Assembly (NCBI GenBank): GCA_015064555.1
Contig: SVRZ01000003.1
Coordinates: 1 to 64,000 of the forward strand
Reading direction: 5' to 3'
Length of the DNA stretch: 64,000 nucleotides
Source: Oscillospiraceae bacterium
Lineage (GTDB): Bacteria > Bacillota > Clostridia > Oscillospirales > CAG-272
Below the pieces are notes generated by a model. It was given only the letters and a program-made list of their open reading frames with translations, made no database searches and had not been told where the DNA came from. Shown in pieces: positions 1 to 64,000 of this stretch; positions within the stretch are counted from its first letter, which is position 1; each line of letters opens with the position of its first letter. Made by a program: the position numbers and the translations under genes.

Positions 1-2
1 AT

Positions 3-155
3 TGGAATGCGTTATTCGATACGTATCCGAAATCTAATGGAATGTTGCTTTATTTCGGTATGATTTTTGTTATTGCAATCGTTATATGGGTTGTAGCGGA
101 TAGGAAGGAAAAAACATCAAAGATCGAAAAATCACAATCGCATTGTAGATCTTAG
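3..155 (+). CDS. C-terminal fragment of a membrane protein (5' end outside window)
   Basis: An open frame enters from the left edge and stops at TAG. It encodes about 50 residues with one hydrophobic segment (about 20 residues around MIFVIAIVIWVVA) followed by a short, basic, Lys/Ser-rich cytoplasmic-looking tail. This is the layout of the last transmembrane helix and tail of a polytopic membrane protein. The family cannot be named from so little sequence. It is followed by a strong terminator-like hairpin, which fits the end of a real transcription unit. It could still be a chance ORF. Confidence 0.5.
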   Translation, partial: WNALFDTYPKSNGMLLYFGMIFVIAIVIWVVADRKEKTSKIEKSQSHCRS

Positions 156-221
156 ATACATTCAATAAATATATGCCCTCGTGCCAAAAAGAGCCGTAAA
201 AGAGCGAGGCATTTCTATCAG

Positions 222-251
222 AAAGCCACGGCTCAAACGAACCGTGGCTTT
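222..251. terminator. Hairpin terminator between convergent units
   Basis: A perfect 10-bp stem (AAAGCCACGG / CCGTGGCTTT) with a 10-nt loop lies just past the stop codon of the left-edge gene. It also lies directly downstream of the small minus-strand gene at 256-420. The A and T ends let it work as a bidirectional intrinsic terminator. Confidence 0.7.
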
Positions 252-255
252 GCTG

Positions 256-420
256 TTATTTCATATAATCCGCGCACGCTTTCTCAAGCATAAGAAAATC
301 GTTGCAGCGTTTGGCGAGAGATGAAGGATCGCCATCCTTGATTTTAATAAAATCAAGCCCTTCTTTAGCCGAGAGCTATGTAATGCTCCCGTTAATTTCG
401 TAAAGCTTAAGGTTGTCCAT
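256..420 (-). pseudogene. Small gene interrupted by an in-frame TAG codon
   Basis: Reading leftward, a clear ribosome binding site (GGAGGACTCA before ATG) opens a frame of 14 codons, MDNLKLYEINGSIT. A TAG follows, and then the same frame stays open for 39 more codons, ending DFLMLEKACADYMK before TAA and the terminator. The intact product would be about 54 residues. A single nonsense change (TAG is one step from CAG, AAG, TCG or TGG) explains the picture best, so it is called a recently inactivated gene or a sequencing error. Read-through is less likely. The family is unknown. The ORF track entry 376..612 covers only the first part and extends too far upstream. Confidence 0.6.
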
Positions 421-472
421 TGAGTCCTCCAAAATAGCAAATGGGGCTGTGTAATTTAGGCGTAACCGAAAA

Positions 473-508
473 ACTACAGAGGCATTCTGCAAGCAGTGCC
501 TCTGTAGT
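473..508 (-). terminator. Intrinsic terminator, minus strand
   Basis: Perfect 12-bp inverted repeat (ACTACAGAGGCA / TGCCTCTGTAGT). On the minus strand it is followed by a T run (AGTTTTTCGG), so it should stop transcripts arriving from guaA before they reach the small gene at 256-420. Confidence 0.6.
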
Positions 509-625
509 GCTTTATGTGTGACCTGAAGGGAGCAAGAAATTCTACATTCCTGCCGTTGTTTATTATTATGTCTAGTGTCACTGTCTGACATAATAAAACT
601 CCAAAAAAGCATTTTTAGTTTAGAG

Positions 626-770
626 TTATGAATTTGGCTTTGCCAAATGTTATGAGCTTGCTATGCAAGCGTTATGATATGATTGCCTTGTAACTTCAAA
701 CTGTGCCGAAGGCACATCATAACTACGCGAAGCGTATCATAACTGATAACTTGCCGCAGGCAATCATAGT
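626..770. repeat. Array of miniature hairpins (array 1)
   Basis: The stretch downstream of guaA is a chain of very short perfect hairpins of different sequence: TTTGGCTTTGCCAAA, GCTTGCTATGCAAGC, GTGCCGAAGGCAC, TACGCGAAGCGTA and TTGCCGCAGGCAA. They are separated by GTTATGA or TCATAAC linkers. Loops are 3 nt (TTT, TAT, GAA, GAA, GCA). It has no coding potential and no repeated long unit, so it is not a CRISPR array or an insertion sequence. The same kind of array, with different linkers, lies at 3268-3590. Confidence 0.7.
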
Positions 771-771
771 T

Positions 772-810
772 GATCGAATGGGAATGAGCTATGCTCATTC
801 CCATTCGATC
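772..810. repeat. 17-bp inverted repeat that copies the 3' end of guaA
   Basis: GATCGAATGGGAATGAG and its exact complement flank a 5-nt loop (CTATG). One arm is the coding end of guaA, including its TGA stop and the codons for the conserved IEWE ending. The other arm lies immediately outside the gene. No T run follows in the guaA direction, so it is a poor intrinsic terminator and looks instead like the first unit of hairpin array 1. Confidence 0.75.
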
Positions 811-1796
811 GTCCCGGTAGGCTTCGGTGTGAGATCGTAGAGAACTCTGTTTATACCCTCGACCTCGGCGGTGATGCGGGCTGTTATTTTATGCAGAATG
901 GCATATGGGATCTCTTCTATGCTTGCGGTCATGGCATCGGTGGTATTGACGGCGCGGATTATCGCGGGCCAGCCCTCGTAGCGGCTGTCATCCTTAACGC
1001 CGACACTCTTCATATCGGGAACGATAACGAAATACTGCCATACCTTCTCGGCAAGTCCGCATTTGTCAAATTCATCGCGGAGAATGGCATCAGCCTCGCG
1101 CAGAGCATTGAGCCTGTCGCGCGTGATGGCGCCAAGACAGCGAACACCGAGACCGGGGCCGGGGAAGGGCTGACGGTATACCATAGAATGGGGAAGACCA
1201 AGTGCCTCACCCACAACGCGCACCTCGTCCTTGAAGAGAAGTGCAAGAGGCTCAACAAGCTCAAACTGCAGATCCTCGGGCAGACCGCCGACGTTGTGGT
1301 GCGATTTAACCGCCTTCTTGCCCTCAGCTTGCTTCTGGCTTTCCAAAATGTCGGGATATATGGTTCCCTGCGCGAGGAAGGATATGCCCTCAAGACGTCT
1401 TGCCTCGTCGGCAAAAACGTTTATAAATTCCGCGCCGATTATCTTTCTCTTCGTTTCAGGATCCGAAACGTCACGGAGAAGATCAAGGAAACGGTCTGTA
1501 GCATCAACGTATATGAGGTTGACGTCCATTTGCTTTTCGAAAATGTCTACAACAGCCTCGGATTCGTTTTTTCTCATAAGACCGTGATTTACGTGGACAC
1601 AATAAAGCTGCTTTCCGATAGCCTTTGCGAGCAATGCGGCAACGACAGAGGAGTCAACGCCGCCCGAAAGAGCGAGGAGTACCTTCTTATCTCCAACCTG
1701 CTCCTTTATGAGGGCGATCTGCTTTTTAATAAATTCATTTGCAAGAGCCTCGTTCGTAATGCGGAGGAAGCTCTCAGGACGTACGATCGTTTGCAT
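795..1796 (-). CDS. guaA: GMP synthase, ATP pyrophosphatase subunit (no glutaminase domain)
   Basis: Converts XMP to GMP by adenylating XMP and aminating it with ammonia, the last step of guanine nucleotide synthesis in the cytoplasm. The PP-loop SGGVDSS is at about residues 45-51, and the C-terminal dimerisation domain ends in the typical GTIEWE. Usual bacterial GuaA is about 510 residues with an N-terminal class I glutamine amidotransferase domain. Here the protein has 333 residues and begins just before the ATP-pyrophosphatase domain, as in archaeal split enzymes (GuaAb). No amidotransferase gene is visible nearby: upstream lies 400 bp without an ORF and then perR. Either a separate subunit is encoded elsewhere or the enzyme uses free ammonia. 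It starts at ATG 1796, behind an AAAGGAGATATT site. Confidence 0.93.
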   Translation of the reverse strand: MQTIVRPESFLRITNEALANEFIKKQIALIKEQVGDKKVLLALSGGVDSSVVAALLAKAIGKQLYCVHVNHGLMRKNESEAVVDIFEKQMDVNLIYVDATDRFLDLLRDVSDPETKRKIIGAEFINVFADEARRLEGISFLAQGTIYPDILESQKQAEGKKAVKSHHNVGGLPEDLQFELVEPLALLFKDEVRVVGEALGLPHSMVYRQPFPGPGLGVRCLGAITRDRLNALREADAILRDEFDKCGLAEKVWQYFVIVPDMKSVGVKDDSRYEGWPAIIRAVNTTDAMTASIEEIPYAILHKITARITAEVEGINRVLYDLTPKPTGTIEWE

Positions 1797-1835
1797 AATA
1801 TCTCCTTTGTTCGGTTAAAAAATATTTATAGATAT

Positions 1836-1864
1836 ATTTTACTACATTCATTCCGAGAAATCAA
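1836..1864 (-). promoter_or_regulatory. Sigma-A-type promoter of guaA
   Basis: On the minus strand TTGATT and TAAAAT are separated by exactly 17 bp, and the -10 box lies about 40 nt upstream of the guaA start codon. Confidence 0.65.
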
Positions 1865-1931
1865 CAGTTTTTTATCATAAAAATTTTCCCTTATGTTCCT
1901 ATCAAATTTGTACAAAATATAAAAAGCTTTT

Positions 1932-1999
1932 CGTCATATTGACGGATTAAAGAAAAATGACGGATTTAGATTGAAAAAAACAATATTTTATGTTATAAT
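1932..1999 (+). promoter_or_regulatory. Promoter with three TGACG half-sites, long leader toward perR
   Basis: TTGAAA-17 bp-TATAAT (1971-1999) is a good sigma-A promoter pointing right. Just upstream are CGTCA-tat-TGACG (1932-1944, inverted) and a further TGACGGATT (1958-1966) repeating 1940-1948 at an 18-bp interval, which looks like a regulator binding site. The first gene downstream is perR, more than 200 nt away and behind its own promoter. The intervening 2006-2133 holds no ORF. It may be a second perR promoter or may make a short RNA. Confidence 0.5.
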
Positions 2000-2133
2000 T
2001 CGGGTGTGGGCGGATGAAACCTACATTCCATATATTTATATGTGAAGAATATCACATCTTATCTGTGGGTAAAATCATTATCGGAACTTTCGGAAAATAT
2101 ATTTTTCAAAAAACGAATTTTTTTGAAAAGCTA

Positions 2134-2183
2134 TTGACAAACGCTGTTGTTGTTGATATAATGCTTTTGGACTAGGTCTAAAA
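2134..2183 (+). promoter_or_regulatory. perR promoter with overlapping operator-like dyad
   Basis: TTGACA and TATAAT are separated by 17 bp (2134-2162), a full consensus promoter. Directly after the -10 box is a 19-bp dyad TTTTGGACTAGGTCTAAAA (2165-2183) with seven of nine positions paired, and GTCTAAAA recurs at about 2195. A dyad covering the transcription start is where a Fur-family repressor would bind, so autoregulation is likely. The sequence does not match the Bacillus PerR box. Confidence 0.65.
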
Positions 2184-2215
2184 AAACTGTACAAAGTCTA
2201 AAACGGAGGAAAAGT

Positions 2216-2584
2216 ATGACAAAGCAAAGAGCATTATTGCTATCTATTTTCCGTTCCGAATTATGCAAAGGACAGCACAGAACGGCGGACGAGCTGCTTT
2301 TTTTTGCCAAAGAGCGTATGCCGGGCATCTCGAGGGCAACCGTTTATAATAATCTTAAATCTATGGAATCAGAGGGCCTTATCAGAAGGATAACAACAGA
2401 TGGCGGAGCAGACGTTTACGATTCGTCATTTGAGCTTCACGGGCATATGATATGCACATCCTGCGGCTCTATAAAGGATATAATGGTTCCGACCTTGCTT
2501 TCGGATATGTGCGAGGTATCGGGCGAGCCGGTAGATTCCTATGAGCTGAAGCTCAGGTACGTATGCAGAGAATGCAGGAAATAG
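2216..2584 (+). CDS. perR: Fur-family peroxide-stress repressor, PerR type
   Basis: Metal-dependent transcriptional repressor of 122 residues, somewhat shorter than usual because the N-terminus is trimmed. The winged-helix recognition segment is around residues 36-52 (GISRATVYNNLKSM). Structural zinc cysteines form two CXXC pairs (C80/C83 and C117/C120). Aligning by eye with Bacillus PerR, the regulatory metal site residues are all kept: H21, D69, H75, H77 and D88. An Asp rather than Glu at the last position is the feature of peroxide-sensing PerR. The next gene, 70 bp downstream, is rubrerythrin, a classic PerR target in clostridia, which supports the assignment. RBS GGAGGAAAAGT precedes ATG. 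Confidence 0.85.
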   Translation: MTKQRALLLSIFRSELCKGQHRTADELLFFAKERMPGISRATVYNNLKSMESEGLIRRITTDGGADVYDSSFELHGHMICTSCGSIKDIMVPTLLSDMCEVSGEPVDSYELKLRYVCRECRK

Positions 2585-2654
2585 ACTGCGGTACGGAATT
2601 TGAATTTAAAAACAAAAAATAAAAAATAAACCTATTTAAAAGGAGAAAAACACA

Positions 2655-3188
2655 ATGGAACTCAAGGGAACCAAAACAGAACAGAATCTTATGACTGCTT
2701 TTGCAGGCGAATCTCAGGCAAGAAACAAGTACACCTACTTTGCATCTGTTGCAAAGAAGGAGGGCTATGAGCAGATCGCGGCTATCTTCCAGCAGACCGC
2801 AGATAACGAGAAGGAGCATGCAAAGCTTTGGTTCAAGGCTCTTGGCGGACTCGGCACTACTGCGGCGAACCTTCTTGCAGCTGCAGAGGGCGAGAACTAC
2901 GAGTGGACCGATATGTACGATACCTTCGCAAAGGAAGCTGAGGAGGAGGGCTTCAAGGCTCTTGCGGCTCAGTTCAGAATGGTAGCGGCTATCGAGAAGT
3001 CACACGAGGAAAGATATCGCAAGCTCCTCTCCAACGTTGAGATGCAGCAGGTATTTGCAAAGAGCGAGATGACTATGTGGGAGTGCCGCAACTGCGGTCA
3101 CCTTGTAATGGGACTCAAGGCTCCTCTTGCTTGCCCTGTTTGCGCTCATCCTCAGAGCTTCTTCGAGGTAAGAAAAGAGAATTATTGA
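2655..3188 (+). CDS. rbr: Rubrerythrin
   Basis: Non-haem diiron peroxidase that reduces hydrogen peroxide in the cytoplasm of anaerobes. The 177-residue protein has the N-terminal four-helix ferritin-like domain with two E-x-x-H iron-ligand motifs (NEKEHAKLW and IEKSHEERY). A C-terminal rubredoxin-like domain carries CRNC and CPVC cysteines that bind one iron. Length and domain order are standard. The start is ATG after AAAAGGAGAAAAACACA. It lies behind perR with no terminator between, so the pair is probably co-transcribed and induced when PerR is oxidised. Confidence 0.95.
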
Positions 3189-3226
3189 TCATATAAATTC
3201 TGATTTATAAAAAACGCCGGTATGCA

Positions 3227-3266
3227 AACAGAAAGAGCAGACACTTGTATGTCTGCTCTTTCTGTT
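3227..3266 (+). terminator. Terminator hairpin after rubrerythrin
   Basis: A 17-bp perfect stem (AACAGAAAGAGCAGACA and its complement) with a 6-nt loop, 39 nt past the stop codon. No clean T run follows, because the sequence passes straight into hairpin array 2. Confidence 0.65.
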
Positions 3267-3267
3267 A

Positions 3268-3590
3268 GTGATGTTTTTGCTAACGCAAAAGTGATGTATT
3301 TGCTGTCGCAAAAGTGATGTATTTGCTAACGCAAAAGTGATGCTATTCGCTACGCTCATAATGATGTTACGAGCCATTTGCTACGCAAATATATGCTCGC
3401 AGTGATGTGATGTTGCCCACTACGCCGTCAGGCGTAACATCATTCACGCAGTGAACATCACTGCCGCAGGCAACATCATTCACGTAGTGAACATCACTGC
3501 CGAAGGCAACATCACTTGCCCTGGGGGGCAAACATCGTTTAGCGTGAATGCTCTGTTAAGAGCATCACGCTAATAGCATCACGCTAATAT
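3268..3590. repeat. Array of miniature hairpins (array 2)
   Basis: About a dozen short hairpins separated by GTGATG or CATCAC linkers. Examples are TTTGC-TAAC-GCAAA, TTTGC-TGTC-GCAAA, ATTTGC-TAC-GCAAAT, TACGCC-GTCA-GGCGTA, TTCAC-GCA-GTGAA, TGCC-GCA-GGCA, TTCAC-GTA-GTGAA, TGCC-GAA-GGCA and TTGCCC-TGGG-GGGCAA. A final nested stem is built from AGCGTG and ATGCTC. Two units (TGCCGCAGGCA and TGCCGAAGGCA) also occur in array 1. There is no ORF inside. The whole rbr-gdhA gap is made of this array, flanked by a terminator and the gdhA promoter. Confidence 0.75.
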
Positions 3591-3612
3591 TTTGCATATG
3601 ATAAGCATATAA

Positions 3613-3649
3613 GACTAATTTCTTGAAAGAAATCACTTATATATTAGTC
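3613..3649 (+). terminator. Hairpin followed by T run
   Basis: GACTAAT and ATTAGTC pair around an inner TTTCTTGAAAGAAA hairpin and are followed by ATTTTTG. It may be the final terminator for perR-rbr or a barrier ahead of the gdhA promoter. Confidence 0.4.
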
Positions 3650-3718
3650 ATTTTTGCACAGTATAAATGTGCGTGTAGTCGAAATTTGAATTTTTTTGCA
3701 AAAAATCTTGCAAAACTA

Positions 3719-3747
3719 TTGATTTTAGCACTGTTTTGTGTTACAAT
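3719..3747 (+). promoter_or_regulatory. gdhA promoter
   Basis: TTGATT-17 bp-TACAAT, with the -10 box 40 nt ahead of the gdhA start codon. The upstream 3680-3717 is rich in A and T tracts, as in an UP element. Confidence 0.7.
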
Positions 3748-3787
3748 ATAGCATACTTTAAAATGAGAAATCCCGGAGGATATACCA

Positions 3788-5137
3788 ATGTTCAGATCTG
3801 CATACTTAAACGACCTAATGGAGCGCGTTGAGCGCCGCAATCCCGGAGAGCCTGAATTTCATCAGACGGTGCGAGAGGTTCTCGAATCAATAGAGCCCGT
3901 GCTGCTTCAGCGCCCCGAATACATAAAGGCGGGAGTTATAGAAAGGCTCGTCGAGCCCGAGAGAATAATAAAGTTCAGAGTTCCGTGGGTGGATGATAAC
4001 GGAAACGTTGTTGTGAACCGCGGCTTCAGAATTCAGTTCAACAGTGCGATCGGTCCGTATAAGGGCGGTCTTCGCTTCCACCCGAGCGTAAACGAGAGCA
4101 TTATCAAGTTCCTTGGCTTCGAGCAGACCTTCAAGAATTCGCTTACAGGTCTTCCTATGGGCGGCGGTAAAGGCGGCTCTGACTTTGATCCGAAGGGAAA
4201 GTCGGATATGGAGGTTATGCGCTTCTGTCAAAGCTTTATGACAGAGCTTGCCAAGTATATAGGTGCCGATACCGATGTTCCTGCGGGCGATATCGGCGTA
4301 GGCGCACGTGAGATAGGCTATCTCTTCGGTCAGTATAAGAGGCTCCGCGATGAATTCACGGGTGTGCTTACAGGAAAGGGACTTCCGTACGGAGGATCGC
4401 TTATCCGCCCTGAGGCAACAGGCTTTGGTGCGGTGTATTATGCATCATATATGCTCAAGGATCGCGGCGAGGACATAAAGGGAAAGACCTTTGCTATTTC
4501 CGGCTTCGGAAACGTTGCCTGGGGAACCGCGCTCAAGATAACCGAGCTTGGCGGTAAGGTAGTTACTATTTCCGGTCCCGATGGATACGTGTATGATATA
4601 GACGGTATAAATACCAAGGAAAAGATAGACTTTATGGTAAAGATGCGTGCCTCCTGCCGTAACAGGGTAGAGGATTACGCAGATGAATTCGGCGTTCCGT
4701 TCTTCAAGGGTGAGAAGCCATGGGGCGTCAAGGTTGACGTTATTATGCCTTGTGCCACTCAGAATGAGGTCGGAATCGAGGAGGCTCGCCGTATAGTTGA
4801 AAACGGAGTCAAGTATTACGTCGAGGTATCGAACATGCCCACCACCAACGAGGCTCTTGCATACCTTATGGCAAACGGAGTTCTGGTAGCTCCCTCAAAG
4901 GCGGTTAACGCGGGCGGTGTGTCTGTTTCCGGACTTGAGATGTCGCAGAATTCCATGAGATACAGCTGGTCTGCTGAGGAGGTCGATGAAAAGCTCAAGG
5001 TTATAATGAAGAGCATTTACGATTCATCAGTTAAGGCAGCACGCGAGTTCGGTATGGAGGGCAACCTTGTTGCCGGTGCCAATATTGCCGGATTCATAAA
5101 AGTTGCAGATGCTATGCTTGCTCAGGGCGTTGTCTGA
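3788..5137 (+). CDS. gdhA: Glutamate dehydrogenase, hexameric class
   Basis: Catalyses 2-oxoglutarate + NH3 + NAD(P)H to L-glutamate, or the reverse during amino acid fermentation. At 449 residues it is the normal size of small hexameric GDHs. The glycine-rich glutamate and lysine motif (MGGGKGGSDFDPKGKSD) and the PAGDIGVGAREIG segment are intact, and the Rossmann fold near residue 240 carries SGFGNVAWG. Cofactor preference cannot be decided safely by eye. The start at ATG 3788 has GGAGGATATACC in front. It is a single-gene unit with its own promoter and terminator. Confidence 0.95.
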   Translation: MFRSAYLNDLMERVERRNPGEPEFHQTVREVLESIEPVLLQRPEYIKAGVIERLVEPERIIKFRVPWVDDNGNVVVNRGFRIQFNSAIGPYKGGLRFHPSVNESIIKFLGFEQTFKNSLTGLPMGGGKGGSDFDPKGKSDMEVMRFCQSFMTELAKYIGADTDVPAGDIGVGAREIGYLFGQYKRLRDEFTGVLTGKGLPYGGSLIRPEATGFGAVYYASYMLKDRGEDIKGKTFAISGFGNVAWGTALKITELGGKVVTISGPDGYVYDIDGINTKEKIDFMVKMRASCRNRVEDYADEFGVPFFKGEKPWGVKVDVIMPCATQNEVGIEEARRIVENGVKYYVEVSNMPTTNEALAYLMANGVLVAPSKAVNAGGVSVSGLEMSQNSMRYSWSAEEVDEKLKVIMKSIYDSSVKAAREFGMEGNLVAGANIAGFIKVADAMLAQGVV

Positions 5138-5160
5138 TGCATAATATATCATAAATCGGA

Positions 5161-5202
5161 TAATGGCAGAAGAGTGCTTATTTTTGCATTTTTCTGCCAT
5201 TA
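5161..5202 (+). terminator. gdhA terminator
   Basis: An 11-bp stem TAATGGCAGAA / TTCTGCCATTA with a large loop, followed by TTATTTTTAC, 24 nt past the gdhA stop. Confidence 0.75.
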
Positions 5203-5237
5203 TTATTTTTACTTAATAATACGTAATAATTAGCCAC

Positions 5238-5266
5238 TTGAAAAAAATCTTAATATATGCTAAAAT
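5238..5266 (+). promoter_or_regulatory. Promoter of the two-component operon
   Basis: TTGAAA-17 bp-TAAAAT, 43 nt before the response regulator start codon. Confidence 0.6.
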
Positions 5267-5308
5267 ATCTATATTAAACTTATCAAATACTCCGAAAGGG
5301 TTGCTTTT

Positions 5309-6001
5309 ATGAAGATTTTAGTTACAGATGATGAAAAGGAAATAAGAAAGATACTTAAGCTTCTTCTCACAGACTACGGTCATACCGTCGTCGAGGCGGC
5401 AAACGGCGAGGCTGCAGTAAACGCGCTTACAAATGATGCCGGAATAGATCTTTGTATTATGGATATAATGATGCCGAAGCTTTCGGGAATTGATGCTGTA
5501 AAGAAGATAAGAAACTTTTCTACCGTACCCGTGTTGTTTTTAACCGCGAAATCGCTCGATTCCGATAAGGAGAGCGCGTACTCGGTCGGAGGTGACGATT
5601 ATCTTGTAAAGCCCTTCTCGGCGGCAGAGCTGATAATGAAGGTAGATGCTCTTACAAGGCGATACAACAGATATAAGGCTAAGGGCGAATCGACAGAGGG
5701 AATAATAAAGCTCGGCTTTGGAGTTATGATAAATACCGATAGCCGCGAGGTCTTTAAGTTTGGTGAGCCTATAGATATAAGGGATAAGGAAATGGAGCTG
5801 CTGCTCTATCTTGCCACGAACCGAGGCAGAGCAATAAGCGCAGAGGAGCTTTATCGCTCGGTGTGGGATGAGATGGTGCTCCCGTCCTCCAACAACACCG
5901 TAACCGTCCATATGCTCAATCTCAGGCGCAAGCTCGAGGACATACCTTCCTCGCCTAAGCTTATAAGAACCGTTTGGGGAAAGGGATATCAGATTGATTA
6001 A
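5309..6001 (+). CDS. OmpR-family response regulator
   Basis: A 230-residue DNA-binding response regulator. The receiver domain (residues 1-115) has the acidic pair DD at 7-8, the phospho-acceptor Asp at about 52 (CIMDIMMPKLSG) and the conserved Lys in YLVKPF. A winged-helix Trans_reg_C domain fills residues 130-230, ending LIRTVWGKGYQI. The receiver resembles VanR-type regulators. It overlaps the histidine kinase start by 8 bp, so the two are translationally coupled partners. The start is supported by GAAAGGGTTGCTTTT before ATG. The target genes are unknown. Confidence 0.92.
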   Translation: MKILVTDDEKEIRKILKLLLTDYGHTVVEAANGEAAVNALTNDAGIDLCIMDIMMPKLSGIDAVKKIRNFSTVPVLFLTAKSLDSDKESAYSVGGDDYLVKPFSAAELIMKVDALTRRYNRYKAKGESTEGIIKLGFGVMINTDSREVFKFGEPIDIRDKEMELLLYLATNRGRAISAEELYRSVWDEMVLPSSNNTVTVHMLNLRRKLEDIPSSPKLIRTVWGKGYQID

Positions 6002-7658
6002 AGCTATAAGAAGATTTTGGAACGACTGCTTCCATTCTCTGCGCTCAGGGATGCTTGCGGTAATAATAATGTCTATGATACTATCGGTGCTCGCCTTCGT
6101 CGGCATGGAGATTGCTGCCAATAGATTGATAGAGAACCATTACAATTCCGCAGAAGAAAAGAAGCAAAGATATGATGAATATATGCATGATTTGCAAACT
6201 TATGTTAGCAATAATGCAGTTTCTTCGGACGACACCAAAAGCATTACACATTGGATGGAATTAAATCCGAACGTGTATCTTTTCATATATAAGGATGGCC
6301 AGCTTTTCTTCGACGGAAGCAGTAACAATTCAGGCAGCACCTCTCCATCGGACAAAGAGGAGGACACCGACTCGGGAAAGGATGATCAGGGCGCGGATAC
6401 CGGCGGGGATGAGGATGATCGGGACGGCACAGGTGACGGCGGTGAAGAGAATTCGGGTGGATCCGCCGAGGATACATCGGGTGAGGCTCCATTGAGTGGA
6501 ATCTCATCCGAGAGCACTTCGACTTCAGACCGTAATCCCAAGCCCAATGCATCGAAGCCTAATCCTTCGGGTAACTCCGAATCGGCGGAAAAAAATACCG
6601 AGAGCTCAAGCTCTGCGCTTACGCCTGCCGAGAGGCAGGAGATAATCGCGCAGGCGGAGAAAAACGGACTCACCCTTCTCGAATTTGCCGACGGAGAGCT
6701 CTTCGTTACGCTTTATGATTTTTCCGATACTGTCTATTATGATCTGGCTGTGATAGTCAGCATCATAGGCGCGGTAGTCATATTCGTGCTTATCCTGATG
6801 CTTTATTTCCGTATAATCACCACAAAGATTTCAAGGCTGGCAACCGACGTCAGCGCGGTATACGAGGTAGATGATTCGCAGTCTATAACGACTTATATAG
6901 GAAATGACGAGCTCTCAGAGCTCACGCGAAACGTTGAGCAGATGCGCATGTCGATGCTGGACAGCCTTAAGAAGGAAAAGGAGGCTATTGAGGCGAACAC
7001 CGAGCTTATAACCTCGATGTCGCATGATATACGCACGCCTCTTACCGTCCTGCTCGGTTACCTTGATATTATGAAGACGCACACAGATGATGAAACAATG
7101 TGCGACTATATCAAGGCAGCAGAGCTGACGGCAATGAGAATGAAGGAGCTTTCTGATGATATGTTCAGATATTTCCTTGTCTTTGCGGGCAAGGGGGGCG
7201 ACGTTGATATGGTTGAATATAATGCTGCAACCATCTTCGATCAGCTCTTTTCCGAGCATCTGATACTACTCCACGAAAAGGGGTATGAGGTCGTATTGAA
7301 TTCGGGAAGCGAGCTTGAGGATGATATGATGATATCCACCGATGCACCCAAGCTTATGCGTATCGTAGACAACCTTATTTCCAATATGTATAAGTATGCC
7401 GATAAGGAGCATCCTATAGAGTTGACCGCTACCCGTGTTATGGATAAGCTGGAAATAAGACTCAGAAACAAGGTGGTTAAGGATAAATCCCGCGCAGAGA
7501 GCAACGGCATCGGTCTTAAGACCTGCCGGAAGCTTTGCGAGGCTCTTGATATCGACTTCAACTGCGGCATCGAGCCTTGCGGCGAGGACGAATTCTATTT
7601 CACGAATCTTAAATTCAAAATCGTCGCTGACAGTGCGGATGCGGAGGATAAGAAATGA
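5994..7658 (+). CDS. Membrane sensor histidine kinase with acidic low-complexity sensor region
   Basis: Partner kinase of the upstream regulator, 554 residues. TM1 is at about 19-41 and TM2 at about 250-273. Between them is an extracytoplasmic region whose middle (about 108-207) is almost entirely Ser, Asp, Glu, Gly and Pro, more like a flexible spacer than a folded sensor. A HAMP-like linker leads to the HisKA box MSHDIRTPLTVLLGYLD, with the phospho-accepting His at about 344. The ATPase domain keeps an N-box-like stretch (DNLISNMYKYAD) and a G2-like SNGIGLKTC. The usual DxGxG (G1) box is not recognisable. Its stop overlaps the next gene by 4 bp. Confidence 0.88.
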   Translation: MIKAIRRFWNDCFHSLRSGMLAVIIMSMILSVLAFVGMEIAANRLIENHYNSAEEKKQRYDEYMHDLQTYVSNNAVSSDDTKSITHWMELNPNVYLFIYKDGQLFFDGSSNNSGSTSPSDKEEDTDSGKDDQGADTGGDEDDRDGTGDGGEENSGGSAEDTSGEAPLSGISSESTSTSDRNPKPNASKPNPSGNSESAEKNTESSSSALTPAERQEIIAQAEKNGLTLLEFADGELFVTLYDFSDTVYYDLAVIVSIIGAVVIFVLILMLYFRIITTKISRLATDVSAVYEVDDSQSITTYIGNDELSELTRNVEQMRMSMLDSLKKEKEAIEANTELITSMSHDIRTPLTVLLGYLDIMKTHTDDETMCDYIKAAELTAMRMKELSDDMFRYFLVFAGKGGDVDMVEYNAATIFDQLFSEHLILLHEKGYEVVLNSGSELEDDMMISTDAPKLMRIVDNLISNMYKYADKEHPIELTATRVMDKLEIRLRNKVVKDKSRAESNGIGLKTCRKLCEALDIDFNCGIEPCGEDEFYFTNLKFKIVADSADAEDKK

Positions 7659-8575
7659 TATTCAAACCGGATATAAGCTTCTGTAAAAGTGAAGAATTGT
7701 TTACAAAAACGCCATATTTAACACCTGAAGAGGTGGATGTAGCGAAGGAATATTTGTATTCCGATTTCTCTGCAGAGGAGTGCGAGGTGCGCTATGCCAT
7801 CGCGCACTTCTGCTTTATATTCAGGTATTATTCCGAGGATACAGGCTACTACTTCAGTGCCCCGTATTCTATATCGGAGCGCTCGGATACCGCTGCCGCA
7901 TATGCCGCCGTTGCCGAGTATTGCAGGCTCGAGGAGATCCCTCGTGTTATAATTGACGTTCTCCCCGAGGAGCTTGATGTTTGCATAGGAGGGGCTAAGG
8001 ACTATGATGCCTCCGAGCTTGATGACGGTACTTATATCGTGAGCTTCTACACCGAGTGCATGCGGCTTGAGGATCTGCCTGAGGCGATGGAGGGCGACAT
8101 TTATCTTGCAGAACCCGTATCGGCATATTCGGATGCCTATTGCCGCCTCATCTCGGACAAGGAGCATAATAAATATTACGGATACGATGCCGCGGGGGAT
8201 ATTTCAGATCTCGACGGCGAAGAATACGTCGAGCTCGTCCGCTCCGAGTTCGACAGGCGGGTGTCTATGACGTATGCCGCTACCGTGCTCGATGGGGACG
8301 GAAAAAACCTCCTTGTCGGTGAGGCTGCTCTTTACGGTTTTGACGGCGAGGGACACGCCCGCGCAGCATTTCGAGTGCTCAGGGAGCATACGCGCCGCGG
8401 ATACGGAAGGAGCATCCTGCGCGCGCTCGTAAATATCGCACGAGGTATCGGACTTCATTCGCTCATTTGCGAGGTGATGCAGGATAATGCCCCCTCGCTC
8501 GCGCTTTTGAGCTCGATGGGATATTCCTGTGCTATAAGAGACGGTATCGCCGTTTTTGAGATTCCGCTCGCGTGA
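7655..8575 (+). CDS. GNAT-family N-acetyltransferase with uncharacterised N-terminal half
   Basis: 306 residues, overlapping the kinase by ATGA and thus the third gene of the two-component operon. The C-terminal 100 residues have the GNAT acetyl-CoA fold. The pyrophosphate-binding motif appears as HTRRGYGRSILRALV (R-x-x-G-x-G), followed by a helix and the final MGYSCAIRDGIAVFEI strand. The first 190 residues are rich in acidic and aromatic residues and match nothing recognisable; they may be a degenerate second GNAT domain. The substrate is unknown. Translational coupling suggests the acetyltransferase acts in the same response as the sensor. Confidence 0.75.
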   Translation: MIFKPDISFCKSEELFTKTPYLTPEEVDVAKEYLYSDFSAEECEVRYAIAHFCFIFRYYSEDTGYYFSAPYSISERSDTAAAYAAVAEYCRLEEIPRVIIDVLPEELDVCIGGAKDYDASELDDGTYIVSFYTECMRLEDLPEAMEGDIYLAEPVSAYSDAYCRLISDKEHNKYYGYDAAGDISDLDGEEYVELVRSEFDRRVSMTYAATVLDGDGKNLLVGEAALYGFDGEGHARAAFRVLREHTRRGYGRSILRALVNIARGIGLHSLICEVMQDNAPSLALLSSMGYSCAIRDGIAVFEIPLA

Positions 8576-8675
8576 ATATTTTATAAAGATGCAGTCATAA
8601 TATATACAATTTGTACAATTTATTCTAATTTGTACAGAAAAAATTAATGCGTAAGATATTTTTTTCAAAAAAGGC

Positions 8676-8704
8676 TTGACAATTGCCGAACGAAGTGTTA
8701 CAAT
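8676..8704 (+). promoter_or_regulatory. str operon promoter
   Basis: Perfect -35 TTGACA and TACAAT separated by 17 bp, feeding a leader of about 115 nt before rpsL. The leader contains a stem between ATCGGGAAATAGGG and CCATTTTCTCGAT. Just upstream, ATTTGTACA occurs twice (about 8609-8637). Confidence 0.75.
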
Positions 8705-8829
8705 ATATCGGTATCATCGGGAAATAGGGTGTTTTATGCCATTTTCTCGATTTTTACTGTGAGATACCCGGGTAGAGGCATTTATCCGCGGGATTTCGAT
8801 ATACTATATTTTAAAGAAGGAGGAAAATC

Positions 8830-9243
8830 ATGCCAACCTTTAACCAGCTCGTAAAGAAAGGTCGTAGCGATAAGGCGTACAAGTCCAAGACTCCTGTACT
8901 CCAGAGAGGCTTCAACACTCTCCGTAATGAAGCTACAGATAAGACCTCACCTCAGAAGAGAGGCGTTTGCACTAAGGTAACCACCGTAACCCCCAAGAAG
9001 CCCAACTCGGCTCTTCGTAAGATCGCCAGAGTAAGACTTACCAACGGAATGGAAGCTACTTCTTACATTCCCGGTATCGGTCACAACCTTCAGGAGCACT
9101 CGGTTGTTCTCATCCGTGGTGGCCGTGTTCGTGACCTTCCCGGTGTACGTTATCACATAATCCGTGGTGCGCTTGATACCCAGGGTGTTGCTAACCGTAA
9201 GCAGAGCCGCTCCAAGTACGGAGCAAAGCGTCCGAAGAAATAA
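8830..9243 (+). CDS. rpsL: 30S ribosomal protein S12
   Basis: Decoding-centre protein of the small subunit, 137 residues, the normal bacterial length. The conserved [17 protein letters not shown] segment holds the lysines where streptomycin-resistance substitutions occur; both appear wild-type here. RBS AAGGAGGAAAATC precedes ATG. It is the first gene of the str cluster. Confidence 0.98.
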
Positions 9244-9363
9244 TTAAAAGGTACACCTTCGGACAAATAAATGTGCTCACGTGCTGTGATGGTATAGATT
9301 TTTCTACACATATAAATCGCAAGACGAGCACTAACGAATTGAAAAACATTCGAGTACCTATGA

Positions 9364-9864
<501 letters not shown>

Positions 9865-9889
9865 TCGATATAATTAAGGAGAAGTTTCA

Positions 9890-12010
9890 ATGCCTAGAGA
9901 ATATTCGCTTGAGCATACCAGAAATATCGGTATTATGGCGCACATAGACGCCGGTAAAACAACCACCACCGAAAGAATCCTTTTTTATACCGGTAAGACT
10001 CACCGTATAGGTGAAACACACGACGGTTCTGCTACTATGGACTGGATGGCGCAGGAGCAGGAAAGAGGAATTACCATTACCTCTGCTGCTACCACCTGCT
10101 ACTGGGTTCCTACTCAGTTCCAGAATGATCCTGAGGCTGCTAAGAACAACAAGTACAGAATCAATATTATAGACACCCCCGGCCACGTTGACTTTACCGT
10201 TGAGGTTCAGAGATCGCTGAGAGTTCTTGACGGATCGGTTACCGTTCTTTGCGCTAAGGGCGGTGTTGAGCCCCAGACCGAGACGGTTTGGAACCAGGCT
10301 AACGAGTACAAGGTTCCCAGAATGTGCTACATCAACAAGATGGACATTATGGGTGCAGATTTCTTCCGCGTCGTTAAGATGATAAAGGAAAGACTTCGTG
10401 CAAATGCAGTTCCTGTTCAGCTTCCTATCGGAGCAGAGAGCTCGTTCCGTGGAATCATCGACCTCATGGAGATGAAGGCAGACGTTTATTACGATGACCT
10501 TGGTAAGGACATGAGAGTTGAAGAGATCCCCGAGAATATGAAGGAGCTTGCAGAGGAATATCGCAGAAACATGGTAGAGTCCATATGCGAGACCGATGAG
10601 GAGCTTATGGAGCGCTACATCATGGAGGATGAGATAACCACCGAGGAGCTCAAGGTTGCTCTTCGTAAGGCTACTCTTACCAATGCGATAATTCCCGTAT
10701 GCTGCGGAACATCTTACAAGAACAAGGGCGTTCAGAAGCTCCTTGATAACATCATCGAGTATATGCCCGCTCCTACCGACATCGAGGCTATCAAGGGTGT
10801 TAATCCCGAGACCGGCGCAGATGACGTTCGTCACGCGAGTGACGAGGAGCCCTTCTCGGCTCTTGCATTCAAGATCATGACCGACCCCTTCGTCGGTAAG
10901 CTCTGCTTCTTCAGAGTTTACTCCGGATCTGTTCAGAAGGGAACGGCGGTTTACAACTCCACTAAGGATTCCGATGAAAGATTCGGACGTATCCTTCAGA
11001 TGCACGCAAACGAGAGAGCTGATATCGATGTTTGCTACGCAGGTGATATCGCGGCAGTTGTCGGTGTAAAGAACACCACTACCGGTGATACCTTCTGTGA
11101 TGAGAAGCATCCTATCATTCTTGAGTCCATGGTATTCCCCGAGCCCGTTATCCGTCAGGCTATCGAGCCCAAGACCAAGGCAGGTCAGGAAAAGATGGGT
11201 ATCGCTCTTGCAAAGCTTGCTGAAGAGGATCCCACGTTCAGAACCTACACCGATGACGAGACCGGACAAACTATCATTGCCGGAATGGGTGAGCTCCACC
11301 TCGAGATCATCGTTGACAGACTTCTTCGTGAGTTCAAGGTAGAGGCAAATATCGGCGCACCTCAGGTTGCGTACAAGGAGACCATTCGCAAGAAGGTCGA
11401 TCAGGACACCAAGTATGCTCGTCAGTCGGGTGGTAAGGGTCAGTACGGTCACGTTAAGATCACCATCGAGCCCAACGAGACAGGCAAGGGATACGAGTTC
11501 ATCAATGCTGTTACCGGTGGTGCTATTCCCAAGGAGTACATTCCCGCAGTTGATGCAGGTATCCAGGGCGCAATGCAGGCAGGTGTTCTTGCAGGCTACA
11601 ACGTTGTTGACGTTAAGGTAACTCTTTATGACGGTTCTTACCACGAGGTCGACTCCTCGGAAATGGCGTTCAAGATCGCAGGCTCCATGGCATTCAAGGA
11701 AGCTATGAGACGTGCTGATCCTGTTCTTACCGAGCCTATCATGAAGGTTTCCGTAACCACTCCCGATGACTACATGGGAGATATTATCGGTGACGTTAAC
11801 TCCCGTCGCGGTCAGATGGATTCTATGGAGCAGATCGCAACCGGCGTGTCCAGAATTTATGCACACGTTCCGCTTGCTCAGATGTTCGGTTATGCAACCT
11901 CTCTGAGATCCCGTTCTCAGGGTCGTGCGGTTTACGTAATGGAGCCCGATGGATTCCAGGACGTTCCGAAGAATATCCAGGAAGAGATCATCAAGAGCAG
12001 AGCAAAGTAA
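9890..12010 (+). CDS. fusA: Elongation factor G
   Basis: Ribosomal translocase GTPase, 706 residues. G1 is [16 protein letters not shown]3 is DTPGHVDF and G4 is NKMD. The second half carries the domain III-V organisation typical of EF-G, ending ...[10 protein letters not shown]. Start ATG with AAGGAGAAGTTTCA. It follows rpsG by 25 bp. The codon bias toward GTT, CTT, CGT and ACC is that of a highly expressed gene and explains the 764-residue antisense ORF in the track. Confidence 0.98.
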
Positions 12011-12128
12011 TCTCAGGATTATTTTCAAGTTTAAATTTCGCGGCATGATAATGCCAAGTCCTGTCGCGAACAAAAATAAAAAAATAAAATTAAAATAAAA
12101 AAATAAAAATCCAAGGAGGATATTTAAA

Positions 12129-13328
12129 ATGGCAAAGGCAAAATTCGAAAGAACCAAACCCCATGTTAATATCGGTACCATCGGTCACGTTGACCACGGT
12201 AAGACCACTCTTACTGCTGCAATCACCAAGACTCTTTCTCTTCTTAACGGATCTGAGTTCCTTGATTACAGCCAGATCGACAACTGCCCCGAGGAGAGAG
12301 CTCGTGGTATCACAATCAACTCCAGACACGTTGAGTACGAGACCGATAACCGTCACTACGCTCACGTTGACTGCCCCGGTCACGCTGACTACGTTAAGAA
12401 CATGATCACCGGTGCTGCTCAGATGGACGGTGCTATCCTTGTTGTTGCAGGTACTGATGGCCCTCTTGCACAGACCAGAGAGCACGTTCTTCTTGCTCGT
12501 CAGGTTGGCGTTCCCGCAATCGTTGTTTTCATGAACAAGTGCGATATCGTTGATGACGAGGAGCTTCTTGACCTCGTTGAGATGGAGATCAGAGATCTTC
12601 TTAACGAGTACGAGTTCCCCGGTGACGACATTCCGATCGTTCGTGGTTCCGCTCGTGAGGCTCTTACCTCCAATAACGGTATTGATGCTCCCGAGTTCGA
12701 TTGCATCAAGGAGCTTATGGCTCAGGTTGACGCTTACATTCCTACTCCCGACAGAAAGGCAGATCTCCCCTTCCTTATGCCTGTTGAGGACGTATTCTCT
12801 ATCTCCGGTCGTGGTACTGTTGCTACCGGTAGAGTTGAGCGTGGTACTATCAAGATGGCTGACACTGTTGAGATCGTTGGTCTTAAGGACGAGAACAGCA
12901 CTACTGTTGTAACCGGTATCGAGATGTTCCACAAGCTCATGGATTCCGCAGAGGCTGGAGACAACGTTGGTCTTCTTCTCCGTGGTGTTCAGAAGAACGA
13001 GATCGAGAGAGGTCAGGTTCTTTGCAAGCCCGGCTCTGTTAACCCCCACACCAAGTTCGTAGGTCAGGTTTACGTTCTTACCGAGAAGGAAGGCGGCCGT
13101 TCCAAGCCCTTCTTCTCCGGCTACAGACCTCAGTTCTACTTCAGAACTACCGACGTTACCGGTATCATCACCCTTCCTGAGGATGTTGAGATGTGCCGTC
13201 CCGGCGATAACGTTAACATGAACGTTGAGCTTATCACTCCTATCGCTTGCGAGAAGGGTCTTCGTTTCGCTATCCGTGAGGGTGGTAGAACCGTTGGTTC
13301 GGGCGTTGTTGGCGAGATCCTCGCTTAA
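12129..13328 (+). CDS. tuf: Elongation factor Tu
   Basis: Delivers aminoacyl-tRNA to the ribosome as a GTP complex; 399 residues. GTP-binding motifs are [17 protein letters not shown] and NKCD. Domains 2 and 3 follow, ending [10 protein letters not shown] few segments differ from the commonest bacterial sequence ([24 protein letters not shown]), but the catalytic His in DCPGH is present. The gap from fusA is 118 bp and A-rich, with a CAAGGAGGATATTTAAA site before ATG. Confidence 0.98.
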
Positions 13329-13352
13329 TTAAAGCCTTAGACTTTAATTCTT

Positions 13353-13406
13353 TGTATCCCTCGGGATACACGTGTTGTGGCTGCCGTGGGTTTTCCCGGT
13401 AGCCAC
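13353..13406 (+). terminator. Tandem terminator hairpins after tuf
   Basis: First hairpin TGTATCC-CTCG-GGATACA (13353-13370). Second hairpin GTGGCTGCCGTGGG-TTTT-CCCGGTAGCCAC (13377-13406), followed by TTATTTAAT. Together they close the str operon. Confidence 0.8.
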
Positions 13407-13450
13407 CTTATTTAATATAGCTTGTTAATAAGCTTGCGGTGCAAAGCTGC

Positions 13451-13478
13451 GTCACACGACTGTTACTGTTCGTGTGAC
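13451..13478. repeat. Inverted repeat between tuf and the FMN riboswitch
   Basis: GTCACACGA and TCGTGTGAC form a 9-bp stem with a 10-nt loop. No T run follows on either strand; it may be an operator or an accessory hairpin. Confidence 0.4.
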
Positions 13479-13528
13479 TATGAAAAGAATACTTTTATAG
13501 GTCATAATCTTTACTTAATTCAATATAA

Positions 13529-13644
13529 TTTCTTTGGGGAATGGTGAAAATCCATACCGGCAGTATAGTCTGCGAAGAAGGGGAAACCCTTCCCGAAAAG
13601 GTGAAATTCCTTTACCGACGGTATAGTCCGGATGAAAAAAGAAA
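13529..13644 (+). ncRNA. FMN riboswitch (RFN element)
   Basis: All core parts of the flavin mononucleotide aptamer are readable: GGTGAAAATCC, ACCGGCAGTATAGTC, GAAAAGGTGAAATTCC, ACCGACGGTATAGTCCGGATGAAA. They are enclosed by a P1 helix made from TTTCTTT (13529-13535) and AAAGAAA (13638-13644). It sits ahead of a riboflavin transporter gene and is followed by a terminator, so FMN should switch transcription of ribU off. Confidence 0.96.
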
Positions 13645-13705
13645 AAGGCGTTGAATGCTCAATTATTCAATTTATGTAAATAATTGTATGCATTTTGCCA
13701 TAATT

Positions 13706-13740
13706 CCTTGGAAAAGATTCGTTCCAAGGTTTTTTCTTTT
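13706..13740 (+). terminator. Riboswitch-controlled terminator
   Basis: CCTTGGAA-8 nt-TTCCAAGG followed by TTTTTTCTTTT, between the FMN aptamer and the ribU start. It is the expected expression platform for termination control. Confidence 0.88.
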
Positions 13741-13762
13741 CCTGAAAGGAGAGGAGAATTTT

Positions 13763-14503
13763 ATGTCTAATTTTGATAAAAGCTCTCTCGCCGATGCTAC
13801 CGAATCGGTAGATAAAAATGAGCTGAAAGGCGAGAAAAATAAAAATAAATGGAGCAGCAAGCCCTTCATTTACGATACACGCAGGATAGTCGGAATTTCG
13901 ATGTTCGTTGCCCTCGCTTATGCCGTAACCTTCGTTTTCAGGATTCCGGTAATGTTCCTGACTTTTGATGCCAAGGATGCCGTTATTATAATTGCATCGC
14001 TTATATATGGACCGGTGGCGGGTGTGATCATATCCTTCCTCGTTGCGTTTATAGAATTTATAACCGTCAGCGGAACCGGCGTATATGGATTGATAATGAA
14101 CTTTGCGTCGTCGGCGGTATTTTCATCTGCGGCGGCTCTGATATATAAGTACAAAAGAAATGCCACGGGCGCGATCATAGCATTTTATTCTGCCAGTATT
14201 GCCATGATATCGGTGATGCTCGTTCTGAATATGCTTGTAACACCGTATTATATGGGCGTGTCAAGAGCCGAGGTCGTCGCGCTTTTGCCTAAGCTTATCC
14301 TGCCGTTCAACACGGCAAAGGCACTTATGAACAGTGCATTTGCGATGATCCTTTATAAACCGATAACCGTGGCCATGCGCCGCGCAAGATTACTCAGCGG
14401 TGAGGGAAAAATGAAGCTGAACCGCTCATCCGCGGCGATATATATAGCGGCGCTTATAACGCTTGCCGCATCTATCGCGCTCTTTGTCATACTCAAAAAA
14501 TAA
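13763..14503 (+). CDS. ribU: Riboflavin ECF transporter, S component
   Basis: Membrane protein that binds riboflavin outside the cell and works with a shared EcfA-EcfA'-EcfT module, which is not in this window. 246 residues with about six hydrophobic helices after a polar N-terminal extension of about 45 residues. The start chosen is ATG 13763, after AAAGGAGAGGAGAATTTT. The longer track ORF would run through the riboswitch terminator and is rejected. The YGPVAGVIISFLVAFIEF segment is typical of RibU, and the FMN riboswitch fixes the substrate class. Confidence 0.93.
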   Translation: MSNFDKSSLADATESVDKNELKGEKNKNKWSSKPFIYDTRRIVGISMFVALAYAVTFVFRIPVMFLTFDAKDAVIIIASLIYGPVAGVIISFLVAFIEFITVSGTGVYGLIMNFASSAVFSSAAALIYKYKRNATGAIIAFYSASIAMISVMLVLNMLVTPYYMGVSRAEVVALLPKLILPFNTAKALMNSAFAMILYKPITVAMRRARLLSGEGKMKLNRSSAAIYIAALITLAASIALFVILKK

Positions 14504-14585
14504 GCACGGTATCAGGTTTTGATTTTTCAGAAAGAGAAAACACAAGATATTTTAATGAACCAAAAACCAAAGCAACTCAAAAAAT

Positions 14586-14626
14586 AGATGCATCCCTCCA
14601 CCTTCTGATAGTGGAGGGATGCATCT
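14586..14626. terminator. Bidirectional terminator between ribU and mtnN
   Basis: A 16-bp perfect stem (AGATGCATCCCTCCAC) with a 9-nt loop, followed by GTTTTTATATTT on the plus strand and A-rich sequence on the other side. It serves convergent units. Confidence 0.88.
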
Positions 14627-14671
14627 GTTTTTATATTTGTCGGTTATGAGTTTAGTATTCGTTATATACCC

Positions 14672-15385
14672 TTATTGCTCCGAAAAATACTTCTTGCAGA
14701 GCTCTATAGTTATAAGAGCGCTTTTTTTTGCGGCGATGGGAAGGAACTTCTGATAATCCATCGAGCTATCCTCATCCGCCGAGTCGGAAACCGCGCGTAT
14801 GACGGTGCAGGGGGTATTGTTTACGTAGCAGACGTGTGCGATAGCCGCACCCTCCATCTCACAGACGGAGGCGGAGAATTCCTCGCGTATGCGCTCCTTT
14901 GTTGCGGCATCCGAAACGAACAGGTCGCCCGAAGCGACAGTACCCACGTGATATTGGAATAGCCGCTCGTCTGCGATCTCCTTGATAAGTGCTATAGCCT
15001 TCTTATCGGCATCGAAATATATCTTATTGATTCCCGAAACAAGCCCCTTGGGATCGCCTATAGCAGAGGTATCCATATCGTGCTGAACGAGCTTATCCGC
15101 GATAAGAACGTCACCCACCTTGATGCCCTTTGCAATTCCGCCGCCTACACCCGTGTTTATTATAAGCTTGGGTGCATATTTTATGATCATAGCCTCGGCA
15201 CAGAGCGCGGCAAATACCTTTCCTATGCCGCATTTTGCAATAACGACACGCACCTTGCCGAGCCTTCCGCGGTGAAAGGTGATTCCTCCGACGCTTGACG
15301 TTTTATGCGAGGTGAGGTTGGCGATGAGTGTTTCGATCTCGGGCTCCATAGCACCGATTATTCCGATATCTGTGCGGTTGAACAT
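14672..15385 (-). CDS. mtnN: 5'-methylthioadenosine/S-adenosylhomocysteine nucleosidase
   Basis: Hydrolyses S-adenosylhomocysteine to adenine and S-ribosylhomocysteine, and MTA likewise, removing SAM by-products in the cytoplasm. Start corrected to ATG 15385 (MFNRTDIGIIGAMEPEIE), which has AGGAGGATAATACAG before it; the track ORF runs back into luxS. The result is 237 residues, close to the family norm. The nucleotide phosphorylase-like fold shows NTGVGGGI, the CEMEGAAIAHVC substrate segment and a catalytic Asp in RAVSDSADE. It lies 19 bp behind luxS, which uses its product. Confidence 0.95.
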   Translation of the reverse strand: MFNRTDIGIIGAMEPEIETLIANLTSHKTSSVGGITFHRGRLGKVRVVIAKCGIGKVFAALCAEAMIIKYAPKLIINTGVGGGIAKGIKVGDVLIADKLVQHDMDTSAIGDPKGLVSGINKIYFDADKKAIALIKEIADERLFQYHVGTVASGDLFVSDAATKERIREEFSASVCEMEGAAIAHVCYVNNTPCTVIRAVSDSADEDSSMDYQKFLPIAAKKSALITIELCKKYFSEQ

Positions 15386-15404
15386 CTGTATTATCCTCCT
15401 GTTT

Positions 15405-15872
15405 TCAGGCTGTGGGATATTCGAATCTGTGCGTTGCCGATGAGAGTGCCGAAAGATATCTTCGGCATTCATTCTTCGCGGCATCGAGATCGAGATTGCG
15501 ATAGTTTCCACATTCCTCGCGTGCCGCACCGAACATTTCTCCATCGTGCGAGATTATCTTCTCCAGCGTTTCCGTGATACAGCGGTATACGGTATCGCGG
15601 TCCTTGCCGCGGGTGAGAAGATAAAATCCGGTCTGACATCCCATCGGCCCAAAATAAATTATACTGTCGCCGATGGCGGAATTGCGGACGTAGGTTGCGA
15701 ACATATGCTCCACCGAGTGCATGGTGAGATTATCCATATAGTCGCCCATATTCGGGCACCGCGTTCGAAGATCGAAGGTGGTTATATCACCGTCGATCCT
15801 TGACACGTATACGCCCGGGGTTATATAATCGTGATTTACCGAGAAGGAAGCGATCCTTTTAACGTTTTCCAT
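15405..15872 (-). CDS. luxS: S-ribosylhomocysteine lyase
   Basis: Fe/Zn enzyme that cleaves S-ribosylhomocysteine to homocysteine and DPD, the autoinducer-2 precursor. The HxxEH metal motif is seen as HSVEHMFATY, the catalytic Cys as GPMGCQTGFY, and the third ligand Cys as EECGNY. ATG 15872 (MENVKRIASF) matches the family N-terminus best and lies 7 nt after the glyS stop. The track uses a TTG at 15890 inside glyS. Neither start has a strong ribosome binding site, so translation is probably coupled to glyS. With mtnN it forms the complete two-step SAH recycling route. Confidence 0.93.
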   Translation of the reverse strand: MENVKRIASFSVNHDYITPGVYVSRIDGDITTFDLRTRCPNMGDYMDNLTMHSVEHMFATYVRNSAIGDSIIYFGPMGCQTGFYLLTRGKDRDTVYRCITETLEKIISHDGEMFGAAREECGNYRNLDLDAAKNECRRYLSALSSATHRFEYPTA

Positions 15873-15879
15873 AGTTCTG

Positions 15880-17271
15880 TCAGAATTCAAGCTTTGACTC
15901 GATGTAAGCCTTGACCTCTCCTACGGGGATCCTTATCTGCTCCATGGTATCTCTGTCACGAACGGTTACGCAGCCGTCGTTTTCGGTTTCAAAGTCGACA
16001 GTAATGCAGAAGGGAGTACCGATCTCGTCCTCGCGGCGATATCTCTTTCCGATAGATCCTGTTTCGTCAAAATCAACAGCGAAATATTTAGCGAGCGAAT
16101 CGTATATCTCAAGAGCCTTGTCTGACAGCTTCTTCGAAAGAGGAAGAATAGCTGCCTTGTAGGGTGCAAGCGCGGGATGAAGATGGAGCAAAACTCTCAT
16201 ATCGTTCTCGCCAAGCTGTTCCTCATCGTATGCATCGACGAGGAATGCGAGAGCAACCCTGTCCGCACCGAGCGAGGGCTCAACTACGTATGGTGTGTAT
16301 TTCTCGTTGGTCTCGGGATCGAAATACTTCATATCCTTACCGGAGAATTTCTCGTGCTGACCGAGATCATAATCTGTTCTGTCAGCAATTCCCCAGAGCT
16401 CGCCCCAACCGAACGGGAAGAGGAATTCAAAGTCTGTGGTTGCCTTGGAGTAGAAGCAAAGCTCCTCCGGGTCATGGTCTCGGAGGCGGAGATTTTCATC
16501 CTTCATACCTAAATTGAGAAGGAACTTATGGCAGTAATCCTTCCAGTATGCGAACCATTCAAGGTCGGTGCCGGGCTTGCAGAAGAACTCAAGCTCCATC
16601 TGCTCGAACTCACGTGTTCTGAAGGTGAAGTTACCGGGGGTGATCTCGTTACGGAAGGACTTTCCGATCTGAGCTATACCGAAGGGGAGCTTCTTTCTTG
16701 TGGATCTCTGAGCTGCAGGGAAATTAACGAATATACCCTGTGCAGTCTCGGGACGAAGGTAAACGGTGTTAGTGGAATCCTCGGTAACACCGATGAAGGT
16801 CTTGAACATAAGGTTGAACTTCTTTATGTCGGCGAAGTCCTTGCCTCCGCATATCGGGCAGGCGATATCTTTTTCCTTGATATAGGTTGCCATTTCCTCG
16901 AAGCTCCAGGAAGCGGGGTTATCCGCAAGGCCGTGCTCAAATGCATAATCCTCGATGAGCTTATCCGCTCTGTGACGAGCCTTGCAGCCCTTGCAGTCCA
17001 TAAGAGGATCGGAGAATCCGCCTACGTGTCCTGATGCTACCCATGCCTGAGGGTTCATGATAATAGCACTGTCAAGTCCTACGTTGTAGCGCGATTCCTG
17101 AACGAATTTCTTCCACCAAGCACGCTTTACGTTGTTCTTGAACTCAACGCCAAGAGGGCCGTAGTCCCAGGAATTTGCCAGGCCTCCGTAGATCTCAGAA
17201 CCGGGGAATATAAATCCTCTGGTTTTGCAGAGAGCAACGATTTTGTCCATTGTCTTTTTGCTGTTTTCCAT
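15880..17271 (-). CDS. glyS: Glycyl-tRNA synthetase, single-chain type
   Basis: Charges tRNA-Gly; 463 residues, the homodimeric form of many Gram-positives rather than the alpha-beta form. The N-terminus [14 protein letters not shown]-like segment ([27 protein letters not shown]), the class II motif 2 region ([25 protein letters not shown]) and a C-terminal anticodon-binding domain are clear. A CXXC...CXXC-like pair (CKGC, CPIC) lies in the insertion. Start ATG 17271 with GGAGATATAAT. No T-box is visible in the 34-bp gap from mtaB, so it is read from the hpt promoter. Confidence 0.96.
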
Positions 17272-17305
17272 ATTATATCTCCATTTTGTAAAATATTATT
17301 TGCAT

Positions 17306-18601
17306 TTATACTATTTTTCCTATGATTACATCGCCGTGTCTTTTGATAGGCATTACCGAGATTCTCTTTCCGTGAAGATCATTTTCCGATTCTGCCATAA
17401 CCTCTGCGAAGCACTCCGAATGACCGTACCACATCCCCTCGCGCATCTCTTCGAAGATGCAGTCGAGCGGCTGCTTTCTTTCTACTATACCGTCCAGCAC
17501 TCTGTGGCCGATCTCGGTGATCCTTTCGATGAGCCTTTGGCTTCTGTCGTGCTTTACCGATTCCGGGATCTGACCGGGCAGCTCTGCCGCCACGGTATTC
17601 TTCCTTCTTGAATAGCAGAAAACGTGAGCAGAAAGGAATCCGACCTCCTCCGCAAAGCTTACCGTTTCAAGGAAATCCTCCTCTGTCTCACCGGGGAATC
17701 CGACCATAAGATCGGTGGTGAAGGTGGCAGAGGGAATATATTCCCTGATACGTCTTATGTTCTCGAGAGCGCGCTCTCGAGTGTATCTTCGGCGCATAGC
17801 CGAGAGAGTGCGATCCGATCCGCTCTGTATCGAAACGTGAAAGTGAGGTGCAAGTATTCCGAGCCCCTTTATCTTGTCGGCAAAGTCACGTCCTATAAGC
17901 TCGGGAGCAAGCGAACCGAGTCTTATTCTGACGGCGCTTTTTCTGCGGTCAAGCTCGGTGAGAAGATCGCCAAGACCGTACCCCGTGCCGAAATCTTTAC
18001 CGTATGAGCCTGTCTCTATTCCGGTGAGCACTATTTCGTTGACTCCGCTTTTTGCAAGAGCCTCTACCTCTTCTATGACCTCATCTGCCGGCTTTGAGCG
18101 CACGTTTCCTCTTGCGGAGGGAATAGCACAGTATGAGCATCTTGACTCACAGCCGTCTTCGATCTTAACGTATACTCTTGTCCTCGGACCGCGAGTTATG
18201 CGCATAGGCTCAAAGGGCTCTCCATATATGTCGGTAACCTCGCTGACCTTAGGACCGCCCGAAAGCAGCTCATCTGCTATTTTGACGAGCCTGAGCTTGC
18301 CTCCCGAGCCGATGACCGCATCGACCTCGGGCATTTTTTCTATCTCGTCCGGTGTGCGCTGACTGTAGCATCCGCATACAAGTATCTTCGCATCAGGATT
18401 CTGCCTTTTCGCACGCCTTATGATCTGCCTCGATTTTTTATCCGCCTCGGCGGTGACGGTGCAGGTATTTATAACGTAAACGTCATTTTTTTGATTGAAA
18501 TCGGATATGACATAGCCTGCGGCTTCAAAGCACTCGGCAATAGCCTCGGTCTCATATTGCGAAACCTTACAGCCAAGAGTGTATAGACCTACCCTTTTCA
18601 C
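17306..18601 (-). CDS. mtaB: tRNA t6A37 methylthiotransferase
   Basis: Radical SAM enzyme that converts t6A to ms2t6A at position 37 of tRNAs reading ANN codons. 431 residues: the N-terminal UPF0004 domain has GCKVSQYE, NTCTVT and CGCYSQ, whose cysteines hold the auxiliary cluster. The radical SAM motif is CESRCSYCAIP at about residues 150-160, and a TRAM domain closes the protein (GMWYGHSE ... KRISVMPIKRHGDVIIGKIV). The N-terminal GCKVSQYE signature marks the MtaB subgroup rather than MiaB. It overlaps hpt by 4 bp. Confidence 0.92.
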   Translation of the reverse strand: MKRVGLYTLGCKVSQYETEAIAECFEAAGYVISDFNQKNDVYVINTCTVTAEADKKSRQIIRRAKRQNPDAKILVCGCYSQRTPDEIEKMPEVDAVIGSGGKLRLVKIADELLSGGPKVSEVTDIYGEPFEPMRITRGPRTRVYVKIEDGCESRCSYCAIPSARGNVRSKPADEVIEEVEALAKSGVNEIVLTGIETGSYGKDFGTGYGLGDLLTELDRRKSAVRIRLGSLAPELIGRDFADKIKGLGILAPHFHVSIQSGSDRTLSAMRRRYTRERALENIRRIREYIPSATFTTDLMVGFPGETEEDFLETVSFAEEVGFLSAHVFCYSRRKNTVAAELPGQIPESVKHDRSQRLIERITEIGHRVLDGIVERKQPLDCIFEEMREGMWYGHSECFAEVMAESENDLHGKRISVMPIKRHGDVIIGKIV

Positions 18602-19155
18602 TTAGTGTAGACCTCGGGCTTAAGAACGCCGACAAAGGGAAGCGCGCGGTACATCTCCGCATAGTCAAGACCGTAGCCGATAACGAATTCATCGGGTATC
18701 TCCGTGCCGCAGTAATCGGGTGTGAATTCCACGCGTCTTCTCGAGGGCTTGTCCAGAAGAGTGCAGGTCCGAACGCTCTTTGCTCCCTTGAGCTTGAGAT
18801 ATTTCGTGAGATGGGAAAGGGTGATACCGCTATCGATTATATCCTCTATTATAAGAAGGTCGCAGCTTGCGATATCGGGGCGCAGAAGGTCGAGCGCTAT
18901 ATGTATCTGACCGGTCGTTTCGGTTCCGACGCCGTAGGATGAGACCTTCATGCAGTCTATCTCGACAGGCACGGTAATCTTTTTCATAAGGTCACCCATG
19001 AAGACGAGCGAGCCCTTGAGGATGCAGACCAGAACGAGCTTTTTGTCATTTGCGGCATAGTCCTCATCTATCTGCTTTGCGATCCTTGTGACTATTGCAT
19101 CGATTTCTTCTTCGCTTACCAAAACTCTCTCTATATCGTTTTTAATGTTTTTCAT
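18598..19155 (-). CDS. hpt: Hypoxanthine phosphoribosyltransferase
   Basis: Salvages hypoxanthine and guanine to IMP and GMP with PRPP. 185 residues. The PRPP loop is LLIIEDIIDSGITLSHL, and the purine-specificity segment near the C-terminus (FVIGYGLDYAEMYRALPFVGVL) is standard. First gene of the minus-strand operon hpt-mtaB-glyS-luxS-mtnN, with its own promoter. Confidence 0.96.
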   Translation of the reverse strand: MKNIKNDIERVLVSEEEIDAIVTRIAKQIDEDYAANDKKLVLVCILKGSLVFMGDLMKKITVPVEIDCMKVSSYGVGTETTGQIHIALDLLRPDIASCDLLIIEDIIDSGITLSHLTKYLKLKGAKSVRTCTLLDKPSRRRVEFTPDYCGTEIPDEFVIGYGLDYAEMYRALPFVGVLKPEVYTK

Positions 19156-19186
19156 CCCGATTAACCGTCCTTATTTTGATTAATAT

Positions 19187-19215
19187 ATTTTATCACAAAG
19201 AGTCGGTAAAGTCAA
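19187..19215 (-). promoter_or_regulatory. Promoter of the hpt-mtaB-glyS-luxS-mtnN operon
   Basis: On the minus strand TTGACT-17 bp-TAAAAT, 32 nt before the hpt start codon. It is divergent from the rpmH promoter about 120 bp away. Confidence 0.7.
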
Positions 19216-19330
19216 TATAGATTTTAATATATTTATAGATTGGAGTCGAAGATTCTGCTCTGCCGACAGCCGCACCCCGGGAGCTCTCGTGAGGCGGAGA
19301 TAACTAATTTTGAAAAATACAAAAAAAGAC

Positions 19331-19359
19331 TTGACAAACGATAAAAAATAATATATAAT
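19331..19359 (+). promoter_or_regulatory. rpmH operon promoter
   Basis: Perfect consensus TTGACA-17 bp-TATAAT ahead of a 73-nt leader to rpmH. Confidence 0.82.
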
Positions 19360-19431
19360 GTATACTGCTTTCGTATGGTCGTCTTTGATGTACGAAAAAG
19401 ACGTTAGTAAATTCACAAGGAGGTGCAGATC

Positions 19432-19566
19432 GTGAAGAGAACGTATCAGCCTAAGAAGAGACAGAGAAGCAAGGAACACGGTTTCAGAAAAAGAATGGCT
19501 ACAGCAAACGGTAGAAAAGTTCTTAAAAGAAGACGCGCCAAGGGTAGAGCTCGTCTTACCTACTAA
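19432..19566 (+). CDS. rpmH: 50S ribosomal protein L34
   Basis: Too short for the ORF track. GTG start after CAAGGAGGTGCAGATC gives 44 residues, beginning [18 protein letters not shown] and ending with the basic GRARLTY tail, standard for L34. It stands in the conserved rpmH-rnpA-yidD-yidC-jag-mnmE order. In most Bacillota dnaA lies divergently upstream; here the divergent gene is hpt. Confidence 0.97.
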
Positions 19567-19600
19567 TCGGTCACATAGTTAGAAGTGACATACAAATCCT

Positions 19601-19637
19601 CCGATAAGTAGCACTTCGGGTGCATTTATCGGGGTTT
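19601..19637 (+). terminator. Hairpin with T run between rpmH and rnpA
   Basis: CCGATAA and TTATCGG arms around a CACTTCGGGTG core, then GGTTTTTG. It probably acts as a leaky terminator that lets rpmH be made in excess over the downstream genes. Confidence 0.75.
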
Positions 19638-19674
19638 TTGTTTAGATGACGTTTTCGCGTCACGGGAGTGTTTT

Positions 19675-20061
19675 ATGAAATTCAGAGCTATCAAAGAAAA
19701 TCATCTCTTTGGTAAAGCGTATTCGAAGGGCAAAAGAGCAGTGACGTCGGCTCTTGCGGTTTACGTGTTGCCCGATTACGCAGCAAGGAGAATCGCTAAA
19801 AGCGATACCAGAAAGCAGATAAAGAACAGATACGGCATCACCGTATCGACCAAGATCGGAGGCGCGGTGGTAAGAAGCCGCTGTCGCAGAATAATAAGAG
19901 AAGGCCTCGCCTCGGTGGAATCCGGCGGCAGACTCAAGCAGGGCTTCCTTGTGGTTATTGCGGCGAGAAGCGCAGCTCCGAAAATGAAGAGCGGGGAGAT
20001 AAGCAGGCATCTCTCGGAGGCATTTGCCAAGCTCGATATGTATAATTCTCAAAACGTATAA
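19675..20061 (+). CDS. rnpA: Ribonuclease P protein component
   Basis: Basic cofactor of the RNase P ribozyme for tRNA 5' maturation; 128 residues. The conserved Arg-rich helix appears as [13 protein letters not shown]. The usual RNR core (Arg-Asn-Arg) reads RSR here, a mild deviation from the family signature. No strong ribosome binding site is seen before ATG 19675 (GGGAGTGTTTT). Fits the conserved gene order after rpmH. Confidence 0.95.
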
Positions 20062-20084
20062 CGGCCTGCGAAAAAGGTACAATA

Positions 20085-20408
20085 ATGAAATACCTTATGA
20101 TCGGTCTGATAAAACTTTATCAAAAAATCATATCTCCTATCAAACCGCCCTGCTGCAGGTTTACACCTACCTGCTCGGCCTATGCTCTCGAAGCATTCAA
20201 GAAACGAGGCTTCTTCGTGGGGCTCATACTCACGGTATGGAGACTGCTCCGCTGCAATCCCTTTTGCAAGGGAGGCTACGATCCGGTACCCGAGCGCGGC
20301 TTCAGACGAGTTAAATGCGGGGATCACGGGAATATGGACGAGTGTACTCAGACCAACAACAAAGAAAAGGAAAATACAGATGGCAATTTTGAAAAACAGG
20401 AGTCTTAA
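20085..20408 (+). CDS. yidD: Membrane protein insertion efficiency factor YidD
   Basis: Small membrane-associated protein that helps YidC insert inner membrane proteins. 107 residues. The diagnostic block ([15 protein letters not shown] ... [14 protein letters not shown]) is complete. The C-terminal tail after about residue 80 is hydrophilic, Asn/Lys/Glu-rich and longer than usual. The gene ends 29 nt inside yidC, so the two are translationally coupled. Confidence 0.95.
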
Positions 20409-21930
20409 GAGAATAATTACGCTTCTTATGACGGCAGTGACTATGCTTGCTCTCGTTATTTCACTCACCGCCTGCGGCGGAGGTCCCGGCAAGATCGGTG
20501 CAAAGAGTGAAAAGGAAAGCGACGTTGAGTTTATTGCGCGTGCGGTAGCAAATACCGAAGCCCTTAAGATAAGATTTGTTGCAGCATCTCGCGGATACGA
20601 TATAACCGCGGAGGGGTTTGATGACAGCACGGTGGATAACACCATTGTCAACGATCCCGATATGGAGGCCATTAAGGCAACTCTGCTCGAGGTGGCAGAG
20701 AAAAACAGGTTCAAGGACAGCGATGATCATAACTTCGTGGAAAGATTTGCCGATTCGGTTACCGCCGAGCAGGTAAATGAAATCGTCAAGGAAATGAGCA
20801 TTGAGTACGATTTCGATACCGATCACGGATTCCCCTCCATACTTCTTGTATGGATAGGAAAGGCACTCGGATGGATGACCGGCATTTTCGGAAATCAGTA
20901 CGTTATCGCGATCATGGTATTCGCCGTTTTTGTTGAGATACTGATGCTTCCCATGGCGGTAAAGCAGCAGAAGAACTCTGTCGGAATGGCAAAGCTTCGT
21001 CCTAAGATCGCAAGAATAGAAAAGAAATACGCAGGAAGAAACGACCAGGTAACGCTCAGGAAGAAGCAGGAGGAGATAGCAAAGCTCCAGCAGGATGAGG
21101 GCTACAGTCCCTTCTCCGGATGCCTTCCCATGCTTATTCAGCTTATCATCGTCGGATTTGTTCTTTATCCTATTATTCAGAATCCCCTTCGCTATGTTCT
21201 CGATACCTCCGAGGGCTTCTCACAGGCACTCGTGTCGTATGCGACCTCTATGAGGGCTGTCGGCGGACTTGGCATTGAGCTTGGCTCGAAGGGTAACGTC
21301 ATAGAGCTTCTTTCGATGCTCGACGGTACGAATATAGAAGCAATAAAGGATTTCCCGCTTATTGTGAACGGTGCCAAGTGCTACGATATATTCGTAGGTC
21401 TTGATATCCCTAAGTTCGAGTTATTCGGACTCAATATAGGAAGGATCCCCAAGGTATTTGATATACTTGTTATAGTTCCTATACTGAACGTTGTGCTGCA
21501 GTGGGGCTCGATGGTTCTTACAAGAAAATGGATGGGCAACTCCAATCCCGCTATGGACGGTCAAGCAAAATCGTCTATGATGATGATGGATATAACCCTT
21601 CCTCTCATGACACTGTTTATTATGTTCCAGGTACCCGCGCTTATCGGTATATACTGGCTCTTCAGATCTCTTCTTTCTCTCCTTAAATCCTATATAATGA
21701 AAAGAATTATTCCCATTCCGGTGTATACCGAGGAGGAGCTTAAGGAAATTGAGAAGGCAGAGAAGGAGCGCAAAAAGGCAGAGCAGGCGATAATGAAGAC
21801 TCAGCCTAAGGTAAAATCGCTTCACTATATCGACGCGGATGATTATGACGAGCTGCCCGAGGTCAAGGGCGGTACAGGCGACAAGAAGCCCAAGTCCTTC
21901 TCATCGGATAAGCCCGAGATAAAGGATTGA
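20380..21930 (+). CDS. yidC: Membrane protein insertase YidC, lipoprotein type
   Basis: Inserts and folds membrane proteins with or without SecYEG. ATG 20380 ([12 protein letters not shown]) is the plausible start, preceded by AAAGGAAAATACAG; the track ORF is 66 codons too long. 516 residues: a lipoprotein signal peptide with lipobox LTAC (Cys about 32), then about 120 mostly charged residues before the first insertase helix near residue 155. The 60KD_IMP core follows ([20 protein letters not shown] through the final helix) and then a basic/acidic cytoplasmic tail. The 120-residue extracytoplasmic segment is much longer than in SpoIIIJ/YqjG. Confidence 0.95.
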
Positions 21931-21964
21931 CAAAATTTTAAACTTGATAAGGAAAGGCATTGAT

Positions 21965-23065
21965 ATGTTAAAGGAAACCATAGCAATAGGTAAGGATATA
22001 AACGAGGCGCAGGAAAATGCAAGAGCCGCCCTCGGTGCAGGTCCTCTCGATGACGTAAAGTATGAGATAATAGATATGGGAAGCCGCGGATTCCTCGGCT
22101 TCATGGCAAGGCCCGCCAAGGTAAAGGCAACGCTTGAGGTTGCTGATATTCAGGAGGCTCGCCGCCCTAAGCACGACCGTCTCAGAAAGGAAAGAGAAGA
22201 GCAGCCCAAGGCTGCTGAGGTTGAGGATGTAAAGACTGCCGCTAAGTCGGATGCTCCCGCTTCATCCAAGCCCCGTAAAAAGAAGAATCACAAGAATAAC
22301 GATAACAAGAAGCCTCGTAACGATAGCTCTGCTACCGTAGCATCTGCGGCTATTCCCGAGACCGAGCTTAAGATGGAGCGCCGCGAGGTTGCTACCGGAG
22401 AGGATATGTCATTTGATTTCGTAAGCACCGTTCTTACCGATATCGGACTCAAGGCGACCGCAGAGCTTTACTCCTGCGAGGACGGAACCAGAAGGATCAC
22501 CATTGTCGGTGAGGATGCATCCGCGCTTATCGGACATCACGGTGATACTCTCGATGCGCTTCAGTATCTTGCAAACCTTGCATCTGCAAGAAAAAATATA
22601 AACGGTGAGCGCGACAAGAGCCGTGTTACTCTCGATATAGAGGGCTACCGCGCAAAGAGAGAAGAAACTCTCCGCGCACTTGCACGCCGTATGGCAGCCA
22701 AGGCGCTGAAGAACAGAAGAAGCGTTATGCTTGAGCCTATGACTCCCTATGAGAGAAGGATCATTCATTCCGAGATCCAGGGCATCGAGGGCGTTTCCAC
22801 CAACTCCGTAGGCTCTGACGGAAACAGAAAGATAGTTATATTCCTTACCGATAAGAAGCCTAAGGGCATCTTTGAGGAGGAGAAGCCTGCTACAAGTCTT
22901 AAGACCGAGTTCGCACAGGACAGCGAGGATTTCACCGCTACGGTAGCGGCTATAGAGCCCACCGTCACCTCTGACGACGAGTTGGAGAGCGAGACCGTTA
23001 CACTTGAGCAGACTCACCCCGCAGGCGACTACACCTCCGATGCGGAAGAGGAAGATATCAAGTAA
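21965..23065 (+). CDS. jag: RNA-binding protein Jag (KhpB)
   Basis: KH/R3H RNA-binding protein tied to cell elongation control in Gram-positives. ATG 21965 (MLKETIAIGKDINEAQ) after AAGGAAAGG is chosen over the upstream TTG. 366 residues in order: Jag-N (1-60), a lysine/alanine-rich linker, a KH domain with IGHHGDTL in place of GxxG, an R3H domain (PMTPYERRIIHSEIQGIEGV) and an acidic C-terminal tail of about 70 residues. Lies 34 nt after yidC and one base before mnmE. Confidence 0.95.
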   Translation: MLKETIAIGKDINEAQENARAALGAGPLDDVKYEIIDMGSRGFLGFMARPAKVKATLEVADIQEARRPKHDRLRKEREEQPKAAEVEDVKTAAKSDAPASSKPRKKKNHKNNDNKKPRNDSSATVASAAIPETELKMERREVATGEDMSFDFVSTVLTDIGLKATAELYSCEDGTRRITIVGEDASALIGHHGDTLDALQYLANLASARKNINGERDKSRVTLDIEGYRAKREETLRALARRMAAKALKNRRSVMLEPMTPYERRIIHSEIQGIEGVSTNSVGSDGNRKIVIFLTDKKPKGIFEEEKPATSLKTEFAQDSEDFTATVAAIEPTVTSDDELESETVTLEQTHPAGDYTSDAEEEDIK

Positions 23066-23066
23066 T

Positions 23067-24494
23067 ATGACTATTGCTACAACTATTGCGGCAATTTCGA
23101 CCCCACCCGGAAAGGGTGGGGTTGCGATTATAAGAATAAGTGGTGCATCCGCGCTCGATATAGCAAGGAAAATGTTCATCCCGATGTCCGGTAAGGATAT
23201 ATCCGAGTATCCCGCAAGACGGCAGATATACGGAAAAATACTTAAGGGCGGCAGTGCGATCGACGACGGTATGCTGACTTATTTCAATTCGCCTCATTCA
23301 TACACGGGTGAGGATACGGTTGAGATAACCTGTCACGGAGGAATGCTTATAACCGCGTCGGTGCTGGAATCGGCATTTATTGCGGGTGCTGTGCCCGCCG
23401 AGCGCGGTGAATTCACAAAGCGTGCCTTTGTAAACGGCCGCCTGAGTCTTTCGGAGGCGGAGGGTATCTCTATGCTGCTCGATGCAAGCAGCGAGGCTCA
23501 GCTCAGACTTTCGCGTCCGGACTCGCGCTCGCGCCTTTCGTCTGCCATCGAGTCAGTAAGGGAGGGCTTGCTGAAGCTTCTTTCCTCGGTCTATGCCAGG
23601 ATAGATTATCCGGAGGAGGATCTCGGAGAGCTATCGGATGATGAGATGCTCTTAGGAATGAGTGCTACCCGTGATGAAATAGAGAGACTTCTTTCCACCT
23701 ATTCTACAGGTAAAGCGGTGGCAGAGGGCATAAGGACGGTCATCTGCGGAAAGCCTAACGTAGGCAAGAGCACGCTATACAATCTGCTTGTCGGCGAGGA
23801 AGCGGCGATAGTGACCGATATCCCCGGAACGACGAGGGATGTGCTTGAAAAGAGTATATCTTTAGGCGACGTTATGCTAAGACTCTTTGATACTGCGGGT
23901 ATAAGAAACAGCTCGGAGGACCCTGTCGAAAATATAGGAATAATGCGCTCGAGAGAGCGGATAGACGAAGCGGAGCTTATACTTGTGCTCTTTGATTCCT
24001 CACGCCCGTTTGAGGCAGAGGATTCCGATATCCTCGGATATATTTCGGATTCGTCTGCAAGAAAGATAGCCGTTATCACAAAATGTGACCTTTCGGATAG
24101 CCTTGAAAATTCACACGTATCAGCCCATAATGCCTCGGATATAAGGGAGAAGCTCAAAAAATATAAGCTTGACTGTTGCCTTGAAATATCAGCGGCGACA
24201 TCCGCCGATGATGCTCTTGACAAGCTGAAGGCTGCCGTCGGTGATCTTTTCTGTGACGGCTCGATAAAAATAGGCGACGATGCGATAATCTCCACCGCGC
24301 GTCAGCACGCATCACTCTTAAGGGCGGCAGAGCTTATGAAAACGGCAATATCCGCACACGTATCGGGGCTTGCCCAGGATGCCGTGTGCTCAGACCTCGA
24401 GCTTGCTCTCGGTGCGGTATCGGAGCTTGACGGACGTGCGGTTTCCGAGCAGATAGTTGGGGAGATATTTGCTAACTTCTGCGTCGGTAAATGA
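23067..24494 (+). CDS. mnmE: tRNA modification GTPase MnmE
   Basis: With MnmG it installs cmnm5 groups on U34 of certain tRNAs. ATG 23067 begins one nucleotide after the jag stop; the upstream extension in the track lies inside jag. 475 residues: folate-binding N-domain (about 1-120, with the GEDTVEITCHGG motif), a helical domain, and an inserted G domain. The P-loop is GKPNVGKST at about 228-236 and DTAG at about 275. The C-terminal FCVGK supplies the conserved cysteine. mnmG and rsmG, often next, are absent: a terminator follows. Confidence 0.96.
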   Translation: MTIATTIAAISTPPGKGGVAIIRISGASALDIARKMFIPMSGKDISEYPARRQIYGKILKGGSAIDDGMLTYFNSPHSYTGEDTVEITCHGGMLITASVLESAFIAGAVPAERGEFTKRAFVNGRLSLSEAEGISMLLDASSEAQLRLSRPDSRSRLSSAIESVREGLLKLLSSVYARIDYPEEDLGELSDDEMLLGMSATRDEIERLLSTYSTGKAVAEGIRTVICGKPNVGKSTLYNLLVGEEAAIVTDIPGTTRDVLEKSISLGDVMLRLFDTAGIRNSSEDPVENIGIMRSRERIDEAELILVLFDSSRPFEAEDSDILGYISDSSARKIAVITKCDLSDSLENSHVSAHNASDIREKLKKYKLDCCLEISAATSADDALDKLKAAVGDLFCDGSIKIGDDAIISTARQHASLLRAAELMKTAISAHVSGLAQDAVCSDLELALGAVSELDGRAVSEQIVGEIFANFCVGK

Positions 24495-24535
24495 TATTCG
24501 GTACGGCTATGTATAGATAACGATTTTGAAAATGC

Positions 24536-24598
24536 ATAAAGCAAAACACGGAAGAAATGAAGGGGATGACCTTCTTATTCTTCCGTGTTTTGCTTTAT
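24536..24598. terminator. Strong terminator after mnmE, convergent with the HAD gene
   Basis: A 21-bp perfect stem (ATAAAGCAAAACACGGAAGAA) with a 21-nt loop. It ends the rpmH-mnmE unit and may also end the minus-strand unit. Confidence 0.82.
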
Positions 24599-24625
24599 AT
24601 GTATGCCCGTGTGAAGTGCCGTGTC

Positions 24626-25381
24626 TTATAAAAGCTGTTTAAGGAACCTTGCAACTCCGTCCTCGTCATTCGTGTATTCGCTTATATGCTCGCATAATGA
24701 GTGAAGCGTGGGATCGGCATTCTTCATAAGAACTCCGAGCGCCGCCTCCTTCAGCATAGCTATGTCACCGTGGTCGTCGCCAAATGCAATTACGTCCTCC
24801 GCGCTCCCGCCTGTAATACGAAGAAGTGCGCGCACACCCTCCTCCTTGGTGGCGAGTGGATGGCCTATCCTTCTCCAATATCCGTTATGATATATCGTCT
24901 CTCGGAGCCCGTGGCTTTTCACAAGAAGCGAGATGCTTTCATTATCGGTCGATGCGGCAAGTATTTTCTGAACGTTACCCCGCGGCACTCCGAGCGAAAA
25001 ATCATGATAAACGTCATTCGGACGGTAAGGAGAAAGAGAGGTGCAATAACACACGTCCCCTATCTCGGCACACACATTGTCGGATATGGGATAAAGCTCA
25101 CGTATAAATTCCGAGGCGGTGGCTTCATCTATTGCCATCTCATATATCATATTACCGCTCCCATCGAGGATTGCGGCACCGCCGCAAACTATTGAATAAT
25201 CAGGCCTTATGATGTCGAATATTTGCTTCTGAAACGGTGCGGAGCGCGCTGTGTTTATGACGAGCTTGTGCCCTCGATGTCCAAGCTCTTTCAGGACGGA
25301 TAGGGTAAAGTCGCTTACCTGCCTTTGATTGTTAAGCAGTGTTTCATCAAGGTCAAAAACTATGAATTTCGTATCACTCAT
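24626..25381 (-). CDS. Cof-type HAD hydrolase
   Basis: HAD-superfamily phosphatase of 251 residues, type IIB (Cof) cap architecture. Motif I is VFDLDETLLNN with nucleophile Asp10 and general acid Asp12, motif II is NTAR, and motif IV is IAFGDDHGDIAML. Such enzymes dephosphorylate sugar phosphates, nucleotides or cofactors; the substrate cannot be read from sequence. The ribosome binding site before ATG is weak. The epimerase gene ends 93 bp upstream in the same orientation, so they may be co-transcribed. Confidence 0.88.
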   Translation of the reverse strand: MSDTKFIVFDLDETLLNNQRQVSDFTLSVLKELGHRGHKLVINTARSAPFQKQIFDIIRPDYSIVCGGAAILDGSGNMIYEMAIDEATASEFIRELYPISDNVCAEIGDVCYCTSLSPYRPNDVYHDFSLGVPRGNVQKILAASTDNESISLLVKSHGLRETIYHNGYWRRIGHPLATKEEGVRALLRITGGSAEDVIAFGDDHGDIAMLKEAALGVLMKNADPTLHSLCEHISEYTNDEDGVARFLKQLL

Positions 25382-25474
25382 TATAAAATCTCAATCTTGT
25401 GTTTGTTGTTGTAGAACATAATTATATGCTCTTTGCCTGATGTTTTGAAAATAAATGTTTGCAAAATGCGGCGG

Positions 25475-26221
25475 TCATGCCTCTTTTAGCCATTTTAAAA
25501 GAGTTCCTGCGGTTTCTTTTAATGTCTTAATATTGTTGTCGTGCATAAACTCGAGCATAAACGGAATATCCTTGCCGCGAAGAAGCTCTATGTACCTTTT
25601 CCAGTCGCTCTCGCCGTCTTTAAGCGGGAATCTTTCCTTCCGCTTCCAGAAGAAAACGTGCACGCCCACAATGTAAGGATAAAGCGCGCGGATGGCATCA
25701 AGGTTATATTCCAAAGGTCTGTGCTGATTTGGCTGCCACATCATTTTAAGATTATCTCTGCCAACGTCTGCAATAAATGCGAGCGCCGTATGATATTCAT
25801 CGGTAAGACCGCCGGGATGACATTCGAGCGCCACCGTCATATCAGCTGCCTCGTCGCATATTCTCTGTGCATCCTTAACGCATCTGTCATAATCCTCGGC
25901 ACTGAGCGTATCGCTCGGCATATTCATACACGGCCACACCCTTATGACATGCGTTCCAAGTGCTTTCGCCGATTTTACGACCTCGGAAAAGAGCGAATGC
26001 TCGCTTTTGCCGATTATGTAGTAGGAGCCGTATTCGGGCATAGTCAAGCCTGCCGCACGTGTTGCCGCTGCTATTTCCTTGGCACGTGCTACATCTCCGT
26101 GCGGAGAATGAACGTCGCCGCCCCATTCGATAGCAGCGAGCCCCGCCTCGCGTGCTGCCGCGATAAGCTCCTCCGGGCATATTGATCTGAATGATATTGA
26201 AACAAGTCCTGCAGTTGCCAT
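25475..26221 (-). CDS. Sugar phosphate isomerase/epimerase (AP endonuclease 2 family TIM barrel)
   Basis: 248 residues from ATG 26221 (MATAGLVSISFRS), which has GAGGTAATTATT in front; the track adds nine residues. It has the xylose isomerase-like TIM barrel layout: EWGGDVHSPHG near the N-terminus, a metal-ligand Glu in VALECHPGG, and MMWQPNQHRPLEY and HVFFWKRKE toward the C-terminus. It is related in fold to IolE/IolI and hydroxypyruvate isomerase. The exact substrate is unknown. Transcribed away from the ABC-fusion locus. Confidence 0.8.
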   Translation of the reverse strand: MATAGLVSISFRSICPEELIAAAREAGLAAIEWGGDVHSPHGDVARAKEIAAATRAAGLTMPEYGSYYIIGKSEHSLFSEVVKSAKALGTHVIRVWPCMNMPSDTLSAEDYDRCVKDAQRICDEAADMTVALECHPGGLTDEYHTALAFIADVGRDNLKMMWQPNQHRPLEYNLDAIRALYPYIVGVHVFFWKRKERFPLKDGESDWKRYIELLRGKDIPFMLEFMHDNNIKTLKETAGTLLKWLKEA

Positions 26222-26302
26222 AATAATTACCTCACAGTACAATAACATTTATATCTATATATTACCACAAACCTATCCGGATTTCAAGCGTCATTATATA
26301 AT

Positions 26303-26363
26303 TATTAAACAATATTAAACAACTTTCACCGCAATTGACTTTTATTTCGACATTTGTTATAAT
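26303..26363 (+). promoter_or_regulatory. Promoter of the membrane-ABC fusion locus with tandem 10-mer
   Basis: TTGACT-17 bp-TATAAT at 26335-26363, 43 nt before the start codon. Immediately upstream, TATTAAACAA occurs twice head to tail (26303-26322). Its placement just above the -35 box suggests an activator or regulator site. Confidence 0.65.
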
Positions 26364-26405
26364 CCACGTGTAAAGTAATTCTACCAAAATGCCTGGAGTT
26401 TATAT

Positions 26406-28676
26406 ATGAACCATTCTGGAAGTGTTTTATTGATTTTTGGCTTGATAGCGATTTTTGCAGGTCTTGCCTTCGGCTTCAAATACAAAAAAATCAATTCCTC
26501 TATTGTAAGAAAGATCCTCGGTGTTATTCTTGCGGCAGTTACGTTAGTAAGATATATGTATGAAACAGAGGCTAACCGAGGAACCATTGCTACTGACGGA
26601 AATTATCATTTCCTTCAGGGATTAAATATGTTTTCACCGTTTGGAGACGATGTATTAAGTACCGTAATTTCATTGCTTTTGACTTGGTTTAGCTTCACAG
26701 CTATCCTTGCCATTGTACTTGATCAGTTCTTTGAGTATAAGACTTTAAGACATCTGACAAACTTCTTTGCGCTACCCGTTCTGATTCTGGATATTATCTT
26801 CTTTGGCAGATATGCAACAGGTATTATCGGTACGGACGTCTTTACCGACTTTGAATTAAGACTCCCGCTTCTTTGCTTGGAAATCGGCATTGGCATAGGC
26901 CTTGTGGCGTCAAGATTTATAGAGGAGGGAAAATTCCCAATTCCCACCAAGAGTGAGACGAAGAGCCTGCTGTTTGCTCTTCCTTTCGCGATCCTGACAA
27001 TAATTCCCACCTATATCCCCTTGGCATTTTTTGGTGAAATCCCCGGACTGACGGTGATCGATGATTTTAACTACTTGCATAGAATCGTTCTTTACTTCTC
27101 GATAATTGTCCCCTTTGTTATATTCCACGCTCTGAAGGATAAGCCTCAGGACGTAAAGCGCTTTGTAATGATCTTTATGTCCCTAGGTCTTATGTGGACC
27201 TATATGAGAGAATATACCTTTGCAGACGTGCCTACTCCCTGGAACTGGCCGCTCCATCTTTGTAATACAGCGCAGTTTATAATTCCCATCTGCCTTGTGT
27301 TCAAGGTGGACAAGCTTTTCAATTTCACGTTGTTCATCAATGTGCTGGGCGCATTCCTGGCGATGATTATGCCAAACTTCACAAACACTCCGCTGTCTAA
27401 TGAGGCTGTGCATTTCTGGATAAACCATTATCCTGCATTCTTTATGCCGCTTCTTCTCGTGGCGCTCAAGATATTTGAAAGACCGAAGTTTAAGAGTTGG
27501 CTTTACTCACAGATCGCCTTTTACATCTACTTCTTCGGTATGATTTTCGCTAACAGCTATTTTACGGCGATCGGTCATCACACAGACTTCTTCTTCCTTA
27601 ACAGTGATTTCATCGTTGATAAGCTTGGTAAATGGGCAGAAAAAACACGTGATCTGGTTTTACCCATTACAGTCGGAGACGTCACGTTAGAATTCTATCC
27701 TGTATACCAGTCTCTGTTCTTCCTCGTATACATAGTAGCATCCTTGGGAATGTGGTTCTTGTACGCCATACTATTCAAGTCGTGGGATAGCGCAGAGGAC
27801 AGAAGATTAAAAGAAAGAGATTATAAGAGAATGAAAAAAGAGCTTACAGAATTCCTCGGCGGAAGAAATATTAATGAACCTATTACAGGAGATAACTCTC
27901 CCAGCCTCGTGCTTAAGCACTTTAAGAAAAAGTACGGAAAAAATACGCATTACTCTGTAAATGATGTATCTTTTGAGGTCAAGGGCGGAGAGGTGTTCGG
28001 ATTCCTCGGTCCCAACGGTGCGGGTAAGTCCACTATCATCAAGAGCGTTGTGGGAATCCAGACCATCACAGAGGGTAATATTGAGGTATGCGGATACGAC
28101 GTTGACAGACAGTCAATACAGGCTAAACACAATCTCGGATTTGTTCCCGACCATTACGCTCTCTACGAGAATCTTACGGGCAGAGAGTATATCAATTATA
28201 TAGCCGACCTTTACTCCGTAAGTCAGGAGGAGCGTGATGAGCGCATAGAGGGTTACGTTGATGCATTCCAGCTTACAGGCTCATTTGATAATCAGATGAA
28301 AACCTATTCTCACGGTATGAAGCAGAAGATTGCTATTATGGCAGCTCTCGTGCACGATCCGAAGGTCTGGATTCTCGACGAGCCGCTCACCGGTCTTGAT
28401 CCCAATTCCATCTTTGAGGTCAAGGAGTGTATGAAGGCTCACGCAGCCAAAGGAAATATCGTCTTCTTCTCCTCACACATTATAGACGTTGTGGAAAAGA
28501 TTTGCGACAGAATAGCGATCATTAAAAAGGGCAAGCTTCGCGCCTGCGTCACTCTTAAGGAGCTTGAGGAGAGAGGCATTGACCTTGAGAGCTTCTATCT
28601 CAGTATTATTGAAAACGAGGATCCCGATTATGTGGATATCAGTCTTAAAGGCGAGGTAGAAGAAGTAAATGAATAA
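26406..28676 (+). CDS. Fusion of YwaF/TMEM164-like membrane domain with an ABC transporter ATPase
   Basis: 756 residues in two parts. Residues 1-460 are polytopic, with roughly a dozen hydrophobic helices. The part around 281-360 (WPLHLCNTAQFIIPI ... INHYPAFFMPLLLVALKIF) carries the LPLHLC-type signature and following His of the YwaF (TIGR02206)/TMEM164 family. Mammalian TMEM164 is reported to be a Cys/His acyltransferase; here Cys286 and a His are present, but activity is inference. Residues 500-730 are a full ABC ATPase: Walker A GPNGAGKST (535-543), signature YSHGMKQK (634-641), Walker B VWILDEP (654-660), H-loop His691. The next gene, overlapping by 8 bp, is an ABC permease. I know of no standard annotation for this fusion. 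Confidence 0.85.
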   Translation: MNHSGSVLLIFGLIAIFAGLAFGFKYKKINSSIVRKILGVILAAVTLVRYMYETEANRGTIATDGNYHFLQGLNMFSPFGDDVLSTVISLLLTWFSFTAILAIVLDQFFEYKTLRHLTNFFALPVLILDIIFFGRYATGIIGTDVFTDFELRLPLLCLEIGIGIGLVASRFIEEGKFPIPTKSETKSLLFALPFAILTIIPTYIPLAFFGEIPGLTVIDDFNYLHRIVLYFSIIVPFVIFHALKDKPQDVKRFVMIFMSLGLMWTYMREYTFADVPTPWNWPLHLCNTAQFIIPICLVFKVDKLFNFTLFINVLGAFLAMIMPNFTNTPLSNEAVHFWINHYPAFFMPLLLVALKIFERPKFKSWLYSQIAFYIYFFGMIFANSYFTAIGHHTDFFFLNSDFIVDKLGKWAEKTRDLVLPITVGDVTLEFYPVYQSLFFLVYIVASLGMWFLYAILFKSWDSAEDRRLKERDYKRMKKELTEFLGGRNINEPITGDNSPSLVLKHFKKKYGKNTHYSVNDVSFEVKGGEVFGFLGPNGAGKSTIIKSVVGIQTITEGNIEVCGYDVDRQSIQAKHNLGFVPDHYALYENLTGREYINYIADLYSVSQEERDERIEGYVDAFQLTGSFDNQMKTYSHGMKQKIAIMAALVHDPKVWILDEPLTGLDPNSIFEVKECMKAHAAKGNIVFFSSHIIDVVEKICDRIAIIKKGKLRACVTLKELEERGIDLESFYLSIIENEDPDYVDISLKGEVEEVNE

Positions 28677-30339
28677 CCTGATGACACTTGTAAAGATGCA
28701 GCTTAAAGAAAAGCTCGCCTCCAAGCGTACGGAAAAACACGGCAGTAAGCTATTTAACCTTCTGTTTTCCGTCTTTATGGCTGTTCTTAAGTTTGCGATG
28801 GTTACTGTACTTTGCGGTGCATTTATTACGATAGCGAAAATGTTCAGTCTGTTCAACTATCCAGGATATGTACCTCAATCGGCAATATCTATTGCATTAT
28901 TGGTTATGTTGGGCTTTTCGCTTTTATCATGTACTGTCGGTCTCACAAAATCTCTTTATTACTCAAAGGACAATGCAGTTCTATTAACATTACCTTGTAC
29001 CCCTAACCAGATCTTTTTATCTAAAATCATTATTTTCTTTATATTTGAATTAATTCGTAACTTTTCATTTATAGTTCCGGTATTGGTAGCCTACTTCATT
29101 ACGCACGGCTATGCAATACATTACTATCTTTGGATGATACTGTGCTTTGTTTTTGTATCAATGCTTACGGTTGTAATTGCGGCACTGCTCTCAATTCCGG
29201 GAATGTGGATCGCCAACATATTCAACCAGCATGCACTTTTACAGAAAATCGTGCTGGTTATCCTGGTTGGATCGGCAATTTTCGGTGTGTTATATGCGAT
29301 AAACCTCATTCCCGAGAACATTGATCTTCAGCAGCAGGCACCGTTTATCAAGAAACAGATCAGAAACTTCGTTGACGGTTATGCTTATTCAAATACAGAA
29401 ACCAAAGCGCTGAATCCCGTATTCAGTATGACGATCCTTCTTTTAGGAAGTGCGGACTTTATATCCTTCTCCTTAGGATCAAATCTTTTGCGACTGCTGA
29501 TTCTCGTTGGCGGCATAGCGGTATTTGCAGCTCTGACTATGCTTATTGCTCGTCCGCTCTTCTACTCTATGGCATCAAAGCCGTTTGAGTTTCTCAAGAA
29601 GACCGTTAAGCCACGCAAAAACAGGGTGCACAACAAGAAAATTGCGGCATTTGTCAACGAAATTAACGTGGCAATAAAGTCGTCCGACCGAATTTATTCC
29701 AACGTAGCTATTCTGTTTGCTACACCCATTCTTATATTCCTTTTAAACAAAATCTTTGCAGCGATGAGCATCCGCGAAATCGGTCAGTTTATGGTATCTA
29801 CCGCAAACGTTCTTATCATAATGCTTATCGTTCTTAACTCCAACACATACGCTGCCAGCATCTTCTCAAAGGAGGGACGCTCCAGCTACCTTATCAAGAC
29901 ACAGCCCACCAATCCCTTCGGACTTTTGGTAGCTAAGCTTGTGCCAAACACACTCTTTGTTACGCTGTCTCTTGTTTTCGTATACGTCGTTATGTATAGC
30001 ACCTGCGGCCTTACCGGAGTAGATCTATTCTATCTGCTGGCGGGTATATGGTTCATTTACCTGACTCACCTTATTCTTTGTGCGGAGTTTGATATTATGA
30101 ATCCTCAGAATGAAGCGTATGCCACCATGGGCTCGTCAGACTCTAATCCTAACGAGGCAAAAGCAACCGCTGTAGCCTTTATTCTCTCGTTTGCAACGGC
30201 AGCGATGGTATTTCTCATACTTCAGATGCACGAGCCGTATAACCTCTATCTCAAGCTGATGCTCGTGGGAATTGCTGCTTTTGTAATCAAGGCTTTTGTG
30301 TTCTATCAGAACGTCAAGCTCTACTATAAGGAGAAATAA
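28669..30339 (+). CDS. ABC exporter permease (ABC-2 like)
   Basis: 556 residues with 12 or so hydrophobic segments, beginning with a short cytoplasmic amphipathic stretch (MNNLMTLVKMQLKEKLASKR), as in ABC-2 and PF16962-like exporters. It starts inside the ATPase fusion gene (8-bp overlap), so the two are made together and presumably form the transporter. No catalytic motifs are visible, and no feature identifies a substrate. The genes that follow are exported proteins with Ig-like domains. Confidence 0.85.
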   Translation: MNNLMTLVKMQLKEKLASKRTEKHGSKLFNLLFSVFMAVLKFAMVTVLCGAFITIAKMFSLFNYPGYVPQSAISIALLVMLGFSLLSCTVGLTKSLYYSKDNAVLLTLPCTPNQIFLSKIIIFFIFELIRNFSFIVPVLVAYFITHGYAIHYYLWMILCFVFVSMLTVVIAALLSIPGMWIANIFNQHALLQKIVLVILVGSAIFGVLYAINLIPENIDLQQQAPFIKKQIRNFVDGYAYSNTETKALNPVFSMTILLLGSADFISFSLGSNLLRLLILVGGIAVFAALTMLIARPLFYSMASKPFEFLKKTVKPRKNRVHNKKIAAFVNEINVAIKSSDRIYSNVAILFATPILIFLLNKIFAAMSIREIGQFMVSTANVLIIMLIVLNSNTYAASIFSKEGRSSYLIKTQPTNPFGLLVAKLVPNTLFVTLSLVFVYVVMYSTCGLTGVDLFYLLAGIWFIYLTHLILCAEFDIMNPQNEAYATMGSSDSNPNEAKATAVAFILSFATAAMVFLILQMHEPYNLYLKLMLVGIAAFVIKAFVFYQNVKLYYKEK

Positions 30340-30341
30340 AG

Positions 30342-30770
30342 ATGAAAAAATCAGTAATAATAGTTATTGCTCTTATATATGTAGCGGCAATTGCCTTAGT
30401 ATCCTTTATAGGACTTAATCCCAAGATATACAATCAAAACGTATACGTTGAAGGAATTACGATCAGTTCCGACCGCATCATTGAGAAATATCAGGGTGAG
30501 GATGCGATCTATTTCATCAACGAGTTTAATGCGGACGGCACGAGAACTGTGAAGCTTGACTGTGAGGTAACCCCGGACAATGCTACCAATAAAAAGATAA
30601 ACTACGTTTTGGAAAAGAATAATACCTTTGCAACGGTAGACGAAAACGGATGCATCACTATCACAGGTCCCGGTACCCGCGTCTTTCCGATATTTATAGC
30701 TTCGGCAGAAAACCCGACAATTTCCCGAAAAATAATGATTTGGGCAATTGACACGTCGGACTTTGAGTAA
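30342..30770 (+). CDS. Small membrane-anchored protein with one Ig-like domain
   Basis: 142 residues starting 2 nt after the permease stop, with AAGGAGAAATAAAG before ATG. An N-terminal hydrophobic helix (about 5-25, uncleaved anchor or signal) is followed by about 110 extracytoplasmic residues. Their pattern (VEGITISSDRIIEKYQGE ... CEVTPDNATNKKINYVLEKNNTFATVDENGCITITGPGT) is that of a bacterial Ig-like group 2 (Big_2) domain. It may be an accessory subunit of the transporter. No enzyme motif is seen. Confidence 0.7.
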   Translation: MKKSVIIVIALIYVAAIALVSFIGLNPKIYNQNVYVEGITISSDRIIEKYQGEDAIYFINEFNADGTRTVKLDCEVTPDNATNKKINYVLEKNNTFATVDENGCITITGPGTRVFPIFIASAENPTISRKIMIWAIDTSDFE

Positions 30771-30857
30771 TCTGCTCTCGCAGATTTGCTCTCCCATTAA
30801 TATGTTTGCAATTTAATTAAAATATATTTTGCAAAAAAACGAAAAGAGGAAAAGAAA

Positions 30858-33800
30858 ATGAAAAAAAGATTGTTAGTCCCTATTATTCTGATTCTTGCTC
30901 TTGTTTTGTCGCTGACAGCTTGCCTTGGTAAACAAATTCAGAGCATAGAGATCAAGAGTGGCGCTCCCACCGAGGTTCTCGTTGGCGAAACTCCTGATTT
31001 TTCAGAAATCAAAATTCTCGTTAGCTATAACGACTTATCGACCAAAGAAGTCGGCTTCGACGACATTGTTATTTCATCTGTGGACACATCCAAGCCCGGT
31101 AAGGTGGGGTATACAATTACCTATGAGGGTATGACCGTCTCCGCTTCTCTTGAGGTTAAGGCTCCCAACACGCCTCCCCCATCTGCGCCCACTCTTCAGT
31201 CACTCACCTACCGTAACGGACTTAAAATGTCCATATATAAGGGTGACGTCTTTGATACCTCCGCTCTTACAATGACGGCTACCTACTCGGATAATTCAAC
31301 CAAGATCGTTTCGGCTAAAGATCTTCAGCTTTCCGAAATTGATCCCAGTGCAGTAGGCGAGCAGGTCCTTAAGGTTACTTACGGATCATTGACTGCAGAC
31401 ATCACGATTACGGTTGTTGACGTAGTTCCCGTAGGCATTGAGATCGATGCCGATTCGGTTGATACAACGGTTGCCGAAGGTCAGAATCCCGATATCTCTA
31501 ACCTTAAAGTTTATCTTGTTTACAACAGCGGATTCAAGCACAAGATCGATAATAACGATCCCAAGCTTGATGCTGATAATTTCCCCACTTATCCCGATGT
31601 GGACTGGGTAATTACTTACGATAGCTTCAGCGTAACCGTTAAGCTTTCCAACACTCCTCCGGTAGTTACCTCTATTAAGGTTAATAGCGGTTATCCGACA
31701 TGGGTATTGCTTAACGATACTTACAGCACAGTGGGTATTACAGCATCTGCTACTCTCTCCAACAACATGTCGAAAACCGTTACAGATCTTACCTTCTCCG
31801 AAATTGACACGACCACTGCAGGCAAAAAGACCGTTACCGCTACCTACACAACAGATGAAGGCTCATTTACGAACAGCTTCGAGATAGAGGTTCTTACTGT
31901 TGTATCGGTTGCTATTGATACCGGATCCTTTAATGCAACAGCTTCCGTAGGTCAGTTCGATATAAGCGGACTTCGCGTAGACATAGCCCTCTCCAACGGT
32001 GAGTTCATTGAGCGTTCCGAGGGTGTTACGGTTAACTACTCCGAGGGCTTTGACAAGGACGAGATCGGCGAGGGTACAATCACGGCTACCTTCCATGGAG
32101 TTACCTCTGCACCTGTCAGAATCGTTATCGTTGACGAAGACTTCAAGTATCTTGTTGCGGGCGTTTCTGATCCCGATCAGCTTGCTAACTGGAAGAATCA
32201 CTCCTACCAGAACAACTTCCTTGATAGCGGTTACGGATATGCAGTTGGTTATAACAACCCCTTCAAGTACACTCTTACACTGAGTTTGCTTGATCCTACT
32301 ACTTATAGACCGGTTGAAAAATACGTAGGCTACACAAGTGTATCCGAGGTTCTTCTTGACGGTGCTTCCGTTGGTGCGGAATACGTTACCATTGATGAAG
32401 TAAATCACACCTTCCAGTTCACAGCAGCTGCTAAAGGCAAGACCTTCACCATTAAGACACGCCCCGATAACATTCCCGACAGCAAGATCGAGGAATACAC
32501 CAAGTCTCTTGAGGTAACCGTTGTCGACGGTTACAACGTTTACGACGCAAAGGAGCTTAATGTTATTACAAACGTATCTGTTAACCTTGGTAATTCGGGT
32601 TATAATCAGCTTACAGTTGTAAATACCTTCCTTGCAAACCACGGTATTACCCGTCCCGAAACTCTTAACGGTATCGTACTTCATAACAATTTCAAAATTA
32701 CAAAAGCATACCTTCCCGCTGAATACTTCTTCAACGGCGAAGACGGTAATACTTACATCTGGGATCACCAGTCTATCTATTACCACGAGATGAAGTCTGC
32801 CGGAACCTTCAACTTCTACGGCAACTACTTCACTATTGATACACGCAGCATTCCTATCGTTGCTCCCGAAGGAACAAAGACAACCAACGGCAAAGTCTCT
32901 AATGATGATGACAACTACTCCTCCTCCGAGGTGTTCAGATTCCACGTTGCCGACGAGCTGTGGCTGTCAGATCCCAACTTCAATCATACCAATTTTGTAT
33001 ACAACATCTATGCACTTGGCATGAATGACAATGATGAGTCGGTTACTCAGGAAGAATTAGTTGAATCTAAGCGTCATATGCTTGGTGTATATGCATTCAA
33101 GATCGCTAAGGCTACCTATAATCTTAATGCTGTTAACGCAACTCGCTATTACATTACCGTAATGCAGGAATATGACTGCGTTACTATGAATCTTAATTAC
33201 ACCAAATTCTACGATGCTTGGCAGTCTCACATCAATACTTGGACTTCTAACCTTATTGATAACAAGGACGCTACAACTCTTCATGCAAACCACGCGCCCA
33301 CTACGATTAACATTAATAACTCATTCGTAGGCAAGGCAGGCGGTCCTGCTATCTTCTGTATGAGTGAGAATCCGTCCTTCGCAGCTAACAGCCAGTCCAA
33401 GTCGGTTGTTAACATAGACGACAAATCCGAGGTATTCTCATACGTAGTAGGTAATGAAGCTTGGTTTACCTCTCACGGTATCAGCGACCAGGTAACTACT
33501 ATCTCTTCACTGAACGGCTTCTTCCAGTTGAATGGAGCTTCCTTTACTGCACAGCTTGGTGAAAGCACCAATAATTATATGAACATGATTATGATCGTTA
33601 TGGAATCCGATTACATTCCCGGTCTGAGCACAGGCACTCCCTCTGACGTTGACGGTAGCCTTACTATCAACGGCACATCCGCTTTGAATATGGATGACGG
33701 CATGCGCGAGATTTACAGTCCTGAAGCAGGCGGTATGGTTAAAATACCTTCAGAATACGGAAACGGATATGTAGACGTTATCAAAGGCCAGGCTGCTGCT

Positions 33801-34031
33801 ACCGGTGCACCTATTCCTCCCCCTATCTTCGTTTCCAGCGAAGGCGGTGTAGGCTATTCTGACCTTCAGAACTTTATGAACGTTACGGGTGATAATAGCA
33901 TTTACAAGGGTGATTACGTTGCGCTTTATTGGTATAATCTCGGTGTTGCGCTCGCCTTCAATGAGGGCAAGCTTCCCGCAGAGCCCACTCCTCCCACAGC
34001 GCCCTGGAGCACCGAGGCTCGCACATATTAA
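30858..34031 (+). CDS. Large surface lipoprotein with Ig-like repeats and probable beta-helix
   Basis: 1057 residues. Signal peptide with lipobox LSLTAC (Cys about 22). Residues 25-440 hold about five Ig-like repeats of the Big_3 kind, each beginning like IQSIEIKSGAPTEVLVGETPD and including FSEIDTTTAGKKTVTATY-type strands. A linking domain follows. From about 560 to 1000, Asn/Gly-rich short strands (FNFYGNYFTIDT, TININNSFVGKAGGPAIF, SLTINGTSALNMDDGM) suggest a right-handed parallel beta-helix. The end is Pro-rich without a sorting signal. Codon choice is like tuf and pckA, pointing to high expression. It lies 88 bp after the small Ig protein with no terminator between, so it is probably the main cargo or partner of the transporter. 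Function unknown. Confidence 0.75.
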   Translation: MKKRLLVPIILILALVLSLTACLGKQIQSIEIKSGAPTEVLVGETPDFSEIKILVSYNDLSTKEVGFDDIVISSVDTSKPGKVGYTITYEGMTVSASLEVKAPNTPPPSAPTLQSLTYRNGLKMSIYKGDVFDTSALTMTATYSDNSTKIVSAKDLQLSEIDPSAVGEQVLKVTYGSLTADITITVVDVVPVGIEIDADSVDTTVAEGQNPDISNLKVYLVYNSGFKHKIDNNDPKLDADNFPTYPDVDWVITYDSFSVTVKLSNTPPVVTSIKVNSGYPTWVLLNDTYSTVGITASATLSNNMSKTVTDLTFSEIDTTTAGKKTVTATYTTDEGSFTNSFEIEVLTVVSVAIDTGSFNATASVGQFDISGLRVDIALSNGEFIERSEGVTVNYSEGFDKDEIGEGTITATFHGVTSAPVRIVIVDEDFKYLVAGVSDPDQLANWKNHSYQNNFLDSGYGYAVGYNNPFKYTLTLSLLDPTTYRPVEKYVGYTSVSEVLLDGASVGAEYVTIDEVNHTFQFTAAAKGKTFTIKTRPDNIPDSKIEEYTKSLEVTVVDGYNVYDAKELNVITNVSVNLGNSGYNQLTVVNTFLANHGITRPETLNGIVLHNNFKITKAYLPAEYFFNGEDGNTYIWDHQSIYYHEMKSAGTFNFYGNYFTIDTRSIPIVAPEGTKTTNGKVSNDDDNYSSSEVFRFHVADELWLSDPNFNHTNFVYNIYALGMNDNDESVTQEELVESKRHMLGVYAFKIAKATYNLNAVNATRYYITVMQEYDCVTMNLNYTKFYDAWQSHINTWTSNLIDNKDATTLHANHAPTTININNSFVGKAGGPAIFCMSENPSFAANSQSKSVVNIDDKSEVFSYVVGNEAWFTSHGISDQVTTISSLNGFFQLNGASFTAQLGESTNNYMNMIMIVMESDYIPGLSTGTPSDVDGSLTINGTSALNMDDGMREIYSPEAGGMVKIPSEYGNGYVDVIKGQAAATGAPIPPPIFVSSEGGVGYSDLQNFMNVTGDNSIYKGDYVALYWYNLGVALAFNEGKLPAEPTPPTAPWSTEARTY

Positions 34032-34107
34032 TCCGATAAATTCAGTTTGTGAAGCTGTAAATTTAACAAAGCTTTATAAGCAATAAGCAAAAATATCACT
34101 GTGTCAA

Positions 34108-34146
34108 AAAAAGCGGGGCACTCCTTTTCGGAGTGCTCTGCTTTTT
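34108..34146 (+). terminator. Terminator of the fusion/lipoprotein locus
   Basis: AAAAAGC and GCTTTTT arms outside GCACTCC-TTTTC-GGAGTGC, ending in a T run, 77 nt after the lipoprotein stop. Confidence 0.85.
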
Positions 34147-34195
34147 AGTATACACAATATTTACAATTGCCACAAAATAATATTGATAAAAAATA

Positions 34196-34224
34196 TTGAC
34201 TTACGCTTGCTGTTATGATATAAT
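34196..34224 (+). promoter_or_regulatory. pckA promoter
   Basis: TTGACT-17 bp-TATAAT followed by an A/T-rich 66-nt leader without a stable hairpin. Confidence 0.72.
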
Positions 34225-34290
34225 TAATTGGTTTTAAAATGCCGATAAATTTGAAAAAATAAAAAATATATAAAGTGAGGTTCTGATTTT

Positions 34291-35895
34291 ATGAAAAAGT
34301 TAGACTTAACAAAGTATGGTATTCTCAATACCACCGAGATCCTTCATAACCCCTCCTACGAGGAGCTCTTCGCGGCTGAGACCGATCCTACCCTTGAGGG
34401 CTTTGAGAAGGGCCAGCTTACCGAGCTTGGCGCAGTAAACGTTATGACAGGTATCTACACCGGACGTTCGCCTAAGGATAAGTTCATCGTTATGGACGAT
34501 ACCTCCAAGGACACCGTTTGGTGGACCTCCGACGAGTTCAAGAATGACAACAAGCCCGCTTCCCCCGAGGCATGGGATGCATGCAAGAAGCTTGCTATGG
34601 ATCAGCTCTCCGGCAAGAAGCTTTACGTTATGGACCTCTTCTGCGGTACCAACAAGGATACCCGTATGGCTATCCGCTTCGTTATGGAGGTTGCATGGCA
34701 GGCACACTTCGTAAAGAACATGTTCATCAATCCTACCGCTGAGGAGCTTGAGAACTTCGAGCCCGATTTCGTTGTTTACAACGCATCCAAGGCAAAGGTT
34801 GAGAACTACAAGGAGCTTGGACTTAACTCCGAGACCGCAGTTCTCTTCAACCTTACCTCCCGTGAGCAGGTTATTCTTAACACCTGGTACGGCGGTGAGA
34901 TGAAGAAGGGTATGTTCTCTATGATGAACTACTATCTTCCTCTCGCAGGAATGGCTTCGATGCACTGCTCGGCTAACACCGATATGAACGGTGAGAATAC
35001 CGCGCTCTTCTTCGGACTTTCCGGAACCGGTAAGACCACTCTTTCCACCGATCCCAAGCGTCTTCTTATAGGCGACGATGAGCACGGCTGGGACGACGAG
35101 GGCGTCTTCAACTTTGAGGGCGGCTGCTATGCAAAGGTTATCAACCTTGATAAGGATTCCGAGCCCGATATCTATCGCGCTATCAAGAGAAATGCTCTCC
35201 TTGAGAACGTTACCGTTGATGATAACGGAGTTTGCAACTTCGCAGACGGTTCGGTAACCGAGAATACCCGTGTTTCCTATCCTATCGACCACATTGAGAA
35301 GATAGTTCGTCCCGTTTCCAAGGGCCCCGATGCAAAGAATGTTATATTCCTTTCCGCAGATGCATTCGGCGTTCTTCCTCCCGTTTCTATCCTTACTCCC
35401 GAGCAGGCTAAGTATTACTTCCTCTCCGGATTCACCTCCAAGCTTGCAGGAACCGAGCGCGGCATAACCGAGCCCACTCCTACCTTCTCCGCTTGCTTCG
35501 GTGCAGCATTCCTTGAGCTTCATCCCACCAAGTACGGTGAGGAGCTTGTTAAGAAGATGGAGAAGTCCGGTGCAAAGGCTTACCTTGTAAACACCGGCTG
35601 GAACGGTACCGGCAAGCGTATCTCCATCAAGGATACCCGCGGTATCATTGATGCTATCCTTGACGGCTCTATCCTCAAGGCAGATACCAAGGAGATCCCC
35701 TACTTCAACCTTTCTGTTCCCACCGCTCTTCCCGGCGTTGATACCGGTATTCTCGATCCCAGAGATACCTATGCAGATGCTGCTGAGTGGGAAAAGAAGG
35801 CTCAGGATCTTGCAGCTCGCTTCATAAAGAACTTTGATAAGTATACCGGAAATGAGGCGGGTAAGGCGCTGGTTGCGGCAGGTCCTAAGCTTTGA
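34291..35895 (+). CDS. pckA: Phosphoenolpyruvate carboxykinase (ATP)
   Basis: Interconverts oxaloacetate + ATP and PEP + CO2 + ADP; in gut anaerobes it often works in the PEP-carboxylating direction. 534 residues, normal for the ATP enzyme. P-loop [12 protein letters not shown] and metal-binding [12 protein letters not shown] are intact, with [10 protein letters not shown] and [11 protein letters not shown] in the later adenine-binding region. Start ATG after GTGAGGTTCTGATTTT. The codon bias is extreme, so it should be highly expressed; the 549-residue antisense ORF in the track is its shadow. Single-gene unit followed by repeated terminators. Confidence 0.97.
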
Positions 35896-35973
35896 TCCTT
35901 TCCGGGAGCGATCTTCCGGCATAACCGAATAAAAACAGGTTAGGTTTGTGGACATAGTTCCATAAACGACGCG

Positions 35974-36001
35974 TGAGCCGAGGGTATAAGCCCTCGGCTC
36001 A
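35974..36001. terminator. pckA terminator, copy 1 of three
   Basis: TGAGCCGAGGG-6 nt-CCCTCGGCTCA, an 11-bp perfect stem, followed by TGCTTGCTTTTG. It lies 79 nt after the pckA stop. Confidence 0.75.
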
Positions 36002-36265
36002 TGCTTGCTTTTGAGAGATTGTAAGGTATCAAGGTTGAAAACCTGCGGTTTTCCTCCGTTTTATTAAAGTTTTTATTCTATCCTCGTATCCTCCCTCGCT
36101 GTATACATATACAGCTCTCGGTCGTCAGCCGAGGATTTCTGCGCGGAACCTCATCTCCCGGCGCCTCGGTGCGAACAAAGTTCCTCGAAATTCAAAGAAG
36201 CGATCTTCCGGCATAAGCGAATAAAAACAGGTTAGGTTTGTGGACATAGTTCCATAAACAACGCA

Positions 36266-36293
36266 TGAGCCGAGGGTATAAGCCCTCGGCTCA
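36266..36293. terminator. Terminator hairpin, copy 2 of three
   Basis: Same hairpin 292 bp downstream, with the stem extended by GCA/TGC. Confidence 0.7.
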
Positions 36294-36557
36294 TGCTTGC
36301 TTTTGAGAGATTTTAAGGTATTAAGGTTGAAAACCTGCGGTTTTCCTCCATTTCATTAAAGTTTTTATTCTATCCTCGTATCCTCCCTCGCTGTATACAT
36401 ATACAGCTCTCGGTCATCAGCCGAGGATTTCTGCGCGGAACCTCATCTCCCGGCGCCTCGGTGCGAACAAAGTTCCTCGAAATTCAAAGGAGCGATCTTC
36501 CGGCATAACCGAATAAAAACAGAATAAGGTTGTGGACATAGTTCCATAAACGACGCA

Positions 36558-36585
36558 TGAGCCGAGGGTATAAGCCCTCGGCTCA
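36558..36585. terminator. Terminator hairpin, copy 3 of three
   Basis: Third copy of the hairpin, at which the tandem repeat ends. Confidence 0.7.
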
Positions 36586-36652
36586 TGCTTATTACTCCGA
36601 TTTTCAATTACCTTAATTTTATAATAAAATTAAAGGTATATCCGTTTTGATA

Positions 36653-36681
36653 TTGACGGAGAAATTTTTTTGTGCTATAAT
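36653..36681 (+). promoter_or_regulatory. Promoter of the 36.7-43.9 kb gene run
   Basis: TTGACG-17 bp-TATAAT, 39 nt before the first start codon. The -10 box lies inside the over-extended track ORF, which argues for the later start. Confidence 0.72.
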
Positions 36682-36720
36682 ATAGATTGGAAAAATTTTA
36701 AGCGGAGGGGCATTTCATTT

Positions 36721-37059
36721 ATGCATACCTACACTATTCCGATAATTATGCTGCTGATCATAATACTTGCTACGCACAGGCGTAATAACTCGATGGTCGC
36801 AGCGAAAATTATAAAGAAAAAAAGCAAGAAGGAGAATGGAAAAATGACAGAGCTTGCAAAAAGATTTATCGACAAGGACTGCATTCTCTATACCTTTAAC
36901 GGAACACAGATCGTGGGTATCATAAAAGAGGTTACAGACAGTGCTATCCTTATTGAAAACAAGGAGTCGATGGAGGCGATAAACGCCGAATTCGTTGTGA
37001 GAATAAGAGAATATCCCAGAGATAAAAAGGGAAAGAAGAAATCGGTCGTTCTTGACTAA
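36721..37059 (+). CDS. Small conserved membrane-anchored protein (DUF6897-like)
   Basis: 112 residues from ATG 36721, behind GGAGGGGCATTTCATTT. A hydrophobic N-terminal helix (IPIIMLLIIILA) is followed by a basic linker. A C-terminal domain of about 65 residues (FIDKDCILYTFNGTQIVGIIKEVTDSAILIENKESMEAINAEFVVRI) looks like a small Sm-like beta-barrel. The tail REYPRDKKGKKKSVVLD resembles a family I recall as DUF6897; the N-terminal helix may be specific to this lineage. A second ATG with GAGAATGGAAAA before it (36844, MTELAKRFIDKDC) could yield a soluble 71-residue form. Function unknown. Confidence 0.65.
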   Translation: MHTYTIPIIMLLIIILATHRRNNSMVAAKIIKKKSKKENGKMTELAKRFIDKDCILYTFNGTQIVGIIKEVTDSAILIENKESMEAINAEFVVRIREYPRDKKGKKKSVVLD

Positions 37060-37071
37060 CGGAGGCGAAAA

Positions 37072-37785
37072 ATGACTAAAATAAAGGCTGTTCTCTTTGA
37101 TCTGGACGGAACGCTTCTTCCAATGGATCAGGAGCCCTTTGCCAATGCTTACCTCGGAGGGCTTGTTTCGGTTGCGGCAAGGGCCGGCTACGATACCGGG
37201 AAAATGGCGGATGCCGTCCTTCGCGGAACTGCCGCAATGGTAAAAAACACCGGTGAATGCAGTAATGAGGCTGCTTTCTGGCAGGTGCTGGTGAAGGCAT
37301 TCGGGCAAAGAATAGTTGATGACTATCATATGTTCGATGATTTTTATAAGACCGATTTTCAGAAGATAAAGGGCATCTGCGGCTACGAGCCGCTTGCGGC
37401 GGAGGTCATCCGCACGGTTAAGGCACGAGGATTCAGGGTAGCTCTTGCGACCAATCCGCTTTTTCCTACCGTTGCTACTGAGAGCCGCATAAGATGGGCA
37501 GGGCTAAGTCCTGATGATTTTGAGCTTTTCACAACCTATGAGAACTCTCATTACTGTAAGCCCAATCCCGATTACTATAAAGAGGTTCTTTCTCGCCTTG
37601 GCCTTTGTGCCGAGGAGTGCATCATGGTTGGAAATGACGTTTCCGAGGATATGATAGCAGAGGTACTCGGTATGAAGGTCTTTCTGCTCACAGATTGCCT
37701 CATAAACCGAAAGGATGCAGATATATCGGTATATCCCCATGGAGGCTTCTCTGAGCTTATCGAATATCTTGGTAGCGTCGAATGA
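37072..37785 (+). CDS. HAD-family hydrolase (phosphoglycolate phosphatase-like)
   Basis: 237 residues. Motif I is VLFDLDGTLLPMD, motif II is LATNP, the motif III Lys is in HYCKPNPDYY, and motif IV is MVGNDVSEDM. Cap type I, as in Gph/PGP enzymes. Substrate unknown. Starts 12 bp after the small membrane protein, with ACGGAGGCGAAAA, and overlaps the MATE gene by 4 bp. Confidence 0.88.
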   Translation: MTKIKAVLFDLDGTLLPMDQEPFANAYLGGLVSVAARAGYDTGKMADAVLRGTAAMVKNTGECSNEAAFWQVLVKAFGQRIVDDYHMFDDFYKTDFQKIKGICGYEPLAAEVIRTVKARGFRVALATNPLFPTVATESRIRWAGLSPDDFELFTTYENSHYCKPNPDYYKEVLSRLGLCAEECIMVGNDVSEDMIAEVLGMKVFLLTDCLINRKDADISVYPHGGFSELIEYLGSVE

Positions 37786-39179
37786 ATGTCATGCGTGTGA
37801 AATCAGAGGACAAGCATAATAAAACCGAGCTGTTTGAAAACACTCCTGTGGGAAAAGCACTGCTCACCATGGCGATCCCCACAATTGTAAGTCAGCTCAT
37901 AACAATGATATATAATCTTGCCGATACCTTCTTTATCGGTATGAGCAACGATCCTTATAAGGTTGCGGCGGCAAGTGTGGTCGGCGTTCTGTTCTTTATG
38001 CTCAATTCGCTTGCCAACCTCTTTGGTGTGGGCGGCGGAAGTCTGCTCTCGCGCCTTCTTGGCGAGAAAAGAGAGGATGAGGCGCGCCGCGTCGGTGCAT
38101 TCAGTATCTATGGCTCGCTTCTGGTGGCGGCAGTCTATTCGCTCGTCTGCCTCGCATTTACAGAGCCGCTTGCAAGGCTTCTCGGCGCATCGGACAATAC
38201 TGTCGGATATGCCTCAAGCTATCTTTTCTGGGTGGTTATCATCGGAGGTATTCCGTCAACACTTGCTCTCACTATGTCGCATTTATTAAGAAGCGCGGGA
38301 TATTCGAGAGAGGCGGGAATAGGTCTTGCCATAGGTGGCGTGTCAAATATTATCCTCGATCCCCTATTTATGTTCGTGATTCTCGCTCCGGGAAATGAGG
38401 TCACAGGCGCGGCTATCGCAACCCTTGTTTCGAATGTAATAACGCTACTGTTCTATATAGCGGTGTATCTCACTATAGGAAAGAAGACGGTTCTTACGTT
38501 TTCACCGCGCAAGGCACATATCAGCCGTGAGCTGATATTGTCGATCTTCTCTATAGGTCTGCCATCGGCGATTACCGCACTTCTGGCAAATCTTACGAGC
38601 ATAATAAAGAATAATCTTACCGCCGATTACGGCGATATTGAGCTCGCTGCATACGGCATAGTTATGAAGGCCGATATGCTTCCCTTGAATATAGGTATGG
38701 GACTGTGTCAGGGTATGATGCCGCTCGTCGCTTATAATTATGCGGCAAAAAATTATAAGAGAATGAAGAGCTTTATACGTACGGCACAGCTCGCTGGTAT
38801 GCTTTCCGCGGCGTTCTTTATACTTGTATATCAGTTCTCGGCTCCCGCGATAATACGTCTGTTTATCAAGGATGAGCTTACGGTAGAATACGGTAAGAGC
38901 TTTTTGCGTATTGCTTGTCTTGCAACTCCGTTTATGATATCCAATTTCCAGAAGATATATTGTCTTCAGGCGATGGGGAAGGGAAAGGAATCGCTTCTGC
39001 TCGGACTTTTCAGGCAGGGTGTGTTTGCCATTCCGATACTAATCATAATGAACAGATTCGTAGGGCTTTACGGCGTTGTTGCGGCACAGCTCATATCTGA
39101 TTTTCTTACGTTTATTATTGCAACTGTTATATATAGAAGAGTTTGCAATATTATTGAAAAAAACGAAATATGTAACTAA
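37782..39179 (+). CDS. MATE family efflux transporter
   Basis: 465 residues and 12 predicted helices in two homologous halves, typical of Na+ or H+ coupled multidrug and toxic compound extrusion pumps of the clostridial DinF/MepA-like group. The N-terminal half begins TPVGKALLTMAIPTIVSQLI, a family hallmark. Start overlaps the HAD stop (ATGA), so the two are coupled. Substrate unknown. Confidence 0.9.
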   Translation: MNVMRVKSEDKHNKTELFENTPVGKALLTMAIPTIVSQLITMIYNLADTFFIGMSNDPYKVAAASVVGVLFFMLNSLANLFGVGGGSLLSRLLGEKREDEARRVGAFSIYGSLLVAAVYSLVCLAFTEPLARLLGASDNTVGYASSYLFWVVIIGGIPSTLALTMSHLLRSAGYSREAGIGLAIGGVSNIILDPLFMFVILAPGNEVTGAAIATLVSNVITLLFYIAVYLTIGKKTVLTFSPRKAHISRELILSIFSIGLPSAITALLANLTSIIKNNLTADYGDIELAAYGIVMKADMLPLNIGMGLCQGMMPLVAYNYAAKNYKRMKSFIRTAQLAGMLSAAFFILVYQFSAPAIIRLFIKDELTVEYGKSFLRIACLATPFMISNFQKIYCLQAMGKGKESLLLGLFRQGVFAIPILIIMNRFVGLYGVVAAQLISDFLTFIIATVIYRRVCNIIEKNEICN

Positions 39180-39225
39180 TAGCTTACAAATCGCAGGGAA
39201 TTTTAAAAATCATAAGGAGAATAAA

Positions 39226-40914
39226 ATGCTATCATCACAGAATATTCTTGAGCTGATAAGCAGTCTGGTTTGGTTGCTTGCAGGCGTTGGCGTCTTCATC
39301 GTCGGTATGAATTTTATGAGTGACGCACTTGAAAAAAGCGCGGGCTCGGGAATGAAAACGCTACTTGGCAAGATCAGTAACAACCGCTTCTCGGGCGTTG
39401 GTATAGGCGCGGGCGTTACCGCCATAATCCAGAGCTCGTCGGCAACCTCGGTCATGGTTATCGGTCTTGTAAACGCCGGTGTTATGACGCTTATGCAGGC
39501 GACACCTATCATAATGGGTGCTAATATAGGTACGACTATTACGGGCGTTCTGGTCGCACTTAAAAACGATATTTTTAACACGCTTATGTACTTACTTGCC
39601 TTTGCCGGTGTAATGATGGGCTTTGCGAAGCATGAGAAGGTAAAGATCGCGGGCAGTCTTTGCTCGGGACTCGGACTTATATTCGTAGGCCTTAATGTTA
39701 TGAGCAGTGAGCAGGCATTCGGAAGTCCGCTTGTTGAGTCGATGTTCACTTCGATATTCAGTGTGGTCAATTTCCCACTTCTTCTGATATTGATAGGCGC
39801 TATCTTCACCGCTCTGATGCAGAGCTCCTCCGCTGCAACAGGTATCGTTATCACAATGGTAGGTACGGGTGTTCTTCCGCTTGACTTAGCGCTCTTTATA
39901 ATTCTCGGCGCAAATATCGGAACATGTGTAACTGCGCTTCTGGCATCCGTTGGTGCGAATGCGAATTCAAAGCGCGTTGCTCTTGTTCATTTTACCTTCA
40001 ACGTAATAGGAACCGCCCTGTTTGCCGCGCTTATATGGATATTCAGAGCTCCTACCGTGGATCTTCTGACCTCCTTCTTCCCGGGTGACGATCCTATGTC
40101 GCTCCAGATGCGCGTTTCGCTATTCCACGTTATCTTCAACGTAACCACAACGCTTCTTCTTCTGCCCTTTGTAAAGCAGCTTGTTGACTATACCTGCTTT
40201 GTTATAAAGGATAAGGAGGAGCAGACCGAGGATCGCTCGCTGAAGTATGTCGATGAGCGTCTTCTTTCCACTCCTCACGTTGCCCTTATGCAGGTAAAGA
40301 AGGAGATGGACTATATGTTCTCGCTCGTTGAGAGAAATATAAAGCTCTCCTTCCTCTCGCTTGAGAACGGAAGTCTTGAGAACGGATCGGAGATAGCAGA
40401 GAACGAGTCGATAATCGACTATACCAACAGTGCTCTGACAAAATTCCTTATCAAGCTTTCGGTAACCGTTGAGCAGAGCGCGGAGCGCGTTATAGGATCT
40501 TATTTCCACGTGCTTAACGACCTTGAGCGTATAGGCGACCACGCCGAGAACTTCTATGAGATAGGCGAGGAAATGCTCGGAAAGAGCATAGTATTTTCTG
40601 ACAAGGCACGCGGTGATATAGTCAGAATGAGCGAAACTGTGCTTCGCATGTTCGAGATATCCAAGGATGCATTTGAGAACAATAACAAAGCCGGACTTGC
40701 CGAGCTTACCGTTCTTGAGGATGAGATAGACGGTATGAAGAAATCGCTTACCGCGAGCCATTTTGCGCGTCTTGCAGAGGGCAACTGCTCTATGGAGGTC
40801 AGCCCATATTATTCATCCACGGTCGCAGGTCTTGAGAGAGTTGCAGACCATCTTGTAAACGTAGGATACAGTATTATAAACCCAACCGGTTCTCAGAAGG
40901 AAGGCAATTTCTGA
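39226..40914 (+). CDS. Na/Pi cotransporter family protein with PhoU-like domain
   Basis: 562 residues from ATG 39226 after AAGGAGAATAAA; the track extension overlaps the MATE gene. Two inverted Na_Pi_cotrans repeats carry the QSSSAT signature (IQSSSATSVMVIGL and MQSSSAATGIVITM). The C-terminal 200 residues are helical and PhoU-like (RVIGSYFHVLNDLERIGDHAENF). Related to YjbB/NptA, which move phosphate with Na+. It sits directly before a K+ uptake pair, suggesting an ion-homeostasis unit. Confidence 0.9.
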   Translation: MLSSQNILELISSLVWLLAGVGVFIVGMNFMSDALEKSAGSGMKTLLGKISNNRFSGVGIGAGVTAIIQSSSATSVMVIGLVNAGVMTLMQATPIIMGANIGTTITGVLVALKNDIFNTLMYLLAFAGVMMGFAKHEKVKIAGSLCSGLGLIFVGLNVMSSEQAFGSPLVESMFTSIFSVVNFPLLLILIGAIFTALMQSSSAATGIVITMVGTGVLPLDLALFIILGANIGTCVTALLASVGANANSKRVALVHFTFNVIGTALFAALIWIFRAPTVDLLTSFFPGDDPMSLQMRVSLFHVIFNVTTTLLLLPFVKQLVDYTCFVIKDKEEQTEDRSLKYVDERLLSTPHVALMQVKKEMDYMFSLVERNIKLSFLSLENGSLENGSEIAENESIIDYTNSALTKFLIKLSVTVEQSAERVIGSYFHVLNDLERIGDHAENFYEIGEEMLGKSIVFSDKARGDIVRMSETVLRMFEISKDAFENNNKAGLAELTVLEDEIDGMKKSLTASHFARLAEGNCSMEVSPYYSSTVAGLERVADHLVNVGYSIINPTGSQKEGNF

Positions 40915-40980
40915 TCGGTGTAAAAAGCTTAATTAACAGTTCTGTATGTGTGGCATGATCAAGCCGAGGAGGATTTTGGT

Positions 40981-42336
40981 ATGAAGATAGTGATTATAGG
41001 TCTCGGTACGATAGGAAAGACTATTCTGAAGACGCTGTCGGACGGAGAGCATACCATCACCATTATAGACGAGGATAAAAACAAAATAGAGGATCTTATC
41101 GAGAGATATGACGTGCAGGGAATAGTCGGAAACGGTGCCTGTCTTGATATCCAGAGGGAGGCAGGTGCGAGCGAGGCAGACGTTATAATATCGCTCACCA
41201 AGAGCGATGAGCTTAACGTTTTTGCTTGCCTTGTCGCAAAGAAGCTCGGAGTAAAGAATACTATAGCTCGTGTAAGAAATCCCGACTATCGCAGTCAGAT
41301 ACTTGAGATGAAGGATGAGCTTGGTATTTCTATGATAGTTAACCCGGAGCAGGATACCGCTACAGAAATATCCAATCTCATAAATCTTCCCGAGATAGCT
41401 AAGGTGGAGCGATTTGCAGAGGGCAGAGTTCTGCTCGTTGAGATAGTTGCGGAGACGGGCTGTGCTCTGGTTGGAGAAACACTTGTTTCCATTGGTAAAA
41501 AGCTCAGCACAAAGGTTCTTATCTGCGCGGTGCAGAGGGGCGATGATGTCATCATTCCTTCGGGTAACTTTATGATAGAGGAGGGAGATCACATCCACTT
41601 CACATCGGATGCAAGAGCACTCCGCGATTTTCTGTCCGAAATCAATATGGTCAAATCACCGCTTAAAAACATTATGATAGTCGGCGGTAGTCCGATAGCT
41701 TACTACCTTGCGGACGAGCTGTCTGCCGGAAGGTACAAGATAAAGCTTATAGTAAGCGACAGGCAGAGAGCAGAGGAGCTTGCAGAGGAGCTTCCTCGTG
41801 TAACGGTAATCAATGGAAACGGAACTCAGCACGACCTTCTCATAGAGGAGGGGATCGAGGCAATGGATTCATTTGTTGCCCTCACCGATATAGATGAGGA
41901 GAACATGGTTGTTTCTATGTTCGCCAACAAAATGAAGGTTAAAAAGACGATAGCGGAGATAAAGAGTGATAACCTTTACGGTATGCTCGCCGAGCTTGGA
42001 ATAAATAATAACGTTTCCCCAAAGGAGATAGTTGCCAACAGGATCATAAGCTACATCCGCGCTCTTGAAAACAGTATAGGAAGTAACGTGCTCACTCTTT
42101 ACCGCTTGGTAGACAGGAGAGTCGAGGCGCTTGAGTTTATGGCGAAAAGACAGGAGAAGATATACGATAAACCCTTGCGTGAGCTGAAAATCAAAAGGAA
42201 CTGCCTTGTTGCCTGTATCATAAGAAACAACGAGGTAATGATCCCCGACGGTAATACATCGATAAAGCTCGGAGACAACGTAATAGTAGTTACCACCCAT
42301 AAGAATTTCGATGATCTTATGGATATATTCGAATAA
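40981..42336 (+). CDS. trkA: Trk potassium uptake regulatory subunit
   Basis: Cytoplasmic NAD(H)-binding gating subunit of the TrkH channel. ATG 40981 after GAGGAGGATTTTGGT gives 451 residues; the track adds 11. Two tandem RCK units each contain a Rossmann RCK_N domain (IIGLGTIGKTILKTLSDGE, IVGGSPIAYYLADELSAG) and an RCK_C domain. Lies 15 bp ahead of trkH. Confidence 0.95.
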   Translation: MKIVIIGLGTIGKTILKTLSDGEHTITIIDEDKNKIEDLIERYDVQGIVGNGACLDIQREAGASEADVIISLTKSDELNVFACLVAKKLGVKNTIARVRNPDYRSQILEMKDELGISMIVNPEQDTATEISNLINLPEIAKVERFAEGRVLLVEIVAETGCALVGETLVSIGKKLSTKVLICAVQRGDDVIIPSGNFMIEEGDHIHFTSDARALRDFLSEINMVKSPLKNIMIVGGSPIAYYLADELSAGRYKIKLIVSDRQRAEELAEELPRVTVINGNGTQHDLLIEEGIEAMDSFVALTDIDEENMVVSMFANKMKVKKTIAEIKSDNLYGMLAELGINNNVSPKEIVANRIISYIRALENSIGSNVLTLYRLVDRRVEALEFMAKRQEKIYDKPLRELKIKRNCLVACIIRNNEVMIPDGNTSIKLGDNVIVVTTHKNFDDLMDIFE

Positions 42337-42351
42337 GGCGGGCTTTGAGTT

Positions 42352-43893
42352 ATGAATTATAAAAAGCTCGGAAAGATCCTTGGAAAAATAATGATACTTG
42401 AGAGCATTCTGATGATTGCTCCGTTGCTTGTGAGTATCATTTATCGCGAGGATTGGAAACATAAGTTGGCATTTATATTACCAATTATAGCTCTTGCGGC
42501 AATTGGTGCGCTTTTGCAGCTGCCAAAGCCGCGCTATGAAACCTTGTATCAAAAGGAGGGCTTTGCCCTTACTGCGATGGTGTGGATAGTGATGGCTCTT
42601 TTCGGTGCTTTGCCGTTTGTCATAAGCGGCGATATCCCGAACTATATAGATGCCTGCTTCGAGATAGTTTCAGGCTTCACCACAACCGGTGCAAGTATTA
42701 TAAACGATATAACCGTGATATCACATTCGGCACTCTTCTGGCGCAGCTTCTCGCACTGGATAGGCGGTATGGGAATCCTGGTATTCGTGCTTATATTCAT
42801 CCCGGAGAGTAATGACGGCTCGGCTATGCATCTTCTCCGCGCAGAGAGCCCGGGACCTCAGGTAGGTAAGCTCGTTTCCAAAATGAAGGTTACGACCAGA
42901 ATACTCTATCTCATTTATCTAGGTCTTACAGTAATCGAAATAATCATATTGATGCTCGATAAGCCTATCCCTGGATACGAGGGTGAAAAATTCTTCTTCA
43001 GCCTTCTGACTGCATTCGGATGCGCCGGCACGGGAGGCTTTGGATTCATCCCCGGTAGTATGGAATTATTAAGTCCCTTCTCGCAGTACGTTATATCGAT
43101 ATTCCTTATTATATTCGGCTGCAATTTCGCGCTGTATTACCTTATCCTCATAGGTAAGGTAAGAGATGTGATGAAGAGTGAGGAGCTGAAGTCTTATGCG
43201 GCTGTCTTAGTCTCTGCCGTGGTGCTCGTTTTTGTCAGCCTTATGTGGCGCTTTGAGGAATTCCCCCAGGAATACACGGTTGAGGAGATGTTCCGCCATT
43301 CGCTCTTCCAGGTCGCATCACTCATGACCACGACCGGATTTTCATCTACCGATTATAACTTGTGGCCTATGATGGCAAGAACGGTTATTATACTGATAAT
43401 GTTCATCGGTGCTATGGCCGGCTCGACCGCCGGCGGTATGAAGATATCGAGGATCGTCATAGCTGTTAAGGGCGCCTATGTGAACGTAAGAAAGCTCATT
43501 AACCCCCGATACGTGCCGAAAATGAAGTTCGAGGGTAAGAGTCTGGACGAAAAGACTGTAAATGACGTTTTCTCCTTCATTACTCTCTATTTCTTCATTT
43601 TATTCGCAGCGGTATTTCTCCTGTCATTCGATCCGATTAACGGTGAGCTTGTCACCGTGGTATCAGATGCGGGAGAATACGTCACCGAGCACGGATTCTT
43701 ATCAAACTTTTCGTCTGCTCTGGCTTGTATATCGAATATCGGCCCCGCCATGGAGGCGGTCGGCCCCTATGCAAGCTATGCGGGCTTCAGCGCATTCTCG
43801 AAAATAGTGCTGATCTTCACCATGATCATAGGTAGACTCGAGATACTTCCGGTGCTCATACTTTTCAATCCAAAGACTTGGAAGCGTATATGA
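42352..43893 (+). CDS. trkH: Trk potassium uptake channel subunit
   Basis: 513 residues, with the SKT-superfamily arrangement of four M1-P-M2 repeats. Selectivity-filter segments are recognisable as VSGFTTTGAS, FGCAGTGGFGF, SLMTTTGFSSTD and CISNIGPAMEA. Forms a K+ channel with TrkA in the membrane. Last gene of the run, closed by a terminator. Confidence 0.95.
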   Translation: MNYKKLGKILGKIMILESILMIAPLLVSIIYREDWKHKLAFILPIIALAAIGALLQLPKPRYETLYQKEGFALTAMVWIVMALFGALPFVISGDIPNYIDACFEIVSGFTTTGASIINDITVISHSALFWRSFSHWIGGMGILVFVLIFIPESNDGSAMHLLRAESPGPQVGKLVSKMKVTTRILYLIYLGLTVIEIIILMLDKPIPGYEGEKFFFSLLTAFGCAGTGGFGFIPGSMELLSPFSQYVISIFLIIFGCNFALYYLILIGKVRDVMKSEELKSYAAVLVSAVVLVFVSLMWRFEEFPQEYTVEEMFRHSLFQVASLMTTTGFSSTDYNLWPMMARTVIILIMFIGAMAGSTAGGMKISRIVIAVKGAYVNVRKLINPRYVPKMKFEGKSLDEKTVNDVFSFITLYFFILFAAVFLLSFDPINGELVTVVSDAGEYVTEHGFLSNFSSALACISNIGPAMEAVGPYASYAGFSAFSKIVLIFTMIIGRLEILPVLILFNPKTWKRI

Positions 43894-43899
43894 TATAAT

Positions 43900-43936
43900 A
43901 AGCGGTAGCTCTTGCTTTATGCCTGAGCTACCGCTT
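43900..43936. terminator. Terminator between trkH and the convergent sugar operon
   Basis: AAGCGGTAGCTC-13 nt-GAGCTACCGCTT with GTTT after it, 7 nt past the trkH stop. Confidence 0.8.
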
Positions 43937-43960
43937 GTTTGGTTATATGAATATGATTGT

Positions 43961-44809
43961 TTACATTATAAGGCTTTTAAGGAATTTTGCAGCCATTTCT
44001 ATATCTGCTGTTGGGTTGTCACCGGTCTCTCGCTCTATGGTTAAAAATCCGTCGAAGCCTATGTCCGAAAGTGCCGCGAGGTAAGCCCTCCAATCAACGT
44101 CGCCCTCGCCTAGCGGAAGCTCGCGAAAGCCTTTGCAGGCATTGAGAGCATCAACGCCACCTATAGCAAATGCGTGATAGACCTCGGTTGGATTTTGATT
44201 TTTGTCGAGCATTCTTCCATCCTTGGCGTGAGTGTGAACTATATAGTCCTTTAAGATATAGACCGCCTCGGTTGCATCCTGACCTGTGACCATAGTGAAG
44301 TTAGCGGGATCCAGATTGACTCCGACACCGCCCTTCGTATCTTTGAGAAATTCAAGGAGCGTTGCCGCCTTTTCGGGACCTGTCTCTATAGCCATGGTAA
44401 CTCCCTTTTCTTTTGCGTAAAGTCCGCATTCGGTGAGTGCATCGAGCATCACCTTATATTTTGGATCGCTTTTATCCGAGGGGATAACACCTATATGAGT
44501 GGTTACGATATGCGAGCCAAACTCGCAGGCAAGGTCTATTATAGTCTTGGTCTTTTCGACACGGGTGGGGTTATCCGCTTGTATTTCAAATCCGAAGCCG
44601 CCCATATCCGCGCAAAGAGCCGAAACGACCAGCCCATTTTCCGAAAGGAGCTTCCTGTAGTCTTCCTTCTCGCTCTCTGTGAGAGTATCGGGGCTGAAGC
44701 TTCCCCTTGTTGCATATATCTGAACACCGTCAAGCCCAAGCTCTGCGGCCTTTTTTATACCTTCGGTATGGCTCTTCTTGAAGCAGTCGGTAATAACACC
44801 TATTTTCAC
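43961..44809 (-). CDS. Sugar phosphate isomerase/epimerase (xylose isomerase-like TIM barrel)
   Basis: 282 residues. Begins MKIGVITDCFKKSHTEGIKKAAELGLDGVQIYAT, and carries metal-ligand candidates in MAIETGPE, VNLDPANF, HTHAKDG and LTIERETG. These are the positions where IolE/IolI-like enzymes bind a divalent cation. Third gene of the operon: its start overlaps the stop of the preceding oxidoreductase by 4 bp. Likely acts on a keto-sugar or inositol derivative made by the oxidoreductases. Confidence 0.87.
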   Translation of the reverse strand: MKIGVITDCFKKSHTEGIKKAAELGLDGVQIYATRGSFSPDTLTESEKEDYRKLLSENGLVVSALCADMGGFGFEIQADNPTRVEKTKTIIDLACEFGSHIVTTHIGVIPSDKSDPKYKVMLDALTECGLYAKEKGVTMAIETGPEKAATLLEFLKDTKGGVGVNLDPANFTMVTGQDATEAVYILKDYIVHTHAKDGRMLDKNQNPTEVYHAFAIGGVDALNACKGFRELPLGEGDVDWRAYLAALSDIGFDGFLTIERETGDNPTADIEMAAKFLKSLIM

Positions 44810-45816
44810 GGTCTCATTCCTCCTTTGTCATATATATCGCATATGAGCTTATGCATTTTGAGCGCCGTCTCGCCGCTTATCTCAAGCTCCTCGAGTCCCA
44901 GGCAGGCGCGGTAAAACTGATGGATCTGATTGACATGCTGATATCCCCAATAATCCTTGCCGCCCTGATAGCCTCTGGCACTTTTTCTTTGTGTTACCTC
45001 CTCGGTGGTACCGTCATTGTAGACGATGACCGCCTTATTGTAGCCGAAGGTGACCTTTCCGCCCTCGCAGAGGAGCTTTATTTCGATAGGCTCGTCGCAG
45101 CCGTAGTTATTCATACACCAGAAGCCGTAGCGTACCCCATTCTTATAGGTGATGAGCCCCTCTGCGCTGTCCTCAACGTCCACCAGGCTATGGCCGCGGT
45201 TTGCCATGGAAACAGAAATGTTCTCGACCTCCGAGTCTATCATCCAGTTGGTGAGATCCATTGAGTGGATCGCCTGGTCGATTATAACGCCGCCGCCCTC
45301 CTTGTCCCACGTGCCCTTCCAATCGCTTTCCATATAATAAGAGTCGGGGCGTGTCCAGGAAAGGGTTGAGCGCGCGGATATTATCTTACCGAGCTTGCCC
45401 GAAAGAAGCGTTCGCTTGACAAACTGCGCGGCATCACCGTATCGGCATTGAAAGATGACTCCATAAAGCCTTCCGCACTCCTTTGCGACACGTACCGCAT
45501 TCTCTGCGGATGCATAATCTATATCCATAGGCTTCTCGGTTATCGCGTGAATGCCGCGCCTGAAGGCATCAATAGCGACCTTGGTGTGCAGATAGTGAGG
45601 CAGGCAGACGTGAACGACGTCGAGCCCTTCCTTCTCCATCATTTCTATGTAATCGGTATATGCCGAGCAGCCGTATTTTGTAGCAAAAGCTTTCACTCTG
45701 TCCGGCTTGATGTCACATGCGGCGATAAGCTCGCTTTCATCAAGGTGTGCCGCAGGCACGAAGTGCATTTCGGCAATTCTTCCGCAGCCTATTATTCCTA
45801 CTCTTAGTTTTTTCAT
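44806..45816 (-). CDS. Gfo/Idh/MocA family oxidoreductase
   Basis: 336 residues. N-terminal Rossmann fold (VGIIGCGRIAEMHFVPAA) with the family EKP motif (HAITEKPMDI), and a C-terminal alpha/beta domain with the GGGVIIDQAIHSMDL segment holding the substrate-facing His. NAD(P)-dependent oxidation or reduction of a sugar, inositol or derivative. Second gene of the operon, 16 bp after its paralogue. Confidence 0.92.
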   Translation of the reverse strand: MKKLRVGIIGCGRIAEMHFVPAAHLDESELIAACDIKPDRVKAFATKYGCSAYTDYIEMMEKEGLDVVHVCLPHYLHTKVAIDAFRRGIHAITEKPMDIDYASAENAVRVAKECGRLYGVIFQCRYGDAAQFVKRTLLSGKLGKIISARSTLSWTRPDSYYMESDWKGTWDKEGGGVIIDQAIHSMDLTNWMIDSEVENISVSMANRGHSLVDVEDSAEGLITYKNGVRYGFWCMNNYGCDEPIEIKLLCEGGKVTFGYNKAVIVYNDGTTEEVTQRKSARGYQGGKDYWGYQHVNQIHQFYRACLGLEELEISGETALKMHKLICDIYDKGGMRP

Positions 45817-45832
45817 TATTAAGTCCTCTTTC

Positions 45833-46888
45833 TCAGAAGCCTACCTCGGAGTGCTTCTGTGCCGATTCGTATAGCGCGTCAAGCAGCTTTGCGCTCTCGA
45901 TAACGTAGTCGATATGGTTTTGGTCCTTGATACCGCTGTCTATAGAACGGAAGAACGCATCGTCCTCGCACAGATACATATCGGGTATCTCAAAATCGGC
46001 AGGCGTCTTCTCAAGCGTTTCGGCACTCCAGAAATCGAAAAGATCGCAGTATTTAAGACGGGCACCGCCCTTGTCACCGAGGAAGTCGATGAACATCTCG
46101 TTCTCACCGATATTCTGTGCCCAGGCTCCGTTGAAGGATATGCTCGCCTTGTCGGTCCTTATATAGCCGGTAACAAAATCATCAACGTCATTCGTTCCGT
46201 TTTCGGTATCCTTGGTATCCTCAGCCCACATAGATTTGTACTTATATTTCTTCATATCCTTCGCCATCTCGGAATACGTGTCACAGGTGACGTTCTTTAT
46301 TTTCGCACCGCCGAGTATATAGAGTATCAGGTCGAAGAAGTGAACGCCCCAGTCTATAAGAACACCGCCGCCCGATTGCGATTTTGTGGTGAAGGCACCG
46401 CCGAGTCCGGGGATAGAGCGGAAGGAGCGGAATGAACAGTAAACGTGATACATCTGCCCGAATTTTCCTTCTGCGACCATCTGCCTCAGCACCTTCACAG
46501 ATTTGTGGTGTCGGTTACAAACGCCTATATTGAGCATCCTTCCTTGCTTTTCTGCTTCGCTCTGCATCTTGAGCGAAAGCGGATAGCTTACCGTGATGGG
46601 CTTCTCGCAGAATACATGCTTGCCTGCACGGAGCGCATCCATCGTTATCGTATAGTGCGCGTAATTCGGCGTGAGAACGTATACTGCGTCGATCTCTGTG
46701 TCTGAAAGGGCTATTCTGTAGTCGGTTATTACATTTTCTATCTTTGGGTATTTTTCCTTTGCCATGAGTGCCTTGTCCTCTATAAGGTCACAGGCATATT
46801 TTATACGAACGTAATCAAGCTCGGAAAGAGCGGGGAGGTGTGCGTTATTTGCAATTCTTCCGCATCCGATTATTGCAACGGTCTTCAT
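45833..46888 (-). CDS. Gfo/Idh/MocA family oxidoreductase
   Basis: 351 residues from ATG 46888 (MKTVAIIGCGRIANNAHLPAL). AAGGAGATATGATT is correctly spaced for this ATG and too close for the upstream ATG in the track. The Rossmann motif, EKP motif (HVFCEKPITV) and GGGVLIDWGVHFFDLI segment match the paralogue downstream, but overall identity is low, so it is a second specificity rather than a recent duplication. First gene of the three-gene operon. Confidence 0.92.
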   Translation of the reverse strand: MKTVAIIGCGRIANNAHLPALSELDYVRIKYACDLIEDKALMAKEKYPKIENVITDYRIALSDTEIDAVYVLTPNYAHYTITMDALRAGKHVFCEKPITVSYPLSLKMQSEAEKQGRMLNIGVCNRHHKSVKVLRQMVAEGKFGQMYHVYCSFRSFRSIPGLGGAFTTKSQSGGGVLIDWGVHFFDLILYILGGAKIKNVTCDTYSEMAKDMKKYKYKSMWAEDTKDTENGTNDVDDFVTGYIRTDKASISFNGAWAQNIGENEMFIDFLGDKGGARLKYCDLFDFWSAETLEKTPADFEIPDMYLCEDDAFFRSIDSGIKDQNHIDYVIESAKLLDALYESAQKHSEVGF

Positions 46889-46918
46889 AATCATATCTCC
46901 TTAAAAAGTCTTTGCTTT

Positions 46919-46947
46919 ATTTTAGCACACACGCTCGCGAAATGCAA
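46919..46947 (-). promoter_or_regulatory. Promoter of the Gfo/Idh-isomerase operon
   Basis: On the minus strand TTGCAT-17 bp-TAAAAT, 31 nt before the start codon. It is back to back with the natA promoter. Confidence 0.6.
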
Positions 46948-46977
46948 TATGCTTTCGTTTTTTTATTATGTTTTTTG

Positions 46978-47006
46978 TTGACAAAAGGCATCGCGCGTGC
47001 TATAAT
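46978..47006 (+). promoter_or_regulatory. Promoter of the NatAB-like ABC operon
   Basis: Consensus TTGACA-17 bp-TATAAT, 33 nt before the ATPase start. Confidence 0.75.
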
Positions 47007-47038
47007 CTAGCTTGTAAAAAAACGAACAGGAGAACGAA

Positions 47039-47929
47039 ATGTTACTTGAAATAAAGGATATAAACAAGTCCTTTGGTGAAAAGAGAGTTCTTACGGGTGT
47101 GTCATTCTCGGTTGAGGGTGGGCGCGCATTCGGTCTTCTCGGCAGAAACGGAGCAGGTAAGACAACCACCATAAGGATACTGATGAACGTATTTCCATCC
47201 GATTCGGGACAGATACTTCTTGACGGTGAGCCTATAGACTACAAGAAAATAGGGATAGGCTATCTGCCCGAGGAGCGCGGACTTTATCCGAGGAAGGTTA
47301 TAATCGATCAGCTCGTTTATTTTGCCGAGCTGAAGGGAATGACGAGAAAGGATGCCGTGCGCGCGATCGATTATTGGCTTGAAAGACTCGGTATGACCGA
47401 GTATCGCTCGAAGCGCCTTGAAACTCTCTCCAAGGGTAATCAGCAGAAGATCCAGCTCGTTACGGCTTTGGCTCACGATCCGGAAATAGTAATTCTCGAC
47501 GAGCCCTTTTCGGGACTCGATCCTGTGAATGCCATGCTTCTGAAGGACGTTGTCCGTGAGCAGATAGAGAAGGGAAAGATAGTTCTTTTCTCTAGTCATC
47601 AGATGAGTTATATAGAAGAGTTCTGTGACGCGATTGCGATAATAAATGCGGGAAAGGTTGCGATAAGCGGCTCGCTCTTTGATATAAAGAGAAACTATGT
47701 GCGTGACAGGCTGGTGGTATCCTCGCGCGACACTGAGACAATAAGAGCCGATTTTGCCGATTCGGTAACCGAGCTCGAAAATGGCTCGCTTATCATAAAG
47801 CTCGCGTCCCCCGAGGAAAAGCCCGAGGTTATGAGGCGTCTTGTTGAAAATTACGATATAGACGAGGTAAAGGTCTTCGAGCCCTCGCTCAATGATATCT
47901 TCGTTGAGTATGCAGGAGCGCAGATCTAG
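47039..47929 (+). CDS. ABC transporter ATP-binding protein, NatA-like
   Basis: 296 residues. Walker A GRNGAGKTT, signature LSKGNQQK, Walker B IVILDEPFSGLDP, and a C-terminal 70-residue domain of the kind seen in NatA and YhaQ-type exporters (ending VKVFEPSLNDIFVEYAG). Pairs with the permease that begins 10 bp later. Likely exports Na+, an antibiotic or another small molecule. Confidence 0.9.
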   Translation: MLLEIKDINKSFGEKRVLTGVSFSVEGGRAFGLLGRNGAGKTTTIRILMNVFPSDSGQILLDGEPIDYKKIGIGYLPEERGLYPRKVIIDQLVYFAELKGMTRKDAVRAIDYWLERLGMTEYRSKRLETLSKGNQQKIQLVTALAHDPEIVILDEPFSGLDPVNAMLLKDVVREQIEKGKIVLFSSHQMSYIEEFCDAIAIINAGKVAISGSLFDIKRNYVRDRLVVSSRDTETIRADFADSVTELENGSLIIKLASPEEKPEVMRRLVENYDIDEVKVFEPSLNDIFVEYAGAQI

Positions 47930-47938
47930 GAGGTAGCC

Positions 47939-49192
47939 ATGAAGCAATTCGGAAAAATACTTAAATTCGAGCTTATGGGTTATGCGAAAAACAAAATATT
48001 TGTCGGTATAACCGTATTTCTTATGGTGGCAATTGCCGTCGTTACGTTCGTCCCGAATATCATCTCGGCGTTCAGCTCGGATACGGGCGAGGATACAGTC
48101 CCGTCAGAGCCCACGTCCGCACCTGTGATGATTATCAGCTCCTCCGATCCTGCGCTCTCTGTTACTGTACAGACCTATTTTATACCCGTGTTCACCGGCT
48201 ATGCGGTGGTCATATCGGACGAGGAGCCTGAGGCGATCAAGGAGTCTATCGTTTCGGGTGAGGCGGAATGTGCCTTTATTATGGATAGCTTATCATCGTA
48301 CACCTACTACGTCAACAATCTTTCTATGTACGATTCAAACACCGTTATTGCGGATGAGGTGCTGAGAGAGCTCTATCGCATTACGGCTATGGTCGGTGGA
48401 GGACTTTCTCCCGAGACGGCATCAGACATACTTTCTGTTATGATCGAGAGCCGTACCGAGACGCTTGGTAAGGATCAGATGGAGAATTTCTTCTACACCT
48501 ACATAATGATCTTCGCTCTTTATATGGTCATACTTCTTTACGGTCAGATGGTTGCGACGAACGTGGCGACGGAGAAGAGCTCAAGAGCTATGGAGCTTCT
48601 GGTCACAAGTGCCGATCCTACCGCTATGATGTTCGGAAAGGTTATCGCCTCCTGCCTTGCGGGACTGACACAGCTCATCCTGATATTCGGCACGGCTATG
48701 CTTTTTTATAATCTGAACAAGAGCGCGCTTGAAAATCCGATTATAGCATCTATATTCGATATACCGTTTGATCTGTTCATATATATGATAGTCTTTTTTG
48801 TACTTGGATTCCTTATTTATGCATTTATGTTCGGAGCGATAGGCTCAACGGCATCGAAGCTGGAGGATATCAATACCTCGGTAATGCCTATAACCTTCCT
48901 CTTTGTTATCGCCTTTATGGTCGTGGTGTTCTCAATGGCAAGCGGCTCTGTGGATAATACCGCAATGTTAATCTGCTCCTATATTCCCTTTACGTCGCCT
49001 ATGGCTATGTTTACAAGGATATGCATGAGCACGGTAATGTGGTATGAGATATTTATTTCGATATTTGTGCTTGTGGCATCGGTTATCGGAATCGGATTCC
49101 TATCCGCAAAGATATATCGCGTAGGCGTTCTCCTTTACGGAATGCCGCCCAAGATCACAACGGTAGTAAAAACTGTATTCAAAAAGCAATAA
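47939..49192 (+). CDS. ABC-2 family permease, NatB-like
   Basis: 417 residues. One N-terminal helix (about 20-45), an extracytoplasmic domain of about 150 residues, then five or six C-terminal helices: the ABC2_membrane_3/NatB layout. The TEKSSRAMELLVTSA stretch, the coupling-helix region, is typical. Start ATG after AGGAGGTAGCC. Confidence 0.9.
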   Translation: MKQFGKILKFELMGYAKNKIFVGITVFLMVAIAVVTFVPNIISAFSSDTGEDTVPSEPTSAPVMIISSSDPALSVTVQTYFIPVFTGYAVVISDEEPEAIKESIVSGEAECAFIMDSLSSYTYYVNNLSMYDSNTVIADEVLRELYRITAMVGGGLSPETASDILSVMIESRTETLGKDQMENFFYTYIMIFALYMVILLYGQMVATNVATEKSSRAMELLVTSADPTAMMFGKVIASCLAGLTQLILIFGTAMLFYNLNKSALENPIIASIFDIPFDLFIYMIVFFVLGFLIYAFMFGAIGSTASKLEDINTSVMPITFLFVIAFMVVVFSMASGSVDNTAMLICSYIPFTSPMAMFTRICMSTVMWYEIFISIFVLVASVIGIGFLSAKIYRVGVLLYGMPPKITTVVKTVFKKQ

Positions 49193-49272
49193 AAGCTGCC
49201 CCGCAAAACCGAAGGTGTTGTCCATCCACGGATACCTCCTTCGGTTGCGTCGGGGTATATTATTGCTTTTTT
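49181..49272 (+). terminator. Long hairpin overlapping the natB stop codon
   Basis: AAAAAGCAATAA and TTATTGCTTTTT form outer arms. CCCCGCAAAACCGAAGG and CCTTCGGTTGCGTCGGGG pair inside. The final T run makes it a terminator that includes the natB stop codon in its base. Confidence 0.7.
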
Positions 49273-49310
49273 GTGTCGATTTTTGTAGAACAAAAGGGGA
49301 AAATCACAAA

Positions 49311-50204
49311 ATGAAAAAGTTAAAAGAAAATCGCGGCGCAAGCTTTATAATAATAACAATTATTTACATATTAGCGGCATTTGCAGGTATACTTATATAC
49401 AATGCCTTGAATTTTGAATGGTGGCTTTCGATTCTTATAGCCGATGTGCTCGCAACCGTGCTCGTCTTTATATTCAGTGTTGCTTTAGGCAATGCATCGG
49501 TCTATGATCCATATTGGAGCGTTCAGCCGGCGGTGATACTTTCGGCGCTGTCGCTCGAGTGGGGTCTTTCGGCATACGGTATAATTCTTATCGCCGTGGT
49601 CCTCTTCTGGGCTATTCGCCTTACCGCAAATTGGGCATACACGTTCGGCTCACTTATGCATCAGGATTGGCGCTATACTATGTTGCGGGAAAAGACGGGC
49701 GTATTTTATCCCTTCGTGAACTTCACGGGCATACATATGGTACCGACTCTCGTTGTATATCTTGCGACACTCCCCGGCGCGTATGCGATAATAAATCAGT
49801 TGAAGGGCAATGCTTTATCGGTCATATTTCTTCTTATATCTCTTGCGGCTGCCGTAATGCAGGGAGTTGCCGATATAGAGATGCACAGCTTCAGGAAAAA
49901 TCCCGACGGAAGGTTCATAAGACGGGGGCTGTGGCGTAATTCGCGGCATCCCAATTATCTTGGTGAGATACTTATGTGGTGGGGCGTGGGACTTTCCGTC
50001 CTCTTTGCAGCCCCCTCGGAGCTGTGGCTTGTATCGGGCGCTGTTTCGAATACCGTGCTCTTCCTTACAGTAAGCATTCCTTTGGCAGACGGCAGACAGT
50101 CGAGAAAAGAAGGCTTTATAGAATACAAAAATGAAACGAGAATGCTACTTCCCATAAAAAAATTGCGAAAAAATAGTGATTTTTTAAAAAATCCCCCTGC
50201 GTGA
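49311..50204 (+). CDS. DUF1295 membrane protein (steroid 5-alpha-reductase-like)
   Basis: 297 residues from ATG 49311; the track adds 32 residues that lie in the terminator. About seven helices, with the family block SVYDPYWSVQPAVI near the start and the C-terminal signature RRGLWRNSRHPNYLGEILMWWG, which binds NADPH in relatives. Distant kin include isoprenylcysteine methyltransferases and sterol reductases. The substrate in bacteria is unknown; a lipid is likely. The gene sits between two ABC operons and ends at the MerR control region. Confidence 0.85.
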   Translation: MKKLKENRGASFIIITIIYILAAFAGILIYNALNFEWWLSILIADVLATVLVFIFSVALGNASVYDPYWSVQPAVILSALSLEWGLSAYGIILIAVVLFWAIRLTANWAYTFGSLMHQDWRYTMLREKTGVFYPFVNFTGIHMVPTLVVYLATLPGAYAIINQLKGNALSVIFLLISLAAAVMQGVADIEMHSFRKNPDGRFIRRGLWRNSRHPNYLGEILMWWGVGLSVLFAAPSELWLVSGAVSNTVLFLTVSIPLADGRQSRKEGFIEYKNETRMLLPIKKLRKNSDFLKNPPA

Positions 50205-50241
50205 TGTATTGCTTATAACCCTGCGTAACATTATATAATGT
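50195..50241 (+). promoter_or_regulatory. MerR-type promoter with 19-bp spacer and dyad
   Basis: TTGCTT (50209-50214) and TATAAT (50234-50239) are 19 bp apart, the over-long spacing that MerR proteins correct by twisting DNA. ACATTATATAATGT (50228-50241) is a perfect 14-bp palindrome over the -10 box, and CCCTGCGT occurs at 50195 and 50219. Likely autoregulated by the MerR gene that follows. An alternative reading with a 17-bp spacer uses TATATA as the -10. Confidence 0.65.
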
Positions 50242-50260
50242 CCTTAAGGAGGTGAATGCT

Positions 50261-51028
50261 ATGTCACAATCTGAGAAAAAAGCAAGGCTTTATACGACCG
50301 GTGAGATTGCGAAGCTTTCGGGCGTATCGGTCAGGACCGTTCAGTATTATGACGGTCGCGGAATACTCATCCCCAGCGAGCTGAGCGAGGGCGGGAGAAG
50401 ACTCTATACCGAGAACGATCTCAAGCGGATGCGCGTGATATGCTTCTTGAGGGGTATCGGATTTCCGATCAACAGTATCGCTCTTTTATTCCGCGAGAAG
50501 GATCCCGAGAATATTATTTCCGTTCTTCTTGACGAGCAGGAGACTGTACTGCGCGAGGAGCTGTCCGACTGTCGCAAGAAGCTTGATATGATCGATGGAA
50601 TGAAGCGCGAGATCAAGGAAATGGAAAGCCTTTCTGTTGAATCTATCGGTGATATAGCGCATGTTATGAAGGAAAAAAACAAGCTTACAAAAATGAGAAC
50701 GATCATGATTTTGACGGGGATCCCCGTGACCTTGCTTCAGTGTACGTCGATAGTCCTCTGGATCACAAATGGTCTTTGGTGGCTCTTCGCCGTATGGGCA
50801 TGCGTGGCTTTGCCGTGGGGAATAACGATATCGCGTTACTACTTTAATCACGTAGCCTATATCTGTCCCGAGTGTCACGATGTGTTCAAGCCCACTTCGC
50901 GAGAAGCACTCTGGGCATATCATACTCCGAGAATGCGCCGCCTGACCTGTCACAAATGCGGACGGCGTGGGCTCTGTGTCGAGATTTTTGACGATGGAAC
51001 CGAGAAGGGGGTAAAAGAAAATGCCTGA
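50261..51028 (+). CDS. MerR-family regulator with membrane helices and zinc ribbon
   Basis: 255 residues from ATG 50261 after AAGGAGGTGAATGCT. The N-terminal MerR winged helix (YTTGEIAKLSGVSVRTVQYYDGRGIL) and a coiled-coil dimerisation helix (about 75-135) are normal. Then come two hydrophobic helices (about 150-190, IMILTGIPVTLLQCTSIVLWI and LWWLFAVWACVALPWGI). A final Cys4 ribbon follows (CPECHDVF ... CHKCGRRG). The regulator is thus probably membrane-tethered. It is the first gene of a four-gene operon with an ABC exporter, so it likely senses a membrane-active signal. Confidence 0.85.
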   Translation: MSQSEKKARLYTTGEIAKLSGVSVRTVQYYDGRGILIPSELSEGGRRLYTENDLKRMRVICFLRGIGFPINSIALLFREKDPENIISVLLDEQETVLREELSDCRKKLDMIDGMKREIKEMESLSVESIGDIAHVMKEKNKLTKMRTIMILTGIPVTLLQCTSIVLWITNGLWWLFAVWACVALPWGITISRYYFNHVAYICPECHDVFKPTSREALWAYHTPRMRRLTCHKCGRRGLCVEIFDDGTEKGVKENA

Positions 51029-51239
51029 ATTCGATTCGATCGCAAGCATTGGCGAGTTTCTGCCGTTTTTGATACCTGTCATAGTTTTGCAATTTGCTTT
51101 GCTCGGCTACACGATTTTTCACATCTTAAGCCACACGACCTATAAGAGGGGCAACCGTCTTCTCTGGGTTATTGTAACCGTTTGTCTTATGAACTTTGTA
51201 GGTCCTATACTTTATTTCCTCTTCGGAAAGGATGACTGA
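51021..51239 (+). CDS. PLDc_N-type small membrane protein
   Basis: 72 residues, two transmembrane helices, with the phospholipase D nuclease N-terminal (PLDc_N) pattern: LLWVIVTVCLMNFVGPILYFLFGKDD, where NFVGPILYF is diagnostic. Overlaps merR by 8 bp. In other Bacillota such proteins sit beside bacitracin-type ABC exporters, as here; the role is unclear. Confidence 0.82.
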   Translation: MPEFDSIASIGEFLPFLIPVIVLQFALLGYTIFHILSHTTYKRGNRLLWVIVTVCLMNFVGPILYFLFGKDD

Positions 51240-51243
51240 GCCT

Positions 51244-52146
51244 ATGAGTATCTTATCGATAAAGGGGCTTGAAAAGAGCTTCGGAGATAAAAGGGTGCTC
51301 CGAGGGCTTGATATGGAGGTCCCCGAGCACAGTGTATTCGGCTTCGTCGGAAGAAACGGCGCAGGAAAGACCACCGCTATGAAGGCGGTGCTCGGACTTC
51401 TCGGGTGTGATAAGGGCGAGATATTCGTCATGGGGGAGCGCGTGAGATACGGTGCTGCCAAGACCAATCGCCTGATAGGTTACCTGCCTGACGTGCCGGA
51501 ATTTTATCCTTTCATGACCGCAGCGGAGTATATGTATCTCTCGGGTGAGTGCCTCGGTATGACAAAGAGAGAAATCAGCCTTCGCACGGGTGAGCTCCTT
51601 TCCATGGTCGGACTTTCCGAAGAGAATCACCGCATAGGGGGTTATTCACGCGGTATGAAGCAGAGGCTCGGCATAGCACAGGCATTGCTTCCTGAGCCGA
51701 AGCTCCTGATATGCGATGAGCCGACCTCGGCACTCGATCCGATAGGGCGGAGGGAGATACTTGAGATCCTGCAAGCCGTAAGAGCAGAATCCACCGTCAT
51801 TTTCTCGACACATATCCTCTCGGATGTTGAGCGTATATGTACAGACGTAGCCTTCCTTGAAGGAGGCGTTATAGCCTCGTCGGGCACTGTTGTCGAGCTT
51901 AAAGCAAGGCACGCCTCCGCGGATGCAACGGTGCTTGAGGTCGAGAATTCGGCAGACGTTGCCCTTTTTCTTAAGGCATATCCGATGGCTACCGTCAAGG
52001 ACGGCAATATTCTTCGCCTTTGCGGTGGAGATGTAAAAACAAAGGACGTTATTGCTTTCGTAGCAGAAAAGGGCATACCCGTGCTGAGAATAGAGAAGGA
52101 AGAGCCTACTCTTGAATCTGTTTTCTTAGAGGAGGTATCCCTATGA
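51244..52146 (+). CDS. ABC transporter ATP-binding protein, BcrA-like
   Basis: 300 residues from ATG 51244; an ATG 12 nt earlier is too close to the GGAAAGG site. Walker A GRNGAGKTT, signature YSRGMKQR, Walker B LLICDEPTSALDP, and the H-loop in STHILSDVE. Belongs to the bacitracin/lantibiotic exporter-like ATPases. Overlaps its permease by 4 bp. Controlled with merR. Confidence 0.9.
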   Translation: MSILSIKGLEKSFGDKRVLRGLDMEVPEHSVFGFVGRNGAGKTTAMKAVLGLLGCDKGEIFVMGERVRYGAAKTNRLIGYLPDVPEFYPFMTAAEYMYLSGECLGMTKREISLRTGELLSMVGLSEENHRIGGYSRGMKQRLGIAQALLPEPKLLICDEPTSALDPIGRREILEILQAVRAESTVIFSTHILSDVERICTDVAFLEGGVIASSGTVVELKARHASADATVLEVENSADVALFLKAYPMATVKDGNILRLCGGDVKTKDVIAFVAEKGIPVLRIEKEEPTLESVFLEEVSL

Positions 52147-52913
52147 GATCGTTTCTTGCATTTTTAAAAAAGGAGGCCGTTGAGCTATACAGAAGCGGAA
52201 GGGCGATATTGCTGCTTATCCTCTTCGTGGCATTGGGCATTATGAATCCGGCTGTGGCAAAGCTTACTCCCTGGATGCTACAGATGTTTGCCGACTCTAT
52301 GGCAGAGAGCGGTATGACGGTCACCGCGGTAGAGGTAAATGCGCTCACATCCTGGACTCAATTTTTCAAGAATATACCCATAGCTCTTATAGTGGTAATT
52401 TTTATGTACGCAGGCACTCTTGCCCAGGAAGCCTCATCCGGAAGACTCATTCCGCTATTGACCAAGGGGCTCTCGCGCCGTAAGGTCGTTCTTGCAAAGC
52501 TCACTGTGGTCCTCTTTATATGGACTGTGGGTTATTTCATGACCTATTTTATCACCTACTTATATAATGCATACTTCTGGGACAACAGCATCGCCACAGG
52601 ACTTTTACCTGCGGTCATACATTGGTGGCTTTTCGGCTTATTTGCTATATGCGTAATGCTGCTCTTTTCCGCGTTGGCAAAGAGCTATGTCGGTGTTTTG
52701 CTCAGCACAGGTGCCACCGTTCTTGTTTCTTACCTTCTGGGTATGATCCCGAAGCTCAAGTGCGCCGTTCCTTCATCGCTTATGAACAGCGCCTCGCTTC
52801 TTACAGGAATTCAGGATAGCTTGGATTATGCCGCTGCTATATGGATCACGGTAGTCTTATCGCTTTTCTCGATCGCCTCGGCAGTGATAGTGTTCGATAA
52901 GAGGCAGCTTTGA
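52143..52913 (+). CDS. ABC-2 family permease
   Basis: 256 residues and six helices of the ABC2_membrane_5/BcrB kind. The LAQEASSGRLIPLLTKGLSRRKVVLAK segment is the typical coupling region. Completes the merR-PLDc_N-ATPase-permease operon, likely for self-protection or export of a peptide or lipid-like compound. Confidence 0.88.
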   Translation: MRSFLAFLKKEAVELYRSGRAILLLILFVALGIMNPAVAKLTPWMLQMFADSMAESGMTVTAVEVNALTSWTQFFKNIPIALIVVIFMYAGTLAQEASSGRLIPLLTKGLSRRKVVLAKLTVVLFIWTVGYFMTYFITYLYNAYFWDNSIATGLLPAVIHWWLFGLFAICVMLLFSALAKSYVGVLLSTGATVLVSYLLGMIPKLKCAVPSSLMNSASLLTGIQDSLDYAAAIWITVVLSLFSIASAVIVFDKRQL

Positions 52914-53015
52914 GCTTTATGTGTAACGCTGAAAATAAGCCTATAAGAATGTGAAAAAACTGTAGTGTAACCTCGATAATGTAAACAAATATTTTCAAAA
53001 AATCCTATAGATCCC

Positions 53016-53080
53016 AAAAATAAGCAAATAATCGCGGCAATCTTTGTTAGAAGCATGCTGTCGATCTTTTGCTTATTTTT
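53016..53080 (+). terminator. Terminator of the MerR-ABC operon
   Basis: AAAAATAAGCAAA and TTTGCTTATTTTT, 13 bp, around a 39-nt loop with an inner ATCG/CGAT pairing, and a T run at the end. Confidence 0.75.
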
Positions 53081-53200
53081 TGTTTTACCGTGCCGTCACG
53101 CAAATTATTTGAAGACTCAAATCTGTTTGGTGCAGAAAAACAGCATCTTATCTGTCATAGAGGGAAGTTGCGCGCATCGCGTAGATTTAGTAAAATAATA

Positions 53201-53229
53201 TTGACTTTAGCGCGAACGTGTGATAGAAT
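53201..53229 (+). promoter_or_regulatory. Promoter of the giant LRR protein gene
   Basis: TTGACT-17 bp-TAGAAT, 52 nt before the chosen ATG. The position excludes the upstream part of the track ORF. Confidence 0.65.
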
Positions 53230-53281
53230 ATATAATATTATGTCTAAATATTTATTAAGTTATATTTTACGGAGCGCAAAA

Positions 53282-56200
53282 ATGAAAGAAAAGCTAAAGG
53301 CGAACAAGAAAAAGATAATAATCATATCATCTATAGCCCTTGCGGCGGCGGTGCTGCTGACCGTTCTGCTGATACTTATCCTTGGCGGCAGAGGCGGCTC
53401 GGGCGATAACGGGGGCGGCGGTGCTCTCGCTGAGAGTATAACCTTCTATTACAGCTGTGAGGGATCGGAGGCTGAGCTCCTTTTATCCTCGGACGGAAGC
53501 TTCATCCTGACTTATAACGGTAAGTCGGATGAGGGAAGCTACTCGCTTTCGGATTCTGCTCTTACTCTCGATTTTTCAGCGGATGGCAAGGAGAGCATCG
53601 AGGCGGTATACGACCGGGAAACGGTCACTCTGACCTACGGCTCTGTGTCTATGCGTATGCTTAAGAAGGTCTTTTACACCGTGAAATTCGATTCGGGCGA
53701 GGGCACTGCTGTTCCTGACGTATCGGTGCTTAACGGAAAGGGCGTGGCAAAGCCTGCCGATCCGGAGCGAACAGGCTACATATTTCTCGGTTGGTATAAG
53801 GATAGTGGATTTGAAGATCCCTTCACCTTCGCATCCGACGTTGTTTTTGCCGATCTGACGCTTTATGCGCGTTGGATCAGCGAGAGCGAGGACAAGCGCG
53901 AATATACCATATCATTCGATCTCGCCTATGATACTGCGGAAAGGCTTGCGGCTATGCCTACCGTCGGTGCGCGCCTTTTCGGTGCACCGATTCCCACAAG
54001 AGCAGGCTTTGATTTTGCAGGCTGGTGGGTGAGCACCGTCAACGATCCCGAAAAACCGTCCTACGTATGTACAGAGGATACCGTCTTCTCCGCAGATACG
54101 ACGCTTTTTGCGCTCTGGTATCCGCAAGGAGCGACACGGCTTTTGCCTCCGTCGCTCAAATTATCCGCGGACGGTATCGCTTGGTCCTCCGTAAAGGGAG
54201 CGCGCTCGTATGACGTCACCGTGACCGATTCCGAGGGGAAAACGGTATTCTCTCATTCGACAGGATCTTTTTCGCTTGACCTTGACTTTTCGGATTATCC
54301 CGCAGGGATATATGACATAAAAGTAGTTGCCAATGCCAATACCGGCTCTCTGGATAATTCGGCGGCATATTACACCTTTGCAAATAAGGCTCTGGAAAAG
54401 ATTCGTGACATATTAGTTTCCGGTGACTCGATGCTGGTATTCGAGGGCGTTGAGGGTGCCGAGAAATATCTCATAACGGTAAAGTGCGGCAATCCCGATC
54501 ACAGGCACACCGATTTTGATAACGGTCTTTCAAAGACCTTCAGCTTCGCAAATTGCCCGATGACGGCAGATGGTATCATATTTACCGTAAAGGCGGTCGC
54601 GGAGGGATATCTTTCCTCTGTATCCGATGAATTCATCCACAAAAAGCAGCTCTCCGCAGTAGGCGGACTCACGTATGATGCCGAGGGCGGCAGGGTTATC
54701 TGGAGCGCGGTGGAATCTGCCGAGTATTATACGATATCCGTGACGTGTGCGGCTCATGATCATACCTCTGTTAACGTCGGCTCCTCGCACTCCTTCAGCA
54801 TAAAGGAATGTGCGGGCGATATTACAGTCAGCGTATGTCCTGCGGCAGACGGATATGCAAGCCCGGAGGCGACTGTGCTGACCGTCAGCAAGACCTCGCT
54901 TGCAACACCCGGCGGATTAGCCCTCAGGGGCACGGTTATCACCTGGAGCGCCGTTTCCGGTACTTCCGGATATGAGGTATCGGTAAACGGCACGGTTTAT
55001 ACCTCGGACGCCTGCAGCTTCGATCTTTCGACAGTTTCCGCATCCAGCGATAAATACACCGTATCGGTGCGTGCCAAGGGTGCACAGAGCTCTCTTTGGT
55101 CCGAGCCTATGACGGTCAGCGTCGGCGGTATCGGAGGGGTACGCTATGAACGGAACACTCTTTATTGGAATCACGTGCTCGGAGCCGACTATTATGAGAT
55201 AGAAATAAACGGCGGCGGGCTTTTAAAGATAGAAAACGGAATAGCGAATGCAAGGATATCCCTCTCCAAAGAAGGAGAAAACCTTATAAAAGTGCGTTCT
55301 GTAAGCGGTACTGATGCTTCCGCATGGGCATCAGTATCGGTAAATGCCTCCTCGGTATCATTTGATACGCTTGGCGGTGGCTCGCTCGCTGTTCTTTACT
55401 ACGCAGAGGGCGACGAGATATTCCTCCCCTCGGCACAGAGGACGGGATACGACTTTGTAGCATGGTATAACGTTCCGGGCGGTCCTTATGCTATCGGTAA
55501 GGAGATAAAGGGCGGCATATCGGACGGCAAGACGAATATAGTTCTCTATGCTCATTATAACCCCAAAAAATATGAGATAACCTACAATTACGGAACGGGC
55601 GGCAGCGCCGCAGAGTCCGTCTGCGAGGTGACCTTCGGCAAGGATTACCTGCTTACGGTACCCGTGGCCGATAATTCCGCTACCTCCTTCGGCGGCTGGT
55701 TCTCCGATCCTTACGGTAAAGGCATTCAGTATACGGATGCAACGGGCAGATCGCTATCGCCCTGGTCTGTACCGGAAAGCAAGGAGCTTTACGCCTTCTG
55801 GATAGACGAAACGCTTGAGTTTACCCTCGTTAAGGTGAACGGCAAAGAGGTATATTCCGTTTCGGGCGGTATGAGAATATCCCTGGTGAGCGCGGTCACT
55901 GTCCCCGCATACGTCGGTGATATACCCGTTGCGATGATAGACGGAAATGCATTCAAGGATTGCAAGAATCTTTTGGAGATAAACATTCCGGCTACGGTAC
56001 AGCTCATATCCAGCCTCGATCCCTTTGAAGGCTGTTACGGACTCCGGGATATCAACGTATACGCAGTTGACGGAGTCGGCTCTTCACGCTATGAGTCGGC
56101 TGATGGCACGCTGATAGAAAGAAAGCAGGATGGAACAGCTGCTATTGTTGCCGTTCCTCGCGGCAGAACAGGAGTATACCGTATTCCGGACGGAATATCA

Positions 56201-59200
56201 GAAATACCGTCGGGCGCGTTCAAAAATTCGCTTTTCGAAGAACTCATCATCCCCACGGACGTATCTGTGATAGGTAACGATGCTTTTGCATCATGTGAGA
56301 ATCTTACTCGCATAGAGTTTGTTGACTCTGCCGTAATAGATTCTGTACCCGAGCTCGTCATAGGCAAAAGAGCCTTCGGCGCATGCACGTCGCTTGAGAG
56401 AATCGAGCTTCCCGCGCGTCTTGCAAAGATCGAGCTTTCAAAATACTACGTGGATGCTTCGGGCACCCTTTCGCTTTCGGGAGATGATGCCTTTACGGGA
56501 TGCACCTCGCTCTCTGACGTTACAGTATCGGGCAGGTCGGCATACTACGGTATCAGAGACGGTATGATATATTCGGCAGACGGCAGACATCTTCTCTACT
56601 GTCCTACCTCCCGCTCAGGAGAGCTCGTCGTTCCCGTCGGCACTCAGTCTGTGGGCGCGGGCGCATTCATCGGATGCGGATTAACCACTCTGAGCCTGCC
56701 AAATACCGTTACTTACGTCGGGGAGTACGCATTTTATTCTCTGCCGCTTCGCTCTGTCACCTTCGGAGGCAGAGGACTGAACGACGTTACGGTAGGAGAT
56801 AATTCCTTCCGCGGATGCTCCGAGCTTAAATCGGTAGTGTTTGAGCAGGGCAGCCGTATCTCGGTTATCGGTGAGTATGCATTTGCCGACTGCGTTGCTA
56901 TGACCGAGCTTTCCGTACCCGCGACCGTAAGCGTTATAAGAACACGGGCATTTATGAACTGCATCGCTCTTTCGGGCGTCAGCTTCGCGGCAAACGGCAG
57001 AGCGCTTGAATTCGGCACCGACGTCTTTTATAATTGCACCTCTCTTACCACCGTAACCATTCCTGCCAACGTTTCAAGTATACCCGGAATATTCAGCGGA
57101 TGTACCTCTCTTACCGAGGTCAAGGTTGATGAAAACAGTACATATTTCAGCAGTATTGACGGCGTTATATTCAGCAAGGATATGACCGAGGTGATCTATT
57201 TTCCGGAGGGCAAGGGCGGAAGCTACAGCATCCCCGAGGGTGTGACCGTTATTGCAAACGGAGTGTTCAGGGGCAATAAGACTCTTACCGAGCTTCGCAT
57301 TCCGAACACCGTGTCGCGTATAGGTGATGAGGCATTCGGAGGAACCAAGATAGGTAAAATAAGCTTCTACGGTGACAGTCACGCAGACGGTCTTGTCATA
57401 GGAAAATCGGCATTCAGGGATGCATATTTCGAAAATTACGATTTCACACTTCCTTCTCACACAAAGGAGATAGGCGAATATGCCTTTTCCGGTGTGTATT
57501 ACAAAAATATAATCCTCAACGAGGGCGTTGAGCTTCTCGGTGATTACGCATTCTATTTCCCGAACGGTGCAGGCGGCGGCACGGTCAATATCCCTGCAAG
57601 CGTGCGCTCCATCGGTAAATACTGCTTCTCGGGCGATAGCTATCTTGTGGGATCTGCCGAGTACGGATGCTACGTCGGTGTGACCTTCACAAAGGAGAAT
57701 TCCCGTCTTACGGATATAGGCGACTTTGCCTTCTATAAAAATTCGCATCTTACCGCACTCGATCTTCCCGAATCTGTAAGAGTTATCGGAAATTACGCAT
57801 TCTATGAGTGCCGCGGTCTTGCTGCAATTGAGCTTTCCGATTCGCTGGAGCTCATCGGAGCGTATGCATTTGCGGCATCCTCCTATTCAACCAAGCTGCC
57901 TGTTTCGGTGCTTGTTATTCCAAAAGGCGTACGCGAAATAGGCGCGCACGCATTCGAGCATTGCCATGATCTTACGTCGGTTACCTTTGAGGGAACCGTC
58001 GATTCTCCCGATCTCTATCTCGGTACAACCTATCTGAGAAGCTACACACGTGACGGTATGGAAATGCACGCGATAGAGCGCGGAAACGTTTTTGCATCCT
58101 GCAATAAGCTCTCTGCGGTAATCCTCTCTCCCAATGTGACCGTGCTTGGTGACGGCTGCTTTATGAGCGCGGGAGATTCGGGCTTTACAGTGACCGTTCC
58201 CGAGGATAGCAGGCTGATGAGCATCGGTGCTTATTGCTTCTATAAATCAAGGCTGGCGTCGTTTATTATACCTGCAACCGTACGCAATCTCGCTCCCAAA
58301 GAGGAGTACGGTGTGACCTTTGACCGTATGGGTATAGGCGAGTATGCCTTTGCCGCATCCTCAGATCTTTCCGAAATAACCTTCCGCAAGGATGCGAATG
58401 CATATCCTCTTACTATCGGCTTCGGTGCCTTTTCGGGAGGAACTGCGCTCACGGAATTCGAGCTTCCCGCAAGGCTTTCGTCCTATACATCGGCAAGCGG
58501 AGAGGTCATACCCCCTCTTGCAGACGGTCCTTTGGTATTTTCGGGTGCGGACGGGCTTTCAGATCTCAAGGTAGAGAAGGGAAGTGCGCCTTACACCGTC
58601 TACGGCGGTATACTTTATACCGCGGATATGAAAGAGCTTGTCTTCTGTCCCGCATCCGTTACCGGTGAGGTATCGATACCCGGAACGGTAGAGCTCATAC
58701 ACAGCTATGCATTCTATGAATGCGGGGAGATAACCTCGCTTAAATTTGTCGGCGGCACAGCACCCCTGACGGTTGGCGGGTATGCCTTCGCGGGGATGAA
58801 GGCGATAACCGAGGCGTCGCTTCCATCTGCGACCGTAGCTCTGGGTGAGGGCGCGTTTATGGGATGCACCTCGCTTGAAGCGATAACTCTTTCGAAAAAT
58901 CTTCGCGACTTTGATATTTCGGCGCTCGACGGATGCACGGCACTTAAAAATATATTTGTCGAATCCGCAAGCGCGAATTACACATCCTTGGGCGGCGTTC
59001 TTTACAATGCCGCAAAAACCCATCTTGTGCTTTATCCCGTCGGACGTACCGACAGTGTCTATGCAGTTCCCGATGGCGTCGGAGCAATCGGAAGGTACGC
59101 ATTCAGCGGTAACACATCGCTTACGGCGGTTTCTCTTCCGCAGGGACTTCGTGAGATAAACGAGGGCGCATTTATGGGATGCACAGCACTTGCTGCTATC

Positions 59201-61564
59201 TCGGTTCCGACTACCGTATCTATCATAGGTGATATGGCATTTGCGGATGCGACACTAACAGAGCTTATATTCGAATTCGGCGGTACAGACAGGCTCATCA
59301 TAGGCAATAGTGCCTTTATGAATATAGGTGCCGAGTCGGTTATTCTGCCTGCCAGACTTTCTGTCATAGGAAGCGATGCATTCTCAGGCTCTGCGCTCTC
59401 CTCACTCGCCTTTGAGATCTCCGAGAGCTATCAGCTTACCGAGATAGGTGATAATGCCTTCTTCAAAACTGCTCTTTCGTCGGTAAGACTTCCGGACGGG
59501 GTAGTCAGGATAGGAAATAGCGCATTTGGAGAGATAAGCACTCTTAATGAGGTCATTCTCGGAGAGGGACTTACCGAGATAGGCGAGAAGGCATTCTCAA
59601 AATCCTCCCTGAAGTCAATAAATCTACCCGCAAGTCTTAAGATCATCGGAGCGCGTGCGTTCTATGCCTGCAAGTCGCTTACAGCGGTAGTCTTTGCCGA
59701 TAATTCGATGCTTGAGGTGATCTCGGCAGGCGCATTTGCTGACTGCACCTCGCTTTCCGCAATAAGGCTTCCTTCATATCTTACCGAGATAGGCGGTGGT
59801 ACTGATAACGGAGCCTTTATGGGCTGTACCTCGCTTGAAACGGTAGTCTTTGACAGCTCTCTTAACTGTAAGCTCATAGGTGACTATGCATTCTATAACT
59901 GCTGTGCACTTTCCACCCTCTCTCTCCCCGCATCGGTGGGTGAGCTTGGAGATTATGCATTTTCGATGTGCACCTCGCTCGTAAAGATAACCATTCCGCT
60001 TACGACCACTAAGCTCGGAAAGAGTCTTTTCGAGGGCTGCACCTCGCTTTGCGAGGCAGAGCTTGAGAGCGGTGCGGCTGTTATGCCCGAGAAGATGTTC
60101 AACGGATGCTCAAGCCTTACGTACATATGCATTCCGAGAAGTGTCAACGAGATAGGTAAGAGCTGCTTTGCAGGTACCGCTATTGAGTCCTTTGACGTAG
60201 CGGAGGGCAATATGAGCTTCGTTGCCATATCGGGAATCATATACAATATTTCCAGAACCGAAATACTTCATTTCCCTCCGAACAGTACGACCACCACTCT
60301 CTTCATTCCGAAGGAGATAGTTTCTATCCCTGCGGGTAACTTTGAGGGCTGCACGAATATCAGGGAGGTCATATTCGAGGAGGGAGGAACCACTCCCCTT
60401 ATGATAGGCGAGAAGGCATTCCTTGGCTGCTATCAGCTGAGAAAGGTCGTCCTTCCGGACAGACTTGTATCTATAGGCAAATATGCCTTCAAGGAGTGCT
60501 ATGCGCTCACCTCGATCAATATACCTAAGAGCGTTACCGAGATAGGCGATTACGCATTCACATGGTGCTATAAGCTTTACGAGGTATATAACGAGTCTGC
60601 TATCGCCAATATAGGCTCGAAGGGCTCTATAAAGACGGCTCAGCCAAACGTTAATATATACACGCCTACCTCCGGAGCATCGGTTCTCTTCCGCGAGGGA
60701 GAGTTCCTCTTTGCAACCGTAAAGGGAGTCAAGACACTGATAGGATATGAGGGCGAAAACAGCGATGTAACTCTGCCTCGCGGCGAATACACCGTCGATG
60801 AATATCTGTTCTATAATAATGCATCGGTAACCAGCGTAACCATTCCCGATACCGAGGGTATCACGATAGCATCGAGCCAGTCGTTCTCCGGATGTGTGCG
60901 ACTCGTAAAGATCTTCGTATGCGACTCCTCCGTCCCCGGATCGTGGCATACAAGATGGCATAGCGGAATGAGCGTTGTATACGGATATACGGGTGAGGAG
61001 CTGACCTACACCTTTGTAACCAATGGCGGAGAAGAGATCGCTCCTATAAAATCGAGCGATATCATAAGGCTTCCCGTGCCCGTACGTGCCGATCACATAT
61101 TCATCGGATGGTACGATAACGAATCTCTTTTTGGCGATCCGATATCGGGAAGTGATTATTACAGCTCCGATGCCACCGTCCTTTATGCGGGATGGATACA
61201 TAAACACGACCGCTTCGGCGGCAAGAGCACCGAGGATGCCTTTGCCGCAGCGGACTCTGCCGACCGCACGATATATATCGACGAGGGCGGAGAGAAAATA
61301 TACTTCCGCGTTGAGATAACCGAGGATACGAGCTACAGAATTTCGGCAACAGGTATCGACAACGTTGATCCTATAATTTACGTTATGAATGCAGACGGAG
61401 CCGAGATCGCTAAGTTCGACCGGGGCAAGGCGGAATCTATCACGTATGACTTCTCCGCCGCCGACGGGAATAGCGTATACTATATCGTTATCGGATATTA
61501 CAACGAAAAGTCTGTCGGCATGTCGAATGTGCAGATAATCCTGAATGAGCAGGAAAACGTTTAA
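53282..61564 (+). CDS. Giant BspA-type leucine-rich-repeat surface protein
   Basis: 2760 residues from ATG 53282 (GGAGCGCAAAA in front), not 2831 as in the track. Order: basic N-terminus and one transmembrane anchor (12-34); Gly-rich linker; InlB/Listeria-Bacteroides repeats (YTVKFDSGEG ... GYIFLGWYKDSGF); about five fibronectin III-like domains with heads like GGLALRGTVITWSAVSGTSGYEVSV; two more InlB-type repeats (GYDFVAWYN, FGGWFSDP); several dozen BspA LRR_5 units of about 23 residues (SVTEIGDYAFxxCxxL); another InlB repeat (HIFIGWYDN); and a C-terminal beta domain like bacterial pre-peptidase domains. There is no LPXTG. Six copies of a DGVIYSxD-type spacer split the LRR into superblocks. 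Likely an adhesin or matrix-binding protein. Confidence 0.9.
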   Translation: MKEKLKANKKKIIIISSIALAAAVLLTVLLILILGGRGGSGDNGGGGALAESITFYYSCEGSEAELLLSSDGSFILTYNGKSDEGSYSLSDSALTLDFSADGKESIEAVYDRETVTLTYGSVSMRMLKKVFYTVKFDSGEGTAVPDVSVLNGKGVAKPADPERTGYIFLGWYKDSGFEDPFTFASDVVFADLTLYARWISESEDKREYTISFDLAYDTAERLAAMPTVGARLFGAPIPTRAGFDFAGWWVSTVNDPEKPSYVCTEDTVFSADTTLFALWYPQGATRLLPPSLKLSADGIAWSSVKGARSYDVTVTDSEGKTVFSHSTGSFSLDLDFSDYPAGIYDIKVVANANTGSLDNSAAYYTFANKALEKIRDILVSGDSMLVFEGVEGAEKYLITVKCGNPDHRHTDFDNGLSKTFSFANCPMTADGIIFTVKAVAEGYLSSVSDEFIHKKQLSAVGGLTYDAEGGRVIWSAVESAEYYTISVTCAAHDHTSVNVGSSHSFSIKECAGDITVSVCPAADGYASPEATVLTVSKTSLATPGGLALRGTVITWSAVSGTSGYEVSVNGTVYTSDACSFDLSTVSASSDKYTVSVRAKGAQSSLWSEPMTVSVGGIGGVRYERNTLYWNHVLGADYYEIEINGGGLLKIENGIANARISLSKEGENLIKVRSVSGTDASAWASVSVNASSVSFDTLGGGSLAVLYYAEGDEIFLPSAQRTGYDFVAWYNVPGGPYAIGKEIKGGISDGKTNIVLYAHYNPKKYEITYNYGTGGSAAESVCEVTFGKDYLLTVPVADNSATSFGGWFSDPYGKGIQYTDATGRSLSPWSVPESKELYAFWIDETLEFTLVKVNGKEVYSVSGGMRISLVSAVTVPAYVGDIPVAMIDGNAFKDCKNLLEINIPATVQLISSLDPFEGCYGLRDINVYAVDGVGSSRYESADGTLIERKQDGTAAIVAVPRGRTGVYRIPDGISEIPSGAFKNSLFEELIIPTDVSVIGNDAFASCENLTRIEFVDSAVIDSVPELVIGKRAFGACTSLERIELPARLAKIELSKYYVDASGTLSLSGDDAFTGCTSLSDVTVSGRSAYYGIRDGMIYSADGRHLLYCPTSRSGELVVPVGTQSVGAGAFIGCGLTTLSLPNTVTYVGEYAFYSLPLRSVTFGGRGLNDVTVGDNSFRGCSELKSVVFEQGSRISVIGEYAFADCVAMTELSVPATVSVIRTRAFMNCIALSGVSFAANGRALEFGTDVFYNCTSLTTVTIPANVSSIPGIFSGCTSLTEVKVDENSTYFSSIDGVIFSKDMTEVIYFPEGKGGSYSIPEGVTVIANGVFRGNKTLTELRIPNTVSRIGDEAFGGTKIGKISFYGDSHADGLVIGKSAFRDAYFENYDFTLPSHTKEIGEYAFSGVYYKNIILNEGVELLGDYAFYFPNGAGGGTVNIPASVRSIGKYCFSGDSYLVGSAEYGCYVGVTFTKENSRLTDIGDFAFYKNSHLTALDLPESVRVIGNYAFYECRGLAAIELSDSLELIGAYAFAASSYSTKLPVSVLVIPKGVREIGAHAFEHCHDLTSVTFEGTVDSPDLYLGTTYLRSYTRDGMEMHAIERGNVFASCNKLSAVILSPNVTVLGDGCFMSAGDSGFTVTVPEDSRLMSIGAYCFYKSRLASFIIPATVRNLAPKEEYGVTFDRMGIGEYAFAASSDLSEITFRKDANAYPLTIGFGAFSGGTALTEFELPARLSSYTSASGEVIPPLADGPLVFSGADGLSDLKVEKGSAPYTVYGGILYTADMKELVFCPASVTGEVSIPGTVELIHSYAFYECGEITSLKFVGGTAPLTVGGYAFAGMKAITEASLPSATVALGEGAFMGCTSLEAITLSKNLRDFDISALDGCTALKNIFVESASANYTSLGGVLYNAAKTHLVLYPVGRTDSVYAVPDGVGAIGRYAFSGNTSLTAVSLPQGLREINEGAFMGCTALAAISVPTTVSIIGDMAFADATLTELIFEFGGTDRLIIGNSAFMNIGAESVILPARLSVIGSDAFSGSALSSLAFEISESYQLTEIGDNAFFKTALSSVRLPDGVVRIGNSAFGEISTLNEVILGEGLTEIGEKAFSKSSLKSINLPASLKIIGARAFYACKSLTAVVFADNSMLEVISAGAFADCTSLSAIRLPSYLTEIGGGTDNGAFMGCTSLETVVFDSSLNCKLIGDYAFYNCCALSTLSLPASVGELGDYAFSMCTSLVKITIPLTTTKLGKSLFEGCTSLCEAELESGAAVMPEKMFNGCSSLTYICIPRSVNEIGKSCFAGTAIESFDVAEGNMSFVAISGIIYNISRTEILHFPPNSTTTTLFIPKEIVSIPAGNFEGCTNIREVIFEEGGTTPLMIGEKAFLGCYQLRKVVLPDRLVSIGKYAFKECYALTSINIPKSVTEIGDYAFTWCYKLYEVYNESAIANIGSKGSIKTAQPNVNIYTPTSGASVLFREGEFLFATVKGVKTLIGYEGENSDVTLPRGEYTVDEYLFYNNASVTSVTIPDTEGITIASSQSFSGCVRLVKIFVCDSSVPGSWHTRWHSGMSVVYGYTGEELTYTFVTNGGEEIAPIKSSDIIRLPVPVRADHIFIGWYDNESLFGDPISGSDYYSSDATVLYAGWIHKHDRFGGKSTEDAFAAADSADRTIYIDEGGEKIYFRVEITEDTSYRISATGIDNVDPIIYVMNADGAEIAKFDRGKAESITYDFSAADGNSVYYIVIGYYNEKSVGMSNVQIILNEQENV

Positions 61565-61767
61565 AGGATCAGCCCTTTAAGAATATCCGACTCCACAGAC
61601 ATAATGCATATATTTAAAACCCACGCCGAGCGCGTCGGGCGACACGCAAATACGTGTACCCGGCGCCGAGGCGCGGCAGATTTTGCCCAAACGGGAACGG
61701 AAATGAAAAAGATCAATTCCGCTCCTCTTTGTGTAAAATAACCTAAAGTGATCAAAGGAAACAATCA

Positions 61768-62799
61768 ATGAAGGAAAGAAGATTTTTCGATAAATATTAT
61801 GAGCGGCTCCGCAGCGAGGCGCTTATCAGATCGGTGATACTCGGTATGTCGGTCGGCTGCACCGTGATCTCTGTGCTGATGCTGACCTTCTGGATGCTTG
61901 CCGTGAGCGGCACTGTTATAGGTATTCTCGCAGGTGTTCTTGCAGGTGCTTTATCCGGAATACTTTCGTATTTCTTGAAATACAGACCGACAGACCGATC
62001 TGTAGCGCGCCGCATAGACCGCCACGGTCTTGAGGAGAGAATGATAACTATGCTTGAGCTGAAGGACGATACCTCGTATATCGCATCGCTTCAGCGCGCT
62101 GATGCCGAGCAAAGCCTTGAGGGGCTCGGAAAAGACAGAATAGGATATAAGTTCTCGCTCGGTATGCTTATATTTACCTCCTTTGCTTTTGCACTGAGCC
62201 TTGTATTTTCTCTTGTCTGTATTCTGGCAGAGAGCGGAATAATTCCGTACGGCAAGGACCTTCTGCTCGGAGGTGCTGTTCGCAGAGAGGCTACAGTTAC
62301 ATATATCGCAGGCGAGGGAGGCTCTGTCCGCGGCGAGGACAAGCAGACGGTGAAGACGGGAAATGACGGCACGCCTGTGCGTGCGATAGCCGACGAGGGC
62401 TGGATATTCATAGGCTGGGATGACGGAAATAATTCGCCCGAAAGATTTGAGAAGACCGTCTTGGAGGATATAACGGTCAAGGCTCTTTTTGAGAAGATAG
62501 ATGGCTCGGACAGCGGTGAGGACGAAAGCGACTCGGCAAACGATACTCCATCCGCATCTTCAAATCAGGAGAACGGAAGCGGCAGCTCGGACGAGGAGGG
62601 CGGCGATAATCCCGAAAACGGCGGCGAAGGTCAGGGCGGCGGAAAATGGCAGGATAAGAACCAGTTCATAGACGGCGCGACCTACTACAGGGACTATCTT
62701 GAGCTTTATTATCAGTATGCTATGGGTATCTTCGATTCCGAAACCGATATTCCCGATGATATAAAGGAATTTTTCGAAACCTATTTCAGCGGAATTTGA
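61768..62799 (+). CDS. Membrane protein with DUF4175-like N-terminus and InlB-type repeat
   Basis: 343 residues. Two helices (about 22-70), then RSVARRIDRHGLEERMITMLELKDD, which resembles the N-terminal part of DUF4175 proteins. A third helix lies near 135-160. An extracytoplasmic region follows with one InlB/Listeria-Bacteroides-like repeat (YIAGEGGSVRG ... GWIFIGWDDG), then an acidic Ser/Gly/Asp-rich low-complexity stretch and a helical end (YYRDYLELYYQYAMGIF). Full DUF4175 proteins are much longer, so this may be a shortened version. It precedes a BatA-like gene by 29 bp. The 203-bp gap from the giant gene has no clear terminator or promoter. Confidence 0.65.
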   Translation: MKERRFFDKYYERLRSEALIRSVILGMSVGCTVISVLMLTFWMLAVSGTVIGILAGVLAGALSGILSYFLKYRPTDRSVARRIDRHGLEERMITMLELKDDTSYIASLQRADAEQSLEGLGKDRIGYKFSLGMLIFTSFAFALSLVFSLVCILAESGIIPYGKDLLLGGAVRREATVTYIAGEGGSVRGEDKQTVKTGNDGTPVRAIADEGWIFIGWDDGNNSPERFEKTVLEDITVKALFEKIDGSDSGEDESDSANDTPSASSNQENGSGSSDEEGGDNPENGGEGQGGGKWQDKNQFIDGATYYRDYLELYYQYAMGIFDSETDIPDDIKEFFETYFSGI

Positions 62800-62828
62800 T
62801 AAAAAACGTTTAAGGCAGGTATTAAAAT

Positions 62829-64000
62829 ATGAGGTGGTTAACACCTTTGGGATTTTTGGGAGCACTTGGTATACTTGTGCTTGTGATAATATATCTTATC
62901 AAGCCCAATTACCAGAACAAGCGCATTTCATCGACCTACGTATGGCGGCTGAGCCTGAAATATAAAAAGCGGGCATTGCCTGTCAGCAAAATACAGAATA
63001 TAATAACCTTCATTTGCCAGATGCTTATGCTGACGATACTCACAGGACTTCTCGCAAGTCCCGTTGTTGCAGCCGATGCGATAGGGGATGAGGATGAGGT
63101 GGTCATAATTATAGACGCTTCCGCGGGCATGCGTATTTCGGACGAGGGAGAAACTCGCTTTGAACGCGCGGTGTCTGCCGCACGTGAGAGGGCGGAGTCT
63201 GCCTTCGCGGAGCGGTCGCCCGTATCGATCATTATCGCAGACGAAAGCCCCGAGCTTTTATTTGCAAGGGTATCGGCGGATGATGGCACGTCGCTTTTTG
63301 GTGAGCTTGAAAGACTTAAGGAGCTCGGTGCGGATGCCTGCTCCTTCGGCTCTGCCGATATGACTGCGGCAGCGGTTCTTGCCGAATCGATAACGTCGGT
63401 CAACCGAGAGGCACAGGTATATCTTTATACCGGCACCGATTACACATATCACAACGGAATAAACGTCGTAAGTGTTGCCACCGATAACGAATGGAATGCC
63501 ACGGTGATCGATTGCAAGGCAGAGATGAACAAGGATAACCATTATGAGATAACCGTGAATGCCGCCTGCCGCGGCAAGACCGATTATCTGACAGTCTACT
63601 GCGCGATACACGGAGCAAACTCCGATCCTACAAGTACGGTACTGCTTGAAAAGGGCGAGTTTTTCGATCCATCCGGTGAGGAAAAGACTCTGGTCTTCAA
63701 GACCGATGATATTTCAGGCGGAGCAATATATTCGTACGATTATATCGAGGTTTACGTAAGCGTCAGAGATTCGCTTGCCGACGATAATGCATTCTTCCTT
63801 TACGGAGGGCAAAGACCTGTGATAAAGGTTCAGTATGCAAGCTCCTCTCCGAATAACTTCTTTGAGAGTGCGGTTCGCTCTCTGCGTCAGAACAAAAGAG
63901 AAAGGTGGGATATACAGTTCACCTCGCTGACCGCCGATGAGATGCCTGCCACCGAGGGCTTTGACATCTATATCTTTGAGCACAGGATGCCCGACACCTT
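62829..64000 (+). CDS. BatA-like membrane protein with von Willebrand factor A domain (3' end outside window)
   Basis: Runs open from ATG 62829 to the right edge (390 codons); missing from the track because no stop is reached. It begins RWLTPLGFLGALGILVLVIIYLIKPNYQ, the BatA (aerotolerance regulator N-terminal) signature with helix 1. Helix 2 is at about 55-80 (IITFICQMLMLTILTGLLA), and a VWA-like domain starts VVIIIDASAGMRIS. The MIDAS motif is DASAG rather than DxSxS, so metal binding may be altered. Such genes usually follow moxR and DUF58 genes; these may lie outside the window. Confidence 0.82.
   Translation, partial: MRWLTPLGFLGALGILVLVIIYLIKPNYQNKRISSTYVWRLSLKYKKRALPVSKIQNIITFICQMLMLTILTGLLASPVVAADAIGDEDEVVIIIDASAGMRISDEGETRFERAVSAARERAESAFAERSPVSIIIADESPELLFARVSADDGTSLFGELERLKELGADACSFGSADMTAAAVLAESITSVNREAQVYLYTGTDYTYHNGINVVSVATDNEWNATVIDCKAEMNKDNHYEITVNAACRGKTDYLTVYCAIHGANSDPTSTVLLEKGEFFDPSGEEKTLVFKTDDISGGAIYSYDYIEVYVSVRDSLADDNAFFLYGGQRPVIKVQYASSSPNNFFESAVRSLRQNKRERWDIQFTSLTADEMPATEGFDIYIFEHRMPDT

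Follow-up and report, generated by a model that had tools for sequence, protein, structure and literature searches.

A surface lipoprotein with a predicted beta-helix head and its operon partner, an ABC ATPase fused to a TMEM164-type domain, in herbivore-gut Clostridia

Introduction

What does a lipoprotein of 1057 residues do on the surface of a gut bacterium if large parts of it resemble no known family, and is its function related to the genes in front of it? The question is raised by a locus in the window, which is the whole analysed DNA stretch of 64,000 nucleotides. There, the lipoprotein gene is the last of four, following genes for a TMEM164/ATPase fusion, a permease and a small Big_2-like protein. 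The sequence-only reading of this DNA dealt with the lipoprotein and overlooked the four-gene operon, which we hold to be the more informative part. In the literature searched, subscription papers aside, the four-gene cassette is described nowhere. Our best explanation, to which we give somewhat less than an even chance, is that a dedicated system of four genes for export and lipid tailoring has the lipoprotein as its abundant surface product.

The operon and its distribution

The features of the locus are compiled in Table 1. Genes 1 and 2 overlap by 8 bases, genes 2 and 3 are 2 bases apart and genes 3 and 4 are 87 bases apart; a hairpin in this last gap was not significant (z -1.2). The hairpin scan places the stem of the probable terminator on the - strand. 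Gene 1 matched Pfam ABC_tran with 98 bits. Gene 2 has approximately 12-14 hydrophobic segments and matched ABC_tran_2 with E 1.7e-4 (best family member 1.2e-5). The following pckA gene is preceded at 34196-34224 by TTGACT-17-TATAAT with TG before the -10, i.e. by hexamers identical to those of the operon promoter.

Table 1. Coordinates of the operon, its signals and the parts of the encoded lipoprotein in the window.
Feature	Position	Strand	Basis
Probable operon promoter, TTGACT-17-TATAAT, extended -10 TG	26335..26363	+	11/12 consensus, 42 bases before gene 1; pattern only
Gene 1, 756-aa fusion: N-terminal membrane region with TMEM164 domain, C-terminal ABC ATPase	26406..28676	+	Pfam; 11/11 operons
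TMEM164-type domain; His225 (just ahead of the Pfam match), Cys286, His341	27087..27635	+	Pfam, alignment
ABC ATPase domain, Walker A GPNGAGKST, signature SHGMKQK	27957..28388	+	Pfam ABC_tran, residues 518-661; motifs invariant
Gene 2, 556-aa polytopic ABC permease	28669..30339	+	weak Pfam ABC_tran_2; hydrophobic segments
Gene 3, 142-aa, one N-terminal TM and Big_2-like outer domain	30342..30770	+	Pfam Big_2 E 4e-4; TM 1-29
Gene 4, 1057-aa lipoprotein	30858..34031	+	ORF, RBS, conserved operon position
Lipoprotein signal peptide, lipobox LTAC, Cys22 (residues 1-22)	30858..30923	+	sequence
Ig-like stalk, Big_3 repeats (residues ~23-428)	30924..32141	+	Pfam
Head part 1, beta-sandwich (residues 429-556)	32142..32525	+	AF2 model; Foldseek neighbours Ig/BIG2-type sandwiches
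Head part 2, predicted parallel beta-helix (residues ~557-1037)	32526..33968	+	AF2 models, Foldseek, invariant columns
Probable intrinsic terminator before pckA, GCACTCC-loop-GGAGTGC then TCTGCTTTTT	34104..34150	+	read from sequence; pattern only

The head of the lipoprotein was present in 7 of 295 sampled genomes, all belonging to one family, and the four genes stood in this order in all seven. A search of GTDB contigs with the alignment as query returned ten loci, six of them in already counted genomes and four new, again all in order. Including the window, all 11 genomes have preserved the gene order; they come from one family of herbivore-gut Clostridia, and the genes flanking the operon differ from locus to locus. 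The carriers are metagenome-assembled genomes, whose named sources are sheep colon, roe deer cecum and water deer colon. Outside this bacterial family, neither 394 genomes of the order nor 399 of the phylum yielded a head; viral contigs contained no relative of the lipoprotein, and a phage origin was rejected. All 7 genomes that encode the lipoprotein have close copies of gene 3, whereas the other 288 sampled ones have none. At two loci (L010:5964-6680 and L011:1461-2180) a near-identical membrane-anchored protein of 238-239 aa is encoded directly after the operon; it is not found beside the window operon. Elsewhere in the window, at 53069-61564 with a putative TTG start, a large surface-type protein of 2831 aa is encoded, which carries at least 13 BspA-type leucine-rich repeat stretches and Listeria-Bacteroides repeats.

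The same genome harbors a sister operon of five genes (L047:5767-14359, i.e. G000:C32:67767-76359), in which the TMEM164 protein (481 aa) is separate from the ATPase, followed by the permease, a Big_2 protein of 305 aa and a 1278-aa lipoprotein with a Big_2 stalk. Its permease passes the ABC_tran_2 cut-off. Sister operons were found in G000, G054, G180 and G246, with Big_2 proteins of 305-311 aa.

The intact operon in 11 of 11 genomes, the co-occurrence of gene 3 and the repetition of the plan in the sister operon lead us to consider the four genes as one dedicated system. They also bear on the assumption that an ordinary surface adhesin is only co-transcribed after an unrelated exporter. Inheritance within one bacterial family could produce such co-occurrence, but the order has been kept in 11/11 cases at 30-44% head identity while the outer neighbours change, presence and absence are strictly paired, and the same plan recurs in the sister operon, where the lipoprotein has diverged. 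Hence, we regard a lack of any functional link as very improbable.

The lipoprotein and its Ig-like stalk

The reading of gene 4 as a 1057-residue lipoprotein holds true. The frame is uninterrupted, a strong RBS is found upstream, and the signal peptide with lipobox LTAC and Cys22 is the one expected from a bacterial lipoprotein. Ten relatives with 30-44% head identity encode the same protein at the same operon place, so this is not a chance frame. The lipobox was found in all 15 lipoproteins compared, 11 of the window kind and 4 of the sister kind, and the gene is a single copy in its 2.07 Mb draft genome. An opposite-strand gene in the same frame was rejected, since the reverse complement is full of stops; a 360-aa antisense ORF runs in another frame across the gene at 31863-32945. 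A candidate head relative in G035 was also discarded, because the match (E 4e-4) spans 129 residues of a different protein.

The Ig-like region recognised before was confirmed by the Big_3 profile (PF07523), which the lipoprotein passes with 62.6 bits against a cut-off of 21.2 (E 4e-17). Three stretches pass Pfam in the window stalk, in which approximately five Ig-sized segments can be seen by eye. Among nine lipoproteins the number of Big_3 stretches passing singly was 1, 1, 1, 3 (window), 5, 5, 6, 8 and 9. Hence, relatives carry between 1 and at least 9 Ig domains in the stalk under a constant head, which would be expected from a display device rather than from a subunit docked to a transporter.

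The head of the lipoprotein

The statement that the C-terminal residues from about 440 on match nothing known also stands: for residues ~430-1057 there was no match in Pfam, NCBIfam or PDB sequences. An AF2 model of residues 429-1057, based on 11 sequences, reached pLDDT 80.3 and pTM 0.85. It shows a sandwich at head positions 1-128 and then repeated short strands up to ~605. The region had been regarded as one block with a possible beta-helix. The beta-helix was borne out for the larger part, while residues ~429-556 are modelled as a separate sandwich. The strand-repeat part modelled alone was weaker (pLDDT 68), and this model was used solely for the list of structural neighbours.

In Foldseek, the head found no match at E 1e-3 in PDB or viral models. 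Among the 50 best neighbours of the strand-repeat part nearly all are parallel beta-helix proteins, none individually significant, for example tailspikes, GH87, GH110, carrageenase, pectin esterase, polygalacturonase and SRRP adhesins. GH28, GH49 and lyases were further weak structural neighbours of the head. Weak matches to Lymphocyte antigen 96 were taken as chance and those to Bacillus Sap as general Ig-fold likeness. Judging from the models, the second part of the head likely belongs to the parallel beta-helix fold class, and we take it as a predicted new family. Its alignment with the sister head is colinear over the beta-helix region with E 0.0012 yet a probability of 19%; hence, homology of the window and sister heads is likely rather than shown.

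Invariant positions of the beta-helix among the 11 heads include W788, H791, N798, GGP828-830 and WF869-870. Acidic residues are missing among them, an argument against an active site of the GH28 type. These columns matter for the idea that the head degrades polysaccharides, as a glycosidase or lyase from a new beta-helix family, and is shown on the surface for fibre digestion in the herbivore gut. The related genomes come from sheep and deer colon or cecum, and the weak neighbours GH28, GH49, GH87, carrageenase, pectin esterase and lyases would fit such an enzyme. In contrast, W, H, N, G and P are among the invariant residues, the operon offers no obvious partner of carbohydrate metabolism, and the heads gave no significant match to a known glycosidase or polysaccharide lyase family in Pfam, PDB sequences or Foldseek. 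Altogether, we consider a degrading enzyme unlikely.

Codon adaptation

The reference for the codon adaptation index (CAI) consisted of fusA, tuf and the ribosomal proteins of this genome, and ranks were drawn from 250 genes of at least 150 aa in sampled regions of the genome. The lipoprotein gene has a CAI of 0.582 (rank 22 of 250, median 0.423), 8.4 sd over its own amino-acid-matched expectation. Its adaptation is thus not average but clearly raised, as had been claimed; however, with values of 0.860 for tuf, 0.794 for pckA and 0.739 for fusA, a codon usage like that of tuf and pckA is too strong a statement. The adaptation was raised in 6 of 7 genomes (5-9 sd over expectation); in the further six genomes z was 5.0 to 9.2 in five, with G085 as the exception (z -0.3). 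All three sister-operon lipoproteins tested behaved the same (z 10.3, 6.6 and 3.7). Therefore, the suggested abundance at the cell surface can be upheld as a tendency, without the comparison to tuf and pckA. It should be mentioned that long secreted proteins may generally be under such selection, which could account for part of the adaptation.

Operon genes 1-3 have ordinary CAI values (0.440, 0.379 and 0.406), and z values of transporter genes are near or under zero, unlike those of their partner lipoproteins. This difference indicates that the product is made in excess of the machine. It touches another possible arrangement, in which the beta-helix protein is an extracytoplasmic subunit docked on the ABC transporter and mechanically worked to load or mature something. 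Such an arrangement is known from NosDFY, a complex for copper-centre maturation with an ABC ATPase, a permease and an outer beta-helix protein in one operon. The cassette likewise combines an ABC ATPase, a polytopic permease and a predicted outer beta-helix protein. But, given the codon optimisation of the lipoprotein and not of the transporter, the partners are probably not equimolar, a stalk of such variable length (1 to at least 9 Ig domains) is unlike a fixed docking subunit, none of the 11 heads has a NosD-type Pfam match, and the extra TMEM164 domain has no counterpart. A NosDFY-like complex is therefore improbable.

The TMEM164-type domain

The N-terminal part of gene 1 matched Pfam TMEM164 (PF14808) with 72.3 bits against a curated cut-off of 25 (E 5e-20). 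TMEM164 is described as a cysteine-dependent acyltransferase acting on phospholipids (PMC13276253). We aligned 15 TMEM164 domains from operons with 29 stand-alone ones from the order. The operon domains keep His225 and Cys286 in 15/15 and His341 in 14/15 cases; in the stand-alone proteins the respective numbers are 28/29, 28/29 and 29/29. Most other conserved positions differ between the two groups. The profile match and the conserved Cys and His residues place gene 1 in the TMEM164 family. A related ABC gene within 1.5 kb was found at none of the 29 stand-alone loci of the order, so the pairing of TMEM164 with an ABC transporter is specific. Together with the conserved His/Cys/His positions, this suggests an apparently active acyltransferase joined to a transporter and one lipoprotein. 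The third TMEM164-family gene of the genome (L087, G000:C15:6937-7653) is a stand-alone 288-aa frame.

One operon deviates. In L059 (= G085, also L012) the acyltransferase is without His341 and the lipoprotein without codon optimisation. This operon is possibly a decayed or differently working copy, and we count it against our best explanation.

Proposed function

According to our best explanation, the ABC unit would move a lipid or an acylated carrier, the acyl donor, to the outer leaflet, where the fused TMEM164-type domain would transfer an acyl group from the exported donor to the partner lipoprotein. The likeliest acceptor would be the N-terminal cysteine of the lipoprotein, as for LhaT of Bacillus, which belongs to the same ATGY superfamily as TMEM164 and N-acetylates lipoproteins outside the cell (PMC12345273). 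The small protein of gene 3 may hold the substrate near the membrane. The finished lipoprotein would then stand through the wall on its stalk and display the beta-helix head, which most likely would bind a glycan on the cells of plants, the host or neighbours.

We infer an action of the acyltransferase on the partner lipoprotein; by analogy with TMEM164 acting on phospholipids, it is equally possible that a lipid is the acyl acceptor instead. The general Lgt/Lsp route alone could also suffice for the lipoproteins. The complete version would be a modification and display system of Clostridia dedicated to a single substrate: one partner lipoprotein would receive a special acyl group at its N-terminus from a TMEM164-type transacylase that is part of the ABC exporter. 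This version appears rather doubtful to us.

Similarly doubtful, but nearly as good as our best explanation, is the assumption that the ABC unit and the acyltransferase make and export an acylated surface lipid or polymer, for which the lipoprotein is receptor, anchor or remodeller, its head binding the exported glycan. Sequence does not separate the two. The activity of TMEM164-type enzymes on phospholipids (PMC13276253) is consistent with this assumption, an ABC-2-like permease with an ATPase suits such export, and the beta-helix neighbours are nearly all glycan-active or glycan-binding. However, none of the 11 operons contains a glycosyltransferase or polymer-synthesis gene, and, with between 1 and at least 9 Ig domains in the stalk, the head would end up at very different distances from the membrane.

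Bacterial TMEM164-type acyltransferases are mostly uncharacterised, and the cassette offers a concrete connection from this enzyme type to a specific surface protein. Should the fused enzyme act on the partner lipoprotein, we would have an acylation system for lipoproteins that is dedicated and not general; should an exported lipid be its target, the function of a bacterial TMEM164 protein would be revealed. Furthermore, the cassette would define a new family of beta-helix heads on the surface of herbivore-gut Clostridia.

Comparison with known systems

The head shares its predicted fold class with parallel beta-helix surface proteins such as SRRP adhesins, tailspikes and GH28/GH49/GH87; however, none of these reaches E 1e-3 and the head is without an invariant acidic residue. 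Regarding the transporter, the ATPase domain of gene 1 is closest to the GldA and DrrA models but far under their curated cut-offs (210 vs 403 and 207 vs 312, respectively), and gene 2 is closest to ABC_tran_2. With NosDFY the cassette shares the parts list, the beta-helix here being predicted. It differs in the missing NosD sequence match of the 11 heads, its lipid anchor, Ig stalk and additional acyltransferase domain, and no nitrous oxide reductase or NosL gene was noted beside the operons.

Closer relations exist to membrane acyltransferases. With the TMEM164/YwaF family (PF14808) gene 1 shares the match over the cut-off and the His, Cys, His positions, whereas the other members in the order are mostly stand-alone proteins of ~250-400 aa with no related ABC gene adjacent (29 loci). 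LhaT (YpjA) belongs to the polytopic membrane acyltransferase superfamily common to gene 1, and its substrate class in Bacillus are lipoproteins (PMC12345273). The Pfam scan of gene 1 yielded TMEM164 and ATPase/P-loop models only, thus no DUF1405. LhaT is a stand-alone DUF1405 protein for lipoproteins in general, whereas gene 1 is a Pfam TMEM164 protein fused to an ABC ATPase and apparently paired with one large lipoprotein.
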